The notes under the pieces: model-generated
What the model saw: the letters and a program-made list of their open reading frames with translations, nothing else
Told to the model about the DNA's origin: nothing
Databases searched by the model: none
Assembly (NCBI GenBank): GCA_020355325.1
Contig: CP070664.1
Span: forward strand, 1,642,168 to 1,682,308
Length of the DNA: 40,141 nt
Direction of reading: 5' to 3'
Origin: Caldifarciminota bacterium
GTDB taxonomy: Bacteria > Hydrothermota > Tepidihabitantia > SM23-42
Program-made: the position numbers and the translations under genes
In this document: in pieces, positions 1 through 40,141 of the stretch
How positions within the stretch are numbered: position 1 is the first letter of the stretch
Layout of the letters: every line of letters begins with the position of its first letter

Positions 1-264
1 TGTTATAATCTGAATAAGAATAATGGCACCAACTGAGGATGCAGCAATATTGACGAGCAGATTGGCTAATAGTATTGATGCAAGCGTTTTGCCTGACTCT
101 TTTTTAATCCGTTCAAGAGTGGTAGCACCCCTTCTATTTTCAAACAGTAACGTCTTAACACGAAAACGGGAAATTGAGAATATGGCTGCCTCCATTCCAG
201 AAAAGAAGGCGCTGAATATGAGAAAAACAAAAAGAAGTATACAATAAATAATGATACTATGCAT
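1..264 (-). CDS. CNNM/CorC-HlyC family membrane protein, N-terminal DUF21 part (partial)
   Basis: The gene starts at ATG 264-262 and runs off the left edge, so only about 88 residues are visible. They form a hydrophobic N-terminal segment, then FSAFFSGMEAAIFSISRFRV, then a second hydrophobic stretch around LASILLANLLVNIAASSVG. The small-residue-rich FSGxEAAxFS signature and the second helix are typical of DUF21, the transmembrane domain of CNNM/HlyC-type proteins proposed to export magnesium or other divalent cations. CBS and CorC_HlyC domains would lie outside the window. The start codon sits inside the last codons of ybeY (8-nt overlap), so translation is probably coupled. A CorC/HlyC-family gene after ybeY is a common bacterial order. 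The plus-strand reading frame over the same bases is a shadow. Family is fairly sure; transported ion unknown. Confidence 0.8.
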   Translation of the reverse strand, partial: MHSIIIYCILLFVFLIFSAFFSGMEAAIFSISRFRVKTLLFENRRGATTLERIKKESGKTLASILLANLLVNIAASSVGAIILIQIIT

Positions 265-628
265 TACTTAGATATGCTAGACACTTGTCTTCCATGCGTA
301 ACTCTTCTTGTTTATTGTTGTGTTCATACCCAATAACGTGTAAAAGACCATGAAGGATGAAGTAGAACAATTCTTCATTGCTTCGTGACTTTTCCCGCGA
401 AACGTAGATCTCTGAAACATCATCTATAGTAAATGAAATTACATTTGTTACTCGATTTTTTTTCAAGAACATTCTATTCAGTCCTCGCAAGTACGCATTG
501 TCGGTGATAATTATATTAAGCGTACCGAGTTTTGCCTTCTCTTTTTTTACTACTTTTCTAACAAGTCTCCTTATGTGTTTCTCATTAAGCGTCCGGTCCT
601 TACACTCGTTAAAAATATTTATTTTCAT
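257..628 (-). CDS. ybeY: Endoribonuclease YbeY
   Basis: YbeY is a single-strand-specific metallo-endoribonuclease involved in 16S rRNA 3' maturation and ribosome quality control. The 123-residue product carries the zinc motif H-x3-H-x5-H as HGLLHVIGYEH (His93, His97, His103) and the family motif TNVISF (usually TDVLSF). It is short beside E. coli YbeY (about 155 residues); the N-terminal region is compact. It follows the HD-domain gene with a 38-nt gap and overlaps the downstream DUF21 gene. I see no good Shine-Dalgarno before ATG 628. A weak stem followed by a T-run lies in the gap. The pgpH-phoH-ybeY neighbourhood is a classic bacterial arrangement and supports the call. Confidence 0.93.
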   Translation of the reverse strand: MKINIFNECKDRTLNEKHIRRLVRKVVKKEKAKLGTLNIIITDNAYLRGLNRMFLKKNRVTNVISFTIDDVSEIYVSREKSRSNEELFYFILHGLLHVIGYEHNNKQEELRMEDKCLAYLSNA

Positions 629-666
629 GATGATAAAAAAACAATGCTCAAGCCCTATTCTACGGT

Positions 667-2775
667 TCAGGCTTGTTTGTCATTTACTTTGTTTGTGGGC
701 GGAAGATCACCTGCCTTATTTTTTTCCTTTTCAAAATCGATTCGGGGATGAAATATACCTGAAAGGATAGGCAAAAATGCAGTCTTAATTTGCTCCAAAT
801 CGTTTCGATTTATTGGACAATGGTCTAGTTGTCCTTCACTGAATCTCTTGTCAATATGATCTCTCAGAAGTTTCTGTAATTTTGTAATAGTAATATTCTT
901 TTCGCCTCGTGCTGCTGCCTCCACACTGTCGGCAAGCATGACGAGTGCCGACTCCTTTGTTGTGGGAATTGGACCAGGGTAACGGAATGCATCCTGGTTG
1001 AGATCAGTCGCTAAATGCAACGCCTTTTGGTAAATCGATTGTATTGTTGTTGTCCCATGGTGTTGTTCAAGAATATCGATTAATTTCCTTGGTAACTTCA
1101 TTTTCTTCGCCATTTCGATACCATCCTTTACATGAGAGATGATAATCAAGGTACTCATTTGAGGCTTCAAAGCATCATGAGGGTTCCGAACACCAATTTG
1201 ATTCTCAATAAAATATTCTGGCTTCTTCAGTTTGCCAATATCATGGTAGTATGCACCGACTCGGGCTAGTATTGGATCTGCACCAATGACACGAGCTCCT
1301 GCCTCAGCAAGATTACCGACAACGATTGAATGGTGATATGTTCCGGGAGCCTCGATCGCCATTTCTTTGAAGAGTGGTAAATTTAAGTTTCCTAATTCGA
1401 GAAGCGTTAAATCTGTGGTGAAATCAAACACTTTTTCAAAAAGCGGTAACAACAGGGCAAAGAAAAGGCTCGCCAGAATAGCATTCATCACACCCTCACC
1501 TATGTGAATGAAATTAAGACGTCCTTTGAGTAAGTAGAGATCAATAAAGATAATCGCACCAATATTTGCAAGTGTTATATACGATAGTGGTCGGTAGAGC
1601 GACAATCTCGAGTTTATTGTCTGAATTGAAAACGCAGCAACGAAGCCACTCACGAGAAGATAGGTAAAAATTGAAGTAGAATTGAGTGTAACACCAAAAA
1701 GTAACGCAAAGACCATAGTAAAAATTATTGCTATGGAGAAGTTAAAATAGAGAGCAAATAAAAAGATAAAAAATGCAACAGGTAATAAATAGATAGTATT
1801 AGTCAAATATGTAATTCTGCCTATAATCAAATAGATGGCTGAGAGTAAGGCAATGAAATAAATATTCTTGAGCCCGAATAGGTTTGACTGGGTAATCTTA
1901 TCGAAATGGTAGAGAAGAAACAGCAGAGAGAGATACAAGAGATTGCGGAAAACAATTGTCTTTAATATTTCCCACGTGCCGATAGAAACGTACGTTTGCT
2001 GGAGTGCAATAATTTTTTCCATTGCCTCAGCAGTGACACGCTTATGTTTTTCAACAATAAGTTCTCCTTTTAATACTTCACCCTTTGTTTTAGGACGGTT
2101 AGCAAAAACCTCATCGATTCTATCTTCGGTTTTTTCTTTGCTGTAGGTTACATTTGGAACTAAGAAATTCGCAATAAGTTGCTTATATGGTCGCCTTTGA
2201 CCACTCCCAACAATGCTTTCTGCTTCGGCGAGAGAATAGAGCTCGTCAATAGACTCTACGATCTCTTTATCACCGCTTATAATGGTTATGATTCTGAACC
2301 CAGCCGGTTTCGTCTCAACAATGCCTGCAGCATACACATCACCCATATGCACCATAAGTTTCTCAAAGATGAGTCGAGTGTTATTATCCAATAAATACTT
2401 TACAACATCACTATCCAACGCATAATCTCGCTGTATCACATGCATCAACGAGTCCCTCTTAACGTGCCGCGATGCCTTGAGAGAATCGATCGTGCGTTTA
2501 AGGTCGTCGATTCTCTTATTGACCTTCTTCAACACTGTATTATCCAATTCAAAAATAGGTAATACTCTTTTTGCAATCTCCGCCCTCTCTTCGGCAAGTT
2601 CCTCTGTACTTTTAGGAATAGAAAAGTTATACGGGGCGATGACATCAGATGACGCAATCTCTCCTTCACGCATTGTAAATCTTCTGGGAACCAATGGCGG
2701 TGGGAAAATTACATTGAGCAAAATGATGATGCCAATGAACGTGATGAGTTTACTGTGTTGAATTTTTAGTTTCAT
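667..2775 (-). CDS. 7TM-HD family phosphohydrolase, PgpH/YqfF-like (probable c-di-AMP phosphodiesterase)
   Basis: This 702-residue membrane protein has the PgpH architecture. An N-terminal helix (about 10-28) is followed by a long extracytoplasmic region (about 30-265) and several transmembrane helices (about 270-450). A cytoplasmic HD domain (about 475-650) closes the protein. The HD domain shows YHHS at about 480, the metal-binding HD pair at 511-512 in [20 protein letters not shown] at about 547, QHHGT at about 571 and [10 protein letters not shown] further on. PgpH proteins of Listeria hydrolyse c-di-AMP, and activity here is inferred from family membership. The start ATG 2775 overlaps the end of phoH by 26 nt, so the genes are co-transcribed in the order phoH, HD, ybeY, as in many bacteria. 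No unusual truncation is seen. Confidence 0.88.
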
Positions 2776-3646
2776 ACGCCTTGATTATTTCTTGGACGAG
2801 ACGATGTCGTACAACATCCTTCTCGCTCAAATAGACAAATTTGATGCCGGCGATGTTCTTCAATAAATGCTGTATTTCGATAAGCCCGGAAAAAACATTG
2901 TTCGGAAGGTCTACTTGTGTGATGTCGCCAGTAACTACCACTTTTGAACGCCAACCCATTCGCGTAAGGAACATCTTCATCTGCATACTTGTTGTATTTT
3001 GAGCCTCATCTAGAATAATAAACGCATCGTTGAGTGTTCTACCTCTCATATAGGCGAGCGGCGCGACCTCGATAACTTTCATGTCGAGATATTTTCTGAT
3101 CCGGTCATATGGCAAAAAATCGTTCAAGGCATCATAGAGTGGACGAAGATACGGATCAACTTTTTCCTCTATTGCTCCGGGCAAGAAGCCTAATGATTCT
3201 CCTGCTTCAACTGCTGGTCTCGTGAGAACCAACCGTTCAATTTTCTTCTCCATTAAACAGGAAACCGCCTTGGCGACACCGAGATACGTTTTACCCGTCC
3301 CTGCGGGTCCAATACTCACGACAATATCATAATTATCAATCGCTTCCAAATACTCCGCCTGTCCCGAACTCTTTGCCTTAATTAACCGTTTTGGTGTCGT
3401 CACTGAAAATGGTTCCCGCTCTTTCGGTTTTTCTATTTCCGTCGTCTTTGCCTTTACATCTTTCAACATTGTCTGTATGACCTTTTTTGCTTCCTTTACT
3501 TTCTGCTCGCTGCCTTTCAAATAGATAAAATCATTACGCATTGATACAATAATATGAAATCGATTCTCGATTTCTTTCAATAATTCGTCGTTGAAACCGG
3601 AAATTAAGGTGGGTTCGAGACCCGATATAGGTATCGATACTTTCAC
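2750..3646 (-). CDS. phoH: PhoH family ATPase (PhoH-like/YbeZ)
   Basis: PhoH-like proteins are cytoplasmic P-loop ATPases related to RNA helicases and are commonly encoded next to ybeY. The N-terminal 65 residues look like the KH-like domain of the family. The linker is followed by Walker A GPAGTGKT at about 113-120. Walker B is ILDEAQNTT, and [12 protein letters not shown] is the usual motif downstream. The start codon is GTG at 3646, giving MKVSIPISG; no Shine-Dalgarno is visible, and a strong hairpin ends five bases before it. Length (298) is ordinary. Overlap with the HD gene suggests translational coupling. The natural partner YbeY is two genes downstream. Cellular role is inferred from context. 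Confidence 0.9.
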
Positions 3647-3651
3647 AACAA

Positions 3652-3680
3652 AGGGAGGGACAGGTGTTTAATCCCTCCCT
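3652..3680 (-). terminator. Strong hairpin between the LysM gene and phoH
   Basis: AGGGAGGGA and TCCCTCCCT form a perfect 9-bp stem with an 11-nt loop. On the minus strand the stem is followed by TTTGTTG, a weak U-tract. It begins 6 nt after the LysM stop codon and ends 5 nt before the phoH GTG. It may terminate or attenuate transcription entering phoH, or hide the phoH translation start. Confidence 0.5.
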
Positions 3681-3686
3681 AGATTT

Positions 3687-4280
3687 TTAATCATGAGGTA
3701 TAACAAATTCCTGATATGAATAAATCCAATCAGGGTCCTTTATTTTATCTTTGTTTGCCTCAAAAATTTCTGGCCATCTCTTCGCATCTGAATAAATTGA
3801 GAGATATGAGGCTATCAACCAAAGACAATCACCCGGAACAACATCATAGACTTCAAGGTATGGGATCAATAAGACCCAGCCCGGATAAATGAGGTTTGGG
3901 TTTGTTATTTTATCTTTATTCGCTTCATAGATCATAGGCCACTTTGCACCATCATGGTAAACGGTGCGCATGCTGGCAATCATAGACAGCCAATCGCCTT
4001 CGACGACCGTATATCGGCCATACTGGCAGCGTTTCCATGTTTCTTTGAGTTCAGCCAGTTTTGCCGAAAGTTCGTCATAGCGCATCTGCCAGTCGGCCAT
4101 ATCGGTCTGCATTGCATCAATCTCGGCCTCGAGTGCAGAAATTGTTGCCTCCGCCTCTGCCAACTGTTCTTGTAGGCTCATAAGCTCTGCCTGCGCTTGT
4201 TCCTCTGTCATCTTCTCCTGGGCCAAAGCTAAAACAGGAATCAATAGAATAATAATACTCATAGAAAGAATATTCCTCAT
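3687..4280 (-). CDS. Secreted protein with coiled coil and two LysM domains
   Basis: The 197-residue product begins with a signal peptide ending near ALALAQ (about 1-20), followed by a Glu/Ala-rich coiled coil (about 25-83). Two LysM repeats follow. The first (about 90-140) starts YTVVEGDWLS and ends LIP; the second (about 145-195) starts YDVVPGDCLW and ends FVIP. Both contain the variant W-x-x-I-[YF]-EANKDKI core. LysM binds the glycan chains of peptidoglycan, so an envelope anchoring or remodelling role is likely; no enzyme domain is present. A GGAGG five bases before ATG 4280 supports the start. It sits 10 nt downstream of the coiled-coil lipoprotein gene and is probably co-transcribed with it. 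A similar coiled-coil/LysM pair could form a periplasmic complex, but that is inference. Confidence 0.85.
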   Translation of the reverse strand: MRNILSMSIIILLIPVLALAQEKMTEEQAQAELMSLQEQLAEAEATISALEAEIDAMQTDMADWQMRYDELSAKLAELKETWKRCQYGRYTVVEGDWLSMIASMRTVYHDGAKWPMIYEANKDKITNPNLIYPGWVLLIPYLEVYDVVPGDCLWLIASYLSIYSDAKRWPEIFEANKDKIKDPDWIYSYQEFVIPHD

Positions 4281-4290
4281 CTCATCCTCC

Positions 4291-4563
4291 TTATTTCGTA
4301 CTCTTCATTTTCTTACACTTTGTGTCAATCTTATCTTGCACGATGTCGATTTCTTCATTCATATCCATTATCCCCTGTTCCAGTTCAGCCATCCTTGCTT
4401 CCAGTGCGGATCTTTCAGCCTCGAGTTCAGCGATTCTCGCTTGTGCAGCCTCCAAGGCAGCTCTCGCTTCTGCGATGGTGTCTAGTGTCTCCTGTTTTGC
4501 CATCTTCGGTCCACAACCTATAATCAGGACGGCAAAAAGAAGTACCGCGAGTATCTTCTTCAT
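4291..4563 (-). CDS. Small coiled-coil lipoprotein
   Basis: I place the start at ATG 4563 because AAAAGGAGG lies seven bases upstream; the reading frame itself is open to 4614. The protein of about 90 residues starts MKKILAVLLFAVLIIGC, with a lipobox LIIGC, so Cys17 is predicted to be lipidated after signal peptidase II cleavage. The rest is an almost uninterrupted heptad-rich helix (AARIAELEAERSALEARMAEL region). This recalls Lpp-like or OmpA-associated spacer lipoproteins, but I do not recognise a named family. It shares composition with the coiled coil of the LysM protein immediately downstream, suggesting a common origin or a heteromeric coiled coil. A promoter lies upstream at 4597-4624. 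Confidence 0.75.
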   Translation of the reverse strand: MKKILAVLLFAVLIIGCGPKMAKQETLDTIAEARAALEAAQARIAELEAERSALEARMAELEQGIMDMNEEIDIVQDKIDTKCKKMKSTK

Positions 4564-4596
4564 AGTGCCACCTCCTTTTATTCGCCTTAACGTTAA

Positions 4597-4624
4597 ATGA
4601 TAGTCATAATTCATCGTATGTCAA
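4597..4624 (-). promoter_or_regulatory. Sigma70-type promoter of the lipoprotein/LysM operon
   Basis: On the minus strand TTGACA is followed after 16 nt by TATCAT. The predicted transcription start near 4590 leaves a leader of about 27 nt containing the GGAGG ribosome site of the lipoprotein gene. Unlike several other promoters in the window, this one gives a conventional leader. Confidence 0.65.
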
Positions 4625-4690
4625 TAGCCAAATTTGTTAACACGTACCCGAGAGCCAGATACAGTATACCACGGACATACGGCCACGTTG

Positions 4691-4718
4691 TTGACTTTTT
4701 CATGATTCTGATTATCAT
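4691..4718 (+). promoter_or_regulatory. Promoter of ispD, predicted leaderless transcript
   Basis: TTGACT, 16 nt, TATCAT, then only 5 nt to the ispD ATG at 4724. The transcription start would fall on or within a few bases of the start codon, and no Shine-Dalgarno is present. Confidence 0.65.
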
Positions 4719-4723
4719 TCCTT

Positions 4724-5389
4724 ATGCCGAACAGTGCAATCATCGTTGCTGCTGGTGCAGGAAAAAGATTTGGCTCAGCAAAGCAATTCTATGAATGGAG
4801 GAAACGCCCTCTTTTCCTCTATGCACTCGATGCCTTTGAACTGAATAAGAGTATCGATAAGATCATCCTTGTGGTCCCTCAAAAGAGCATACGCGGTATC
4901 CAAGCAATGATGAAGAATATGAATTATAAAAAGGTACATTCAATTGTTGCGGGTGGAAAACGCAGACAAGATTCAGTCTTCAATGGTCTAAAGGCTCTGC
5001 AGAACAGATCTGGGATTGTCGTGATCCATGATGGTGTTCGACCCATTGTCTCACAGGCTATGATAACAAAAGGCATCAAATTATGTCGTACATACCGCGC
5101 AGTTATTTTCGCCTTACCGATATATGACACCGTAAAAAAAGTAAACCGCGGTATTGTGAAAGGAACCATACCGAGAAAGAATATGTACCTCGTTCAGACA
5201 CCTCAATTCTTTGAGAGCAGCCTTATTCAAGAGGCGTATAAAAGGGCAAATCGTGCAGTAGAATACACTGATGAGGCAGCCATTCTTGAATCATTAGGAA
5301 TACCTGTTCACTGTTTATGCGGCGACAAGGATAATATTAAGATTACAAAAAAAGGTGATTTAAAAATTCTCGATCGTATTCAACCATGA
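4724..5389 (+). CDS. ispD: 2-C-methyl-D-erythritol 4-phosphate cytidylyltransferase IspD
   Basis: IspD joins MEP and CTP to give CDP-ME in the non-mevalonate isoprenoid pathway. The 221-residue protein shows the nucleotidyltransferase P-loop-like AAGAGKRFG at about 9-17 followed by KQF. It also has GGKRRQDSVFNGL, VIHDGVRP, QTPQFF and YTDEAAILE, plus the C-terminal GDKDNIKITKKGDL. All match the family, and length is typical. The gene is first in a plus-strand operon and overlaps dxr by 4 nt (ATGA), a pairing with the next-but-two enzyme of the same pathway. It appears to be translated from a leaderless mRNA. No IspF fusion is present. Confidence 0.95.
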   Translation: MPNSAIIVAAGAGKRFGSAKQFYEWRKRPLFLYALDAFELNKSIDKIILVVPQKSIRGIQAMMKNMNYKKVHSIVAGGKRRQDSVFNGLKALQNRSGIVVIHDGVRPIVSQAMITKGIKLCRTYRAVIFALPIYDTVKKVNRGIVKGTIPRKNMYLVQTPQFFESSLIQEAYKRANRAVEYTDEAAILESLGIPVHCLCGDKDNIKITKKGDLKILDRIQP

Positions 5390-6513
5390 AGAGGATTATA
5401 CTCTTAGGGTCGACAGGCTCCATTGGCCGCAATGCAGTGGCCGTTATTAAACAATTAAAGGATTATCGAATTGTCGGAATCGCCGCATATGCAAACTACC
5501 GATCGCTGCTGCAACAAATACAAGATATCAAACCCGAGATGGTTACACTCCTCAATGAGAAATATTGCAGAATGCTCAAGGGGAAGGTGAGAGGAGTCAA
5601 GATAACGTGTGCGGAAGAAGGCATAACAGAAATGGTCGAATCGACCAATGCTGACATCATTATATGTGCTTTCTCTAGTTCTATCAGTATCGACGCAATA
5701 CTCAAGGCGATCAAGAAGAAAATGCGTATCTGTCTTGCTACAAAAGAGATTTTGGTAAGTTTTGGTGACATCGTCATGCGTGAGGTAAAAAAGAACAACG
5801 TGCTCCTTATCCCCATCGATAGCGAGCACTCCGCCATTTATCAATGTCTTGAAGGAAAACCGAGAGAAGATATATTGAGGATCTACCTCACAGCAAGTGG
5901 TGGTCCATTTTTAGATAAGAATATAAAAAACGTAAAGAAATCTGATGTATTGAAACACCCTGTATGGAAAATGGGTAAGAAGATAACAATAGATTCGGCA
6001 ACCATGATGAATAAGGGACTCGAAGTCATTGAAGCCCATCATCACTTTAATCTCCCTACAGAAAAGATTAAGGTCGTTATTCATCCACAGGCTCTATGCC
6101 ATTCACTCGTTCAGTTTGTTGATGGAACACTTCTAGCCCAGGTTTCCACTCCAGATATGAAACTGCCTATTCAATACGCACTCACGGCGCCACACCGCCT
6201 CCCTGCACCAGCAAAGTATCTGGATATACACCGGGTAAAAAAGCTGACATTTCAACCGCCTAATTTCAAGAAATTCCCGTGTTTGAGACTTGCGTATGAG
6301 GCATTAGCCGTGGGCAAGAGTATGCCTGCAGTGCTCAATGCTGCAAATGCGGAGGCAGTTAAATTTTTTCTCGACGATAAACTTCGATTCAGCGACATAC
6401 CGAAGGTAATTCAAATGGTCATGAAGAAACACTCGGCGCGGCAAGGCAATGTAAAGTTCTATCTGGAGGCTGAAGAGTGGGCGCGTGAGGAGGTTAGACG
6501 GTTTATATGTTAA
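5386..6513 (+). CDS. dxr: 1-deoxy-D-xylulose 5-phosphate reductoisomerase
   Basis: Dxr (IspC) rearranges and reduces DXP to MEP with NADPH and a divalent metal. The 375-residue protein has the NADPH-binding GSTGSIG at residues 8-14. The metal and substrate motif DSEHSA and ASGGPF are present, as are VWKMGKKITIDSATMMNKGLE and EAHHHF. The usual LANKESLV motif reads LATKEILV, an Asn-to-Thr change worth noting, with the Lys and Glu kept. It overlaps ispD by 4 nt and rseP by 7 nt, so the three genes are one operon. The dxr-rseP order is common in bacteria. Identification is secure. Confidence 0.95.
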   Translation: MKRIILLGSTGSIGRNAVAVIKQLKDYRIVGIAAYANYRSLLQQIQDIKPEMVTLLNEKYCRMLKGKVRGVKITCAEEGITEMVESTNADIIICAFSSSISIDAILKAIKKKMRICLATKEILVSFGDIVMREVKKNNVLLIPIDSEHSAIYQCLEGKPREDILRIYLTASGGPFLDKNIKNVKKSDVLKHPVWKMGKKITIDSATMMNKGLEVIEAHHHFNLPTEKIKVVIHPQALCHSLVQFVDGTLLAQVSTPDMKLPIQYALTAPHRLPAPAKYLDIHRVKKLTFQPPNFKKFPCLRLAYEALAVGKSMPAVLNAANAEAVKFFLDDKLRFSDIPKVIQMVMKKHSARQGNVKFYLEAEEWAREEVRRFIC

Positions 6514-7811
6514 GTTTTCTCCTGTATTCTATTCTCCCGTTTTTATTTATTCTTGGATTTTGTATTACGATCCATGAATTCGGCCATTTTCTATTCGCTA
6601 AGTTATTTCACATTCCTGTAGAAAAATTCTCTATCGGTTATGGCCCAGCACTTATTCGTAAAAAAATCGGAGAAACGGATTTCAGAATCGCATATTTCCC
6701 TCTGGGAGGGTATGTCAAGATGGCGGGTGAAGAAGAGGGAGAGATCATAAAGCATGATGAGAAGTCTGAACAGAAGGGAAAAGAGTTACCGGGTTTTTAC
6801 GATGCGCCCGTCTACAAAAGAATCCTGGTTGTCTTTAATGGTCCGCTTTTTAACATATTTTCAGCTTTTCTAGTCTTGCTCCTGTCTTTTATTATTTATG
6901 GTCTAACGGTTAATCCATATATGAAAATCGAGGTAGAAAAAGGAAGCTATTACGAAAAAGTGGGTTTTTTGACCAATGATTCAATAATCGCTGTCAATGG
7001 TCAGTACGTAGGAAATTGGGAAGAACTGTGGGAGATTGTTGAACATGAGCATGATGTCACAGTGACAGTACAGCGAGACGGTAAACAGGCACATATTGAG
7101 GTGATCTTCTATGCTGATTCAACCGGTCTGATGCCTTTGATTCCTCCTCTCGTAGGTTCTTTAAAGCGTCGTGGTCCAGCCGACAAGGCAGGTCTGAAAA
7201 AGGGCGATCAAATTCTCAAAATTGACGACGAACAGATCCATAATTGGCATCAGATGGTGGCAATAGTTCGGGCAAGACGGAATGTTCCTCTGCAATTTAC
7301 CTGGCAACACGAAGGTGAAATACAGGTAGCGCACATCACACCGACATCGGCTTATGATCCGATCAGCCAAGACACGGTTGGGCAAATTGGTATTTTTGTC
7401 CCACATAGTAAGAAATTCTTATCAACTATCGATGCATTGACATTATCAATGAAACGAACGCTTCAATTACTCTGGCGTATGCTCGGTATCTTTTATCAAC
7501 TCGTAACGCGCCAAATTTCAACAAAACAAATTGGGGGTCCAATTGCCATTTTTAGATTGAGCACTGAATCCGCTCAGTGGGGATTTGAACATCTCCTTGG
7601 ATTACTGGTCATTATTTCAATAAACCTGGGACTCATCAACCTCTTCCCTATTCCCGCACTCGATGGCGGACATATTCTCATATCAACGGTTGAGGCGATT
7701 CGGCGGAAACGGTTTACCAAAAAAACTCGGCTCGTTATTCAGCAAATCGGTTACGCTATTATCCTTTTCCTCATCATATTTGTAACCTTCAATGATCTCA
7801 CGCGACGATGA
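6507..7811 (+). CDS. rseP: Site-2 protease RseP, inner-membrane zinc metalloprotease
   Basis: RseP cleaves transmembrane segments of regulatory proteins such as anti-sigma factors and remnant signal peptides. The 434-residue protein has HEFGH at residues 23-27 within the first membrane helix. It then shows GYVKMAGE and a second helix near FNIFSAFLVLL. Two PDZ domains follow (about 120-205 and 215-290, the second with RRGPADKAGLKKGDQIL), and the C-terminal catalytic motif is NLFPIPALDGGH. The start ATG lies inside the end of dxr. Two PDZ domains match the E. coli-type arrangement. No sigma/anti-sigma partner lies in the window, so the substrate is unknown. Confidence 0.94.
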   Translation: MLSFLLYSILPFLFILGFCITIHEFGHFLFAKLFHIPVEKFSIGYGPALIRKKIGETDFRIAYFPLGGYVKMAGEEEGEIIKHDEKSEQKGKELPGFYDAPVYKRILVVFNGPLFNIFSAFLVLLLSFIIYGLTVNPYMKIEVEKGSYYEKVGFLTNDSIIAVNGQYVGNWEELWEIVEHEHDVTVTVQRDGKQAHIEVIFYADSTGLMPLIPPLVGSLKRRGPADKAGLKKGDQILKIDDEQIHNWHQMVAIVRARRNVPLQFTWQHEGEIQVAHITPTSAYDPISQDTVGQIGIFVPHSKKFLSTIDALTLSMKRTLQLLWRMLGIFYQLVTRQISTKQIGGPIAIFRLSTESAQWGFEHLLGLLVIISINLGLINLFPIPALDGGHILISTVEAIRRKRFTKKTRLVIQQIGYAIILFLIIFVTFNDLTRR

Positions 7812-7843
7812 TTAAAATCATCGTATAACTTCTTCGAAGTTAT
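7805..7843 (+). other. Two adjacent perfect hairpins spanning the rseP stop and the next start codon
   Basis: ACGATGATT/AATCATCGT (7805-7824, 9-bp arms, 2-nt gap) begins in the rseP stop region. It is followed immediately by ATAACTTC/GAAGTTAT (7825-7843, 8-bp arms, TTC loop), which takes in the first two bases of the following ATG. There is no U-tract and no Shine-Dalgarno, so a translation-gating or mRNA-processing role is more likely than termination. Confidence 0.5.
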
Positions 7844-9143
7844 GAAGATTCTCTTTTACAATCCCACTATGACGCAGCGTCGGTTTATTCCTTTCGAAGC
7901 AATAAAAGGAAGTGCATTTTTCAGAAGACCTCATTATGATGCGATGCGTTTATCCTATCAGTCGAACGCTCATGAGTTTTTGTATTATGACGAAAATATT
8001 GAAGAAAAACCTGATTTTGCACCGGACCTCATCGTTGTTAATGTCCCATTAAATCTTGCTCGATATGTAGAATCGACAATCAAAAATAAATGGAATAAGA
8101 CCACAAAAATTTCCTTTGGTGTCTTCCCAACGTTATTTCCTAAATTAGCAAAGAAGTTTTCCAATGTTGTTGTCAACGGAGATATTGCTGCCATTTGGAG
8201 CAAAATCCTCAACGATTATCAGAACCACTGTCTCGCCCCGTTCTATAAATCAAGCGATCATACTGAATTCGATGTTGACCGTAGACTTGAGACGAAGTAC
8301 GGATTTACTCCGGTCTTCTCACAGCTGCGTACCTCTTTTGGCTGCCACTGTAAGCCCGAGCAGAAGAACTATTGTTATGAGAATGTTTTTCATAAAAAGT
8401 TTTCACGATGGAGTGCGAGCAGAATTGTCGATGAGATTTCGTGCATCAAAAGAAAAGTAATCTACGTGCTCGATGACGATTTTTTAGCGGATGTAGACTT
8501 TGCTATGAAAATATTAGAAAAGTGCTGGCGGTACAAGAAGATGTGGATATTCAAGACCACGAGCAATATTTTTGATTACCCTCATATATTACCGATGTTG
8601 CGTGATGATGGCGTTCGAATCATCTATCTCAACGAAGACTGGCTCGGTACTCATTTGCAAAAAAAAATTTATAGTAAAAATTTTATCAAGGAAAAGGCAC
8701 ATCAAGTGAGCATGATTCATAACTACCGAATTGCTGTTGGGATAAAACTGAGGCTCGGTTTTGAGGAAGAAGATTACAAATTCTATAAAAAACTACTAAA
8801 ATTCTTGGTGGGTATACGAGCAGATTTAATTGAAATCGCGGCGCAAACACCGCTGCCAAAAACGGCTACTTACAACCGATATAAGAAATATAACCAAGTC
8901 GTGAAAGATTTAACCCTCTATGACCAGTGGATGCCAGTTGTACGCCTTCCTGGAATCAATCCTCAGGCATTATATTCGTGGATGGAATGGTTACGTGACC
9001 GTTTTTATTCTTGGGACTCAATTCTTCTGCGAAACATTCTCGTATCTCCGAAGCTGGGCTTTTATAATACAGCGTTTTTCTATCTTATCCCTAATTTATC
9101 GTATCGAAATAATTTTTTAGAACGCGTCGGCTATCCACCGTAA
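7842..9143 (+). CDS. Radical SAM-like B12-binding-type protein with altered cysteine motif
   Basis: The 433-residue product resembles B12-binding radical SAM proteins in layout. The N-terminal Rossmann-like region (about 1-130) includes FYNP, APDLIVVNVP and FGVFPTLFP. A TIM-barrel-like region follows: TSFGCHC at 164-170, then RWSASRIVDEI, VLDDDFLAD (209-217) and GIKLRLGFEEED. In family members the first strand carries C-x3-C-x2-C for the 4Fe-4S cluster. Here the cysteines are C168, C170 and C178 (C-x1-C-x7-C), so cluster binding is doubtful or altered. The cobalamin motif DxHxxG is not seen. It is last in the ispD-dxr-rseP run, starting 30 nt after rseP behind two hairpins. Function unknown; it may be a degenerate or divergent member. 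Confidence 0.6.
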   Translation: MKILFYNPTMTQRRFIPFEAIKGSAFFRRPHYDAMRLSYQSNAHEFLYYDENIEEKPDFAPDLIVVNVPLNLARYVESTIKNKWNKTTKISFGVFPTLFPKLAKKFSNVVVNGDIAAIWSKILNDYQNHCLAPFYKSSDHTEFDVDRRLETKYGFTPVFSQLRTSFGCHCKPEQKNYCYENVFHKKFSRWSASRIVDEISCIKRKVIYVLDDDFLADVDFAMKILEKCWRYKKMWIFKTTSNIFDYPHILPMLRDDGVRIIYLNEDWLGTHLQKKIYSKNFIKEKAHQVSMIHNYRIAVGIKLRLGFEEEDYKFYKKLLKFLVGIRADLIEIAAQTPLPKTATYNRYKKYNQVVKDLTLYDQWMPVVRLPGINPQALYSWMEWLRDRFYSWDSILLRNILVSPKLGFYNTAFFYLIPNLSYRNNFLERVGYPP

Positions 9144-9363
9144 AATTAAAGTTTTTCGTTAAAAGTTATACGGCAACGATGCCCGCCCCGTATGGTAAAT
9201 ATCGTTTGTCGTCTTTTTTATTTTGTGCCGAATAACGAAGCCATGAGACGATACGGGCTGCTACGCCGTACAACGTACAACTACACCATGTAAGAATGAT
9301 CCCCCAATTCGCAAAATCTGTACGCGCACTGTACAGGTTTTCAGAATAACTAAAATTACACTG
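9144..9363 (+). repeat. Intergenic region with degenerate dispersed repeat (CGATACGGGCTGC family)
   Basis: No gene is seen. GACGATACGGGCTGCT at 9247-9262 and an upstream GTTATACGGC near 9168 also occur in the spacers at 10081-10204 and 22790-22990. CTGTAC/GTACAG (9318-9336) is a short hairpin followed by GTTTTC, a weak terminator candidate. Confidence 0.5.
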
Positions 9364-10080
9364 TCACTTAAGGCCGAGGTATTTATGAATTTGAGGAATG
9401 ATTCTTACCTCGTCGAGCCGAGTGAGAAACTTTCGTTGTATATCTAAAATATTGGGGATTGTGTGTCCGAAAACTGGTTGAAGTACGAGGGGTATGCTTT
9501 TGTCTACCCTCTCGATGATTGCACACGTTTTGTCAATTTCGTCTTGTGAGATATTCTCATCGATAACAATTTTCACAAATACGTCTTTTGTCGACGCGAC
9601 TTTTAAACACTGCTCATGTTCTGCCCACAACGCGGGCAGCCTCGTCGCCGATGGAATTTTAAAATCCAGGGCGATGGTGTCGATGTATTGCAGCACCTGC
9701 TGTAGCTTGTCAGGCAATGTGCCATTCGTGTCCAGGTATAATTCTTTCCCGATGTCGTTAAGGTGCAGACAGAGTTCATGAAGAAAGTCTGTCTGTAACA
9801 GTGGCTCACCACCAGTGATTGCAACGACATGCTCAGACATCTTATCGACTAACGCCGTAACGCCGATTGGGTTATCGAATGTCTTCCCTCCATACAAAAA
9901 AGGACCTGTATTTCTTTGTGTTTCTGGTGTATCACAATAGGAGCAGGACAGGTTACAACCATAGAATCGTATAAATGTTTGTCGCTCTCCTAATCGTATG
10001 CCTTCTCCCTGAATAGAGGTGAAAACCTCTCGAACGAAACCCGTCATGTTATATGACAATCGTTTTTTGTTTTTAGGCAT
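9364..10080 (-). CDS. queE: 7-carboxy-7-deazaguanine synthase QueE (radical SAM)
   Basis: QueE converts 6-carboxy-tetrahydropterin to 7-carboxy-7-deazaguanine in the queuosine/7-deazapurine pathway. The protein has FTSIQGEG, the canonical cluster motif C-x3-C-x2-C in YGCNLSCSYCDTPET, and AITGGEPLLQ. It also has LDTNGTLP, ALDFKIPS and VLQPVFG near the C-terminus. At 238 residues it is typical. Start is uncertain: ATG 10080 has no Shine-Dalgarno, and the internal ATG 10047 (MTGFVREVFTSIQGEG) matches usual family N-termini better. It lies 124 nt after the DUF366 gene. QueC and QueD are not in the window. Closely related radical SAM 7-deazaguanine enzymes for DNA modification are a lesser alternative. 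Confidence 0.88.
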   Translation of the reverse strand: MPKNKKRLSYNMTGFVREVFTSIQGEGIRLGERQTFIRFYGCNLSCSYCDTPETQRNTGPFLYGGKTFDNPIGVTALVDKMSEHVVAITGGEPLLQTDFLHELCLHLNDIGKELYLDTNGTLPDKLQQVLQYIDTIALDFKIPSATRLPALWAEHEQCLKVASTKDVFVKIVIDENISQDEIDKTCAIIERVDKSIPLVLQPVFGHTIPNILDIQRKFLTRLDEVRIIPQIHKYLGLK

Positions 10081-10204
10081 GAAATTTCGTGCCGTTATAA
10101 GGTATCGTTTAACTGTTAACTAATTTAAAACCCATAAACGTCAAACGAATTACGATACGGGTAGCGATGACGTATAACGATTACCTAAGAACCATGAGTT
10201 GTGG
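10081..10204. repeat. Spacer with CGATACGGG-family repeat
   Basis: TACGATACGGGTAGC at 10151-10165, preceded by AAACGAAT, closely matches the copy at 22963-22979 and resembles the copy at 9247-9262. CGTATAACGATTA follows. No reading frame or clear promoter is seen. Confidence 0.45.
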
Positions 10205-10762
10205 TCACTGCACCCACTTCACCTTACATCGTGCTGTAGTAATTTTGTCTATTTCTTTCGTGTATCTATCCATAACAAGATTAGCAAATTCATAAGGGTC
10301 GATTGTGTAATCGCGCAGTCCTTTTGTTTTTACAGGGGTGTTGATTGACGTAATATTGATACCGAAATGAATAAGAGAAGATATGGGTGTTACTGTCGCA
10401 ACTGATATAGAAAGCTTCGCATTTTCATCATATAAATCGCTATTCACTCTTCGGACTACGAGTCGCCCAATACTGTCATTGATTATATCCTTTATGATAT
10501 CGGCAAGGAGTAGTTGTCTCAAAACTGCCTTCTCGAGATCGGTATCGTGGTGTTCGACAATGAAGTGCAGCATCGATTCAGAGTAGATTGCTCTCCCAGC
10601 CTTTAAATCCTCAATATCGACCATCGCCTTTAATTTTACGTCACACATACCACAGAAGGCAATGATTGAATCTCCAACAATACCGCAGGTCGTATAAGCA
10701 AAATTGCTCTGCAACTGCTCGCCCGTGTACATTATCTCATCTTTAACGAGACGATACTTCAT
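10205..10762 (-). CDS. DUF366 family protein
   Basis: The 185-residue protein matches my recollection of DUF366 (COG2029). Features are YTGEQLQSNFAY near the N-terminus, IVGDSIIAFCG, MVDIEDLKAG, MLHFIVEHHDTDLEKAVLRQ and LSISVATVTPISSLIHFGIN, ending with INTPVKTKGLRDY. No signal peptide or membrane helix is visible, so it is cytoplasmic. Biochemical function is not established. It starts within the stop of the TPR gene (ATGA overlap) and is followed by queE after 124 nt. The adjacency to a deazapurine enzyme is suggestive but may be accidental. An alternative is a generic conserved hypothetical. Confidence 0.7.
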   Translation of the reverse strand: MKYRLVKDEIMYTGEQLQSNFAYTTCGIVGDSIIAFCGMCDVKLKAMVDIEDLKAGRAIYSESMLHFIVEHHDTDLEKAVLRQLLLADIIKDIINDSIGRLVVRRVNSDLYDENAKLSISVATVTPISSLIHFGINITSINTPVKTKGLRDYTIDPYEFANLVMDRYTKEIDKITTARCKVKWVQ

Positions 10763-11016
10763 TCTTCTATCAACCTATCAAGATGTTCTTGGGCAGATGC
10801 GAAATGAGGATCTAACTTGAGGGCTAATCTAAATGCTTGGCGCGCCTCATTATTTTCGTTGAGCGCCTCATACGCAATACCTAAATTATAGTACAGTTTC
10901 GGCTCAGTTTTTTTAATCTTCTCGGCCTTTTTCAACACCTTAATCGCCTCATCAAATTTTTGACTCAGAATATAGAAATCGCTCAGTTCGATCAAATCTG
11001 TATACTTATCGTTCAT
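10759..11016 (-). CDS. Small TPR-repeat protein
   Basis: The 85-residue protein consists of about two tetratricopeptide repeats. The best is AEKIKKTEPKLYYNLGIAYEALNENNEARQAF shortened here to its motif: YYNLGIAYEAL followed by ARQAFRLALKLDP. It is cytoplasmic with no signal sequence. It overlaps trkA upstream and the DUF366 gene downstream, each by 4 nt (ATGA), so the three are translated as a coupled unit. TPR modules mediate protein contacts; a partner within this operon is plausible but unproven. Too short to be a stand-alone scaffold of known type. Confidence 0.75.
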   Translation of the reverse strand: MNDKYTDLIELSDFYILSQKFDEAIKVLKKAEKIKKTEPKLYYNLGIAYEALNENNEARQAFRLALKLDPHFASAQEHLDRLIEE

Positions 11017-11699
11017 AATTTTTGGACTTTGTCAACGTCCTCGTTCTTTCCAAGCAGAATAAGAATGTCGCCAGAGATTAACTCGTCACCGCCACCTGGA
11101 CCGATAATAATTTCGTCCTTAAAATCCGTCGTACCATCAGATTTGGAATACGGTACCTTTCTCTTAATCGCAATGACACTGACCTTATGCTTGTCTCTCA
11201 ATTTTAATTCACGCAAGGTCATGTTGACGAGCTTTTTGGGTACGACCATTTCGACAATGCCGTACTCTTTTGACAACTCAATGAAATCGAATATTTTGGG
11301 ACTTGCCAAACTTTCTGCAAGTTTCTCTGCCATTTCGCGTTCAGGAAATACAATCCTATCGGCACCAACTTTTTTAAGTATCTTAGAGTGTATCTCGCTT
11401 TTTGCCTTAACGATGACATGCTTTAACCCGAGTTCTTTGAGCGCCAATGTTATCATGATGCTATCCTCAACGGTTTCCCCCATGCTCACGATCGCGGTAT
11501 CAAAATCAGCGATGCCCAATTCTCTTAAAGCCTTATCATCGGTTGCATCCATAACGATTGCCTGTGATACTACGCCTTCCATTTCTTTTACACGATCCTC
11601 GTCTCTATCAACTGCCAGAACTTCAAAATTCTTCCCACTGAGAGCACGAGCAATACTCGAACCAAAACGGCCTAATCCAATGACGACAAATTGTTTCAT
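11013..11699 (-). CDS. Potassium channel regulatory subunit, TrkA/KtrA family
   Basis: The product is a single-RCK regulator of K+ uptake channels of the KtrA/TrkA type. The N-terminal Rossmann RCK_N domain (about 1-135) has the nucleotide motif GLGRFG and the strand-end acidic VDRDEDRV. It also contains MDATDDKALRELGI. The C-terminal RCK_C domain (about 140-228) ends with SGDILILLGKNEDVDKV. The frame opens at TTG 11702, but ATG 11699 is preferred because AGGAGG lies five bases upstream. No TrkH/KtrB channel gene is in the window, so the partner must be elsewhere. It directly follows leuD1: the continuation of that frame ends 13 nt before this start. Confidence 0.88.
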   Translation of the reverse strand: MKQFVVIGLGRFGSSIARALSGKNFEVLAVDRDEDRVKEMEGVVSQAIVMDATDDKALRELGIADFDTAIVSMGETVEDSIMITLALKELGLKHVIVKAKSEIHSKILKKVGADRIVFPEREMAEKLAESLASPKIFDFIELSKEYGIVEMVVPKKLVNMTLRELKLRDKHKVSVIAIKRKVPYSKSDGTTDFKDEIIIGPGGGDELISGDILILLGKNEDVDKVQKL

Positions 11700-11712
11700 C
11701 AATTCCTCCTCA

Positions 11713-11793
11713 TTATTTCTCAGTTCCTAATTTTTTTCTTAAATATGGAATGAAACCTCCTCTTTTTATGATTTCCAAAATAAAGGGAGGTCA
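11713..11793 (-). other. In-frame continuation of leuD1 beyond TGA (missing C-terminus)
   Basis: After AAA-TGA-CCT the same frame stays open for 25 codons to TAA at 11713-11715. It encodes PPFILEIIKRGGFIPYL then RKKLGTEK. This matches the standard LeuD C-terminus (PPF-LEI--AGGLIPYLKKKLG) and parallels [18 protein letters not shown] in the second LeuD of this window. Together the two parts give about 169 residues, the normal family length. The base after TGA is C, a context known to favour readthrough. Confidence 0.85.
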
Positions 11794-12219
11794 TTTTGCG
11801 GCCTGTATCACTTCATTGGTTTTCATATTTTTTATTATACCTGTTTCTAAATCGATTTCAATGTCATCGTGATGGTCTATTTTCTGACAGACATTGGCAG
11901 CAACGAAAACAGGGAGTCCTAGATTTATTGCATTTCTATAAAAAATGCGGGCACATGATTCGACAATAATGGCGCTGATTCCGAAATATTTTAAACACGT
12001 CGCTGCCTGCTCACGCGAAGAGCCACAACCAAAATTTTTTCCTGCAACAATAATATCGCCCGGTTTTGCATTTGTGAGAAATTCAGGATACACGGCCTCA
12101 AAACAGTGTTTTGCCATCTCTTCACGGTCTGTCGTAATCGAGAGATATTTCCCAGGATAGATGACATCAGTATTGATGTTGTCACCGAACTTATAGACCC
12201 TTCCTGTGATCGAGGCCAT
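11791..12219 (-). CDS. Aconitase/isopropylmalate dehydratase small subunit (LeuD-like 1), ending at an in-frame TGA
   Basis: The swivel-domain small subunit pairs with the large subunit upstream to form a 4Fe-4S hydro-lyase. Seen are FGDNINTDVIYPGKYLS, the substrate loop [37 protein letters not shown] and VIQAAK before the stop. The loop reads neither YLRT (homoaconitase) nor YLVY (isopropylmalate type), so substrate cannot be assigned. I choose ATG 12219 because GGAG sits eight bases upstream; ATG 12225 and GTG 12228 are also possible. At about 143 residues it lacks the family's last 25 or so. The same frame encodes them after the TGA (11713-11790). The TGA is either a disabling mutation, a readthrough site or a sequencing error. 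Confidence 0.85.
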   Translation of the reverse strand: MASITGRVYKFGDNINTDVIYPGKYLSITTDREEMAKHCFEAVYPEFLTNAKPGDIIVAGKNFGCGSSREQAATCLKYFGISAIIVESCARIFYRNAINLGLPVFVAANVCQKIDHHDDIEIDLETGIIKNMKTNEVIQAAK

Positions 12220-12224
12220 AGCCA

Positions 12225-13472
12225 TCACTCCGTTTCTGGAGCCGTGATTTCTCCAGTGAGTGCAGAAAATGCGACCGTTGCCGGTGACGCAAGATAGACA
12301 AAAGAATCCGGACTGCCCATTCTTCCCTTAAAGTTTCGATTTGTCGTTGCGACACAGACCTCCCCTGGTGCAAGTAACCCCTGATGTGCACCAAGGCACG
12401 GACCACAGCCAGGATTCAACACCAATCCTCCTGCCTTGACAAAAATCTCGATATACCCCTGTTTAATTGCTTGGAGGTACACTTTTCGGGAGGCTGGAAT
12501 TACCAGAAGCCGTACATCAGGATGAACTTTTTTATGTTCTACAATCTCCGCTGCCACCGCGAGGTCTTCGAGCCGTCCGTTCGTACATGAACCGATCAGC
12601 GCCTGATGAATTTTAATACCAGCGACATCTTTTACCGGTTTTACATTATCGACTGCATGAGGACAGGCAATCTGAGGTTCTAAGTTTGTGACATCGATAG
12701 GCAGCTCTTTTATGTATTGAGCATTCTCGTCAGGGACGATGACCTCAAATTTTTTATTCGTATGTTCCTTGACATACGAAATCGTCTTTTCATCCGGGAG
12801 TACAAACGCTACCTTCGCACCCATCTCCATGCAAAGATTAGATAAAACCATTCGTGAGGCAATGCTCATAGTATGAATCGTTTCGCCACAAAACTCAACG
12901 GCTTTATAGTCTGCACCATCGGCTCCCAGCATACCGATAATGTGTAGTATCAAATCTTTAGCGGACACGTGATGCTGAAGCGATCCATTCACGGTTATCT
13001 TTATTGATTCCGGTGCCTTAAACCATAATTCACCCGTCGCCCATACACCCGACATCTCGGTAGCACCAATACCAGTGGCAAAGGTTCCAAAAGCACCATG
13101 AGTCGTTGTATGAGAATCTGTACCGACGAGCACTTCACCAGGACGACAAAGACCAAACTCAGGAAGAATTTGGTGACAGATCCCCTCTTTCATATCGTAA
13201 AAGTGTGTGATACCCTGCTCCTTAACAAATTCTCTCAAGCGCTTATGAGTCGCAGCACTCTTTTCGCTCTCTGCAGGTATCCGATGGTCAAATAAGATGA
13301 CGATTTTGTCTCTATCCCATACATGTCGAACGCCAATCTCACGAAATGATCGGAGCACGACATCGGCGTTCTCATGAGACATGGCGACATCGATCTTTGC
13401 CATCACGATGTCGTTTGGAACTACCTTCTTTTTCCCTGAAGCCTTGGCCAAAATTTTCTCAGCAATAGTCAT
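12225..13472 (-). CDS. Aconitase-superfamily large subunit 1 (LeuC-like hydro-lyase)
   Basis: The 415-residue protein is a LeuC-type large subunit carrying the 4Fe-4S cluster. Its cysteines are C296 in GSCTNGR and C356/C359 in NPGCGPCLG. Other family motifs are GICHQILPEFG, GTDSHTTTHGAFG, FATGIGATEM and ACPHAVDNV. It would dehydrate and rehydrate a 2-hydroxy-acid such as 3-isopropylmalate, (homo)citrate/isocitrate or methylmalate. The intact GICHQ and CGPC make it the more canonical of the two large subunits here. Its stop overlaps leuD1, its small subunit. No leuA or leuB is nearby; the neighbours are citrate-related, so aconitase-like activity is possible. Start ATG 13472 follows a repeat-derived leader with no clear ribosome site. 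Confidence 0.9.
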   Translation of the reverse strand: MTIAEKILAKASGKKKVVPNDIVMAKIDVAMSHENADVVLRSFREIGVRHVWDRDKIVILFDHRIPAESEKSAATHKRLREFVKEQGITHFYDMKEGICHQILPEFGLCRPGEVLVGTDSHTTTHGAFGTFATGIGATEMSGVWATGELWFKAPESIKITVNGSLQHHVSAKDLILHIIGMLGADGADYKAVEFCGETIHTMSIASRMVLSNLCMEMGAKVAFVLPDEKTISYVKEHTNKKFEVIVPDENAQYIKELPIDVTNLEPQIACPHAVDNVKPVKDVAGIKIHQALIGSCTNGRLEDLAVAAEIVEHKKVHPDVRLLVIPASRKVYLQAIKQGYIEIFVKAGGLVLNPGCGPCLGAHQGLLAPGEVCVATTNRNFKGRMGSPDSFVYLASPATVAFSALTGEITAPETE

Positions 13473-13584
13473 GGCTTCGCCACGCAGATAACCGCGGATA
13501 TTGACGCGGATTTACACAGATAACTGTATCGTATTCGCATTTCGTACTTAGTACTCGTTAATTTGGCGTTTGACATTTGTCATT
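13473..13584 (-). repeat. Mosaic intergenic repeat upstream of leuC1
   Basis: Read on the minus strand, a CAAAT-rich part (GACAAATGTCAAACGCCAAAT) begins directly after the citryl-CoA-lyase-like stop codon. It is followed by TACGAAATGCGAATACGATAC, then TTATCTGTGTAAATCCGCG and ATATCCGCGGTTATCTGCG. The same three-part order occurs upstream of leuC2 (19088-19223). Confidence 0.65.
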
Positions 13585-14343
13585 TCATAGGTTCCGTTCC
13601 CATGGTCCGTCATATTCGGTCTCCTGTGTGCACATGCGACGCATTGGCTTCTGTGTCGTCATTTCTTCATACACATGTGCGATCAAACCAGCAGTGCGAC
13701 CCAGTAAAAAGAATGCCTTTCCAAGCCGCCAATCGAACTCCATATCAGAAATGACTGCGGCAATAGCACCATCGACATTGATGGGCAATGCTCTCTTTTT
13801 TGCAAACTCAGCCTCAAGAGCACGCATGAGTTTAATATGATCGCTGGTGATGTGCAATTGAGCCGCCAGGTCAAAGAGTCTCTCCGTACGAGGGTCTTTG
13901 TCATGAATGCGATGACCAAAGCCAGGCATACGCTTTTCTTCTGCCTTCAGCGTTTCTAACAGCCTCTGGGCAGTCTGATCAAAATTCCATTTATTTTCGT
14001 GCATCAATTTTACCCATTGCTGTAAAATTCTAGCACCTTCCTCTATCGCACCCCCATGTACGTCTCCAACTGCCAGGACGCCTGCAGCAACCGCGGTTGG
14101 CAGAGGGACACCCGCCGATGCTACAATTCTGGCTGCGTGGGTCGATGGCGGTGTGACACCATGATCGATCGAAGAAGTAATAAGTGCATCGATCATCGCT
14201 GACTCTTTTTTATCAGGCATCCTCCCTTTGATGAGCAGAAAAAAAACGTGAGTAAAAGGAACTGTACCAATCAAATCCTCCTGCCGATAACCACGGGTCA
14301 CGATATGATTTGGCTCAATCTTGGATATGCTTGACTTCCACAT
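13585..14343 (-). CDS. Citryl-CoA lyase / short citrate synthase homologue
   Basis: The 252-residue protein is a citrate-synthase-fold enzyme about 120 residues shorter than citrate synthase, lacking the N-terminal helices. The three catalytic residues are kept: His96 in GDVHGGA, His144 in PGFGHRIH and Asp191 in INVDGA. LGRTAGLIAHVYEE follows. The C-terminal KPMRR and EYDGPWER are as in proteins annotated citryl-CoA lyase. In Hydrogenobacter, citryl-CoA lyase of about 30 kDa splits citryl-CoA to acetyl-CoA and oxaloacetate after a SucCD-like citryl-CoA synthetase. Here SucD- and SucC-like genes lie immediately upstream in the same direction. GGAGG eight bases before ATG 14343 supports the start. 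Alternatives are another acyl-CoA lyase or a minimal citrate synthase. Confidence 0.82.
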   Translation of the reverse strand: MWKSSISKIEPNHIVTRGYRQEDLIGTVPFTHVFFLLIKGRMPDKKESAMIDALITSSIDHGVTPPSTHAARIVASAGVPLPTAVAAGVLAVGDVHGGAIEEGARILQQWVKLMHENKWNFDQTAQRLLETLKAEEKRMPGFGHRIHDKDPRTERLFDLAAQLHITSDHIKLMRALEAEFAKKRALPINVDGAIAAVISDMEFDWRLGKAFFLLGRTAGLIAHVYEEMTTQKPMRRMCTQETEYDGPWERNL

Positions 14344-14360
14344 ATATCTTTCCTCCCTCA

Positions 14361-14500
14361 GGGCTCAAAGAGGGCAACAGATGGCTTAGAGAAGGCAATC
14401 AAGGGCTTTATTGTATCAATGCCTTGTCGTTTGCAGCCTTTCACCACCTTCTCCTTTTATAGCCCTCTCCTGCCATCTTCACCCTTCTTATGCCTTCTTA
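14361..14500 (-). repeat. Two inverted arms of degenerate 10-11-bp repeats between the sucD-like and lyase genes
   Basis: On the minus strand, units GAAGGCATAA, GAAGGGTGAA, GATGGCAGGA and GAGGGCTATA follow each other around the sucD-like stop codon. Further on come complementary units GCCTTCTCTAA, GCCATCTGTT and GCCCTCTTTGA. Because units occur in the same order in both arms, different units can pair in mutually exclusive ways. The second arm ends just before the lyase ribosome site GGGAGGAAAG. Confidence 0.6.
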
Positions 14501-15366
14501 CTTATAGCTTTTTTCACCAATTCCGGGATCTCGCTCAGGGTTTCGGCAATAATCGCGCCATTCGATCGCAATGCATCAATCTTACTCTGTGCAGTACCCA
14601 TACTCCCTTCGATAATTGCTCCAGCATGACCGAGTCTCTTACCCGCTGGTGCTGCTTTACCTGCTATGTATGCGATTACTGGTATCGACATTTCTCTGAT
14701 GTAGGGAGCCGCGATTTCCTCATACACACCACCAATCTCACCGGCCATCACCACTGCGTCGGTCTCCTCGTCTGCTTCGAAAAGTTGCAAAATGTCCTCA
14801 AAGTTTGCTCCCAATATCGGGTCACCGCCGAGCCCAACTGACGTTGACTCCCCAAAACCAGCGAGGTTTAAAGAGTTTGCGAGATAGTACGTAACGGCGC
14901 CACTCCGTGCTACAGTTCCAATGCGGCCTGGCTGAAACGTGATCTTTGGAAGCATCCCGACGAGTGACTTTTCAGGCGAGATAAGACCAGGTGTATTGCC
15001 ACCAATAACCAAGACATTTTTTTCTTGTGCAACCTGACGTACACAGAGCATATCATGGATTGGTATACGTTCAGTGATAACAACGACTGTCTTGATTCCC
15101 GAATCAATCGCCTCCAAGATAGCATCCTTAGCAAATCTCGGTGGTACCCAAACACTTGAAACTGTAGCATCAGGATGTTCACTCATGCATTCATGTAGTG
15201 TGTCATAGACTCGCACCCCTTCAACCTCCTGTCCTCCTTTGCCTGGAGTTACACCACCGACAATCTTCGTTCCATATTCAAGCATGAACTTCGTATGGAG
15301 CGATGCATTTTTTCCGGTAATCCCTTGAATAATTGTGCTGGTGTTCTCACCAATAATTATTGCCAT
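14488..15366 (-). CDS. SucD-like CoA ligase alpha subunit (succinyl-CoA or citryl-CoA synthetase)
   Basis: The 292-residue protein is the alpha subunit of an ADP-forming acyl-CoA synthetase. It has the CoA-binding Rossmann region GITGKNASLH and GGVTPGKGG. It also has VITERIP, SRSGAVTY near 154, GLGGDPILG, GEIGG (Glu210) and the phosphohistidine in GHAGAII (His247). The usual GPNxPG reads GGNTPG at 122-127, a small departure close to the active site. Succinyl-CoA synthetase is the default assignment. The adjoining citryl-CoA-lyase-like gene makes a citryl-CoA synthetase small subunit (CcsB type) a real alternative that this sequence alone cannot decide. Gap to the beta-subunit gene is 95 nt. 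No clear ribosome site precedes ATG 15366. Confidence 0.88.
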   Translation of the reverse strand: MAIIIGENTSTIIQGITGKNASLHTKFMLEYGTKIVGGVTPGKGGQEVEGVRVYDTLHECMSEHPDATVSSVWVPPRFAKDAILEAIDSGIKTVVVITERIPIHDMLCVRQVAQEKNVLVIGGNTPGLISPEKSLVGMLPKITFQPGRIGTVARSGAVTYYLANSLNLAGFGESTSVGLGGDPILGANFEDILQLFEADEETDAVVMAGEIGGVYEEIAAPYIREMSIPVIAYIAGKAAPAGKRLGHAGAIIEGSMGTAQSKIDALRSNGAIIAETLSEIPELVKKAISKKA

Positions 15367-15461
15367 AACTGTCTGTGTCCTTCTATGTGTACACCCGCAA
15401 TATAAGCCTCATGCGTGCAATCTATAGAGTACGGTAATAAGATTAACATTCCCTCACAGGA

Positions 15462-16658
15462 TCAATTACCAGCATCTCTCTGTGTTTTCGCTATGCGAAT
15501 CGTCTCTTTAATCACCTCTTCAATCGGTGTGTCGTATGCATATATTTTAATGTTCTTAAACAGTTCCTGGTGTTCCTGTTTTGCCTGCTCAAGAATTTTT
15601 CTTCCTGCCTCCTCCATATTCCCGGCCATCCTCATGATCATCGGTTTCTTCGGTTTATTCTCAATAACATATTGAACAACTGCCTTTGCCCAATCATCAC
15701 ATCGTGAAATACCACCAAAACGGGCACCGAAGATTGCTTTCACGCGTGGATTATCAATGAGCAGACCGAGCATCGCCCTCAATTTTTCTTGGGTTGGCGC
15801 ACCGCCGGAATCCATAAAATTTGCCGGCTTACCACCATAATGCTGAATCAGATCGATGGCTGCAATACCGAATCCTGCACCACCAGGGAACACACCAATA
15901 TCACCATCGAGGTCAACATAGGGAATACCTTTTGCCTTGGCGACTCGTTCTCGTTTGGTCAATTCACCAATCTCATGACGCGCAACAATCCCCATCTCTT
16001 TCAGCTCATGGTGACGAAACATCGCATCTTCATCGAGATCCACCTTCGCATCCAGGGCAATAATGCGACCATCATGTGCAACCACTAATGGATTTATTTC
16101 AACGAGTTTACACTCCAAATGGACAAAGAGAGTAAATACGCGTAAGACAATATCTGCACAGACACTCATGGCTGCACCTGTAAAACCCAAGTCGCTGGCG
16201 ATATTTCTTGCCTGAAAATCAGGTAATTTTGCACCTATCTTAAAATAATACTTTAATATTGCTGAAGGGTCCTTTCTTGCTACTACCTCGATTTCAACAC
16301 CGCCTTTCTGACTCGCTATCATGAGAGGTTCATGCTTGAGTCTATCGATTGCGGCTGAGACGTATAATTCTCTATCAATCTCGATTCTTCGCTCAACCAG
16401 CACTTTTTCAATCGTAAACGAACCATGTTTTTTACCCAACATGTTCGCCACTTTTTTCTCTGCCTCTTTTCTGTTTTGAGCGAACTGAACAAAACCGGCT
16501 TTCCCTCTTCCACCGAGGAAAACTTGTGCCTTGACGACTACCGGATACGCAACCTTGTCTAATTCATTGAAACTCGAGTTATCGACGAGTATACTATCGA
16601 GTACAGGAATGTTGTATCTTCTGAAAAGATTCTTCGCTTCGTATTCGTAGAGCCTCAT
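15462..16658 (-). CDS. SucC-like CoA ligase beta subunit (succinyl-CoA or citryl-CoA synthetase)
   Basis: The 398-residue beta subunit has an ATP-grasp domain (about 1-235) with VVKAQVFLGGRGKAG. LVEINPLVV is followed by ALDAKVDLDEDA. The C-terminal CoA-ligase domain has YVDLDGDIGVFPGGAGFG and ANFMDSGGAPTQEK. Canonical SucC reads GxIGCMVNGAGLAM in the loop; here it is GDIGVFPGGAGFGI, which could alter the acyl pocket. Together with the downstream alpha subunit it makes the ligase that would act before the lyase if the pathway is citrate cleavage. The gene has its own promoter at 16668-16695 with the -10 box nine bases before ATG 16658. Succinyl-CoA ligase is the conservative call. Confidence 0.88.
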   Translation of the reverse strand: MRLYEYEAKNLFRRYNIPVLDSILVDNSSFNELDKVAYPVVVKAQVFLGGRGKAGFVQFAQNRKEAEKKVANMLGKKHGSFTIEKVLVERRIEIDRELYVSAAIDRLKHEPLMIASQKGGVEIEVVARKDPSAILKYYFKIGAKLPDFQARNIASDLGFTGAAMSVCADIVLRVFTLFVHLECKLVEINPLVVAHDGRIIALDAKVDLDEDAMFRHHELKEMGIVARHEIGELTKRERVAKAKGIPYVDLDGDIGVFPGGAGFGIAAIDLIQHYGGKPANFMDSGGAPTQEKLRAMLGLLIDNPRVKAIFGARFGGISRCDDWAKAVVQYVIENKPKKPMIMRMAGNMEEAGRKILEQAKQEHQELFKNIKIYAYDTPIEEVIKETIRIAKTQRDAGN

Positions 16659-16667
16659 TGGCTGAAC

Positions 16668-16695
16668 ATTATATAAAAATTATATTGGAATGCAA
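16668..16695 (-). promoter_or_regulatory. Promoter of the sucC-sucD-lyase run, near-leaderless
   Basis: On the minus strand TTGCAT (weak -35), 16 nt, TATAAT, then 9 nt to the sucC ATG. No Shine-Dalgarno is present. The -35 box is poor, so confidence rests on the -10 box and the pattern shared with other genes here. Confidence 0.45.
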
Positions 16696-16719
16696 TAGTA
16701 CGTTATTTTTCAGGAAGTA

Positions 16720-17241
16720 TCAGAAATTCCTCGTACGCGTTTTCTCTATATCAAAATCAATGAAGTCACAGTGATGGATGACAATCGCCTCACGAGAGCG
16801 TTTCATGTTCTCCCCTTCCACTGAGTGTGCAGCAACGATATGTGCCACTTCTTCGGGCAGTCCTGCTTCGAGCGCCAATCCATAGCCTGAAACTGGATGC
16901 CGCACACGTTTGCCATAATCACTCTTCACAAATTTCTTCCCCTGCTTCCGATATTCCAACAACTTGCCTACATCATGGACAAGACCGCCAGCAATTATAT
17001 AGTCCATATTCAAATCATGCCGTTGTTGAGTAACTGCCATGGCCATACGTGTCACAAAACGCGTATGTTCAATCAGTGTCTTTTTTGTATCGATGAGGAG
17101 GGTGAATGGTATCGTATCAATTTTTTTCCAGTGCCCGTTTTTTATTGCCAAAAGCCAGGCATGTATGACACCGTTACGAATTGAACTCTTCTTTATTTTT
17201 TTAATCTCGGGAAAAATGTTTTCAATATATTTTTTATTCAT
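16720..17241 (-). CDS. HD-domain phosphohydrolase-like protein
   Basis: The 173-residue protein has the metal-binding HD-superfamily pattern. His59 is in EHTRFVT, the His89-Asp90 pair is in GGLVHDVGKLLEY, and RHPVSGYGLAL follows. His139 is in AAHSVEG and the distal Asp159 in HHCDFIDFD. It is cytoplasmic with no second domain. HD proteins hydrolyse phosphate esters of nucleotides and many other compounds; the substrate cannot be read here. It sits between sucC (62 nt away) and leuD2 (50 nt) on the same strand, inside the citrate-related island. It could therefore act in metabolite repair or signalling for that pathway, which is inference. Start ATG 17241 lacks a strong ribosome site. Confidence 0.8.
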   Translation of the reverse strand: MNKKYIENIFPEIKKIKKSSIRNGVIHAWLLAIKNGHWKKIDTIPFTLLIDTKKTLIEHTRFVTRMAMAVTQQRHDLNMDYIIAGGLVHDVGKLLEYRKQGKKFVKSDYGKRVRHPVSGYGLALEAGLPEEVAHIVAAHSVEGENMKRSREAIVIHHCDFIDFDIEKTRTRNF

Positions 17242-17260
17242 AAACTACACCCTTGACCCT

Positions 17261-17317
17261 TTAAAATGTTTTTCCGCGTTCATCCGCGTCATTATCCGTG
17301 CTTGTCCGTGTCTTTAA
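17261..17317. repeat. CCGCGT-family dispersed repeat, supplying the leuD2 stop codon
   Basis: TTTTTCCGCGTTCATCCGCG, then TCATTATCCGTGCTTGTCCG (plus strand). Read on the minus strand its inner edge encodes the last residues KDTDKHG and the TAA of leuD2. Confidence 0.65.
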
Positions 17318-17843
17318 GGTACGCAAGAAGACCTCCAGCCTTCATGATATCCATCTCGAGTAATGAAACTGGTTTTGCATGGTATACTTTATTCTGTGTC
17401 TTATTCCTCACGATGCCGCGCTCGACATCGACTTCTAACGCGTCGCCCGGCTGTATCTCTTCGGCCTGTTCTAATACCAGAATCGGCAGACCCGTATTCA
17501 CCGCGTTTCTATGAAAAATACGTGCAAATGATCTGGCGATGACCACAGAGATCCCACTCCCCTTTATTGCGACAGCAGCGTGCTCGCGTGAAGAACCACA
17601 ACCAAAGTTCTTTCCTGCAACAAGGATGTCTCCAGTCTGTACTTTCTCAATGAAATCATCTCCTCCTTCTGCCCCTTCCATTGCATGCCTCGCCATCTCC
17701 TCCTTGTCAGTCAATGGCAGATACTTCCCTGGATAGATCTGATCGGTGTCAACGTCATCACCGAATTTCCAGGTTCTACCTGACACACTGATGGACGCGG
17801 ATGATGACGCTGAACGACGCGGAAAATTATCGTTCTTCTTCAT
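17292..17843 (-). CDS. Aconitase/isopropylmalate dehydratase small subunit (LeuD-like 2) with repeat-derived ends
   Basis: The 183-residue swivel subunit pairs with leuC2, whose stop it overlaps by 4 nt (ATGA). Core motifs are [20 protein letters not shown], loop [24 protein letters not shown] and [15 protein letters not shown], then the family C-terminus [17 protein letters not shown]. The first 22 residues ([17 protein letters not shown] and on) are not family-like. Bases 17790-17826 encoding them match the CCGCGT intergenic repeat. The terminal KDTDKHG and the stop codon lie in another copy. The YLPLT loop differs from leuD1 (YLSIT), so the two enzymes probably differ in substrate. Proximity to isocitrate dehydrogenase favours aconitase for this pair; dimethylmalate or isopropylmalate dehydratase are alternatives. 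Confidence 0.87.
17790..17826 (-). repeat. CCGCGT-family repeat inside the leuD2 5' coding end
   Basis: On the minus strand TTTTCCGCGTCGTTCAGCG is followed by TCATCATCCGCGTCCATC. It aligns with the free-standing copy at 17261-17317 (TTTTCCGCGTTCATCCGCG, TCATTATCCG). It is translated as [13 protein letters not shown]. Confidence 0.6.
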
Positions 17844-19087
17844 AATTCTGTGTCTGGTGAGGTTATCTCACCGGTGAGCGCAGTAGCAGCCGCTGTCGAT
17901 GGCGAGACGAGATATACCTCTGCTCCCTTGCCTAACTTGCCAACAAAATTCCGATTTGATGTCGAAACCATCACTTCTCCGGGAGCCATAATTCCTGGAT
18001 GGCCTGTCGTACACAGCGCACATCCTGGATTCGTGACAACTGCGCCGCTCGCAAGGAAAATTTCGTAAAACCCAGCTTCAAGCGCCTGCCTTGCCACTTC
18101 CATCGTCGCTGGAACAATAATGAGCCGCACCCCATCCTTAACCTTGTTGCCATCGAGAATTTCGGCCGCAATTTTCAAATCCTCAAACCGACCATTCGTG
18201 CACGAACCAATAAACACCTGATCTACCTTGGTCCCTGCAACCTCGTCGACGTCCTTCACATTATCCGGTGAATGTGGACAGGCAATTTGTGGTCGTAAGT
18301 TATCTACTGAAAATTCGTAAACTTTTGTATAGAGCGCATCAGTATCAGCCTTGATCGGTTCGACCCGATTTCGTGCACGCGAGTTAATAAATGCCATGAC
18401 GCCTTCATCCGGCTCAATAAAACCAATGTCACCCGACATCTCGGTCACCATACTCGTCAAGGTTATACGCTCCGCGAGATTCATTCGTTCAACTGTTTCA
18501 CCACAAAATTCGATTGCTCGATTCAAACCGCCGGACGTGGTCACATGTTTTAAAATATACAGTATAACATCTTTCGCAGTCACTGAGTTACCGATTTTCC
18601 CACGCACGACAATCTTCATTGTCTCGGGAACATGAAACCAGAGCTTACCCTTATACATCGCGCCAGCGATGTCCGTAGTACCCATGCCGAATCCAGCAGC
18701 ACCCATAGCTCCCAAGAGATTCATGTGACTATCGGTTCCCACAATGATATCCCAAGGCTTCACGAAGCCATTTTCCAAGAGAACATGTTGCCCAACACCG
18801 GTATTGACATCGAATAAGGTAATTTCCTGCTGCGTTGCGAACTCCCTGAGCATTCTTTGGTTACGTGCAACCACTTCATTGCGTGGTGGAATATGTAAAT
18901 CAAACGTTACGGCGACACGCCTCTTATCAAACACGGGATGTTCATCAAAATGTTCCCTATACTCCTGCACAACATTTGGACCTCCAAAATCACGCATCAC
19001 AACGAGGCTCAGATTCGCCCAAATGTAGTCACCCGGCTTCACATCCTTACCTGCTCCTCGTGAAAATATTTTCTCGATGATCGTCAT
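17840..19087 (-). CDS. Aconitase-superfamily large subunit 2 (LeuC-like, divergent)
   Basis: I place the start at ATG 19087 (MTIIEKIFSRGAG), which aligns with the start of leuC1 (MTIAEKILAKASG). The frame is open to 19126, but those 13 residues are repeat-encoded. The 415-residue protein keeps the cluster cysteines C296 (GSCTNGR), C356 and C359. The last motif reads NPGCALCTTGH instead of CGPCLG, GICHQ becomes GVGQH, and GTDSHTTTHG becomes GTDSHMNLLG with GFGMGTTDIAG after it. These changes mark a different subgroup from leuC1. With leuD2 it forms a full hydro-lyase. The isocitrate dehydrogenase gene lies 136 nt upstream, which suggests it is the working aconitase, but that is inference from context. 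Confidence 0.87.
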   Translation of the reverse strand: MTIIEKIFSRGAGKDVKPGDYIWANLSLVVMRDFGGPNVVQEYREHFDEHPVFDKRRVAVTFDLHIPPRNEVVARNQRMLREFATQQEITLFDVNTGVGQHVLLENGFVKPWDIIVGTDSHMNLLGAMGAAGFGMGTTDIAGAMYKGKLWFHVPETMKIVVRGKIGNSVTAKDVILYILKHVTTSGGLNRAIEFCGETVERMNLAERITLTSMVTEMSGDIGFIEPDEGVMAFINSRARNRVEPIKADTDALYTKVYEFSVDNLRPQIACPHSPDNVKDVDEVAGTKVDQVFIGSCTNGRFEDLKIAAEILDGNKVKDGVRLIIVPATMEVARQALEAGFYEIFLASGAVVTNPGCALCTTGHPGIMAPGEVMVSTSNRNFVGKLGKGAEVYLVSPSTAAATALTGEITSPDTEL

Positions 19088-19223
19088 GACACAGATTACA
19101 CAGATGATCCGCCTTCGGCGGAACACAGATGATTGTGTCGCATTCGTGGCTCGTACAGCGGATTCATCAAGTGAATATATGAAATGAGGATTTTGATACT
19201 GATTTGTAATTTGATATTTGGCA
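19088..19223 (-). repeat. Mosaic intergenic repeat upstream of leuC2
   Basis: On the minus strand a CAAAT-rich part (CCAAATATCAAATTACAAAT) begins at the isocitrate dehydrogenase stop. It is followed by ACGAATGCGACACAATCATC, then TCTGTGT, the hairpin TCCGCC-TTC-GGCGGA (19108-19122) and TCATCTGTGTAATCTGTGTC directly joined to the ATG of leuC2. The order of parts matches 13473-13584. Confidence 0.65.
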
Positions 19224-20315
19224 TTATATCTTCTCTGCTACCGCATGTGCCATGTCGAGCGTTGATGCATCGCCACCCAGATCGTATGTTCTTACCCTGC
19301 CTTCTTTAATTACCTGTTCCACAGCACTCTCCACACGTTGAGCAGCATCGGTTTCACCAAGCCATTCTAACATCATTTTTGCCGCAAGAATTGTCGCAAT
19401 GGGATTCACCTTATACATGCCTGCATATTTAGGTGCTGAACCATGAGTAGGTTCAAACAGGGCATAATTATTACCGATATTACCACTCGAGCCGAAACCA
19501 AGTCCTCCAACCATTTGGGCGCATAGATCAGAAATAATATCACCATATAAGTTTGGTGCCACCAAAACATCATAATTGAATGGTTTCTTCAAAAGCCACT
19601 GACAGAGTGAATCAACATTTGCATCATCTGCTTCTACGGTTGGATACCGTTGCGCTACCTTATTGAATATTTCGAGGAACAGACCATCACTCGCTCTTAC
19701 GACATTGGCTTTGTGTACACACGTCACTTTTTTTCTTTTTTCACTCTTCGTAAATTCAAATGCAGCCTCTATTATTCGTTCGCAGCCCTTTGGCGTATTC
19801 ACCTTAATCGAAATTGCCGCATCCGGGGAAACATGCTCCATACCCTTAATTTTGAGCATATCAGGAGGTATTCTATTAAATTCCAATCCTGAATAGAGAT
19901 CTTCGGTGTTTTCACGGAAGATAACAAAATTGACGCCATCCTTATAATTCAAAGGATTACCCGGATATGCCTTACACGGTCGTTTACATATGTAAAGATC
20001 AAAGAGTTGCCGCAGTCGAACAATCGGACTACGGTATACATAACCTTTATTGTGCAACTCGGGAATCAATTCTTGATCTGCGACCGTCTTTGGTTTTGAT
20101 GTTATCGCCCCAAACATTGCACACCGAGTCGTTTTCATCATATCCACGGTTCTCTGTGGTAAAGGCTCTCCTTCGGTGCGCCAAAATTCCCAACCGACAT
20201 CACCGTGTATATACTCCGCATCAAGTTCTGCCTTATCTAACACAATCTGGGCTGCATCAAGAACATCTTTTCCGATACCATCGCCTGGCAGCCAAGCAAT
20301 TTTATACTTTGCCAT
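19224..20315 (-). CDS. Isocitrate dehydrogenase, NAD(P)-dependent, IDH/IPMDH beta-decarboxylating family
   Basis: The product oxidatively decarboxylates (or reductively forms) isocitrate/2-oxoglutarate. Motifs are LPGDGIGKDV near the N-terminus, FRENTEDLYSG, CVHKANVVRASDG and VDSLCQWLLKKP. NLYGDIISDL and EPTHGSAPKYAG come later. The substrate helix reads RSPIVRLRQLFDLY, keeping the Ser that contacts the gamma-carboxylate in isocitrate dehydrogenases and lacking the Arg of homoisocitrate enzymes. The coenzyme loop has Lys-Tyr (as in NADP enzymes), but the later Arg is replaced (TYDLGGD), so NAD versus NADP is open. ATG 20315 is preferred over 20321 because AAGGAGT is then about seven bases upstream. 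It lies just before leuC2-leuD2 on the same strand. Confidence 0.86.
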   Translation of the reverse strand: MAKYKIAWLPGDGIGKDVLDAAQIVLDKAELDAEYIHGDVGWEFWRTEGEPLPQRTVDMMKTTRCAMFGAITSKPKTVADQELIPELHNKGYVYRSPIVRLRQLFDLYICKRPCKAYPGNPLNYKDGVNFVIFRENTEDLYSGLEFNRIPPDMLKIKGMEHVSPDAAISIKVNTPKGCERIIEAAFEFTKSEKRKKVTCVHKANVVRASDGLFLEIFNKVAQRYPTVEADDANVDSLCQWLLKKPFNYDVLVAPNLYGDIISDLCAQMVGGLGFGSSGNIGNNYALFEPTHGSAPKYAGMYKVNPIATILAAKMMLEWLGETDAAQRVESAVEQVIKEGRVRTYDLGGDASTLDMAHAVAEKI

Positions 20316-20462
20316 GTTCATACTCCTTTATCATGTACAAAATTGGACAACAATGATGATGAATAGGTACTACGATTAGGTATTTGAAAATATTTATTTG
20401 AAGATCAGTGTTTGACAAAAATCTCTTCGACAAACAGAGCATTGCGTACTGTCGCGTATCTT
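20316..20462. other. Spacer upstream of the isocitrate dehydrogenase gene
   Basis: AT-rich spacer of 147 bp with no gene. On the minus strand TTGTCA, 16 nt, TAAATA is a poor promoter candidate, and only the AAAGGAGT ribosome site of the dehydrogenase is convincing. Confidence 0.3.
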
Positions 20463-21578
20463 CTAAACAGCCGCCTCATAGATACGATACTTTTTATAGA
20501 CTTTACCACCCATCTTCTGGATTGCGTTATTTGTGGGATAATTATCCTCTAAAATCCACGACAACTCACCGCCTGTATAACCAAGACGTTGACCAACCCT
20601 GAACGACTCGAGAAAGAGCAGAGATTCCAGTCCCATTTTTCGATACTGTTTCCGTACACCCATAATCATCAAGCGCGCTTCTTTGATCTTATTCTTATAA
20701 TACAAAAATTTTAGCATCTCTATCAGTCCAAGGCGTCCATTCAATTTCTTAAGCACAAAATTATAATTGGGGACACCAAGCGAAACCGCGGCTGGAAGGT
20801 TGTCGATCTCAATAATGAGTACGAGGTCCGCGAGAACGAGCGGTTTAAGGTTTTCAGCGATCGCATCAAACTCAGCATCAGTCATTGGCACAAACCCCCA
20901 GTTTCGGCTCCATGCATCGTTGTATATTTCTTTAATTTTCTTTACTTCATTCGCAAAATCTTTGAGGTTCACCGGCCTTATCTTCATGTCCCGTACCCTT
21001 CTGCGTACGATTGAACAGAGCCGCTCGAGATATTCGAATGGCGCATCCTGTATATCGACGTAGTACGCATAAAGATCACGTGCCTTTGATAGACCGGTCT
21101 GTTCAATGAGTCGTGGATAATACTCAAAATTGTGCGTCATCATGATAAACGGCGGTGTATAAAACCCTTCAATGAGTACGCCACACTCATCATTGGTCGA
21201 GGGGTTCATCGGACCAATAAACCTAACCATACCCTTCTCTCGGTGGAACTCCTTTACCTTATCGATTAATGCACGTGCTGCCTCTTCATCATCATCGCAT
21301 TCGAAGAAACCAAAATAACCTGTCTTCTCACCCCAGAATTCAATAAAATTGCGATCGATGATTGCACAAATCCGACCGGCAAGACGCTTATCACGATATG
21401 CCAGAAATAGTTCTCGTTCTGAATGTTCCCAGAACGGATTCTTCTTCTCATTAAAGAGTTTGTATACCTCACTTTTCAAAGGTGGCACCCAGTACCGGTT
21501 GTTTTTATACAGATGATAGGGAAAATCGACAAACGCCTTGAATTCTTTCTTAGATTGTACCGATGTTACTGATATCAC
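20463..21578 (-). CDS. GNAT-fold acyltransferase-like protein paired with an SPT-like gene
   Basis: The 371-residue protein belongs to a conserved family often beside AONS/SPT-type genes. Recognisable segments are FVDFPYHLYKNNRYWVPPL near the N-terminus, KNPFWEHSERELFLAYRD and GYFGFFECDDDEEAA. GPMNPSTNDECGVLIEGF and MMTHNFEYYPRL follow. The C-terminal half (about 190-365) looks like a GNAT domain ending with LGYTGGELSWILEDN and NNAIQKMGGKVYKKY. No signal peptide or membrane helix is obvious. In Caulobacter a GNAT-fold enzyme (bCerS) acylates the amino group during ceramide synthesis, with spt in the same gene set. The 4-nt overlap with the SPT-like gene suggests an equivalent step here. That is inference; the family itself is uncharacterised as far as I know. 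Confidence 0.65.
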   Translation of the reverse strand: MISVTSVQSKKEFKAFVDFPYHLYKNNRYWVPPLKSEVYKLFNEKKNPFWEHSERELFLAYRDKRLAGRICAIIDRNFIEFWGEKTGYFGFFECDDDEEAARALIDKVKEFHREKGMVRFIGPMNPSTNDECGVLIEGFYTPPFIMMTHNFEYYPRLIEQTGLSKARDLYAYYVDIQDAPFEYLERLCSIVRRRVRDMKIRPVNLKDFANEVKKIKEIYNDAWSRNWGFVPMTDAEFDAIAENLKPLVLADLVLIIEIDNLPAAVSLGVPNYNFVLKKLNGRLGLIEMLKFLYYKNKIKEARLMIMGVRKQYRKMGLESLLFLESFRVGQRLGYTGGELSWILEDNYPTNNAIQKMGGKVYKKYRIYEAAV

Positions 21579-22765
21579 TTCTTGTTGAGCCCAAATTCTC
21601 TGGCACTGCGCTTAAATACATCTAATACGATAGTAATGTCTTCATCAGTATGCGTAGCCATATAACTCGTCCGTATCAATGCCCGACCGGGTGGTGTTGC
21701 CGGAGATATGACAGGGTTGGCAAATATACTATTTGCAATGAGCATTTTCCAAAATGCAAAGCATCGTTCTTCTTCACCAATAATAACCGGTATCACGGGA
21801 GTCTGGCTCTCTCCCGTGTCCAGTCCTATTTCTCTAAAACCGCTGAGTACTCTCTCCGTAATATCCCACAATCTCTGCCTTCTCTCAGGCTCACTCTTGA
21901 TGATATCTAATGCCGTCTGGGCACTCGCAACAGAAGCCGGAACCATACTCGCTGAAAATATCAGTGCTCTTGCTCTGTGCTTAATGTGCGTGATAACATC
22001 TTTATTCGCCACAACAAAACCCCCGAGTGAAGCGAAGGCCTTACTAAACGTCCCCATAATCAGATCCGCCTCGTCGAGAACATTGAAATGTTCACAGGTT
22101 CCTCTTCCCCCTTCTCCATGAACACCCACGCCGTGTGCATCATCAACGAGAAGGCGGCAATTGTATTTTTTCTTCAAACGCACGATTTCAGGAAGATTTG
22201 CAAGGTCGCCTTCCATGCTGAATACACCATCAACAATGATCAATTTTCCGCGTTCTTTTGGTAGCGATTTTAAAATTCTTTCTAAATCCTCCATATCATT
22301 ATGACGATACTTCTTCACCTCAGCATAGGACAGCCGGCAACCGTCAATAATTGATGCGTGATCCTGACGGTCAATGATAATAATATCGTCCTTCCCACCG
22401 ATCGCAGCGATAATACCGAGATTAGTCTGAAAACCCGTTGAGAATACGATCGCACCGTCTTTTCCAAAGAATTCTGCTAAATCGTTTTCCAGTTTGACAT
22501 GGATGTCGAGGGTACCGTTAAGAAATCTCGAACCAGAACAGGTTGAACCATACTTCTCGATGGCAGCGATGGCGGCCTCCTTCATGCGCGGGTCTGCGGC
22601 AAGACCAAGATACCCATTGGAACCAATCATGATGAATTCTTTACTATCGATACGCACACGATGGTCTTGAGCAGATTCGATGGGCGTAAAGTATGGATAA
22701 ATGCCTAATTCATACGCCCTGTTTACTTCCCTGACAGTCGCCTGACACTTATCGAATAAGTCCAT
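21575..22765 (-). CDS. Alpha-oxoamine synthase, serine palmitoyltransferase-like
   Basis: The 396-residue PLP enzyme condenses an amino acid with an acyl-CoA, releasing CO2. Motifs are YPYFTPIESAQDH, IMIGSNGYLGLAADPR, GSTCSGSRFLNGTLDIH and VFSTGFQTNLG. DRQDHASIIDG has the cofactor-stacking His136, VDDAHGVGVHGEGGRG has Asp209/His211, and the Schiff-base Lys242 is in GTFSKAFASLGG. The PYF-PIES N-terminus and the CSGSRFLNGT motif resemble serine palmitoyltransferases more than BioF or Kbl, though glycine C-acetyltransferase cannot be excluded. No acyl carrier protein gene adjoins it. The neighbouring GNAT-like gene supports sphingolipid-type synthesis. Its promoter places the -10 box 8 nt before ATG 22765, so the mRNA is probably leaderless. 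Confidence 0.85.
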   Translation of the reverse strand: MDLFDKCQATVREVNRAYELGIYPYFTPIESAQDHRVRIDSKEFIMIGSNGYLGLAADPRMKEAAIAAIEKYGSTCSGSRFLNGTLDIHVKLENDLAEFFGKDGAIVFSTGFQTNLGIIAAIGGKDDIIIIDRQDHASIIDGCRLSYAEVKKYRHNDMEDLERILKSLPKERGKLIIVDGVFSMEGDLANLPEIVRLKKKYNCRLLVDDAHGVGVHGEGGRGTCEHFNVLDEADLIMGTFSKAFASLGGFVVANKDVITHIKHRARALIFSASMVPASVASAQTALDIIKSEPERRQRLWDITERVLSGFREIGLDTGESQTPVIPVIIGEEERCFAFWKMLIANSIFANPVISPATPPGRALIRTSYMATHTDEDITIVLDVFKRSAREFGLNKK

Positions 22766-22773
22766 AATAGTTG

Positions 22774-22801
22774 ATTATATACATATTCCTATTGAAGTCA
22801 A
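22774..22801 (-). promoter_or_regulatory. Promoter of the SPT/GNAT operon, predicted leaderless transcript
   Basis: TTGACT, 16 nt, TATAAT, 8 nt, ATG (minus strand). No Shine-Dalgarno lies between the -10 box and the start codon. Confidence 0.7.
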
Positions 22802-22990
22802 CATTGTTTTCTACGTTTATCGTTATACGGCGTATTTCTCAATGTCGAATTTTCCCGCGACACTGAGCCTCGGGACGAAGTGCGAAATGAGACAGCGGCC
22901 AGTATCGTCTTATGGCATCGTTCTATGGTTAAATTGGATTATATCAACAAATGTAAAACGAATAACGATACGGGCTGCCATCAACGAATT
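22802..22990. repeat. Spacer with inverted repeat and CGATACGGGCTGC-family repeat
   Basis: CTCAATGTCG (22838-22847) and CGACACTGAG (22858-22867) form a 10-bp stem with one mismatch. GTTATACGGC near 22823 and TAACGATACGGGCTGCC at 22963-22979 repeat elements of the spacers at 9144-9363 and 10081-10204. No convincing gene is seen. Confidence 0.5.
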
Positions 22991-23001
22991 ACACGAAACG
23001 A

Positions 23002-24273
23002 TTATTTTATCTCAATATTCCTCACATACCACTGTACGTCGAAAATTCTTTCGATTTCTTTCTTCGTGATGCACTGGGTAACCGTCTTATCTTTTATTGC
23101 AAGCTCTTTTAAATCTCGCTTTTCTTCCACCGCTCGGAAAGACAACCCTTGAACGAGACCGTATGCCTCAGTACGGTCCATACCCTTATCGATAAGCGCA
23201 TTCATCAAGGGCTGGGAGGCATAAACACTCAGACTATTTTTTATATTTTCAAGCATTCGTTCCGGATACACCCTCAGATTTTTCAATACCCATATCATTT
23301 TTTGCGTTATATAGTGAACCAAGTGGAATGTGTCGGGAAATATTATTCTCTCAACTGACGAGTTTGTAATATCTCGTTCGTGCCATAGATTAATATTCTC
23401 ATAGGCACTGTGCACATACCCACGAATGACTCTCGCCAAACCACAGACTCTCTCGCACGTTATTGGATTCTTCTTGTGGGGCATTGCCGAAGAACCTTTC
23501 TGTCCTTTCGTGAAAGGTTCCAAGAGCTCACCGATCTCAGAACGAGAAAGATTTCTAATTTCTGTAGCTATCCGCTCGATACCACATGCGTAGAGTACCA
23601 ACACGGACAAAAGAAAGGCAAACCGATCTCTCGGCAAAACCTGTGTGGATACTGGTTCGGGTCTCAGCTGTAACCTTTTCATCACTTTTCTTTCAACCGT
23701 CGGTGATAACATCGTATAACTACCGACCGCCCCCGATAATTTACCATAGGAAATTTCCTCCTTAGCGATGCACAATCGATTAAAATTTCTCAGGACTTCT
23801 TCATGCCAAGAAGCTACTTTGTAACCAAAAGTGATCGGCTGTGCAAACATACCGTGGGTTCTTCCCATCTGTGGTGTATGTTTATATTGAAGTGACAATT
23901 TTTTGAGCAGGGTGAGAAATTTCCTCATGTCTCTGAGGATGATATCGAGAGCTTCTCGTATTATGAGTACATATGCGGTGTCAACCAAATCGTAGGAAGT
24001 TAAACCGAAATGCAACCATTTCCCCTCCTCTCCCAATTTTTCCCGTGTCGCCTCCAAGAAAGCAATGACATCATGATTTGTTACCTTTTCAATTTCATGA
24101 ACCCGTTCTGGTTTGACGACAACCTTTGAGAGAAGCTTACTGAGTCCCTTCGGGATGATCCGTGCCTCTTCCTCAACGCCGGCAACGACGCTTTCGACAA
24201 GAAGCCACTTTTTCAATTTATATTCTTCACTCAATACACTCGCTAATTCTTTTGTTTGATAACGTTTAATCAT
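23002..24273 (-). CDS. purB: Adenylosuccinate lyase
   Basis: PurB removes fumarate from adenylosuccinate and from SAICAR in purine synthesis. The 423-residue protein carries the superfamily signature SSAMPHKKNPITCERV, the N-terminal catalytic THGMFAQPITFG, and LHFGLTSYDLVDTA. It also has the C-terminal EDLVQ-like helical region around RTEAYGLVQGLSF. Length is typical. A clear GAGGAG ribosome site precedes ATG 24273. It follows truA with a 97-nt gap that contains a candidate small ORF and is separated from the SPT-like gene by a repeat-bearing spacer. Identification is firm; the fumarase/argininosuccinate lyase branches differ in the motifs named. Confidence 0.94.
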   Translation of the reverse strand: MIKRYQTKELASVLSEEYKLKKWLLVESVVAGVEEEARIIPKGLSKLLSKVVVKPERVHEIEKVTNHDVIAFLEATREKLGEEGKWLHFGLTSYDLVDTAYVLIIREALDIILRDMRKFLTLLKKLSLQYKHTPQMGRTHGMFAQPITFGYKVASWHEEVLRNFNRLCIAKEEISYGKLSGAVGSYTMLSPTVERKVMKRLQLRPEPVSTQVLPRDRFAFLLSVLVLYACGIERIATEIRNLSRSEIGELLEPFTKGQKGSSAMPHKKNPITCERVCGLARVIRGYVHSAYENINLWHERDITNSSVERIIFPDTFHLVHYITQKMIWVLKNLRVYPERMLENIKNSLSVYASQPLMNALIDKGMDRTEAYGLVQGLSFRAVEEKRDLKELAIKDKTVTQCITKKEIERIFDVQWYVRNIEIK

Positions 24274-24287
24274 AACACTCCTCGTTC

Positions 24288-24374
24288 TTATAAATCCACA
24301 TATAGCTCCATAATCAAGCTATCACGGTCAATAACCATACCGTTAATCGCCACGTCGTCACGGTACACCCTCAA
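24288..24374 (-). CDS. Candidate 28-residue small protein between truA and purB
   Basis: An open frame begins at TTG 24374, overlapping the truA stop (TTGA), or at GTG 24368, and ends at TAA 24288-24290 just before the purB ribosome site. It encodes a charged peptide containing VYRDDVAINGM and ending LIMELYVDL. I know of no matching family. Support is only the tight fit between truA and purB and the absence of other signals in the gap; chance is quite possible. Confidence 0.3.
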   Translation of the reverse strand: MRVYRDDVAINGMVIDRDSLIMELYVDL

Positions 24375-25090
24375 TACTTAATCTCCACCAGAAAAAGCCC
24401 CTGGGGTGGCGCAAAAAAGACATTCTTTATCTTGCCCACAAGCACACCCTCAGTCGCTTGATATGAAAACCGCCCACGTCCTACATCGATCATAAATCCA
24501 ACAATACCACGCACCATCTTGCGTAGGAATCTGTTCCCCTCAATGTTCAGTATAATCTCAGAACCATTCTGTGTCAAGTTAACGTTAGAGATTGTGCAAA
24601 CCGTGTTGCTCTCTCCATCCGAAACAGCGAAATTCTTGAAATCACGTTCGCCTACTATATGGGGGATAACTTTTTCCATTGCCGAAACGTCAAGCCTGTA
24701 TTTCACATACCAATGATATCTTACTTTGAACGGAGATGGTTTGCGTGTGATATGATAGCGATAGAGCTTACTTTTTGTAGAATATCGGCTATTGAATGCA
24801 CCATCGACCTCATCTACTTCTCTCACATAAATTTCTCCACCAGTGAGCGAATTCACTCCTCTTTTGATGTGCTGTGCTTTCAAAAAAGAATTTGTATGAA
24901 AGTTTGCAACCTGCCCAAGCGCATGAACACCTTGATCAGTTCTTCCGGCACCAATAATTTTTACATCTTCAGCTGTGATTTTTTTGAGTGCCTCTTCAAT
25001 TTCACCTTGAACTGTTCGTTTATGTGGCTGATATTGCCAACCGAAGAAATTGGTACCATCATATTCTATTACCAGCCTGATATTTCTCAT
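24371..25090 (-). CDS. truA: tRNA pseudouridine(38-40) synthase TruA
   Basis: TruA isomerises uridines 38-40 in the tRNA anticodon arm. The protein starts MRNIRLVIEYDGTNFFGWQ, has the catalytic aspartate in GAGRTDQGVHALGQ, and further family motifs FNSRYSTKSKLYRY and GNRFLRKMVRGIVG. I choose ATG 25090 rather than the upstream in-frame ATG 25108 because the -10 box TATAAT lies at 25098-25103, inside that extension. This gives 239 residues, a normal length. The gene therefore seems to have its own leaderless transcript, separate from the histidine kinase upstream. Identification is secure. Confidence 0.94.
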   Translation of the reverse strand: MRNIRLVIEYDGTNFFGWQYQPHKRTVQGEIEEALKKITAEDVKIIGAGRTDQGVHALGQVANFHTNSFLKAQHIKRGVNSLTGGEIYVREVDEVDGAFNSRYSTKSKLYRYHITRKPSPFKVRYHWYVKYRLDVSAMEKVIPHIVGERDFKNFAVSDGESNTVCTISNVNLTQNGSEIILNIEGNRFLRKMVRGIVGFMIDVGRGRFSYQATEGVLVGKIKNVFFAPPQGLFLVEIKY

Positions 25091-25097
25091 CAACCGT

Positions 25098-25125
25098 ATT
25101 ATATGCAATTACCTCGTAAAATCAA
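25098..25125 (-). promoter_or_regulatory. Promoter of truA, predicted leaderless transcript
   Basis: TTGATT, 16 nt, TATAAT, then 7 nt to ATG 25090 on the minus strand. There is no Shine-Dalgarno in the gap, and the box decides the choice of start codon. Confidence 0.65.
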
Positions 25126-25179
25126 CACGAGAGAGAATGGTGTGTACAAAACAGTTGTCGGGAACTGAATGAAGTGAGA

Positions 25180-26643
25180 CTACGCCAATGGCAATCTTAC
25201 AATAAATGTGGTTCCTTTTCCAGATTTACTCTTGACCTCTATCTTACCATGATGTGCTTCAATGATATTTTTGGTGATGGCCAAGCCGAGACCTGTCCCT
25301 CCTTTTTTGGTCGTGAAGAAAGGAAAAAATATTTTTTTGAGGTACTTTTTGGGTATGCCGTCCCCACTATCCCTGAATTCAACAATTCCCTCTCTTTTGT
25401 TTTTGTAAGACCTTATTTCAATGACGTGTCCTCTCTTGCTTACCTCGTATGCATTATTTAATATGTTGGTGAAACTCGATTTCAACTTATTAAGGTCTGC
25501 TAAAACAAAAAAGTTGTTATCCTTTCTACGAATCTCAAGTTCCTTCTGGGCGGCTCCGCGCATTGTATCAATGAGTGCTTCACTAATCACCTCACTGATA
25601 GCTACACGGTTTCGCTTGATTGGTGTAAACTGAGCAAAATTTAAAAAATCAGTGACGATGTCATTTAATCGTGATGATTCTTTGATCGCCATGTCTATAA
25701 AAGGCAGAACGTTCTTCTTTTTCTCGGTCTCACGAATAACCTCGAGTGAACCCTTTATTGAAGATAATGGATTACGAATTTCATGTGCTAATGAACCGCC
25801 TAATTCAGCAAGAAGTTTTGTTTGCTTAGAAATTCGCGACGCTTCTTGAAGTCTTCTAAAGTTTGTCAAATCTTGTAAAACACCCAAAGCTGCCTTGGAA
25901 TTGTAAATGCGAGCACACGAGAATACGTAGTACCGTTTAGCGATTTTTAATTCAATCGAGCTGGGCGTATCCGTATGTTTTAAAAATTTGGAAATGTGCA
26001 TATAGACCTTGGAACGAATCGACCCTTCAGTAATATTTGTATAGATAACATCCCCTCTGTCATCAACGGTAATGATTCCTGATGGAAGATTTTTGATTAT
26101 CTCCTCGGTTGTTAATCGTAACCTCTTTGCCTCTTCTGTTCTTCGCTGATATCGAGCTGAAAGAACTCCGCTCATTATGGCGGTCAATAAAAAGAGGAGC
26201 GTAAAAATGTAAAATCTGTACATGACCACACGTATTGGATACGTTGAGCCACGCGCTTCAACTAACAGGAGGGCGATGAAGAACGCCGCTGCACTTAAAG
26301 CAATAATGTAGGCCCCCCGTCGATAGAGATAGATCGAAGATAAAATAATGAGAAGCAGGTAAAGGAGAGGAAACATACTTTCCAATCCACCGGTATAATG
26401 TATCATCAAACCGATCAACGGAATATCTAAGAGAAAAAGGAGGTACAAAATAACAGGTTCGTCAAACCATTGCTGTAGGAGGAGCAAGAGTATGGCCGCA
26501 ATGAAGGACGTCAGTATTATGTACCAAAATTCTGTTGGGATGCTGTGTGTAATTGGATATGAGGCTAAGAGTATAAGTGTAACTAACAGAGGGTGTAATA
26601 TAATGAGACCTTTAGTCTTGCTTAAACGCTCAGCGTATGCCAT
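25180..26643 (-). CDS. Membrane sensor histidine kinase, PilS-like
   Basis: The protein of about 487 residues starts with five or six membrane helices (about 12-165). A PAS-like domain follows (about 178-265, with IITVDDRGDVIYTN). The HisKA domain has the phospho-accepting His in LAHEIRNPLSSIKG (about 287). The catalytic domain shows NILNNAYEVSKRG, DSGDGIPKKYLKKIF, FFTTKKGGTGLGLAI and GKGTTF. This layout matches PilS/NtrB-type kinases that pair with sigma54-activating regulators. Its position directly after pilC in the pilus operon supports a role in pilin regulation. No response regulator is in the window. The frame opens at TTG 26649; ATG 26643 is preferred, although no strong ribosome site is seen for either. 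Confidence 0.87.
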   Translation of the reverse strand: MAYAERLSKTKGLIILHPLLVTLILLASYPITHSIPTEFWYIILTSFIAAILLLLLQQWFDEPVILYLLFLLDIPLIGLMIHYTGGLESMFPLLYLLLIILSSIYLYRRGAYIIALSAAAFFIALLLVEARGSTYPIRVVMYRFYIFTLLFLLTAIMSGVLSARYQRRTEEAKRLRLTTEEIIKNLPSGIITVDDRGDVIYTNITEGSIRSKVYMHISKFLKHTDTPSSIELKIAKRYYVFSCARIYNSKAALGVLQDLTNFRRLQEASRISKQTKLLAELGGSLAHEIRNPLSSIKGSLEVIRETEKKKNVLPFIDMAIKESSRLNDIVTDFLNFAQFTPIKRNRVAISEVISEALIDTMRGAAQKELEIRRKDNNFFVLADLNKLKSSFTNILNNAYEVSKRGHVIEIRSYKNKREGIVEFRDSGDGIPKKYLKKIFFPFFTTKKGGTGLGLAITKNIIEAHHGKIEVKSKSGKGTTFIVRLPLA

Positions 26644-26679
26644 GATCAAATCTTTTCAAGACAGGGATTAAATGGCAAA

Positions 26680-26722
26680 CGCTCACCATAGTAATCACAC
26701 AAACGCTGGTATGAGGTGAGCG
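26680..26722 (-). other. Inverted repeat between pilC and the histidine kinase gene
   Basis: CGCTCACC (26680-26687) and GGTGAGCG (26715-26722) form a perfect 8-bp stem with a 27-nt loop. It is the only structure seen in this 102-bp gap. There is no U-tract, so an mRNA processing or stability element is more likely than a terminator. Confidence 0.35.
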
Positions 26723-26745
26723 CAGATTTCCGTACGATACGATGT

Positions 26746-27951
26746 CTATTCGGTAATCGTACCTGCCAACTGGAAAATTGGAAGATACATTGATATGACG
26801 AGAAACCCTACAATACCGCCGAGAAAAACCATGATCACGGGTTCGAGAGCACTCGTTAAGTTTTCAACGGCCTGGTCTACTTCCGCATCATAAAAGTCTG
26901 CGACCTTAGAGAGCATCTCATCGAGTCCACCTGACGCCTCACCGATTGCAATCATCTGCGTCACCATTGGTGGGAATACCGCGGTCTTGGATAATGGATC
27001 AGCAATGTTCTCGCCGCCTTTGATTGATGTACGTGCCTTGAGAACCGCATCTTCGATTACCCAGTTACCAGCACTCTTTGCAGTAATTTCGAGCGCATCA
27101 ATGATAGCAACACCACTTCCAAGCAGTGTCGAGAGCGTTCTCGAAAATCGAGCGATAGACTGTTTCTTCATCAAATCACCAAACACGGGCATTTTCAAGA
27201 GAAGCGGGTCCATAACCTTGGCGCCTGATTCTGTTTTATGCCACCTTCGTAAAATGGTGAAACCGGCAATCAGCATGATGAGTAGAGGAATTGCCCACAC
27301 CTTTAATAGATTCGAAAGACCTATAACGAATTGTGTCATTGCAGGAAGTTCTGCACCGACTCCAGCAAACATCTTTGCGAAGATGGGAATAACAAAGAGG
27401 AGCATGACCGCGATAGCGCCAATCGCCACAAGCGAAATTATGATTGGGTATATCATGGCACCTCGAATCTTACGCATGAGTGCCGCAGATTTCTCGAGGT
27501 ACGTTGCAAGACGAGAAAGAATAACATCCAGTGCACCACCAGTTTCTCCTGACTCAACCATGTTCACATACAGGTTATTAAAAATTCTCGGCTGACGACG
27601 AAGTGCATCTGCGAGTGACAACCCTCCTTCAACATCGCCTCGTACCTCAACCAAGACGCGGCGAAGTGCCGGGCTCTCGGTCTGTTTTGCCAGAATTTCC
27701 AGACAGCTAAGAAGCGGCAAACCAGCGTTCAACATCGTCGAAAACTGTCGTGTGAAGACGCCGAGTGCGCGTGTCGATACTCTACCACCGAAGAGTGTGA
27801 TTCCTTTTTTCTCTTCTTTTATCTTTATCGAAGTTGGAATAATCTTCTTCTGTCGCAGTGCAGCTACAACATCTGCTTGTGAACCTGCAGCTAGCTCACC
27901 ACTAGCCGATGCTCCTGAGGCTGTTCTGCCTTTCCAGACAAATGTTGGCAT
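26746..27951 (-). CDS. pilC: Type IV pilus inner-membrane platform protein PilC
   Basis: PilC/GspF forms the membrane platform on which the assembly ATPases act. The 401-residue protein has the N-terminal PTFVWKGRTASG segment and two T2SSF domains (about 65-190 and 268-395). GVFTRQFSTMLNAGLPLL is in the first and ARFSRTLSTLLGSGVAIIDAL in the second, each followed by membrane helices. ESGETGGALD and AIGEASGGLDEML are the paired GE-G--G-L motifs. Start ATG 27951 has AAGGAGGTG immediately upstream. Length is normal. It lies after pilT in the pilB-pilB-pilT-pilC order, with a repeat-bearing spacer between. No pilin gene is in the window. Confidence 0.93.
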   Translation of the reverse strand: MPTFVWKGRTASGASASGELAAGSQADVVAALRQKKIIPTSIKIKEEKKGITLFGGRVSTRALGVFTRQFSTMLNAGLPLLSCLEILAKQTESPALRRVLVEVRGDVEGGLSLADALRRQPRIFNNLYVNMVESGETGGALDVILSRLATYLEKSAALMRKIRGAMIYPIIISLVAIGAIAVMLLFVIPIFAKMFAGVGAELPAMTQFVIGLSNLLKVWAIPLLIMLIAGFTILRRWHKTESGAKVMDPLLLKMPVFGDLMKKQSIARFSRTLSTLLGSGVAIIDALEITAKSAGNWVIEDAVLKARTSIKGGENIADPLSKTAVFPPMVTQMIAIGEASGGLDEMLSKVADFYDAEVDQAVENLTSALEPVIMVFLGGIVGFLVISMYLPIFQLAGTITE

Positions 27952-27970
27952 TTCACCTCCTTCTTTTAAT

Positions 27971-28026
27971 GACGCGGGATGTCCGCGGATTATCCGCCTG
28001 AGGCGGACACTGACTTTCGCAGATAA
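27971..28026. repeat. CCGCGG-type dispersed repeat between pilC and pilT
   Basis: GACGCGGGATGTCCGCGGAT is followed by the palindromic TCCGCCTGAGGCGGA and by TTTCGCAGATAA. It shares the CCGCG and CAGAT words and the TCCGCC/GGCGGA hairpin with copies near leuC1, leuD2 and leuC2. Confidence 0.6.
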
Positions 28027-28071
28027 TAACTAAATGAGATGTCTCAAAAATATTAACGTCGATTCGCATTC

Positions 28072-29148
28072 CTATCCCAACACCGGTGATTTCTGTTCAA
28101 CCATGTGCTCGAATTCTTCGATGTTCGGTGAGTAATCGAATGCTGTTTCTAATGTTATGATTCTCTTCGAATAGAGCGTATAGAGTGCTTGATTCATGGT
28201 CTGCATTCCGTATTTTTGTCCGGCTTGAATTGCCGAATAAATCTGGTGCTCCTTTTCATCACGTATCAATGCCCTGATCGCCGGTGTCGCAATCATCACC
28301 TCGGCGGATAAAACTCGTCCGCCTCCAATTTTAGGCAACAGTTCCTGGGTAACGACGCCCTCAATAACAAACGCAAGCTGCGCTCGCACCTGTCCCTGTT
28401 TATGCGGCGGGAATATATCAATAATACGGTGTACCGATTCTGCAGCAGAATTGGTGTGAAGCGTGGCGAGCGTGAGGTGACCCGTTTCTGCAACGGTTAA
28501 TGTCATCTCTATTGTTTCCAAATCTCTCATCTCACCGACCATGACAACATCGGGGTCCTCTCGCAAGAGATACTTGAGCGCGTTTGTGAAAGACTTCGTA
28601 TCGCTCCCAACTTGGCGTTGATTAACAATCGCCTTCTTATGCCTGAACAGATACTCAATCGGGTCCTCAACCGTGACGATATGACATCTGCGTTCGCTGT
28701 TGACCTTATCAATGACCGCTGCCAGCGTCGTTGATTTACCACACCCCGTCGGTCCCGTCACCAGAATGAGCCCCTTCGGTCGTGATGATAGCTCCTGAAT
28801 CACTGGAGGAATCCCTAATTCTTTAAATCCTCTGATCTCAAATGGAATCGTTCTAATGGCTACAGCAGCACTTCCACGCTGTCTGAAAAAATTACCCCGA
28901 AAACGCGATAGTCCAGAAATACCAAAAGAAAAATCCAGTTCCCACTCCATTTCGAATTTCTTACGCTGCTGATCATTAAGCACACTGTAGACCAGATTTT
29001 GAATCAATTCCGGCGTCATCATTTCATAGTTTGTCGGCACCAGCTCTCCGTCGATACGAAACATGGGTGGTGCTCCTGTTGTTAAGTGCAGGTCGGTCGC
29101 ATTTCTCTGCACCATCTCCTCCAAAAGTTGTGTCATGGTAACGGGCAT
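28072..29148 (-). CDS. pilT: Type IV pilus retraction ATPase PilT
   Basis: PilT hexamers power pilus retraction. The 358-residue protein has the short PilT-type N-terminus (ATDLHLTTGAPPMFRIDGEL). Walker A is GPTGCGKST, followed by the Asp-box region TVEDPIEYLF. Walker B is VVMVGEMRD, and the His box is GHLTLATLHTNSA. The PilT-specific C-terminal motif is AIRALIRD (AIRNLIRE in other PilT proteins). Length matches PilT and is far shorter than PilB, and the zinc-binding tetracysteine of PilB is absent. GGAGGTAAA precedes ATG 29148. It lies 27 nt after pilB, in a typical pilus operon. PilU is a less likely alternative. Confidence 0.93.
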   Translation of the reverse strand: MPVTMTQLLEEMVQRNATDLHLTTGAPPMFRIDGELVPTNYEMMTPELIQNLVYSVLNDQQRKKFEMEWELDFSFGISGLSRFRGNFFRQRGSAAVAIRTIPFEIRGFKELGIPPVIQELSSRPKGLILVTGPTGCGKSTTLAAVIDKVNSERRCHIVTVEDPIEYLFRHKKAIVNQRQVGSDTKSFTNALKYLLREDPDVVMVGEMRDLETIEMTLTVAETGHLTLATLHTNSAAESVHRIIDIFPPHKQGQVRAQLAFVIEGVVTQELLPKIGGGRVLSAEVMIATPAIRALIRDEKEHQIYSAIQAGQKYGMQTMNQALYTLYSKRIITLETAFDYSPNIEEFEHMVEQKSPVLG

Positions 29149-29175
29149 TTTACCTCCTTACCTCATGGCATCGCA

Positions 29176-30888
29176 TTAAAACGCCGAGGTTTCTCTCATC
29201 AATTCTTCGACGGTCGTAATCCCGTGCTTTATTTTATCGATCCCGTCGTCTCTCAAAGTCCTCATACCCTCTTTATGAGACAGTTTAGCAACATCATCTG
29301 AGGAAGCTCCCTTCAGAATAGATGCTCTCAGTTCTGGAGAAATCGGCATTACCTCGTAGAGCCCGATTCTTCCTTTATAACCGGTTTGATTACAGAGTGA
29401 ACAACCTTTCCCTTTCCACACTATACCATCAGGAAAAGTATCTTTTGATATACCAGCATCTTCAAGAAGTTTCGGGTCGACCTTTATTTGTTCTTTGCAA
29501 TTTGGACAGATGCGACGTACGAGACGCTGTGCCTGAATAAGCACCAGCGCACTCGCAACGAGATACGGTGGAATACCAATGTCAACCAAGCGGTTAATGG
29601 TTGTGGGAGCATCGTTGGTATGTATTGTCGAAAACACGAGATGGCCAGTCAAGGCAGCACGAATTGCTATCTCTGCAGTTTCTGAATCACGAATCTCTCC
29701 AACTAATATGATATTTGGGGCTTGACGCAAGAATGCACGGAGCGCAGAGGCAAAGGTAAGTCCAATCTCTTCATGAACCTGTATTTGATTTATTCCGTGG
29801 ATATTATATTCGATGGGATCTTCAATCGTCATGATCTGCTTATCCGGTTTGTTGAGACGGGAGAGCGTCGAATAGAGGGTCGTTGTTTTCCCGCTACCAG
29901 TAGGACCGGTAACGAGCACAATTCCATAAGGATTCTCGATCGCCCTGAGAAATTTTTCTAAGGCCGCATCAGCAAAACCGAGTTTCGTCAAATCGAGCAT
30001 GAGAGAAGTACGGTCGAGAATTCTCATCACTACCTTTTCACCATATAAGGTCGGTATAACCGATACCCGAAGGTCAATCATCTTATTGCCAACCAGAATA
30101 TTAATTCTTCCATCCTGGCATAAACGATGTTCTGCAATATCCATCTTAGCCATTAATTTCAATCTCGTGATGATTCCCGCTTTCAAATTGAGTGGCGGAG
30201 ATTGCTGTTCCCGTAAAACACCATCGATTCTAAAACGTACCCTCATTTGACGCTCGTAGGATTCGAAGTGAATATCAGACGATCCCTTTTGAACCGCATC
30301 AGCAATATAAAAATTGACCAAGCGAATAACTGGTCCACCCTCGGCGTCGGCGCGGAGCTGTGTTTCCTCGAGTTCTTCGAAGTAGTCTGTTTCCAGAAGT
30401 TCCAAATCCTCGATGTTCAGTTCCTTGGGGGCAGCTTCAGCCGTTATTTCAGCCATACCCTTTTCCATGGTGTAGTAGCGGTCGAGTGCTTCTCGAATAC
30501 TCGATTCCGATGCAAGCACTGGGTTGATCTCCATCCCAGTAATGAAACGGAGATCCTCGATGGCGCTGATGTCGGTTGGATCAGGCATTGCAACAGTCAG
30601 ATATCGACCCTTCCGTTCAATCGGTATTACTTCATAATGAAATGCCTTTTCTGCAGGTATGACATTCAGCACAGATTCATCAGGAATGATATAATCGAGA
30701 TCGACGACTTCCATACGATAGAGATTACTCAATTGTGCAAGCAACTTACTCTCGGATATATAGTTGAGATTATTCATTACGCTTATGAGACGCTGGCCGG
30801 TCTCTCTCCGCTCTTGAACAGCCCTGCGCAACTGTTCCTCGGTTATTAAACCTTGCTTAATCAAATATGTACCGAGCTTCTCTTCCAT
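29176..30888 (-). CDS. pilB: Type IV pilus/type II secretion assembly ATPase, PilB/GspE family (second of tandem pair)
   Basis: The 570-residue protein has an N-terminal MshEN/GspE-N domain (about 1-150, beginning LGTYLIKQGLITEEQL). A linker follows, then the ATPase domain with SDIHFESY and Walker A GPTGSGKTTT. Further motifs are MTIEDPIEYN, Walker B IILVGEIRDSETAE and HLVFSTIHTNDA. The zinc tetracysteine is C-PNC in RRICPNCKEQ plus CSLCNQTGYKGR. It starts within the stop of the first pilB copy (TAATG, 1-nt overlap). Both copies look catalytically intact, so they may drive different pilus or secretion machines, or form a mixed system. Extension ATPase is the default role. Confidence 0.9.
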   Translation of the reverse strand: MEEKLGTYLIKQGLITEEQLRRAVQERRETGQRLISVMNNLNYISESKLLAQLSNLYRMEVVDLDYIIPDESVLNVIPAEKAFHYEVIPIERKGRYLTVAMPDPTDISAIEDLRFITGMEINPVLASESSIREALDRYYTMEKGMAEITAEAAPKELNIEDLELLETDYFEELEETQLRADAEGGPVIRLVNFYIADAVQKGSSDIHFESYERQMRVRFRIDGVLREQQSPPLNLKAGIITRLKLMAKMDIAEHRLCQDGRINILVGNKMIDLRVSVIPTLYGEKVVMRILDRTSLMLDLTKLGFADAALEKFLRAIENPYGIVLVTGPTGSGKTTTLYSTLSRLNKPDKQIMTIEDPIEYNIHGINQIQVHEEIGLTFASALRAFLRQAPNIILVGEIRDSETAEIAIRAALTGHLVFSTIHTNDAPTTINRLVDIGIPPYLVASALVLIQAQRLVRRICPNCKEQIKVDPKLLEDAGISKDTFPDGIVWKGKGCSLCNQTGYKGRIGLYEVMPISPELRASILKGASSDDVAKLSHKEGMRTLRDDGIDKIKHGITTVEELMRETSAF

Positions 30889-32594
30889 TATTCCACCCTC
30901 GTCTCGCGAATAACTTCTTCAATTGTAGTCAGACCTTTTTCTAATTTTCGTAGCGCGGACTCACGGAGTGTCAACATCCCCTCCTTGATTGCAGTCTTTT
31001 CGATATCGTCGGTAGATGCTTTTTTCAGAATCAACTCTCTTATTTTCCCGGTAACGAGCATACTTTCAAATATGCCAAGCCTCCCCTTGTACCCTGTTCC
31101 ACGGCACTCATCACAGCCATCTCCTTTGTAGAAAGGGAAATCTGTCTTCTTTGGATCGAGACCAGCGTCGATTAAAACTTCAGGCGGATATTTCTCCACA
31201 CGCTGGCATTTACTACAGATCTTTCTTAAGAGCCTCTGTGATTGTATCGCTAACAGTGTCGACGCAATTAAAAATGGTTCGACATTCATGTTGATGAGCC
31301 TGGTTACCGTGGCTGCTGCTGAGTTCGTATGAACCGTGGAGAGCACGAGGTGACCGGTCAATGAAGCCCTGATTGAAATTTCTGCGGTCTCGAGGTCTCG
31401 AATTTCACCAACCATGATGATGTTGGGATCCTGACGAAGATACGAACGGAGTGCTGAGGCGAAGGTTAAACCAATCTTTTCGTGCACTTGCAGTTGATTG
31501 ATCCCGGTGAGTGAATATTCAATGGGATCTTCTGCCGTGATAATATTCAAACCAGGGTCATTCAACTCAGTCAAGGCAGAATAGAGTGTCGTCGTCTTAC
31601 CCGATCCTGTTGGTCCGGTAACGAGGACGATACCATACGGAGATTTGATGGCCTTGCGGAAGGATGCGAGCGTCTCTTCTTCATAACCCAAAAGGTCGAG
31701 GTTCAATTGTATAGTAGAACGGTCGAGGATTCTGAGTGCGACCTTTTCACCGAACAATGTGGGAACGGTTGAAACACGTATATCTATAATCTTATTATGG
31801 ACGCGCGCTTTTATTCGGCCGTCTTGCGGCAACCTTTTCTCTTCCACCTTGAGTTTCGCCATCACCTTAATGACCGTCGCGAGTGCCTTCGTCATCTTTC
31901 GCGGTGGTCTCATCACTTCATGCAAGATACCATCAATACGGTACCTGATGCGTAAATCATTTTCATAGGGCTCAACATGGACATCTGACACATTGAGTTC
32001 AACTGCGTCGGTGATAATTTTACTCGCCAACTTGAGCGCCGGACCACTGTCACTACTGTCCATGACTGATGTTAAGTCCTCTTCTTTCTTTACCAAAGTT
32101 TCATCAACAACCTGTACTTGTGCTCCGAGTGAATCTGCTGTCTCGATTTCATGCATAACATCGGTTAACAGTTTCTGGACATGATAGTGTGATTGAACGA
32201 CTTTCAAGATAGCTTCATCAGTCGCAACAACTGGTTCTATCTCAAAACCCGTGGCAAACTTTATGTCCTCTATCGCTGCGACATCACCCGGATTTACCAT
32301 GGCGAGGGTCAGTTTGCGGCCATATCGTTTAACTGGAATCACGAGATATTTTGCTGCAAGTTCACCAGGAATCAATTGCAATACAGCATCTTCGAGTTCC
32401 TGTTTTTTAAGGTCGAGTGCCTTAACACCGAAGTGCCGTGATAAAGCACCTAATAGTTCTTTTTCATTTATAAATCCCAGACTTACGAGAGTCGACCCAA
32501 GACGCGCACCATTTCTCTTCTGCTCGTCGAGCGCCTGATCAAGCATCTCTTCGGTGATTAATTTCTGTTTTAACAAAATCCTTCCTAATTGCAT
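30888..32594 (-). CDS. Assembly ATPase, PilB/GspE family (first of tandem pair)
   Basis: The 568-residue paralogue begins MQLGRILLKQKLITEEMLDQ, an MshEN-type domain. It then has SDVHVEPYENDLRIRYRIDG and Walker A GPTGSGKTTT. Further motifs are ITAEDPIEYSL, Walker B IIMVGEIRDLETAE and HLVLSTVHTNSA. The tetracysteine is in RKICSKCQ and CDECRGTGYKGR. It heads the pilus operon, and its promoter puts the -10 box TATATT 5 nt before ATG 32594, predicting a leaderless mRNA. The gene is divergent from the NamZ operon, with 97 bp between start codons. Which of the two PilB-like proteins is the pilus extension motor cannot be told from sequence. Confidence 0.9.
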   Translation of the reverse strand: MQLGRILLKQKLITEEMLDQALDEQKRNGARLGSTLVSLGFINEKELLGALSRHFGVKALDLKKQELEDAVLQLIPGELAAKYLVIPVKRYGRKLTLAMVNPGDVAAIEDIKFATGFEIEPVVATDEAILKVVQSHYHVQKLLTDVMHEIETADSLGAQVQVVDETLVKKEEDLTSVMDSSDSGPALKLASKIITDAVELNVSDVHVEPYENDLRIRYRIDGILHEVMRPPRKMTKALATVIKVMAKLKVEEKRLPQDGRIKARVHNKIIDIRVSTVPTLFGEKVALRILDRSTIQLNLDLLGYEEETLASFRKAIKSPYGIVLVTGPTGSGKTTTLYSALTELNDPGLNIITAEDPIEYSLTGINQLQVHEKIGLTFASALRSYLRQDPNIIMVGEIRDLETAEISIRASLTGHLVLSTVHTNSAAATVTRLINMNVEPFLIASTLLAIQSQRLLRKICSKCQRVEKYPPEVLIDAGLDPKKTDFPFYKGDGCDECRGTGYKGRLGIFESMLVTGKIRELILKKASTDDIEKTAIKEGMLTLRESALRKLEKGLTTIEEVIRETRVE

Positions 32595-32599
32595 GCTAT

Positions 32600-32628
32600 A
32601 ATATACTATAAATATCTAGAATTGTCAA
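32600..32628 (-). promoter_or_regulatory. Promoter of the pil operon, predicted leaderless transcript
   Basis: TTGACA, 17 nt, TATATT, then 5 nt to ATG 32594 on the minus strand. There is no room for a ribosome-binding site. Confidence 0.75.
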
Positions 32629-32657
32629 GAGGGAAGTTTAAGTGTCGGTAGATCGTA

Positions 32658-32686
32658 TTGACAGCCGTCTCTATTTGCAGTATAGT
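32658..32686 (+). promoter_or_regulatory. Promoter of the NamZ operon, predicted leaderless transcript
   Basis: TTGACA, 17 nt, TATAGT, then 5 nt to GTG 32692. An in-frame TAA lies two codons before the GTG, so no earlier start exists. Confidence 0.75.
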
Positions 32687-32691
32687 AAATC

Positions 32692-33855
32692 GTGCTCTTG
32701 GGTATCGATCGCCTCGTAGCGAGGCGCTTTACAAGCCTCTACAAGACCCGCATTGGTCTTTATAGCAATATCTCGTCATGCGATTCTCGCCTTCTGCCCA
32801 CTATTGAGATACTACGCCGGCACAAATTATGTAACGTGACGATGATACTAGCACCAGAACACGGTCTCTTTGGTGCACAACAAGACCAAGAGCGATCAAA
32901 AGATTACTACGACCGACGCAGAAAAATGTGGGTCTACAGCCTTTACGGGAAAAAACTTGTACCAGATATGAGTACCTCAAAAAAAATAGACACTCTGGTC
33001 ATTGATGTACAGGATATCGGTACACGCTATTATACGTTTGTGTGGTCAGCAGTGTTATTAATACAGCACATGGCTCAGCTCAATAAAAAGGTGATTATAT
33101 TAGATCGACCAAACCCCTTGAATGGTACGACTATTGAGGGACCGGTATTGACGATGAGTCATAGGTCATTTGTTGGGCTCTATCCAATACCCGTGCGCCA
33201 TGGCCTTACCATTGCTGAGTTGTGCAATTTCATTAATACGGAATATGACATTGGCGCTGACATTGAGGTTATACCGATGAAAGGATGGCATCGTCGTTTT
33301 TTTTACCATGATACAGGACTTCACTGGACAATACCATCGCCTAATATGCCTTCATATACCACCGCCTTCGTGTATCCGGGTATGTGTCTTTTAGAAGGAA
33401 CAAATGTATCAGAAGGGAGAGGAACAACGCGGCCATTCGAACTATTCGGAGCGCCATGGATCGATCCATTTCAACTCGTCAGAACACTACAAAACAAGCA
33501 TCTTGCCGGAGCAGCATTCCGACCAACCGTTTTTATCCCAACATTTCATAAATTTAAGAATGAGTTGTGCGGTGGAGCACACATCTACATAACAGACATA
33601 AAAAAATTTGAGCCTGTCGTGACAGGTCTCACAATCATAAAAGTTATACGAGATCTCTACCGCCATCGATTCGCGTGGCGAAAGCCTCCCTATGAGTTTG
33701 AAAAACATAAGTTACCATTTGATATATTGATTGGTAATGAATGGGTTAGAAAGGCGATTGAAAATGGTGTATCGATCAATACAATACAGAAAAGGTGGCA
33801 AAAAGACCTCAATCAGTTTAAAAAAATGAGGAAGAAGTATCTCCTGTACACATGA
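32692..33855 (+). CDS. Exo-beta-N-acetylmuramidase NamZ-like (DUF1343/YbbC, GH171), without signal peptide
   Basis: NamZ of Bacillus subtilis releases MurNAc from the non-reducing end of peptidoglycan fragments. The 387-residue protein has the DUF1343 signatures APEHGLFGAQQDQE and DVQDIGTRYYTFVW. It also has LDRPNPLNG, EGPVL, PSPNMPS and EGTNVSEGRGTTRPFE, then PFDILIGNE near the end. Secreted members carry a signal peptide; here GTG 32692 opens directly into the first domain strand (LGIDRLVARRF), and an in-frame stop two codons upstream rules out an N-terminal extension. Cytoplasmic action is therefore predicted. It is first of four genes whose products match MurNAc recycling. Start codon and promoter imply a leaderless mRNA. 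Confidence 0.88.
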   Translation: MLLGIDRLVARRFTSLYKTRIGLYSNISSCDSRLLPTIEILRRHKLCNVTMILAPEHGLFGAQQDQERSKDYYDRRRKMWVYSLYGKKLVPDMSTSKKIDTLVIDVQDIGTRYYTFVWSAVLLIQHMAQLNKKVIILDRPNPLNGTTIEGPVLTMSHRSFVGLYPIPVRHGLTIAELCNFINTEYDIGADIEVIPMKGWHRRFFYHDTGLHWTIPSPNMPSYTTAFVYPGMCLLEGTNVSEGRGTTRPFELFGAPWIDPFQLVRTLQNKHLAGAAFRPTVFIPTFHKFKNELCGGAHIYITDIKKFEPVVTGLTIIKVIRDLYRHRFAWRKPPYEFEKHKLPFDILIGNEWVRKAIENGVSINTIQKRWQKDLNQFKKMRKKYLLYT

Positions 33856-33922
33856 CACGAATGAAAACGAATATCTCAAACGCACAACATGTGGTAACAT
33901 ATGTGTATATTTGTGGCTCACC

Positions 33923-34816
33923 ATGAATGCAATAATTCCTGCTGCAGGCATCGGTAAACGCATGCAGCCTATAACGCATTATATACCGAAGGCACTTTTA
34001 CCCATCGTTTATCGTCCTCTCATTGAGATAATTATAACACAACTTATGAAGAGCGGAATAGAAAAAATTGGCATCAATCTATTTCACAAAGCAGATGTAA
34101 TACAAGCGTTCCTCCATAAATTTCAAACTCATCTTTCGACAGTACTCGAAAACGAGCTTTCAGGAACGGGCGGCGCACTACGAAATTTTACTGACTTCTT
34201 CACAGAAGATATTATTGTTCATAACGGTGATGTGCTTTCGAACATCAATCTCGGTGATGCAGTGAAGTTCCACACACAGAGAAAACCTATGGCAACTCTC
34301 CTTGTCACAAAAAATCCCGGTACAAATGTAATCAATCTCAATAGCCATTACCGCATAACAGACATCAGCACTCATGACATGCCCGACCATTATACCTTTA
34401 CTGGAATTGCAATACTGTCAAAAAAGATAGCTGACTATTTCCCAAAGAGAGCATGTTTTAGCATCATCGATATTTATCGAAGACTTATCGATGAAGACGC
34501 ATTCATTGTGGGATTGCCAACAAAGGAGCAGTGGTATGATATTGGGTCACACTACGCGTACTGGAAGGTGCACCACGATATTTTAAACCGAAAGGTGACA
34601 TTCAAAGAAGTCGCTGTACATACCCCACTCTATATCCACCATTCGAGCATTGTACACACTGAAAACATAACGGGTTTCGTGAGCATTGGACCGGGATGTT
34701 ACGTAGCCGAACATGTTTCGTTAAACAATACGATCATATTTGCAAAGAGTAGAATCGAAAAAGGTAACTACACAAATTGTCTACTATCGAAGGCATTTTG
34801 TATTTCAGTACAATGA
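33923..34816 (+). CDS. Sugar-1-phosphate nucleotidyltransferase, MurU-like (MurNAc-1-P uridylyltransferase)
   Basis: The product belongs to the NTP-transferase family: PAAGIGKRMQPITHYIPKAL with the nucleotide-binding Gly loop and catalytic Lys. TGGALRNF, VHNGDVLSNIN with the metal Asp, TFTGIAIL and WYDIGSHYAYWKVH follow. A C-terminal part (about 235-297) resembles left-handed beta-helix repeats (YIHHSSIVHTENI and on), which short MurU of Pseudomonas lacks. The specific assignment as MurU rests on the adjacent AmgK-like kinase and NamZ. Alternatives are glucose-1-P or mannose-1-P transferases. The frame opens at TTG 33911, but ATG 33923 (MNAIIPAAG) is the family-like start. The stop overlaps the kinase start (ATGA). 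Confidence 0.8.
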   Translation: MNAIIPAAGIGKRMQPITHYIPKALLPIVYRPLIEIIITQLMKSGIEKIGINLFHKADVIQAFLHKFQTHLSTVLENELSGTGGALRNFTDFFTEDIIVHNGDVLSNINLGDAVKFHTQRKPMATLLVTKNPGTNVINLNSHYRITDISTHDMPDHYTFTGIAILSKKIADYFPKRACFSIIDIYRRLIDEDAFIVGLPTKEQWYDIGSHYAYWKVHHDILNRKVTFKEVAVHTPLYIHHSSIVHTENITGFVSIGPGCYVAEHVSLNNTIIFAKSRIEKGNYTNCLLSKAFCISVQ

Positions 34817-35757
34817 GCATGCATCGCTGGGCAAAGGAGTACACCATTATTGAGGAAATAAATACAGGAGGGTCTGATCGCCAATTTTATCGATGCGTGA
34901 AGGATAAGAAAAACTACATTCTTGTTAAGGACAAAGACATAAGAAATTACCTCAAGTTACAGAAACATCTGGAGCGACGAGGTATTGGTGTCCCCCAAAT
35001 CTACGAGATAGATGAAAAGAAACACACAATTCTCATGGAAGACTTAGGTGAAGAATCGCTGTACGCATTGGTACGAAAAAAGAAGAGGAATATCCTGCGC
35101 TTATATCGAATGGCAATTCGTGAGCTGATCAAGATACAGGTTGATGCCTATCCTCGCGTTCCTGTCAATGTTTATTACGACCACGAACATATCTCATGGG
35201 AGCAAGACTATTTTCGCACATTCTTTCTCCATCAATTCTGCGGAATACCAGAAAAAAAGCTTAACATACTCGATTCTGATTTTCGACAACTCGCAAGAAC
35301 GTTACTGGAAGAAGCAAAAAGAATGACCACATTTTTGATGCATCGTGATTATCAATCACAAAACATTTTTATAAAAAATGGAAGAATACGAATTATTGAT
35401 TTCCAATCGGCCAGAGTTGGCCCTCTCACGTACGATCTTGCTGCACTCCTCAAGGACGCGTACGTTCATATTTCAAAAAAATGGGAGCGAATCCTCGTCG
35501 ACTATTACCTGTATTGCCTCAAGAAAAAGGGAGTTCAGATTAAAAAAAATGCATTTCTTAACGTGTATCATCTTTCAGGACTGCAGCGAAACATGCAGGC
35601 GCTCGGTGCCTTTGCTTATCTATCACTCAAAAAAAAGAAAAACCATTTCAGACAGCATATTCCCCGCGGACTGCAACTATTACAATCAGGATTAAAGAAC
35701 GCGCCGTTTCAACACTTATCGAAAATTGTTAATGACGTTGTTGGCCGCTTCTATTAA
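34813..35757 (+). CDS. amgK: Anomeric MurNAc/GlcNAc kinase, AmgK-like (APH fold)
   Basis: AmgK phosphorylates MurNAc (and GlcNAc) at the anomeric position for salvage to UDP-MurNAc. The 314-residue protein has an APH-type kinase fold: GGSDRQFYR near the N-terminus, ILMEDLGEESLY, catalytic HRDYQSQNIFI, and metal-binding IDFQSARVGPLTYDLAALL followed by KDAYV. The last motif is close to the IDFQDA-GP-TYDL--LLRDAYV of known AmgK proteins. The frame is open further upstream, but ATG 34813 overlaps the murU stop (ATGA), the expected coupling. The murU-amgK pair is the established two-step route from MurNAc to UDP-MurNAc that bypasses MurA/MurB. Next gene starts 3 nt after the stop. Confidence 0.85.
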   Translation: MSMHRWAKEYTIIEEINTGGSDRQFYRCVKDKKNYILVKDKDIRNYLKLQKHLERRGIGVPQIYEIDEKKHTILMEDLGEESLYALVRKKKRNILRLYRMAIRELIKIQVDAYPRVPVNVYYDHEHISWEQDYFRTFFLHQFCGIPEKKLNILDSDFRQLARTLLEEAKRMTTFLMHRDYQSQNIFIKNGRIRIIDFQSARVGPLTYDLAALLKDAYVHISKKWERILVDYYLYCLKKKGVQIKKNAFLNVYHLSGLQRNMQALGAFAYLSLKKKKNHFRQHIPRGLQLLQSGLKNAPFQHLSKIVNDVVGRFY

Positions 35758-35759
35758 TA

Positions 35760-36821
35760 ATGTTTACGGTACTTCATCGATTTCTATCACACTCTGTTTC
35801 ACAAAAAAAATTCCCGGGATGTGTCTGTTGGATTGGTAACGACAGGCAAACGCTATTCTTCGAATCATTCGGCTATGCCCAGGTTATTCCTCGAAAGATA
35901 AAAATGAAAAAAGACACGATATTTGACCTCGCATCAATCACGAAACCAATCGCTACTGCTTTTTCAATCATGCTCCTGTACGAGAAAAAAGAACTCGACT
36001 TAGACACTACTATTGAACACTTTTTGAGTCCTTTTAAGAATAAAATCAATGGCAAGAAAACGATACGTGAGCTTTTAACTCATCAGGCCGGCTTGCCTGC
36101 CTGGTTTCCGATATACCTCCTTCCTGAAGATAAGAGGATAGCATTTCTCGCTGAAATAACCACCGGTAAGAATGAAGTCGTGTATTCCTGTCTCGGTTAC
36201 ATTGTACTCGGAAAGATTGTCGAGACGATCACAGGCCTCACACTGGACACCTCCTGTTATCGCATGATGTATAAACGGCTCGGCTTAAGGAGCACGATGT
36301 TCAAACCGGTGAAGAGCCATAACATTGCTGCCACTGAATTCGGTAATAGCCATGAAAAAGATCTTGCGTCAAAGTACGGTAATGTCGCTCACGTGCCGTG
36401 GCGTGATTACGTCATCAGAGGCGAGGTTCATGACGGCAATTGCTTTTACGCATTTCATGGGGTATCGGGTAATGCAGGATTGTTCTCGAACGCCGCTGAT
36501 TTAGCAACAATTGCACGTGCTTTCCTCGCGGGTGAGGTAGTACAGCTCTCGACAGTACGACTCATGAATAAGAAGTATACCCGGGGAAAAGAGAAGCGCG
36601 GATTAGGTTGGGTTATTGACCCCTATCCGGGCATACTCTCTTCTGCAACATTCAGCCATACAGGCTTTACTGGCACCATGCTCCTCGTTGAACCGAAGAA
36701 AAAATTAATAATTATTTTATTAACGAATGCCGTGCACCCGAAAGTCAGGCTGGGCGTGATGCCAAAGATTAGAGAAACTGTGGTCAAGATAACAGACGAA
36801 ATCCTAAACACTAAATCCTAA
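35760..36821 (+). CDS. Serine beta-lactamase-family hydrolase, AmiE-like (muropeptide amidase candidate), without signal peptide
   Basis: The 353-residue protein has the serine-hydrolase motifs S-x-x-K (Ser59-Ile-Thr-Lys62 in DLASITK) and HTG (His300-Thr301-Gly302). The middle motif is Tyr142-Ser-Cys instead of the usual Y-x-N. The stretch GEVHDGNCFYAFHGVSGNAG, followed by LFSNAADLA, is characteristic of the family that includes Bacillus AmiE (YbbE). AmiE removes peptides from MurNAc and is encoded beside namZ there. Bacillus AmiE is secreted; here ATG 35760 starts without a signal peptide and upstream in-frame TGA blocks extension. It is last in the NamZ-MurU-AmgK operon, so it likely strips peptide stems before or after NamZ. 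A penicillin-binding or esterase role is an alternative. Confidence 0.8.
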   Translation: MFTVLHRFLSHSVSQKKFPGCVCWIGNDRQTLFFESFGYAQVIPRKIKMKKDTIFDLASITKPIATAFSIMLLYEKKELDLDTTIEHFLSPFKNKINGKKTIRELLTHQAGLPAWFPIYLLPEDKRIAFLAEITTGKNEVVYSCLGYIVLGKIVETITGLTLDTSCYRMMYKRLGLRSTMFKPVKSHNIAATEFGNSHEKDLASKYGNVAHVPWRDYVIRGEVHDGNCFYAFHGVSGNAGLFSNAADLATIARAFLAGEVVQLSTVRLMNKKYTRGKEKRGLGWVIDPYPGILSSATFSHTGFTGTMLLVEPKKKLIIILLTNAVHPKVRLGVMPKIRETVVKITDEILNTKS

Positions 36822-36866
36822 ACAATCTCAAATATCAAAAATCCAATGACCAAAACAGCTTTGAAT
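36822..36866 (+). repeat. CAAAT-rich 3' flank repeat after the AmiE-like gene
   Basis: ACAATCTCAAATATCAAAAA and TCCAATGACCAAAAC follow the stop region directly. Similar A/C-rich words (CAAATATCAAATTAC, GACAAATGTCAAACGCC) begin right after the stops of the isocitrate dehydrogenase and lyase genes, in the same orientation relative to the upstream gene. Confidence 0.5.
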
Positions 36867-36870
36867 TCAC

Positions 36871-37263
36871 TCAGAATTCATGCACGAATATGAGATATCC
36901 TACGGCCAAGCCGACACCATTCCAAAAAAGATCCTTCCAGGAAAAGTACCCCTTTTTCTTTTTGTCATAAATTTCCTTCCCGATACCGAAAAGAGCCGTT
37001 ATAGAAATCGAGTACACCTTACCCAATTCCTCGTCTCCTTTTAGACGCGAAGCATACAAGTAGTATGTAAGACCAGGAAGAGCAGCACTGACCGAGAAGT
37101 GTAGAAATTTATCCTGTGAAAACCAAACATCTTGAACAGACTGCATGACTGATTCTCTTCTATAATACGCTTCGTGTATCGCTGTCGAATCATCAAGAAC
37201 GTCAATACACTGAGCTAATGTACCTGAACAGAGAGTAAGAAAGACAACCAACCACCTGAACAT
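36871..37263 (-). CDS. YfiM-like (DUF2279-type) exported small protein
   Basis: The 130-residue protein starts with a signal peptide (MFRWLVVFLTLCSGTLAQ). After it come WFSQDKFLHFSVSAALPGL, then ITALFGIGKEIYDKKKKGYF, then SWKDLFWNGVGLAVGYLI. The DK-LHF and GKE-YD----GYFSWKDL--N--G signatures are those I associate with the YfiM/DUF2279 family, small envelope proteins of unknown function. One or two helical hydrophobic stretches suggest membrane association. A Cys in LCSG could be a lipidation site, but the lipobox is poor. Its own promoter puts the -10 box 7 nt before ATG 37263. The gene converges on the AmiE-like gene and diverges from the ABC operon. Confidence 0.7.
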   Translation of the reverse strand: MFRWLVVFLTLCSGTLAQCIDVLDDSTAIHEAYYRRESVMQSVQDVWFSQDKFLHFSVSAALPGLTYYLYASRLKGDEELGKVYSISITALFGIGKEIYDKKKKGYFSWKDLFWNGVGLAVGYLIFVHEF

Positions 37264-37270
37264 GTGTATG

Positions 37271-37298
37271 ATTATAAGTCAATTCATTCGGCTGTCAA
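37271..37298 (-). promoter_or_regulatory. Promoter of the YfiM-like gene, predicted leaderless transcript
   Basis: TTGACA, 16 nt, TATAAT, 7 nt, ATG (minus strand). This is the closest match to consensus among the leaderless-type promoters in the window. Confidence 0.8.
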
Positions 37299-37372
37299 GC
37301 AAAAAGACCCGAGATGTCCGTAAAAAACCAGAGAATGATGACGAGCGTTTCAAAATGGTTTGAACTACACTC

Positions 37373-37400
37373 TTTACAAAATCTCTTTTTTCACTATAAT
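37373..37400 (+). promoter_or_regulatory. Promoter of the ABC exporter operon, near-leaderless
   Basis: TTTACA, 16 nt, TATAAT, then 9 nt (TTTTTAAAA) to ATG 37410. No Shine-Dalgarno is present. The -10 box lies inside the longer open frame that begins at 37314, which argues for ATG 37410 as the true start. Confidence 0.65.
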
Positions 37401-37409
37401 TTTTTAAAA

Positions 37410-38177
37410 ATGGAGACTTCCATTACATTAAAAAATATTACTCGGTCATTTAAAACTCATTTTTGGGAAAAGGAAAAAGAGGTATTACGCGGCATTTCGC
37501 TCGAAGTCTATAAGGGTGAGGTATTCGGTTTTCTCGGTCCCAATGGTGCAGGAAAGACGACCACGATAAAGATAATTACTGGATTAATCAGGCCAGACTC
37601 AGGAACTGTAAGTATATTTGGAAACCCTGCCGATTCGCTCGAAGCGAAAAAGCGGATCGGATTTCTTCCTGAATCACCATTTTTTTATGAACACCTGACA
37701 GGGTTTGAATTTCTAAAAATACACGCGCTGCTCAGTAATTATAAAGATTGTAAAAAAGCAGTAATCGAATCATTACACAGGCTTGGACTCAAAGAGGCAA
37801 CAAATCTACCGTTGCGAAAGTATTCACGCGGTATGCTTCAGAGAATAGGAATTTGTCAGGCCTTAATTGGAAATCCAGATTTACTCATTCTGGACGAACC
37901 ACTCACCGGGCTCGATCCGATTGGTAGGAAAGAAATAAAGGATTTGATCCTGGAAGAAAAGGCAAAAGGAAAAACAATCTTCTTTTCCTCACATATACTG
38001 CCCGATGCCGAAGCGGTTTGTGACCGCATAGGGATCATAATAGACGGTGAAATAATGCAGGTGGGCAATTTGGCAATACTCTTGAAGAAGGATGTGAAAA
38101 CCGACGAGATTTCGCTCGAGGATTGGTTCTTTAAACAGGTAAAGGGTTCTCCCGTTGAGATAAGAGATAAGCTATGA
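37410..38177 (+). CDS. ABC transporter ATP-binding protein (ABC-2 type exporter)
   Basis: The 255-residue ATPase starts METSITLKNITRSFKTHFW. It has Walker A GPNGAGKTT, the Q-loop region FLPESPFFYEHLT, signature YSRGMLQRIG, Walker B LLILDEPLTGLDP and switch His in FSSHILPDAE. The signature reads YSRGM as in many CcmA/NosF-type exporters of the ABC-2 class. ATG 37410 is chosen from the promoter position and family start; the frame is open to 37314. The permease gene follows after 45 nt. Substrate is unknown. No accessory periplasmic gene is adjacent. Confidence 0.92.
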   Translation: METSITLKNITRSFKTHFWEKEKEVLRGISLEVYKGEVFGFLGPNGAGKTTTIKIITGLIRPDSGTVSIFGNPADSLEAKKRIGFLPESPFFYEHLTGFEFLKIHALLSNYKDCKKAVIESLHRLGLKEATNLPLRKYSRGMLQRIGICQALIGNPDLLILDEPLTGLDPIGRKEIKDLILEEKAKGKTIFFSSHILPDAEAVCDRIGIIIDGEIMQVGNLAILLKKDVKTDEISLEDWFFKQVKGSPVEIRDKL

Positions 38178-38222
38178 GGATTAAAAATATCAAAAAAATA
38201 GCACTGCTCAGAACGAACGATT

Positions 38223-38990
38223 ATGCATAGAATTTGGGCAATCATTGAAAATACATTTAAGGAAAGTTTACGTCAGCGAATACTCGTTTTGCTGATCGTG
38301 TTCAGCATATTGCTCATCATTGTCTCACTGTTTCTTGAACCCTTTGCTTTGGGTGAATCACCAAAAATTTTGCGCGACCTCGGCCTCGCAGTTGCATCGC
38401 TCTTTGCCGTACTCGTTGTGATAATCATCGGTTCAACACTCATCCATAAGGATATCGAAAAACGAACGATTTATACTGTGATTGCAAAACCGGTTAAAAG
38501 GACTGAGATTATTGTCGGTAAGTTCCTCGGCCTCTTCTTACTCATCGTGATTTTGGAATGTGCCATGGCCGTCATTCACCAGTGCGTCATACTTATTTAT
38601 GAGGGGGCATTTGATTTTCCCCTTCTTATCGCTACACCATTTTCTTTGATCGAAATCATGATTTTATTGGGGATTTTATTACTCTTTTCTTCTTTTTCTT
38701 CACCAACGCTGAGCGCAATGATGGGCATTATCTTCTTTATTATTGGCCACGCAAGTCCCGATCTTAAATTATTTGCCGATCAGACACAAGTTGCCTTCTT
38801 AAAATATCTTGCTTATGGATTCTACTATATCTTACCAAATTTGGAGAATTTTAACCTAAGACTTGAACTTGTCCACAAATTACCATTTCATGCGGACCAA
38901 CTGCTCTTTTCAATCTGTTATGGGTTTATCTATACAATATTCTTACTGTATCTTTCCATTATAGTATTTGAAAGGAGAGAATTCAAATGA
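38223..38990 (+). CDS. ABC-2 type transporter permease
   Basis: The 255-residue membrane protein has about six predicted helices. The first is near residues 20-38 after FKESLRQRILVLLIV, and the last is near the C-terminus (FIYTIFLLYLSIIVF). IHKDIEKRTIYTVIAKPVKR followed by TEIIVGKFLGL is the cytoplasmic coupling segment typical of NosY-like ABC-2 permeases. It pairs with the ATPase upstream to make an exporter of unknown substrate. No ribosome site is obvious before ATG 38223. Its stop overlaps the ATG of a 13-codon ORF (ATGA) that has the AAAGGAG ribosome site. Confidence 0.87.
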   Translation: MHRIWAIIENTFKESLRQRILVLLIVFSILLIIVSLFLEPFALGESPKILRDLGLAVASLFAVLVVIIIGSTLIHKDIEKRTIYTVIAKPVKRTEIIVGKFLGLFLLIVILECAMAVIHQCVILIYEGAFDFPLLIATPFSLIEIMILLGILLLFSSFSSPTLSAMMGIIFFIIGHASPDLKLFADQTQVAFLKYLAYGFYYILPNLENFNLRLELVHKLPFHADQLLFSICYGFIYTIFLLYLSIIVFERREFK

Positions 38991-39028
38991 AGGTGGAAAT
39001 TCTACTTTCTCTTTTTTTAAAATCATGA
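38987..39028 (+). CDS. 13-codon bridging ORF or misread 5' end of the next gene
   Basis: ATG 38987 has AAAGGAG nine bases upstream and encodes MKVEILLSLFLKS, then TGA at 39026-39028. Its ATG overlaps the permease stop and its TGA overlaps the next gene's ATG, both as ATGA. One extra T in the T7 run at 39012-39018 would instead fuse it in frame to the next gene as MKVEILLSLFFKIMKRV. Confidence 0.4.
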   Translation: MKVEILLSLFLKS

Positions 39029-39855
39029 AGAGAGTCCTTATCATAGTGCTCCTGCTCTTACTCATCGGCAATTTTTCCTATCGAATAGATCTAAGAAAAT
39101 CGCCTCATGAATTAATTGGGGAGTTGATGTATTTTCCTTCAGGGACTGCAATTAGAGCTTTATCTATGGGATTTTATGCACCATTGGCTGATCTCATCTG
39201 GCTTCGTTTTGTCCAGTACTATGGTGAGCATAGACTCACTGATGCGAAATTTGAATTGATGTACCATATTCTCGATGTTCTAACCACACTAGATCAAAAA
39301 TTTCTGTATGCCTATACGCTTGGTGGGCTCATGCTGACTACTGAGTCGAATAACCCTGAGCAGGCGAGAAAATTGTTGCACAAGGGAATACACGCCAACA
39401 CCGATGACTGGCGTATTCCATTTGTGTATGGATTTATTCATTACGTCTTTCTTCATAAATACCATATCGCGGAGGCATATTTTCGTCTCTCTGCCCAAAA
39501 ACCGAATGCACCAGATATACCACAGCGCTGGGCAGCATATGTTTTATATACAAAACTTGGCGATCTCAGAACATCGCTCGGCCTGTGGATCGATCTCTAT
39601 ATGAGCACTGAAAACCCTGAAGAAAAGGCGATTGCAGAGATTTACATCAGAGACATAAAGATGGAATTGGACATTGAATTTCTCAATGCGAAAATTGAAG
39701 AGTTTATTGAAAAGACTGGCCAGATACCATATACATTCAGAACACTAATTGCTTATGGCTTACTCGATTCCATCCCTGCCGAACCACATAATGAAGATTA
39801 CATCATCAGGGAGGGAAAGGCGTATTCAACCTGGCAGTTCAAATTTAAACGGTAA
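39025..39855 (+). CDS. Membrane-anchored TPR-like conserved protein
   Basis: The 276-residue protein begins MKRVLIIVLLLLLIGNFSYR, a signal anchor, then an outward helical region. Segments LMYFPSGTAIRALSMGFYAP, ADLIWLRFVQYYGEH, YHILDVLTTLDQKFLYAYTL and NPEQARKLLHKGI are typical of a TPR-like family I have seen in candidate-phylum genomes. Function is unknown. It follows the ABC permease and may be an envelope partner of the exporter. No ribosome site lies directly before ATG 39025; the good one is upstream of the 13-codon ORF, so either coupling or a frame error explains its expression. The longer frame from 38968 is not preferred. Confidence 0.72.
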   Translation: MKRVLIIVLLLLLIGNFSYRIDLRKSPHELIGELMYFPSGTAIRALSMGFYAPLADLIWLRFVQYYGEHRLTDAKFELMYHILDVLTTLDQKFLYAYTLGGLMLTTESNNPEQARKLLHKGIHANTDDWRIPFVYGFIHYVFLHKYHIAEAYFRLSAQKPNAPDIPQRWAAYVLYTKLGDLRTSLGLWIDLYMSTENPEEKAIAEIYIRDIKMELDIEFLNAKIEEFIEKTGQIPYTFRTLIAYGLLDSIPAEPHNEDYIIREGKAYSTWQFKFKR

Positions 39856-39917
39856 GCTTCCCAAATTTTGAATAGTAGGCAATATGAATGCTTGTAGCCG
39901 AAGGATTGGTGATAGAG

Positions 39918-40141
39918 TTATTCGTGTGCTTCTTTATCGAACTTTTTTCCTAGATTTTCGACCATTCTATTAAAACTTTCTGCGACGTCATGAATTTCAT
40001 CGTGCTTTCTGAACTTTAATCTTGTCGATAAGTCGCCCTCACCAACTTGATCCATGGCTTCTTTTAATTTATACAGAGGTCCTGCCGTGCGTTGAGAAAG
40101 GTAAATAACATAAATAACAATAAACGCTAACACGACAAAAA
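39918..40141 (-). CDS. HAMP-domain membrane protein, C-terminal fragment (partial)
   Basis: The frame stays open through the right edge, so only the last 74 or so residues are seen. A membrane helix (FVVLAFIVIYVIYLSQ) is followed by a HAMP domain: RTAGPLYKLKEAMDQVGEGD, then LSTRLKFRKHDEIHDVAESF and a short tail. No kinase or methyl-accepting domain follows, so the protein ends just after HAMP. Short periplasm-membrane-HAMP proteins of this kind are known as conserved hypotheticals. It converges on the TPR-like gene with a 62-nt gap holding no clear terminator. Confidence 0.7.
   Translation of the reverse strand, partial: FVVLAFIVIYVIYLSQRTAGPLYKLKEAMDQVGEGDLSTRLKFRKHDEIHDVAESFNRMVENLGKKFDKEAHE

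Follow-up and report, generated by a model that had tools for sequence, protein, structure and literature searches.

Two overlapping genes on the 40,141-nucleotide stretch of DNA analysed here (hereafter the window) very probably constitute a small operon whose products carry out the initial steps of ceramide synthesis in a bacterium related to WOR-3 and Stahlbacteria. The window belongs to a genome assembled as a single contig of 2,846,334 bases and 92% complete, and the relationship of the host is drawn from the nearest named records of the second protein of the pair, which come from candidate division WOR-3 bin1061 (74%) and Candidatus Stahlbacteria CSMAG_2146 (72%). A candidate bacterial sphingolipid (ceramide) module had been proposed in a preliminary description of this DNA, and it is now supported by the placement of the first enzyme in the serine palmitoyltransferase (SPT) clade, by homology of the second to YghO and by the presence of a CerR-type reductase in the genome. 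The features concerned are as follows.

22774..22801, minus strand: promoter-like site TTGACT-16-TATAAT, matching 11 of 12 consensus positions, with its end 8 nt upstream of the spt ATG
21575..22765, minus strand: spt, SPT-type alpha-oxoamine synthase, 396 aa, ATG start (from NCBIfam, SPT homology and tree)
21575..21578, minus strand: 4-nt overlap GTGA, in which GTG is the start of the GNAT gene and TGA the stop of spt
20463..21578, minus strand: proposed CerS/bCerS, tandem-GNAT acyltransferase of the YghO/CC_1154 family, 371 aa, GTG start (from YghO identity, SPT-linked clade and structural model)

The SPT-like character of the alpha-oxoamine synthase, remarked on earlier, is borne out by its ranking against NCBIfam models, its active site and its position in the SPT clade. 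The protein matches Pfam Aminotran_1_2 with 209 bits, and its best NCBIfam model is SerpalmtaseCFB, the Bacteroidota-type serine palmitoyltransferase, with 550 bits; weaker matches are to BioF (387 bits) and glycine C-acetyltransferase (375 and 297 bits). Since its scores lie below the curated equivalog cut-offs of NF047600, NF047599 and NF047603 (550 against 640, 406 against 500 and 347 against 670 bits, respectively), it is filed under none of the three. The best solved relative, with 423 bits, and also the best characterised match, is the Bacteroidota SPT from Sphingobacterium multivorum (PDB codes 3a2b and 8guh), to which 188 of 373 aligned residues are identical (50%). The active-site residues of that enzyme are described in PMC10196870 and, when its numbering is transferred through the alignment, N52, Y54, G80, S81, H138, S185, D210, H213, T241, S243, K244 (the PLP lysine) and R367 prove to be kept in the window protein. 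Those from H138 onwards are the catalytic residues, H136, S183, D208, H211, T239, S241, K242 and R365 in window numbering, and are invariant in 84 of 84 other SPT-type rows. Two other positions differ from the S. multivorum enzyme, A79 being Ser and M271 Ile in the window protein, and both changes are frequent in relatives. The motif TFSK, found also in Azospirillum BioF, was dropped as an SPT diagnostic by itself.

It is highly improbable that the PLP enzyme is instead BioF or Kbl and that an unrelated acetyltransferase adjoins it by accident. A single enzyme family embraces SPT, BioF and Kbl, and models for the two alternatives match as well (the 387 and 297 bits given above), but a 35-row mixture-model tree (34 rows hand-picked from 98 SPT rows, plus S. 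multivorum) places the window protein within a 30-row clade containing the S. multivorum, Sphingomonas and E. coli BL21 SPTs (support 99/99), while L001, a second synthase of the same genome, takes the Kbl place (100/100) and BioF, whose branches are long, stands apart. A faster tree, of 52 of the 98 SPT rows and including HemA, again groups it with characterised SPTs (97), apart from Kbl, BioF and HemA; proteins exceeding 480 aa entered the trees as their C-terminal 430 aa. The pair is flanked by purB and an isocitrate dehydrogenase-type gene (Iso_dh), a check of the neighbourhood found neither biotin genes nor threonine dehydrogenase (tdh) beside it, and the pairing with a GNAT gene is kept across phyla. 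On tree and gene neighbourhood the BioF and Kbl identities are rejected, and the phylogenetic comparison with Spt, BioF and Kbl suggested at the outset comes down on the side of Spt. L001, being Kbl-like, is ruled out as the SPT of the genome. Its own locus (L001/L213, G000:C1 around 2370776-2375100), where gene names were assigned by eye from translations, comprises acyl-CoA synthetase-like, small ACP, Kbl-like synthase and oxidase-like genes in an apparent operon, and is apparently an ACP-linked Kbl variant.

Searches of Pfam and NCBIfam returned no family match for the GNAT protein. BLASTP, by contrast with these, aligns it over its full length with E. coli YghO (137 of 375 residues identical, 37%, E 2e-78), and PMC9386255 matches yghO (ECD_02850) to its Caulobacter counterpart CC_1154, which encodes an N-acyltransferase (ceramide synthase). 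The tie to CC_1154 is therefore through YghO and this published correspondence; with that qualification, the comparison with bCerS envisaged earlier has yielded a full-length homologue of the published counterpart of the Caulobacter CerS/bCerS. The AlphaFold model (mean pLDDT 95.3) is that of a tandem GNAT, in line with the fold first noted, and resembles MAB_4324 from end to end (7q3a_A; Z 24.3, rmsd 3.6, 305 aligned residues). Homologues of the protein occur in 38 of 41 relatives. The model may also be superimposed on an N-myristoyltransferase (1nmt_A; Z 15.5, rmsd 5.1, 282 aligned). N-myristoyltransferases are tandem GNATs using long-chain acyl-CoA, though a shared fold shows no function.

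A tree of the GNAT proteins was built from 107 of 124 rows, proteins longer than 420 aa being cut to their C-terminal 372 aa. The window protein falls in a 12-row set (support 99) in which every member has an SPT gene adjoining. The label used for such adjacency in the tree covers three divergent cases and one downstream case, which are separated out in a count of SPT genes directly upstream on the same strand: 47 of 74 GNAT rows, these being rows from contig loci whose upstream sequence extends 1.3 kb or more. Fourteen other rows form a clade of their own (98) that has no SPT in the vicinity (L085, L087, L089, L091, L099, L107, L116, L137, L142, L148 and L206-L209), so that family membership by itself is no proof of ceramide synthesis. 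That clade, which includes two Cloacimonadota loci, might supply the unlinked ceramide synthase in phyla that showed none close to spt; the only neighbours shared among its members were those of three Acidobacteriota/Aminicenantes loci.

The third enzyme of the known pathway, a CerR-like reductase, had been suggested as something to seek in the genome, and it is present, remote from the pair. A profile built from 31 spt/cerS-linked reductases gave one clear match of 302 bits (G000:C1:278513-279463, about 1.38 Mb from the pair), the next dehydrogenase scoring 108 bits, and E. coli CerR as a single query also led to this locus (26%, 73 bits). The reductase gene is flanked by a PorV-like gene on one side and, on the other, by a TPR gene followed by a NusG-type gene; identity as the hopanoid epimerase HpnA was rejected, since the HpnA model gives 89 bits where its cut-off is 368. 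Regarding acyl supply, the best match in the genome to AasR (30%, 107 bits, G000:C1:303330-304550) is away from spt, and an AcpR-type search gave two PP-binding matches, neither near spt. Elsewhere in the window's class, in family f4, four to six CerR-like genes stand in tandem at L183, G028:C8, G030:C73, G036:C10 and G038:C137, the array at L183 (G032:C82, 1065-7840) lying beside an amidohydrolase gene.

Across 120 genomes of the phylum, SPT was found in 57, GNAT in 54 and CerR in 56, with SPT and GNAT together in 50 and all three in 44. For SPT a score of at least 438 bits was required, which retains 57 of the 66 genomes having matches with E up to 1e-95. At the thresholds used, GNAT was not found in seven of the 57 SPT genomes, nor CerR in six of the 50 with SPT and GNAT. 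The co-occurrence of SPT and GNAT has a Fisher p of 3e-21, a figure that ignores shared descent. In 36 of the 50 genomes the two genes are adjacent on the same strand, in two they lie within 1.4 kb and in 12 they are apart or on other contigs, although in one of these 12 (G010) the pair is cut by a contig end. In the 40 genomes of the window's class, SPT occurs in 37, GNAT in 37 and CerR in 36, the pair is adjacent in 35 and all three are present in 33. Among 80 loci taken from genome contigs, 57 carry SPT and GNAT, and 37 of the 57 also carry a CerR-like gene; beyond the phylum, loci with SPT and GNAT include examples from Myxococcota, Bacteroidota, Elusimicrobiota, Zixiibacteriota and Planctomycetota. 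Since the adjacency recurs both in genomes of the phylum and in GNAT rows of other loci, it is not due to chance.

Plasmids also carry genes of this kind. Synthase-GNAT-reductase triplets are present on Streptomyces and Rubrobacter plasmids, and a Klebsiella michiganensis plasmid typed as conjugative (L195, NZ_CP106839.1) holds a whole sphingolipid cluster of acyl-AMP ligase, CerR-like, ACP, spt, YghO-like and lptFG genes. A plasmid of Priestia megaterium, a member of the Bacillota (L194, NZ_CP137804.1, 6001-7215), bears a gene whose product shares 57% identity with the SPT of the window; neither a GNAT nor a reductase gene is annotated alongside.

The ORF coordinates agree with the 4-nt overlap of SPT-like and GNAT-like genes first described, the letters GTGA being shared, and an overlap of exactly 4 nt with an SPT gene is seen in 29 of the 124 GNAT rows. 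The overlap likely reflects translational coupling. At the GNAT start, neither an upstream promoter-like site of the spt kind nor a Shine-Dalgarno site was seen, which would suit coupling through the overlap. The promoter-like site before spt is the best of eight found by the scan, for which shuffles gave 6.8, and similar sites scoring at least 10 of 12 precede spt in all 22 distinct upstream sequences from loci with SPT at least 75% identical (the window included), the spacer being 16 nt in every case and the distance to the start codon 5-8 nt. Letter-shuffled controls scored as high in 43 of 4400 cases, and more distant upstream sequences reached a score of at least 10 in five of nine. Since the promoter ends 5-8 nt before the start codon, the predicted transcription start coincides with the ATG or lies immediately upstream of it, and the spt transcript, judged from its upstream sequence, would be nearly or fully leaderless. 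Strong promoter-like sites also end 5-7 nt upstream of the window gene starts at 4724, 32594, 32692 and 37263, so that leaderless transcription is probably general in the lineage.

In the pathway we propose, Spt would join an amino acid, most likely serine, to a fatty acyl thioester to yield a 3-oxo long-chain base, the tandem-GNAT CerS would place a second acyl chain on the amino group of that base, and the remote CerR-type reductase would reduce the 3-oxo group after acylation. The pair could in this way make an N-acylated long-chain base, as first suggested. A more specific and tentative version holds that the leaderless, coupled spt-cerS message specifies a unit that acylates first, passing the 3-oxo base straight to CerS to give 3-oxo-ceramide, with CerR acting later and elsewhere. 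If true, this would be a natural gene arrangement favouring the disputed order of acylation before reduction. Doubtful to a similar degree is the eukaryote-like order for the same three enzymes, in which CerR reduces 3-oxo-sphinganine and CerS then acylates sphinganine. This order has been proposed for Caulobacter by one group (PMC11324152), BT_0972 of Bacteroides reduces 3-ketosphinganine (PMC9278070), and cerR lies directly beside spt and cerS in many phyla. Against it, a different group assigns Spt and bCerS to the cytoplasm but CerR to the periplasm, and describes oxidised ceramide when cerR is deleted (PMC11087976), and the genomes inspected from the window's class keep spt and cerS close but cerR elsewhere.

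The choice of serine may also be questioned, since the pair could make 1-deoxy or other non-serine ceramides from alanine, glycine or cysteate, a reading we regard as unlikely. SPT takes alanine and glycine at low efficiency (PMC10196870), and many 1-deoxyceramides are reported from anoxic Black Sea water (PMC11334938). Residue 79 (S. multivorum numbering), equivalent to Cys133 of human SPTLC1, is Ser rather than Ala in the window SPT; however, the 84 relatives have Ala in 26 cases, Ser in 25, Thr in 22 and Val in seven, with four gaps, and so variable a position is not diagnostic. Furthermore, in the comparison with PDB entries the cysteate enzyme reached 235 bits and SPT 423.

The pathway of Spt, CerS and CerR is already known in bacteria (PMC11087976, PMC11324152), and the window pair belongs to this known ceramide synthesis, not to a new system. 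Caulobacter crescentus has the same three functions as the window genome in spt (CC_1162), cerS/bcerS (CC_1154) and cerR (CC_1164), with a GNAT-type N-acyltransferase and an SDR-type reductase in both. However, its cerS is a transcription unit of its own, and its Spt uses a special acyl-ACP from AasR and AcpR (PMC9386255, PMC11324152), whereas in the window a 4-nt overlap joins spt to cerS, neither acpR nor aasR adjoins spt, and cerR lies far off in the genome. According to a statement in PMC11324152, bacterial cerS is always in a different operon from spt; the overlap in the window, and in 29 of the GNAT rows overall, is an exception to this. In the E. coli BL21 cluster (L037; yghO, AasR, CerR, AcpR, spt and lptFG), where yghO is accompanied by spt and by genes for a fatty acyl-AMP ligase, an acyl carrier protein and a member of the epimerase/dehydratase family, YghO and Spt are respectively 37% and 39% identical to the window proteins, and its CerR too has a counterpart in the window genome. 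There, however, yghO and the spt operon are transcribed divergently and the SPT is of a proteobacterial subgroup, unlike that of the window. Runella (L119, L123, L133) shows spt-cerS-cerR with the same 4-nt overlap, although in Runella and Reichenbachiella cerR is near spt whereas in the window genome it is distant. Spt-like proteins have been predicted in Black Sea MAGs of 38 phyla, often with bCerS and CerR nearby (PMC11334938); many uncultured phyla there, with predicted Spt, bCerS and CerR, resemble the window lineage. WOR-3 and Stahlbacteria are unnamed in the main text of that work, its supplements aside. Subscription papers and supplements aside, no literature pairing either group with sphingolipid was found.

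These results suggest that a widespread tandem-GNAT family without a Pfam or NCBIfam match merits annotation as ceramide synthase when encoded beside spt. The compact spt-cerS pair could serve to settle whether acylation comes before or after reduction in bacteria. For the lineage itself, they add to the predicted range of the ceramide pathway a candidate phylum that has hardly been studied, and in which 44 of 120 sampled genomes have all three genes.
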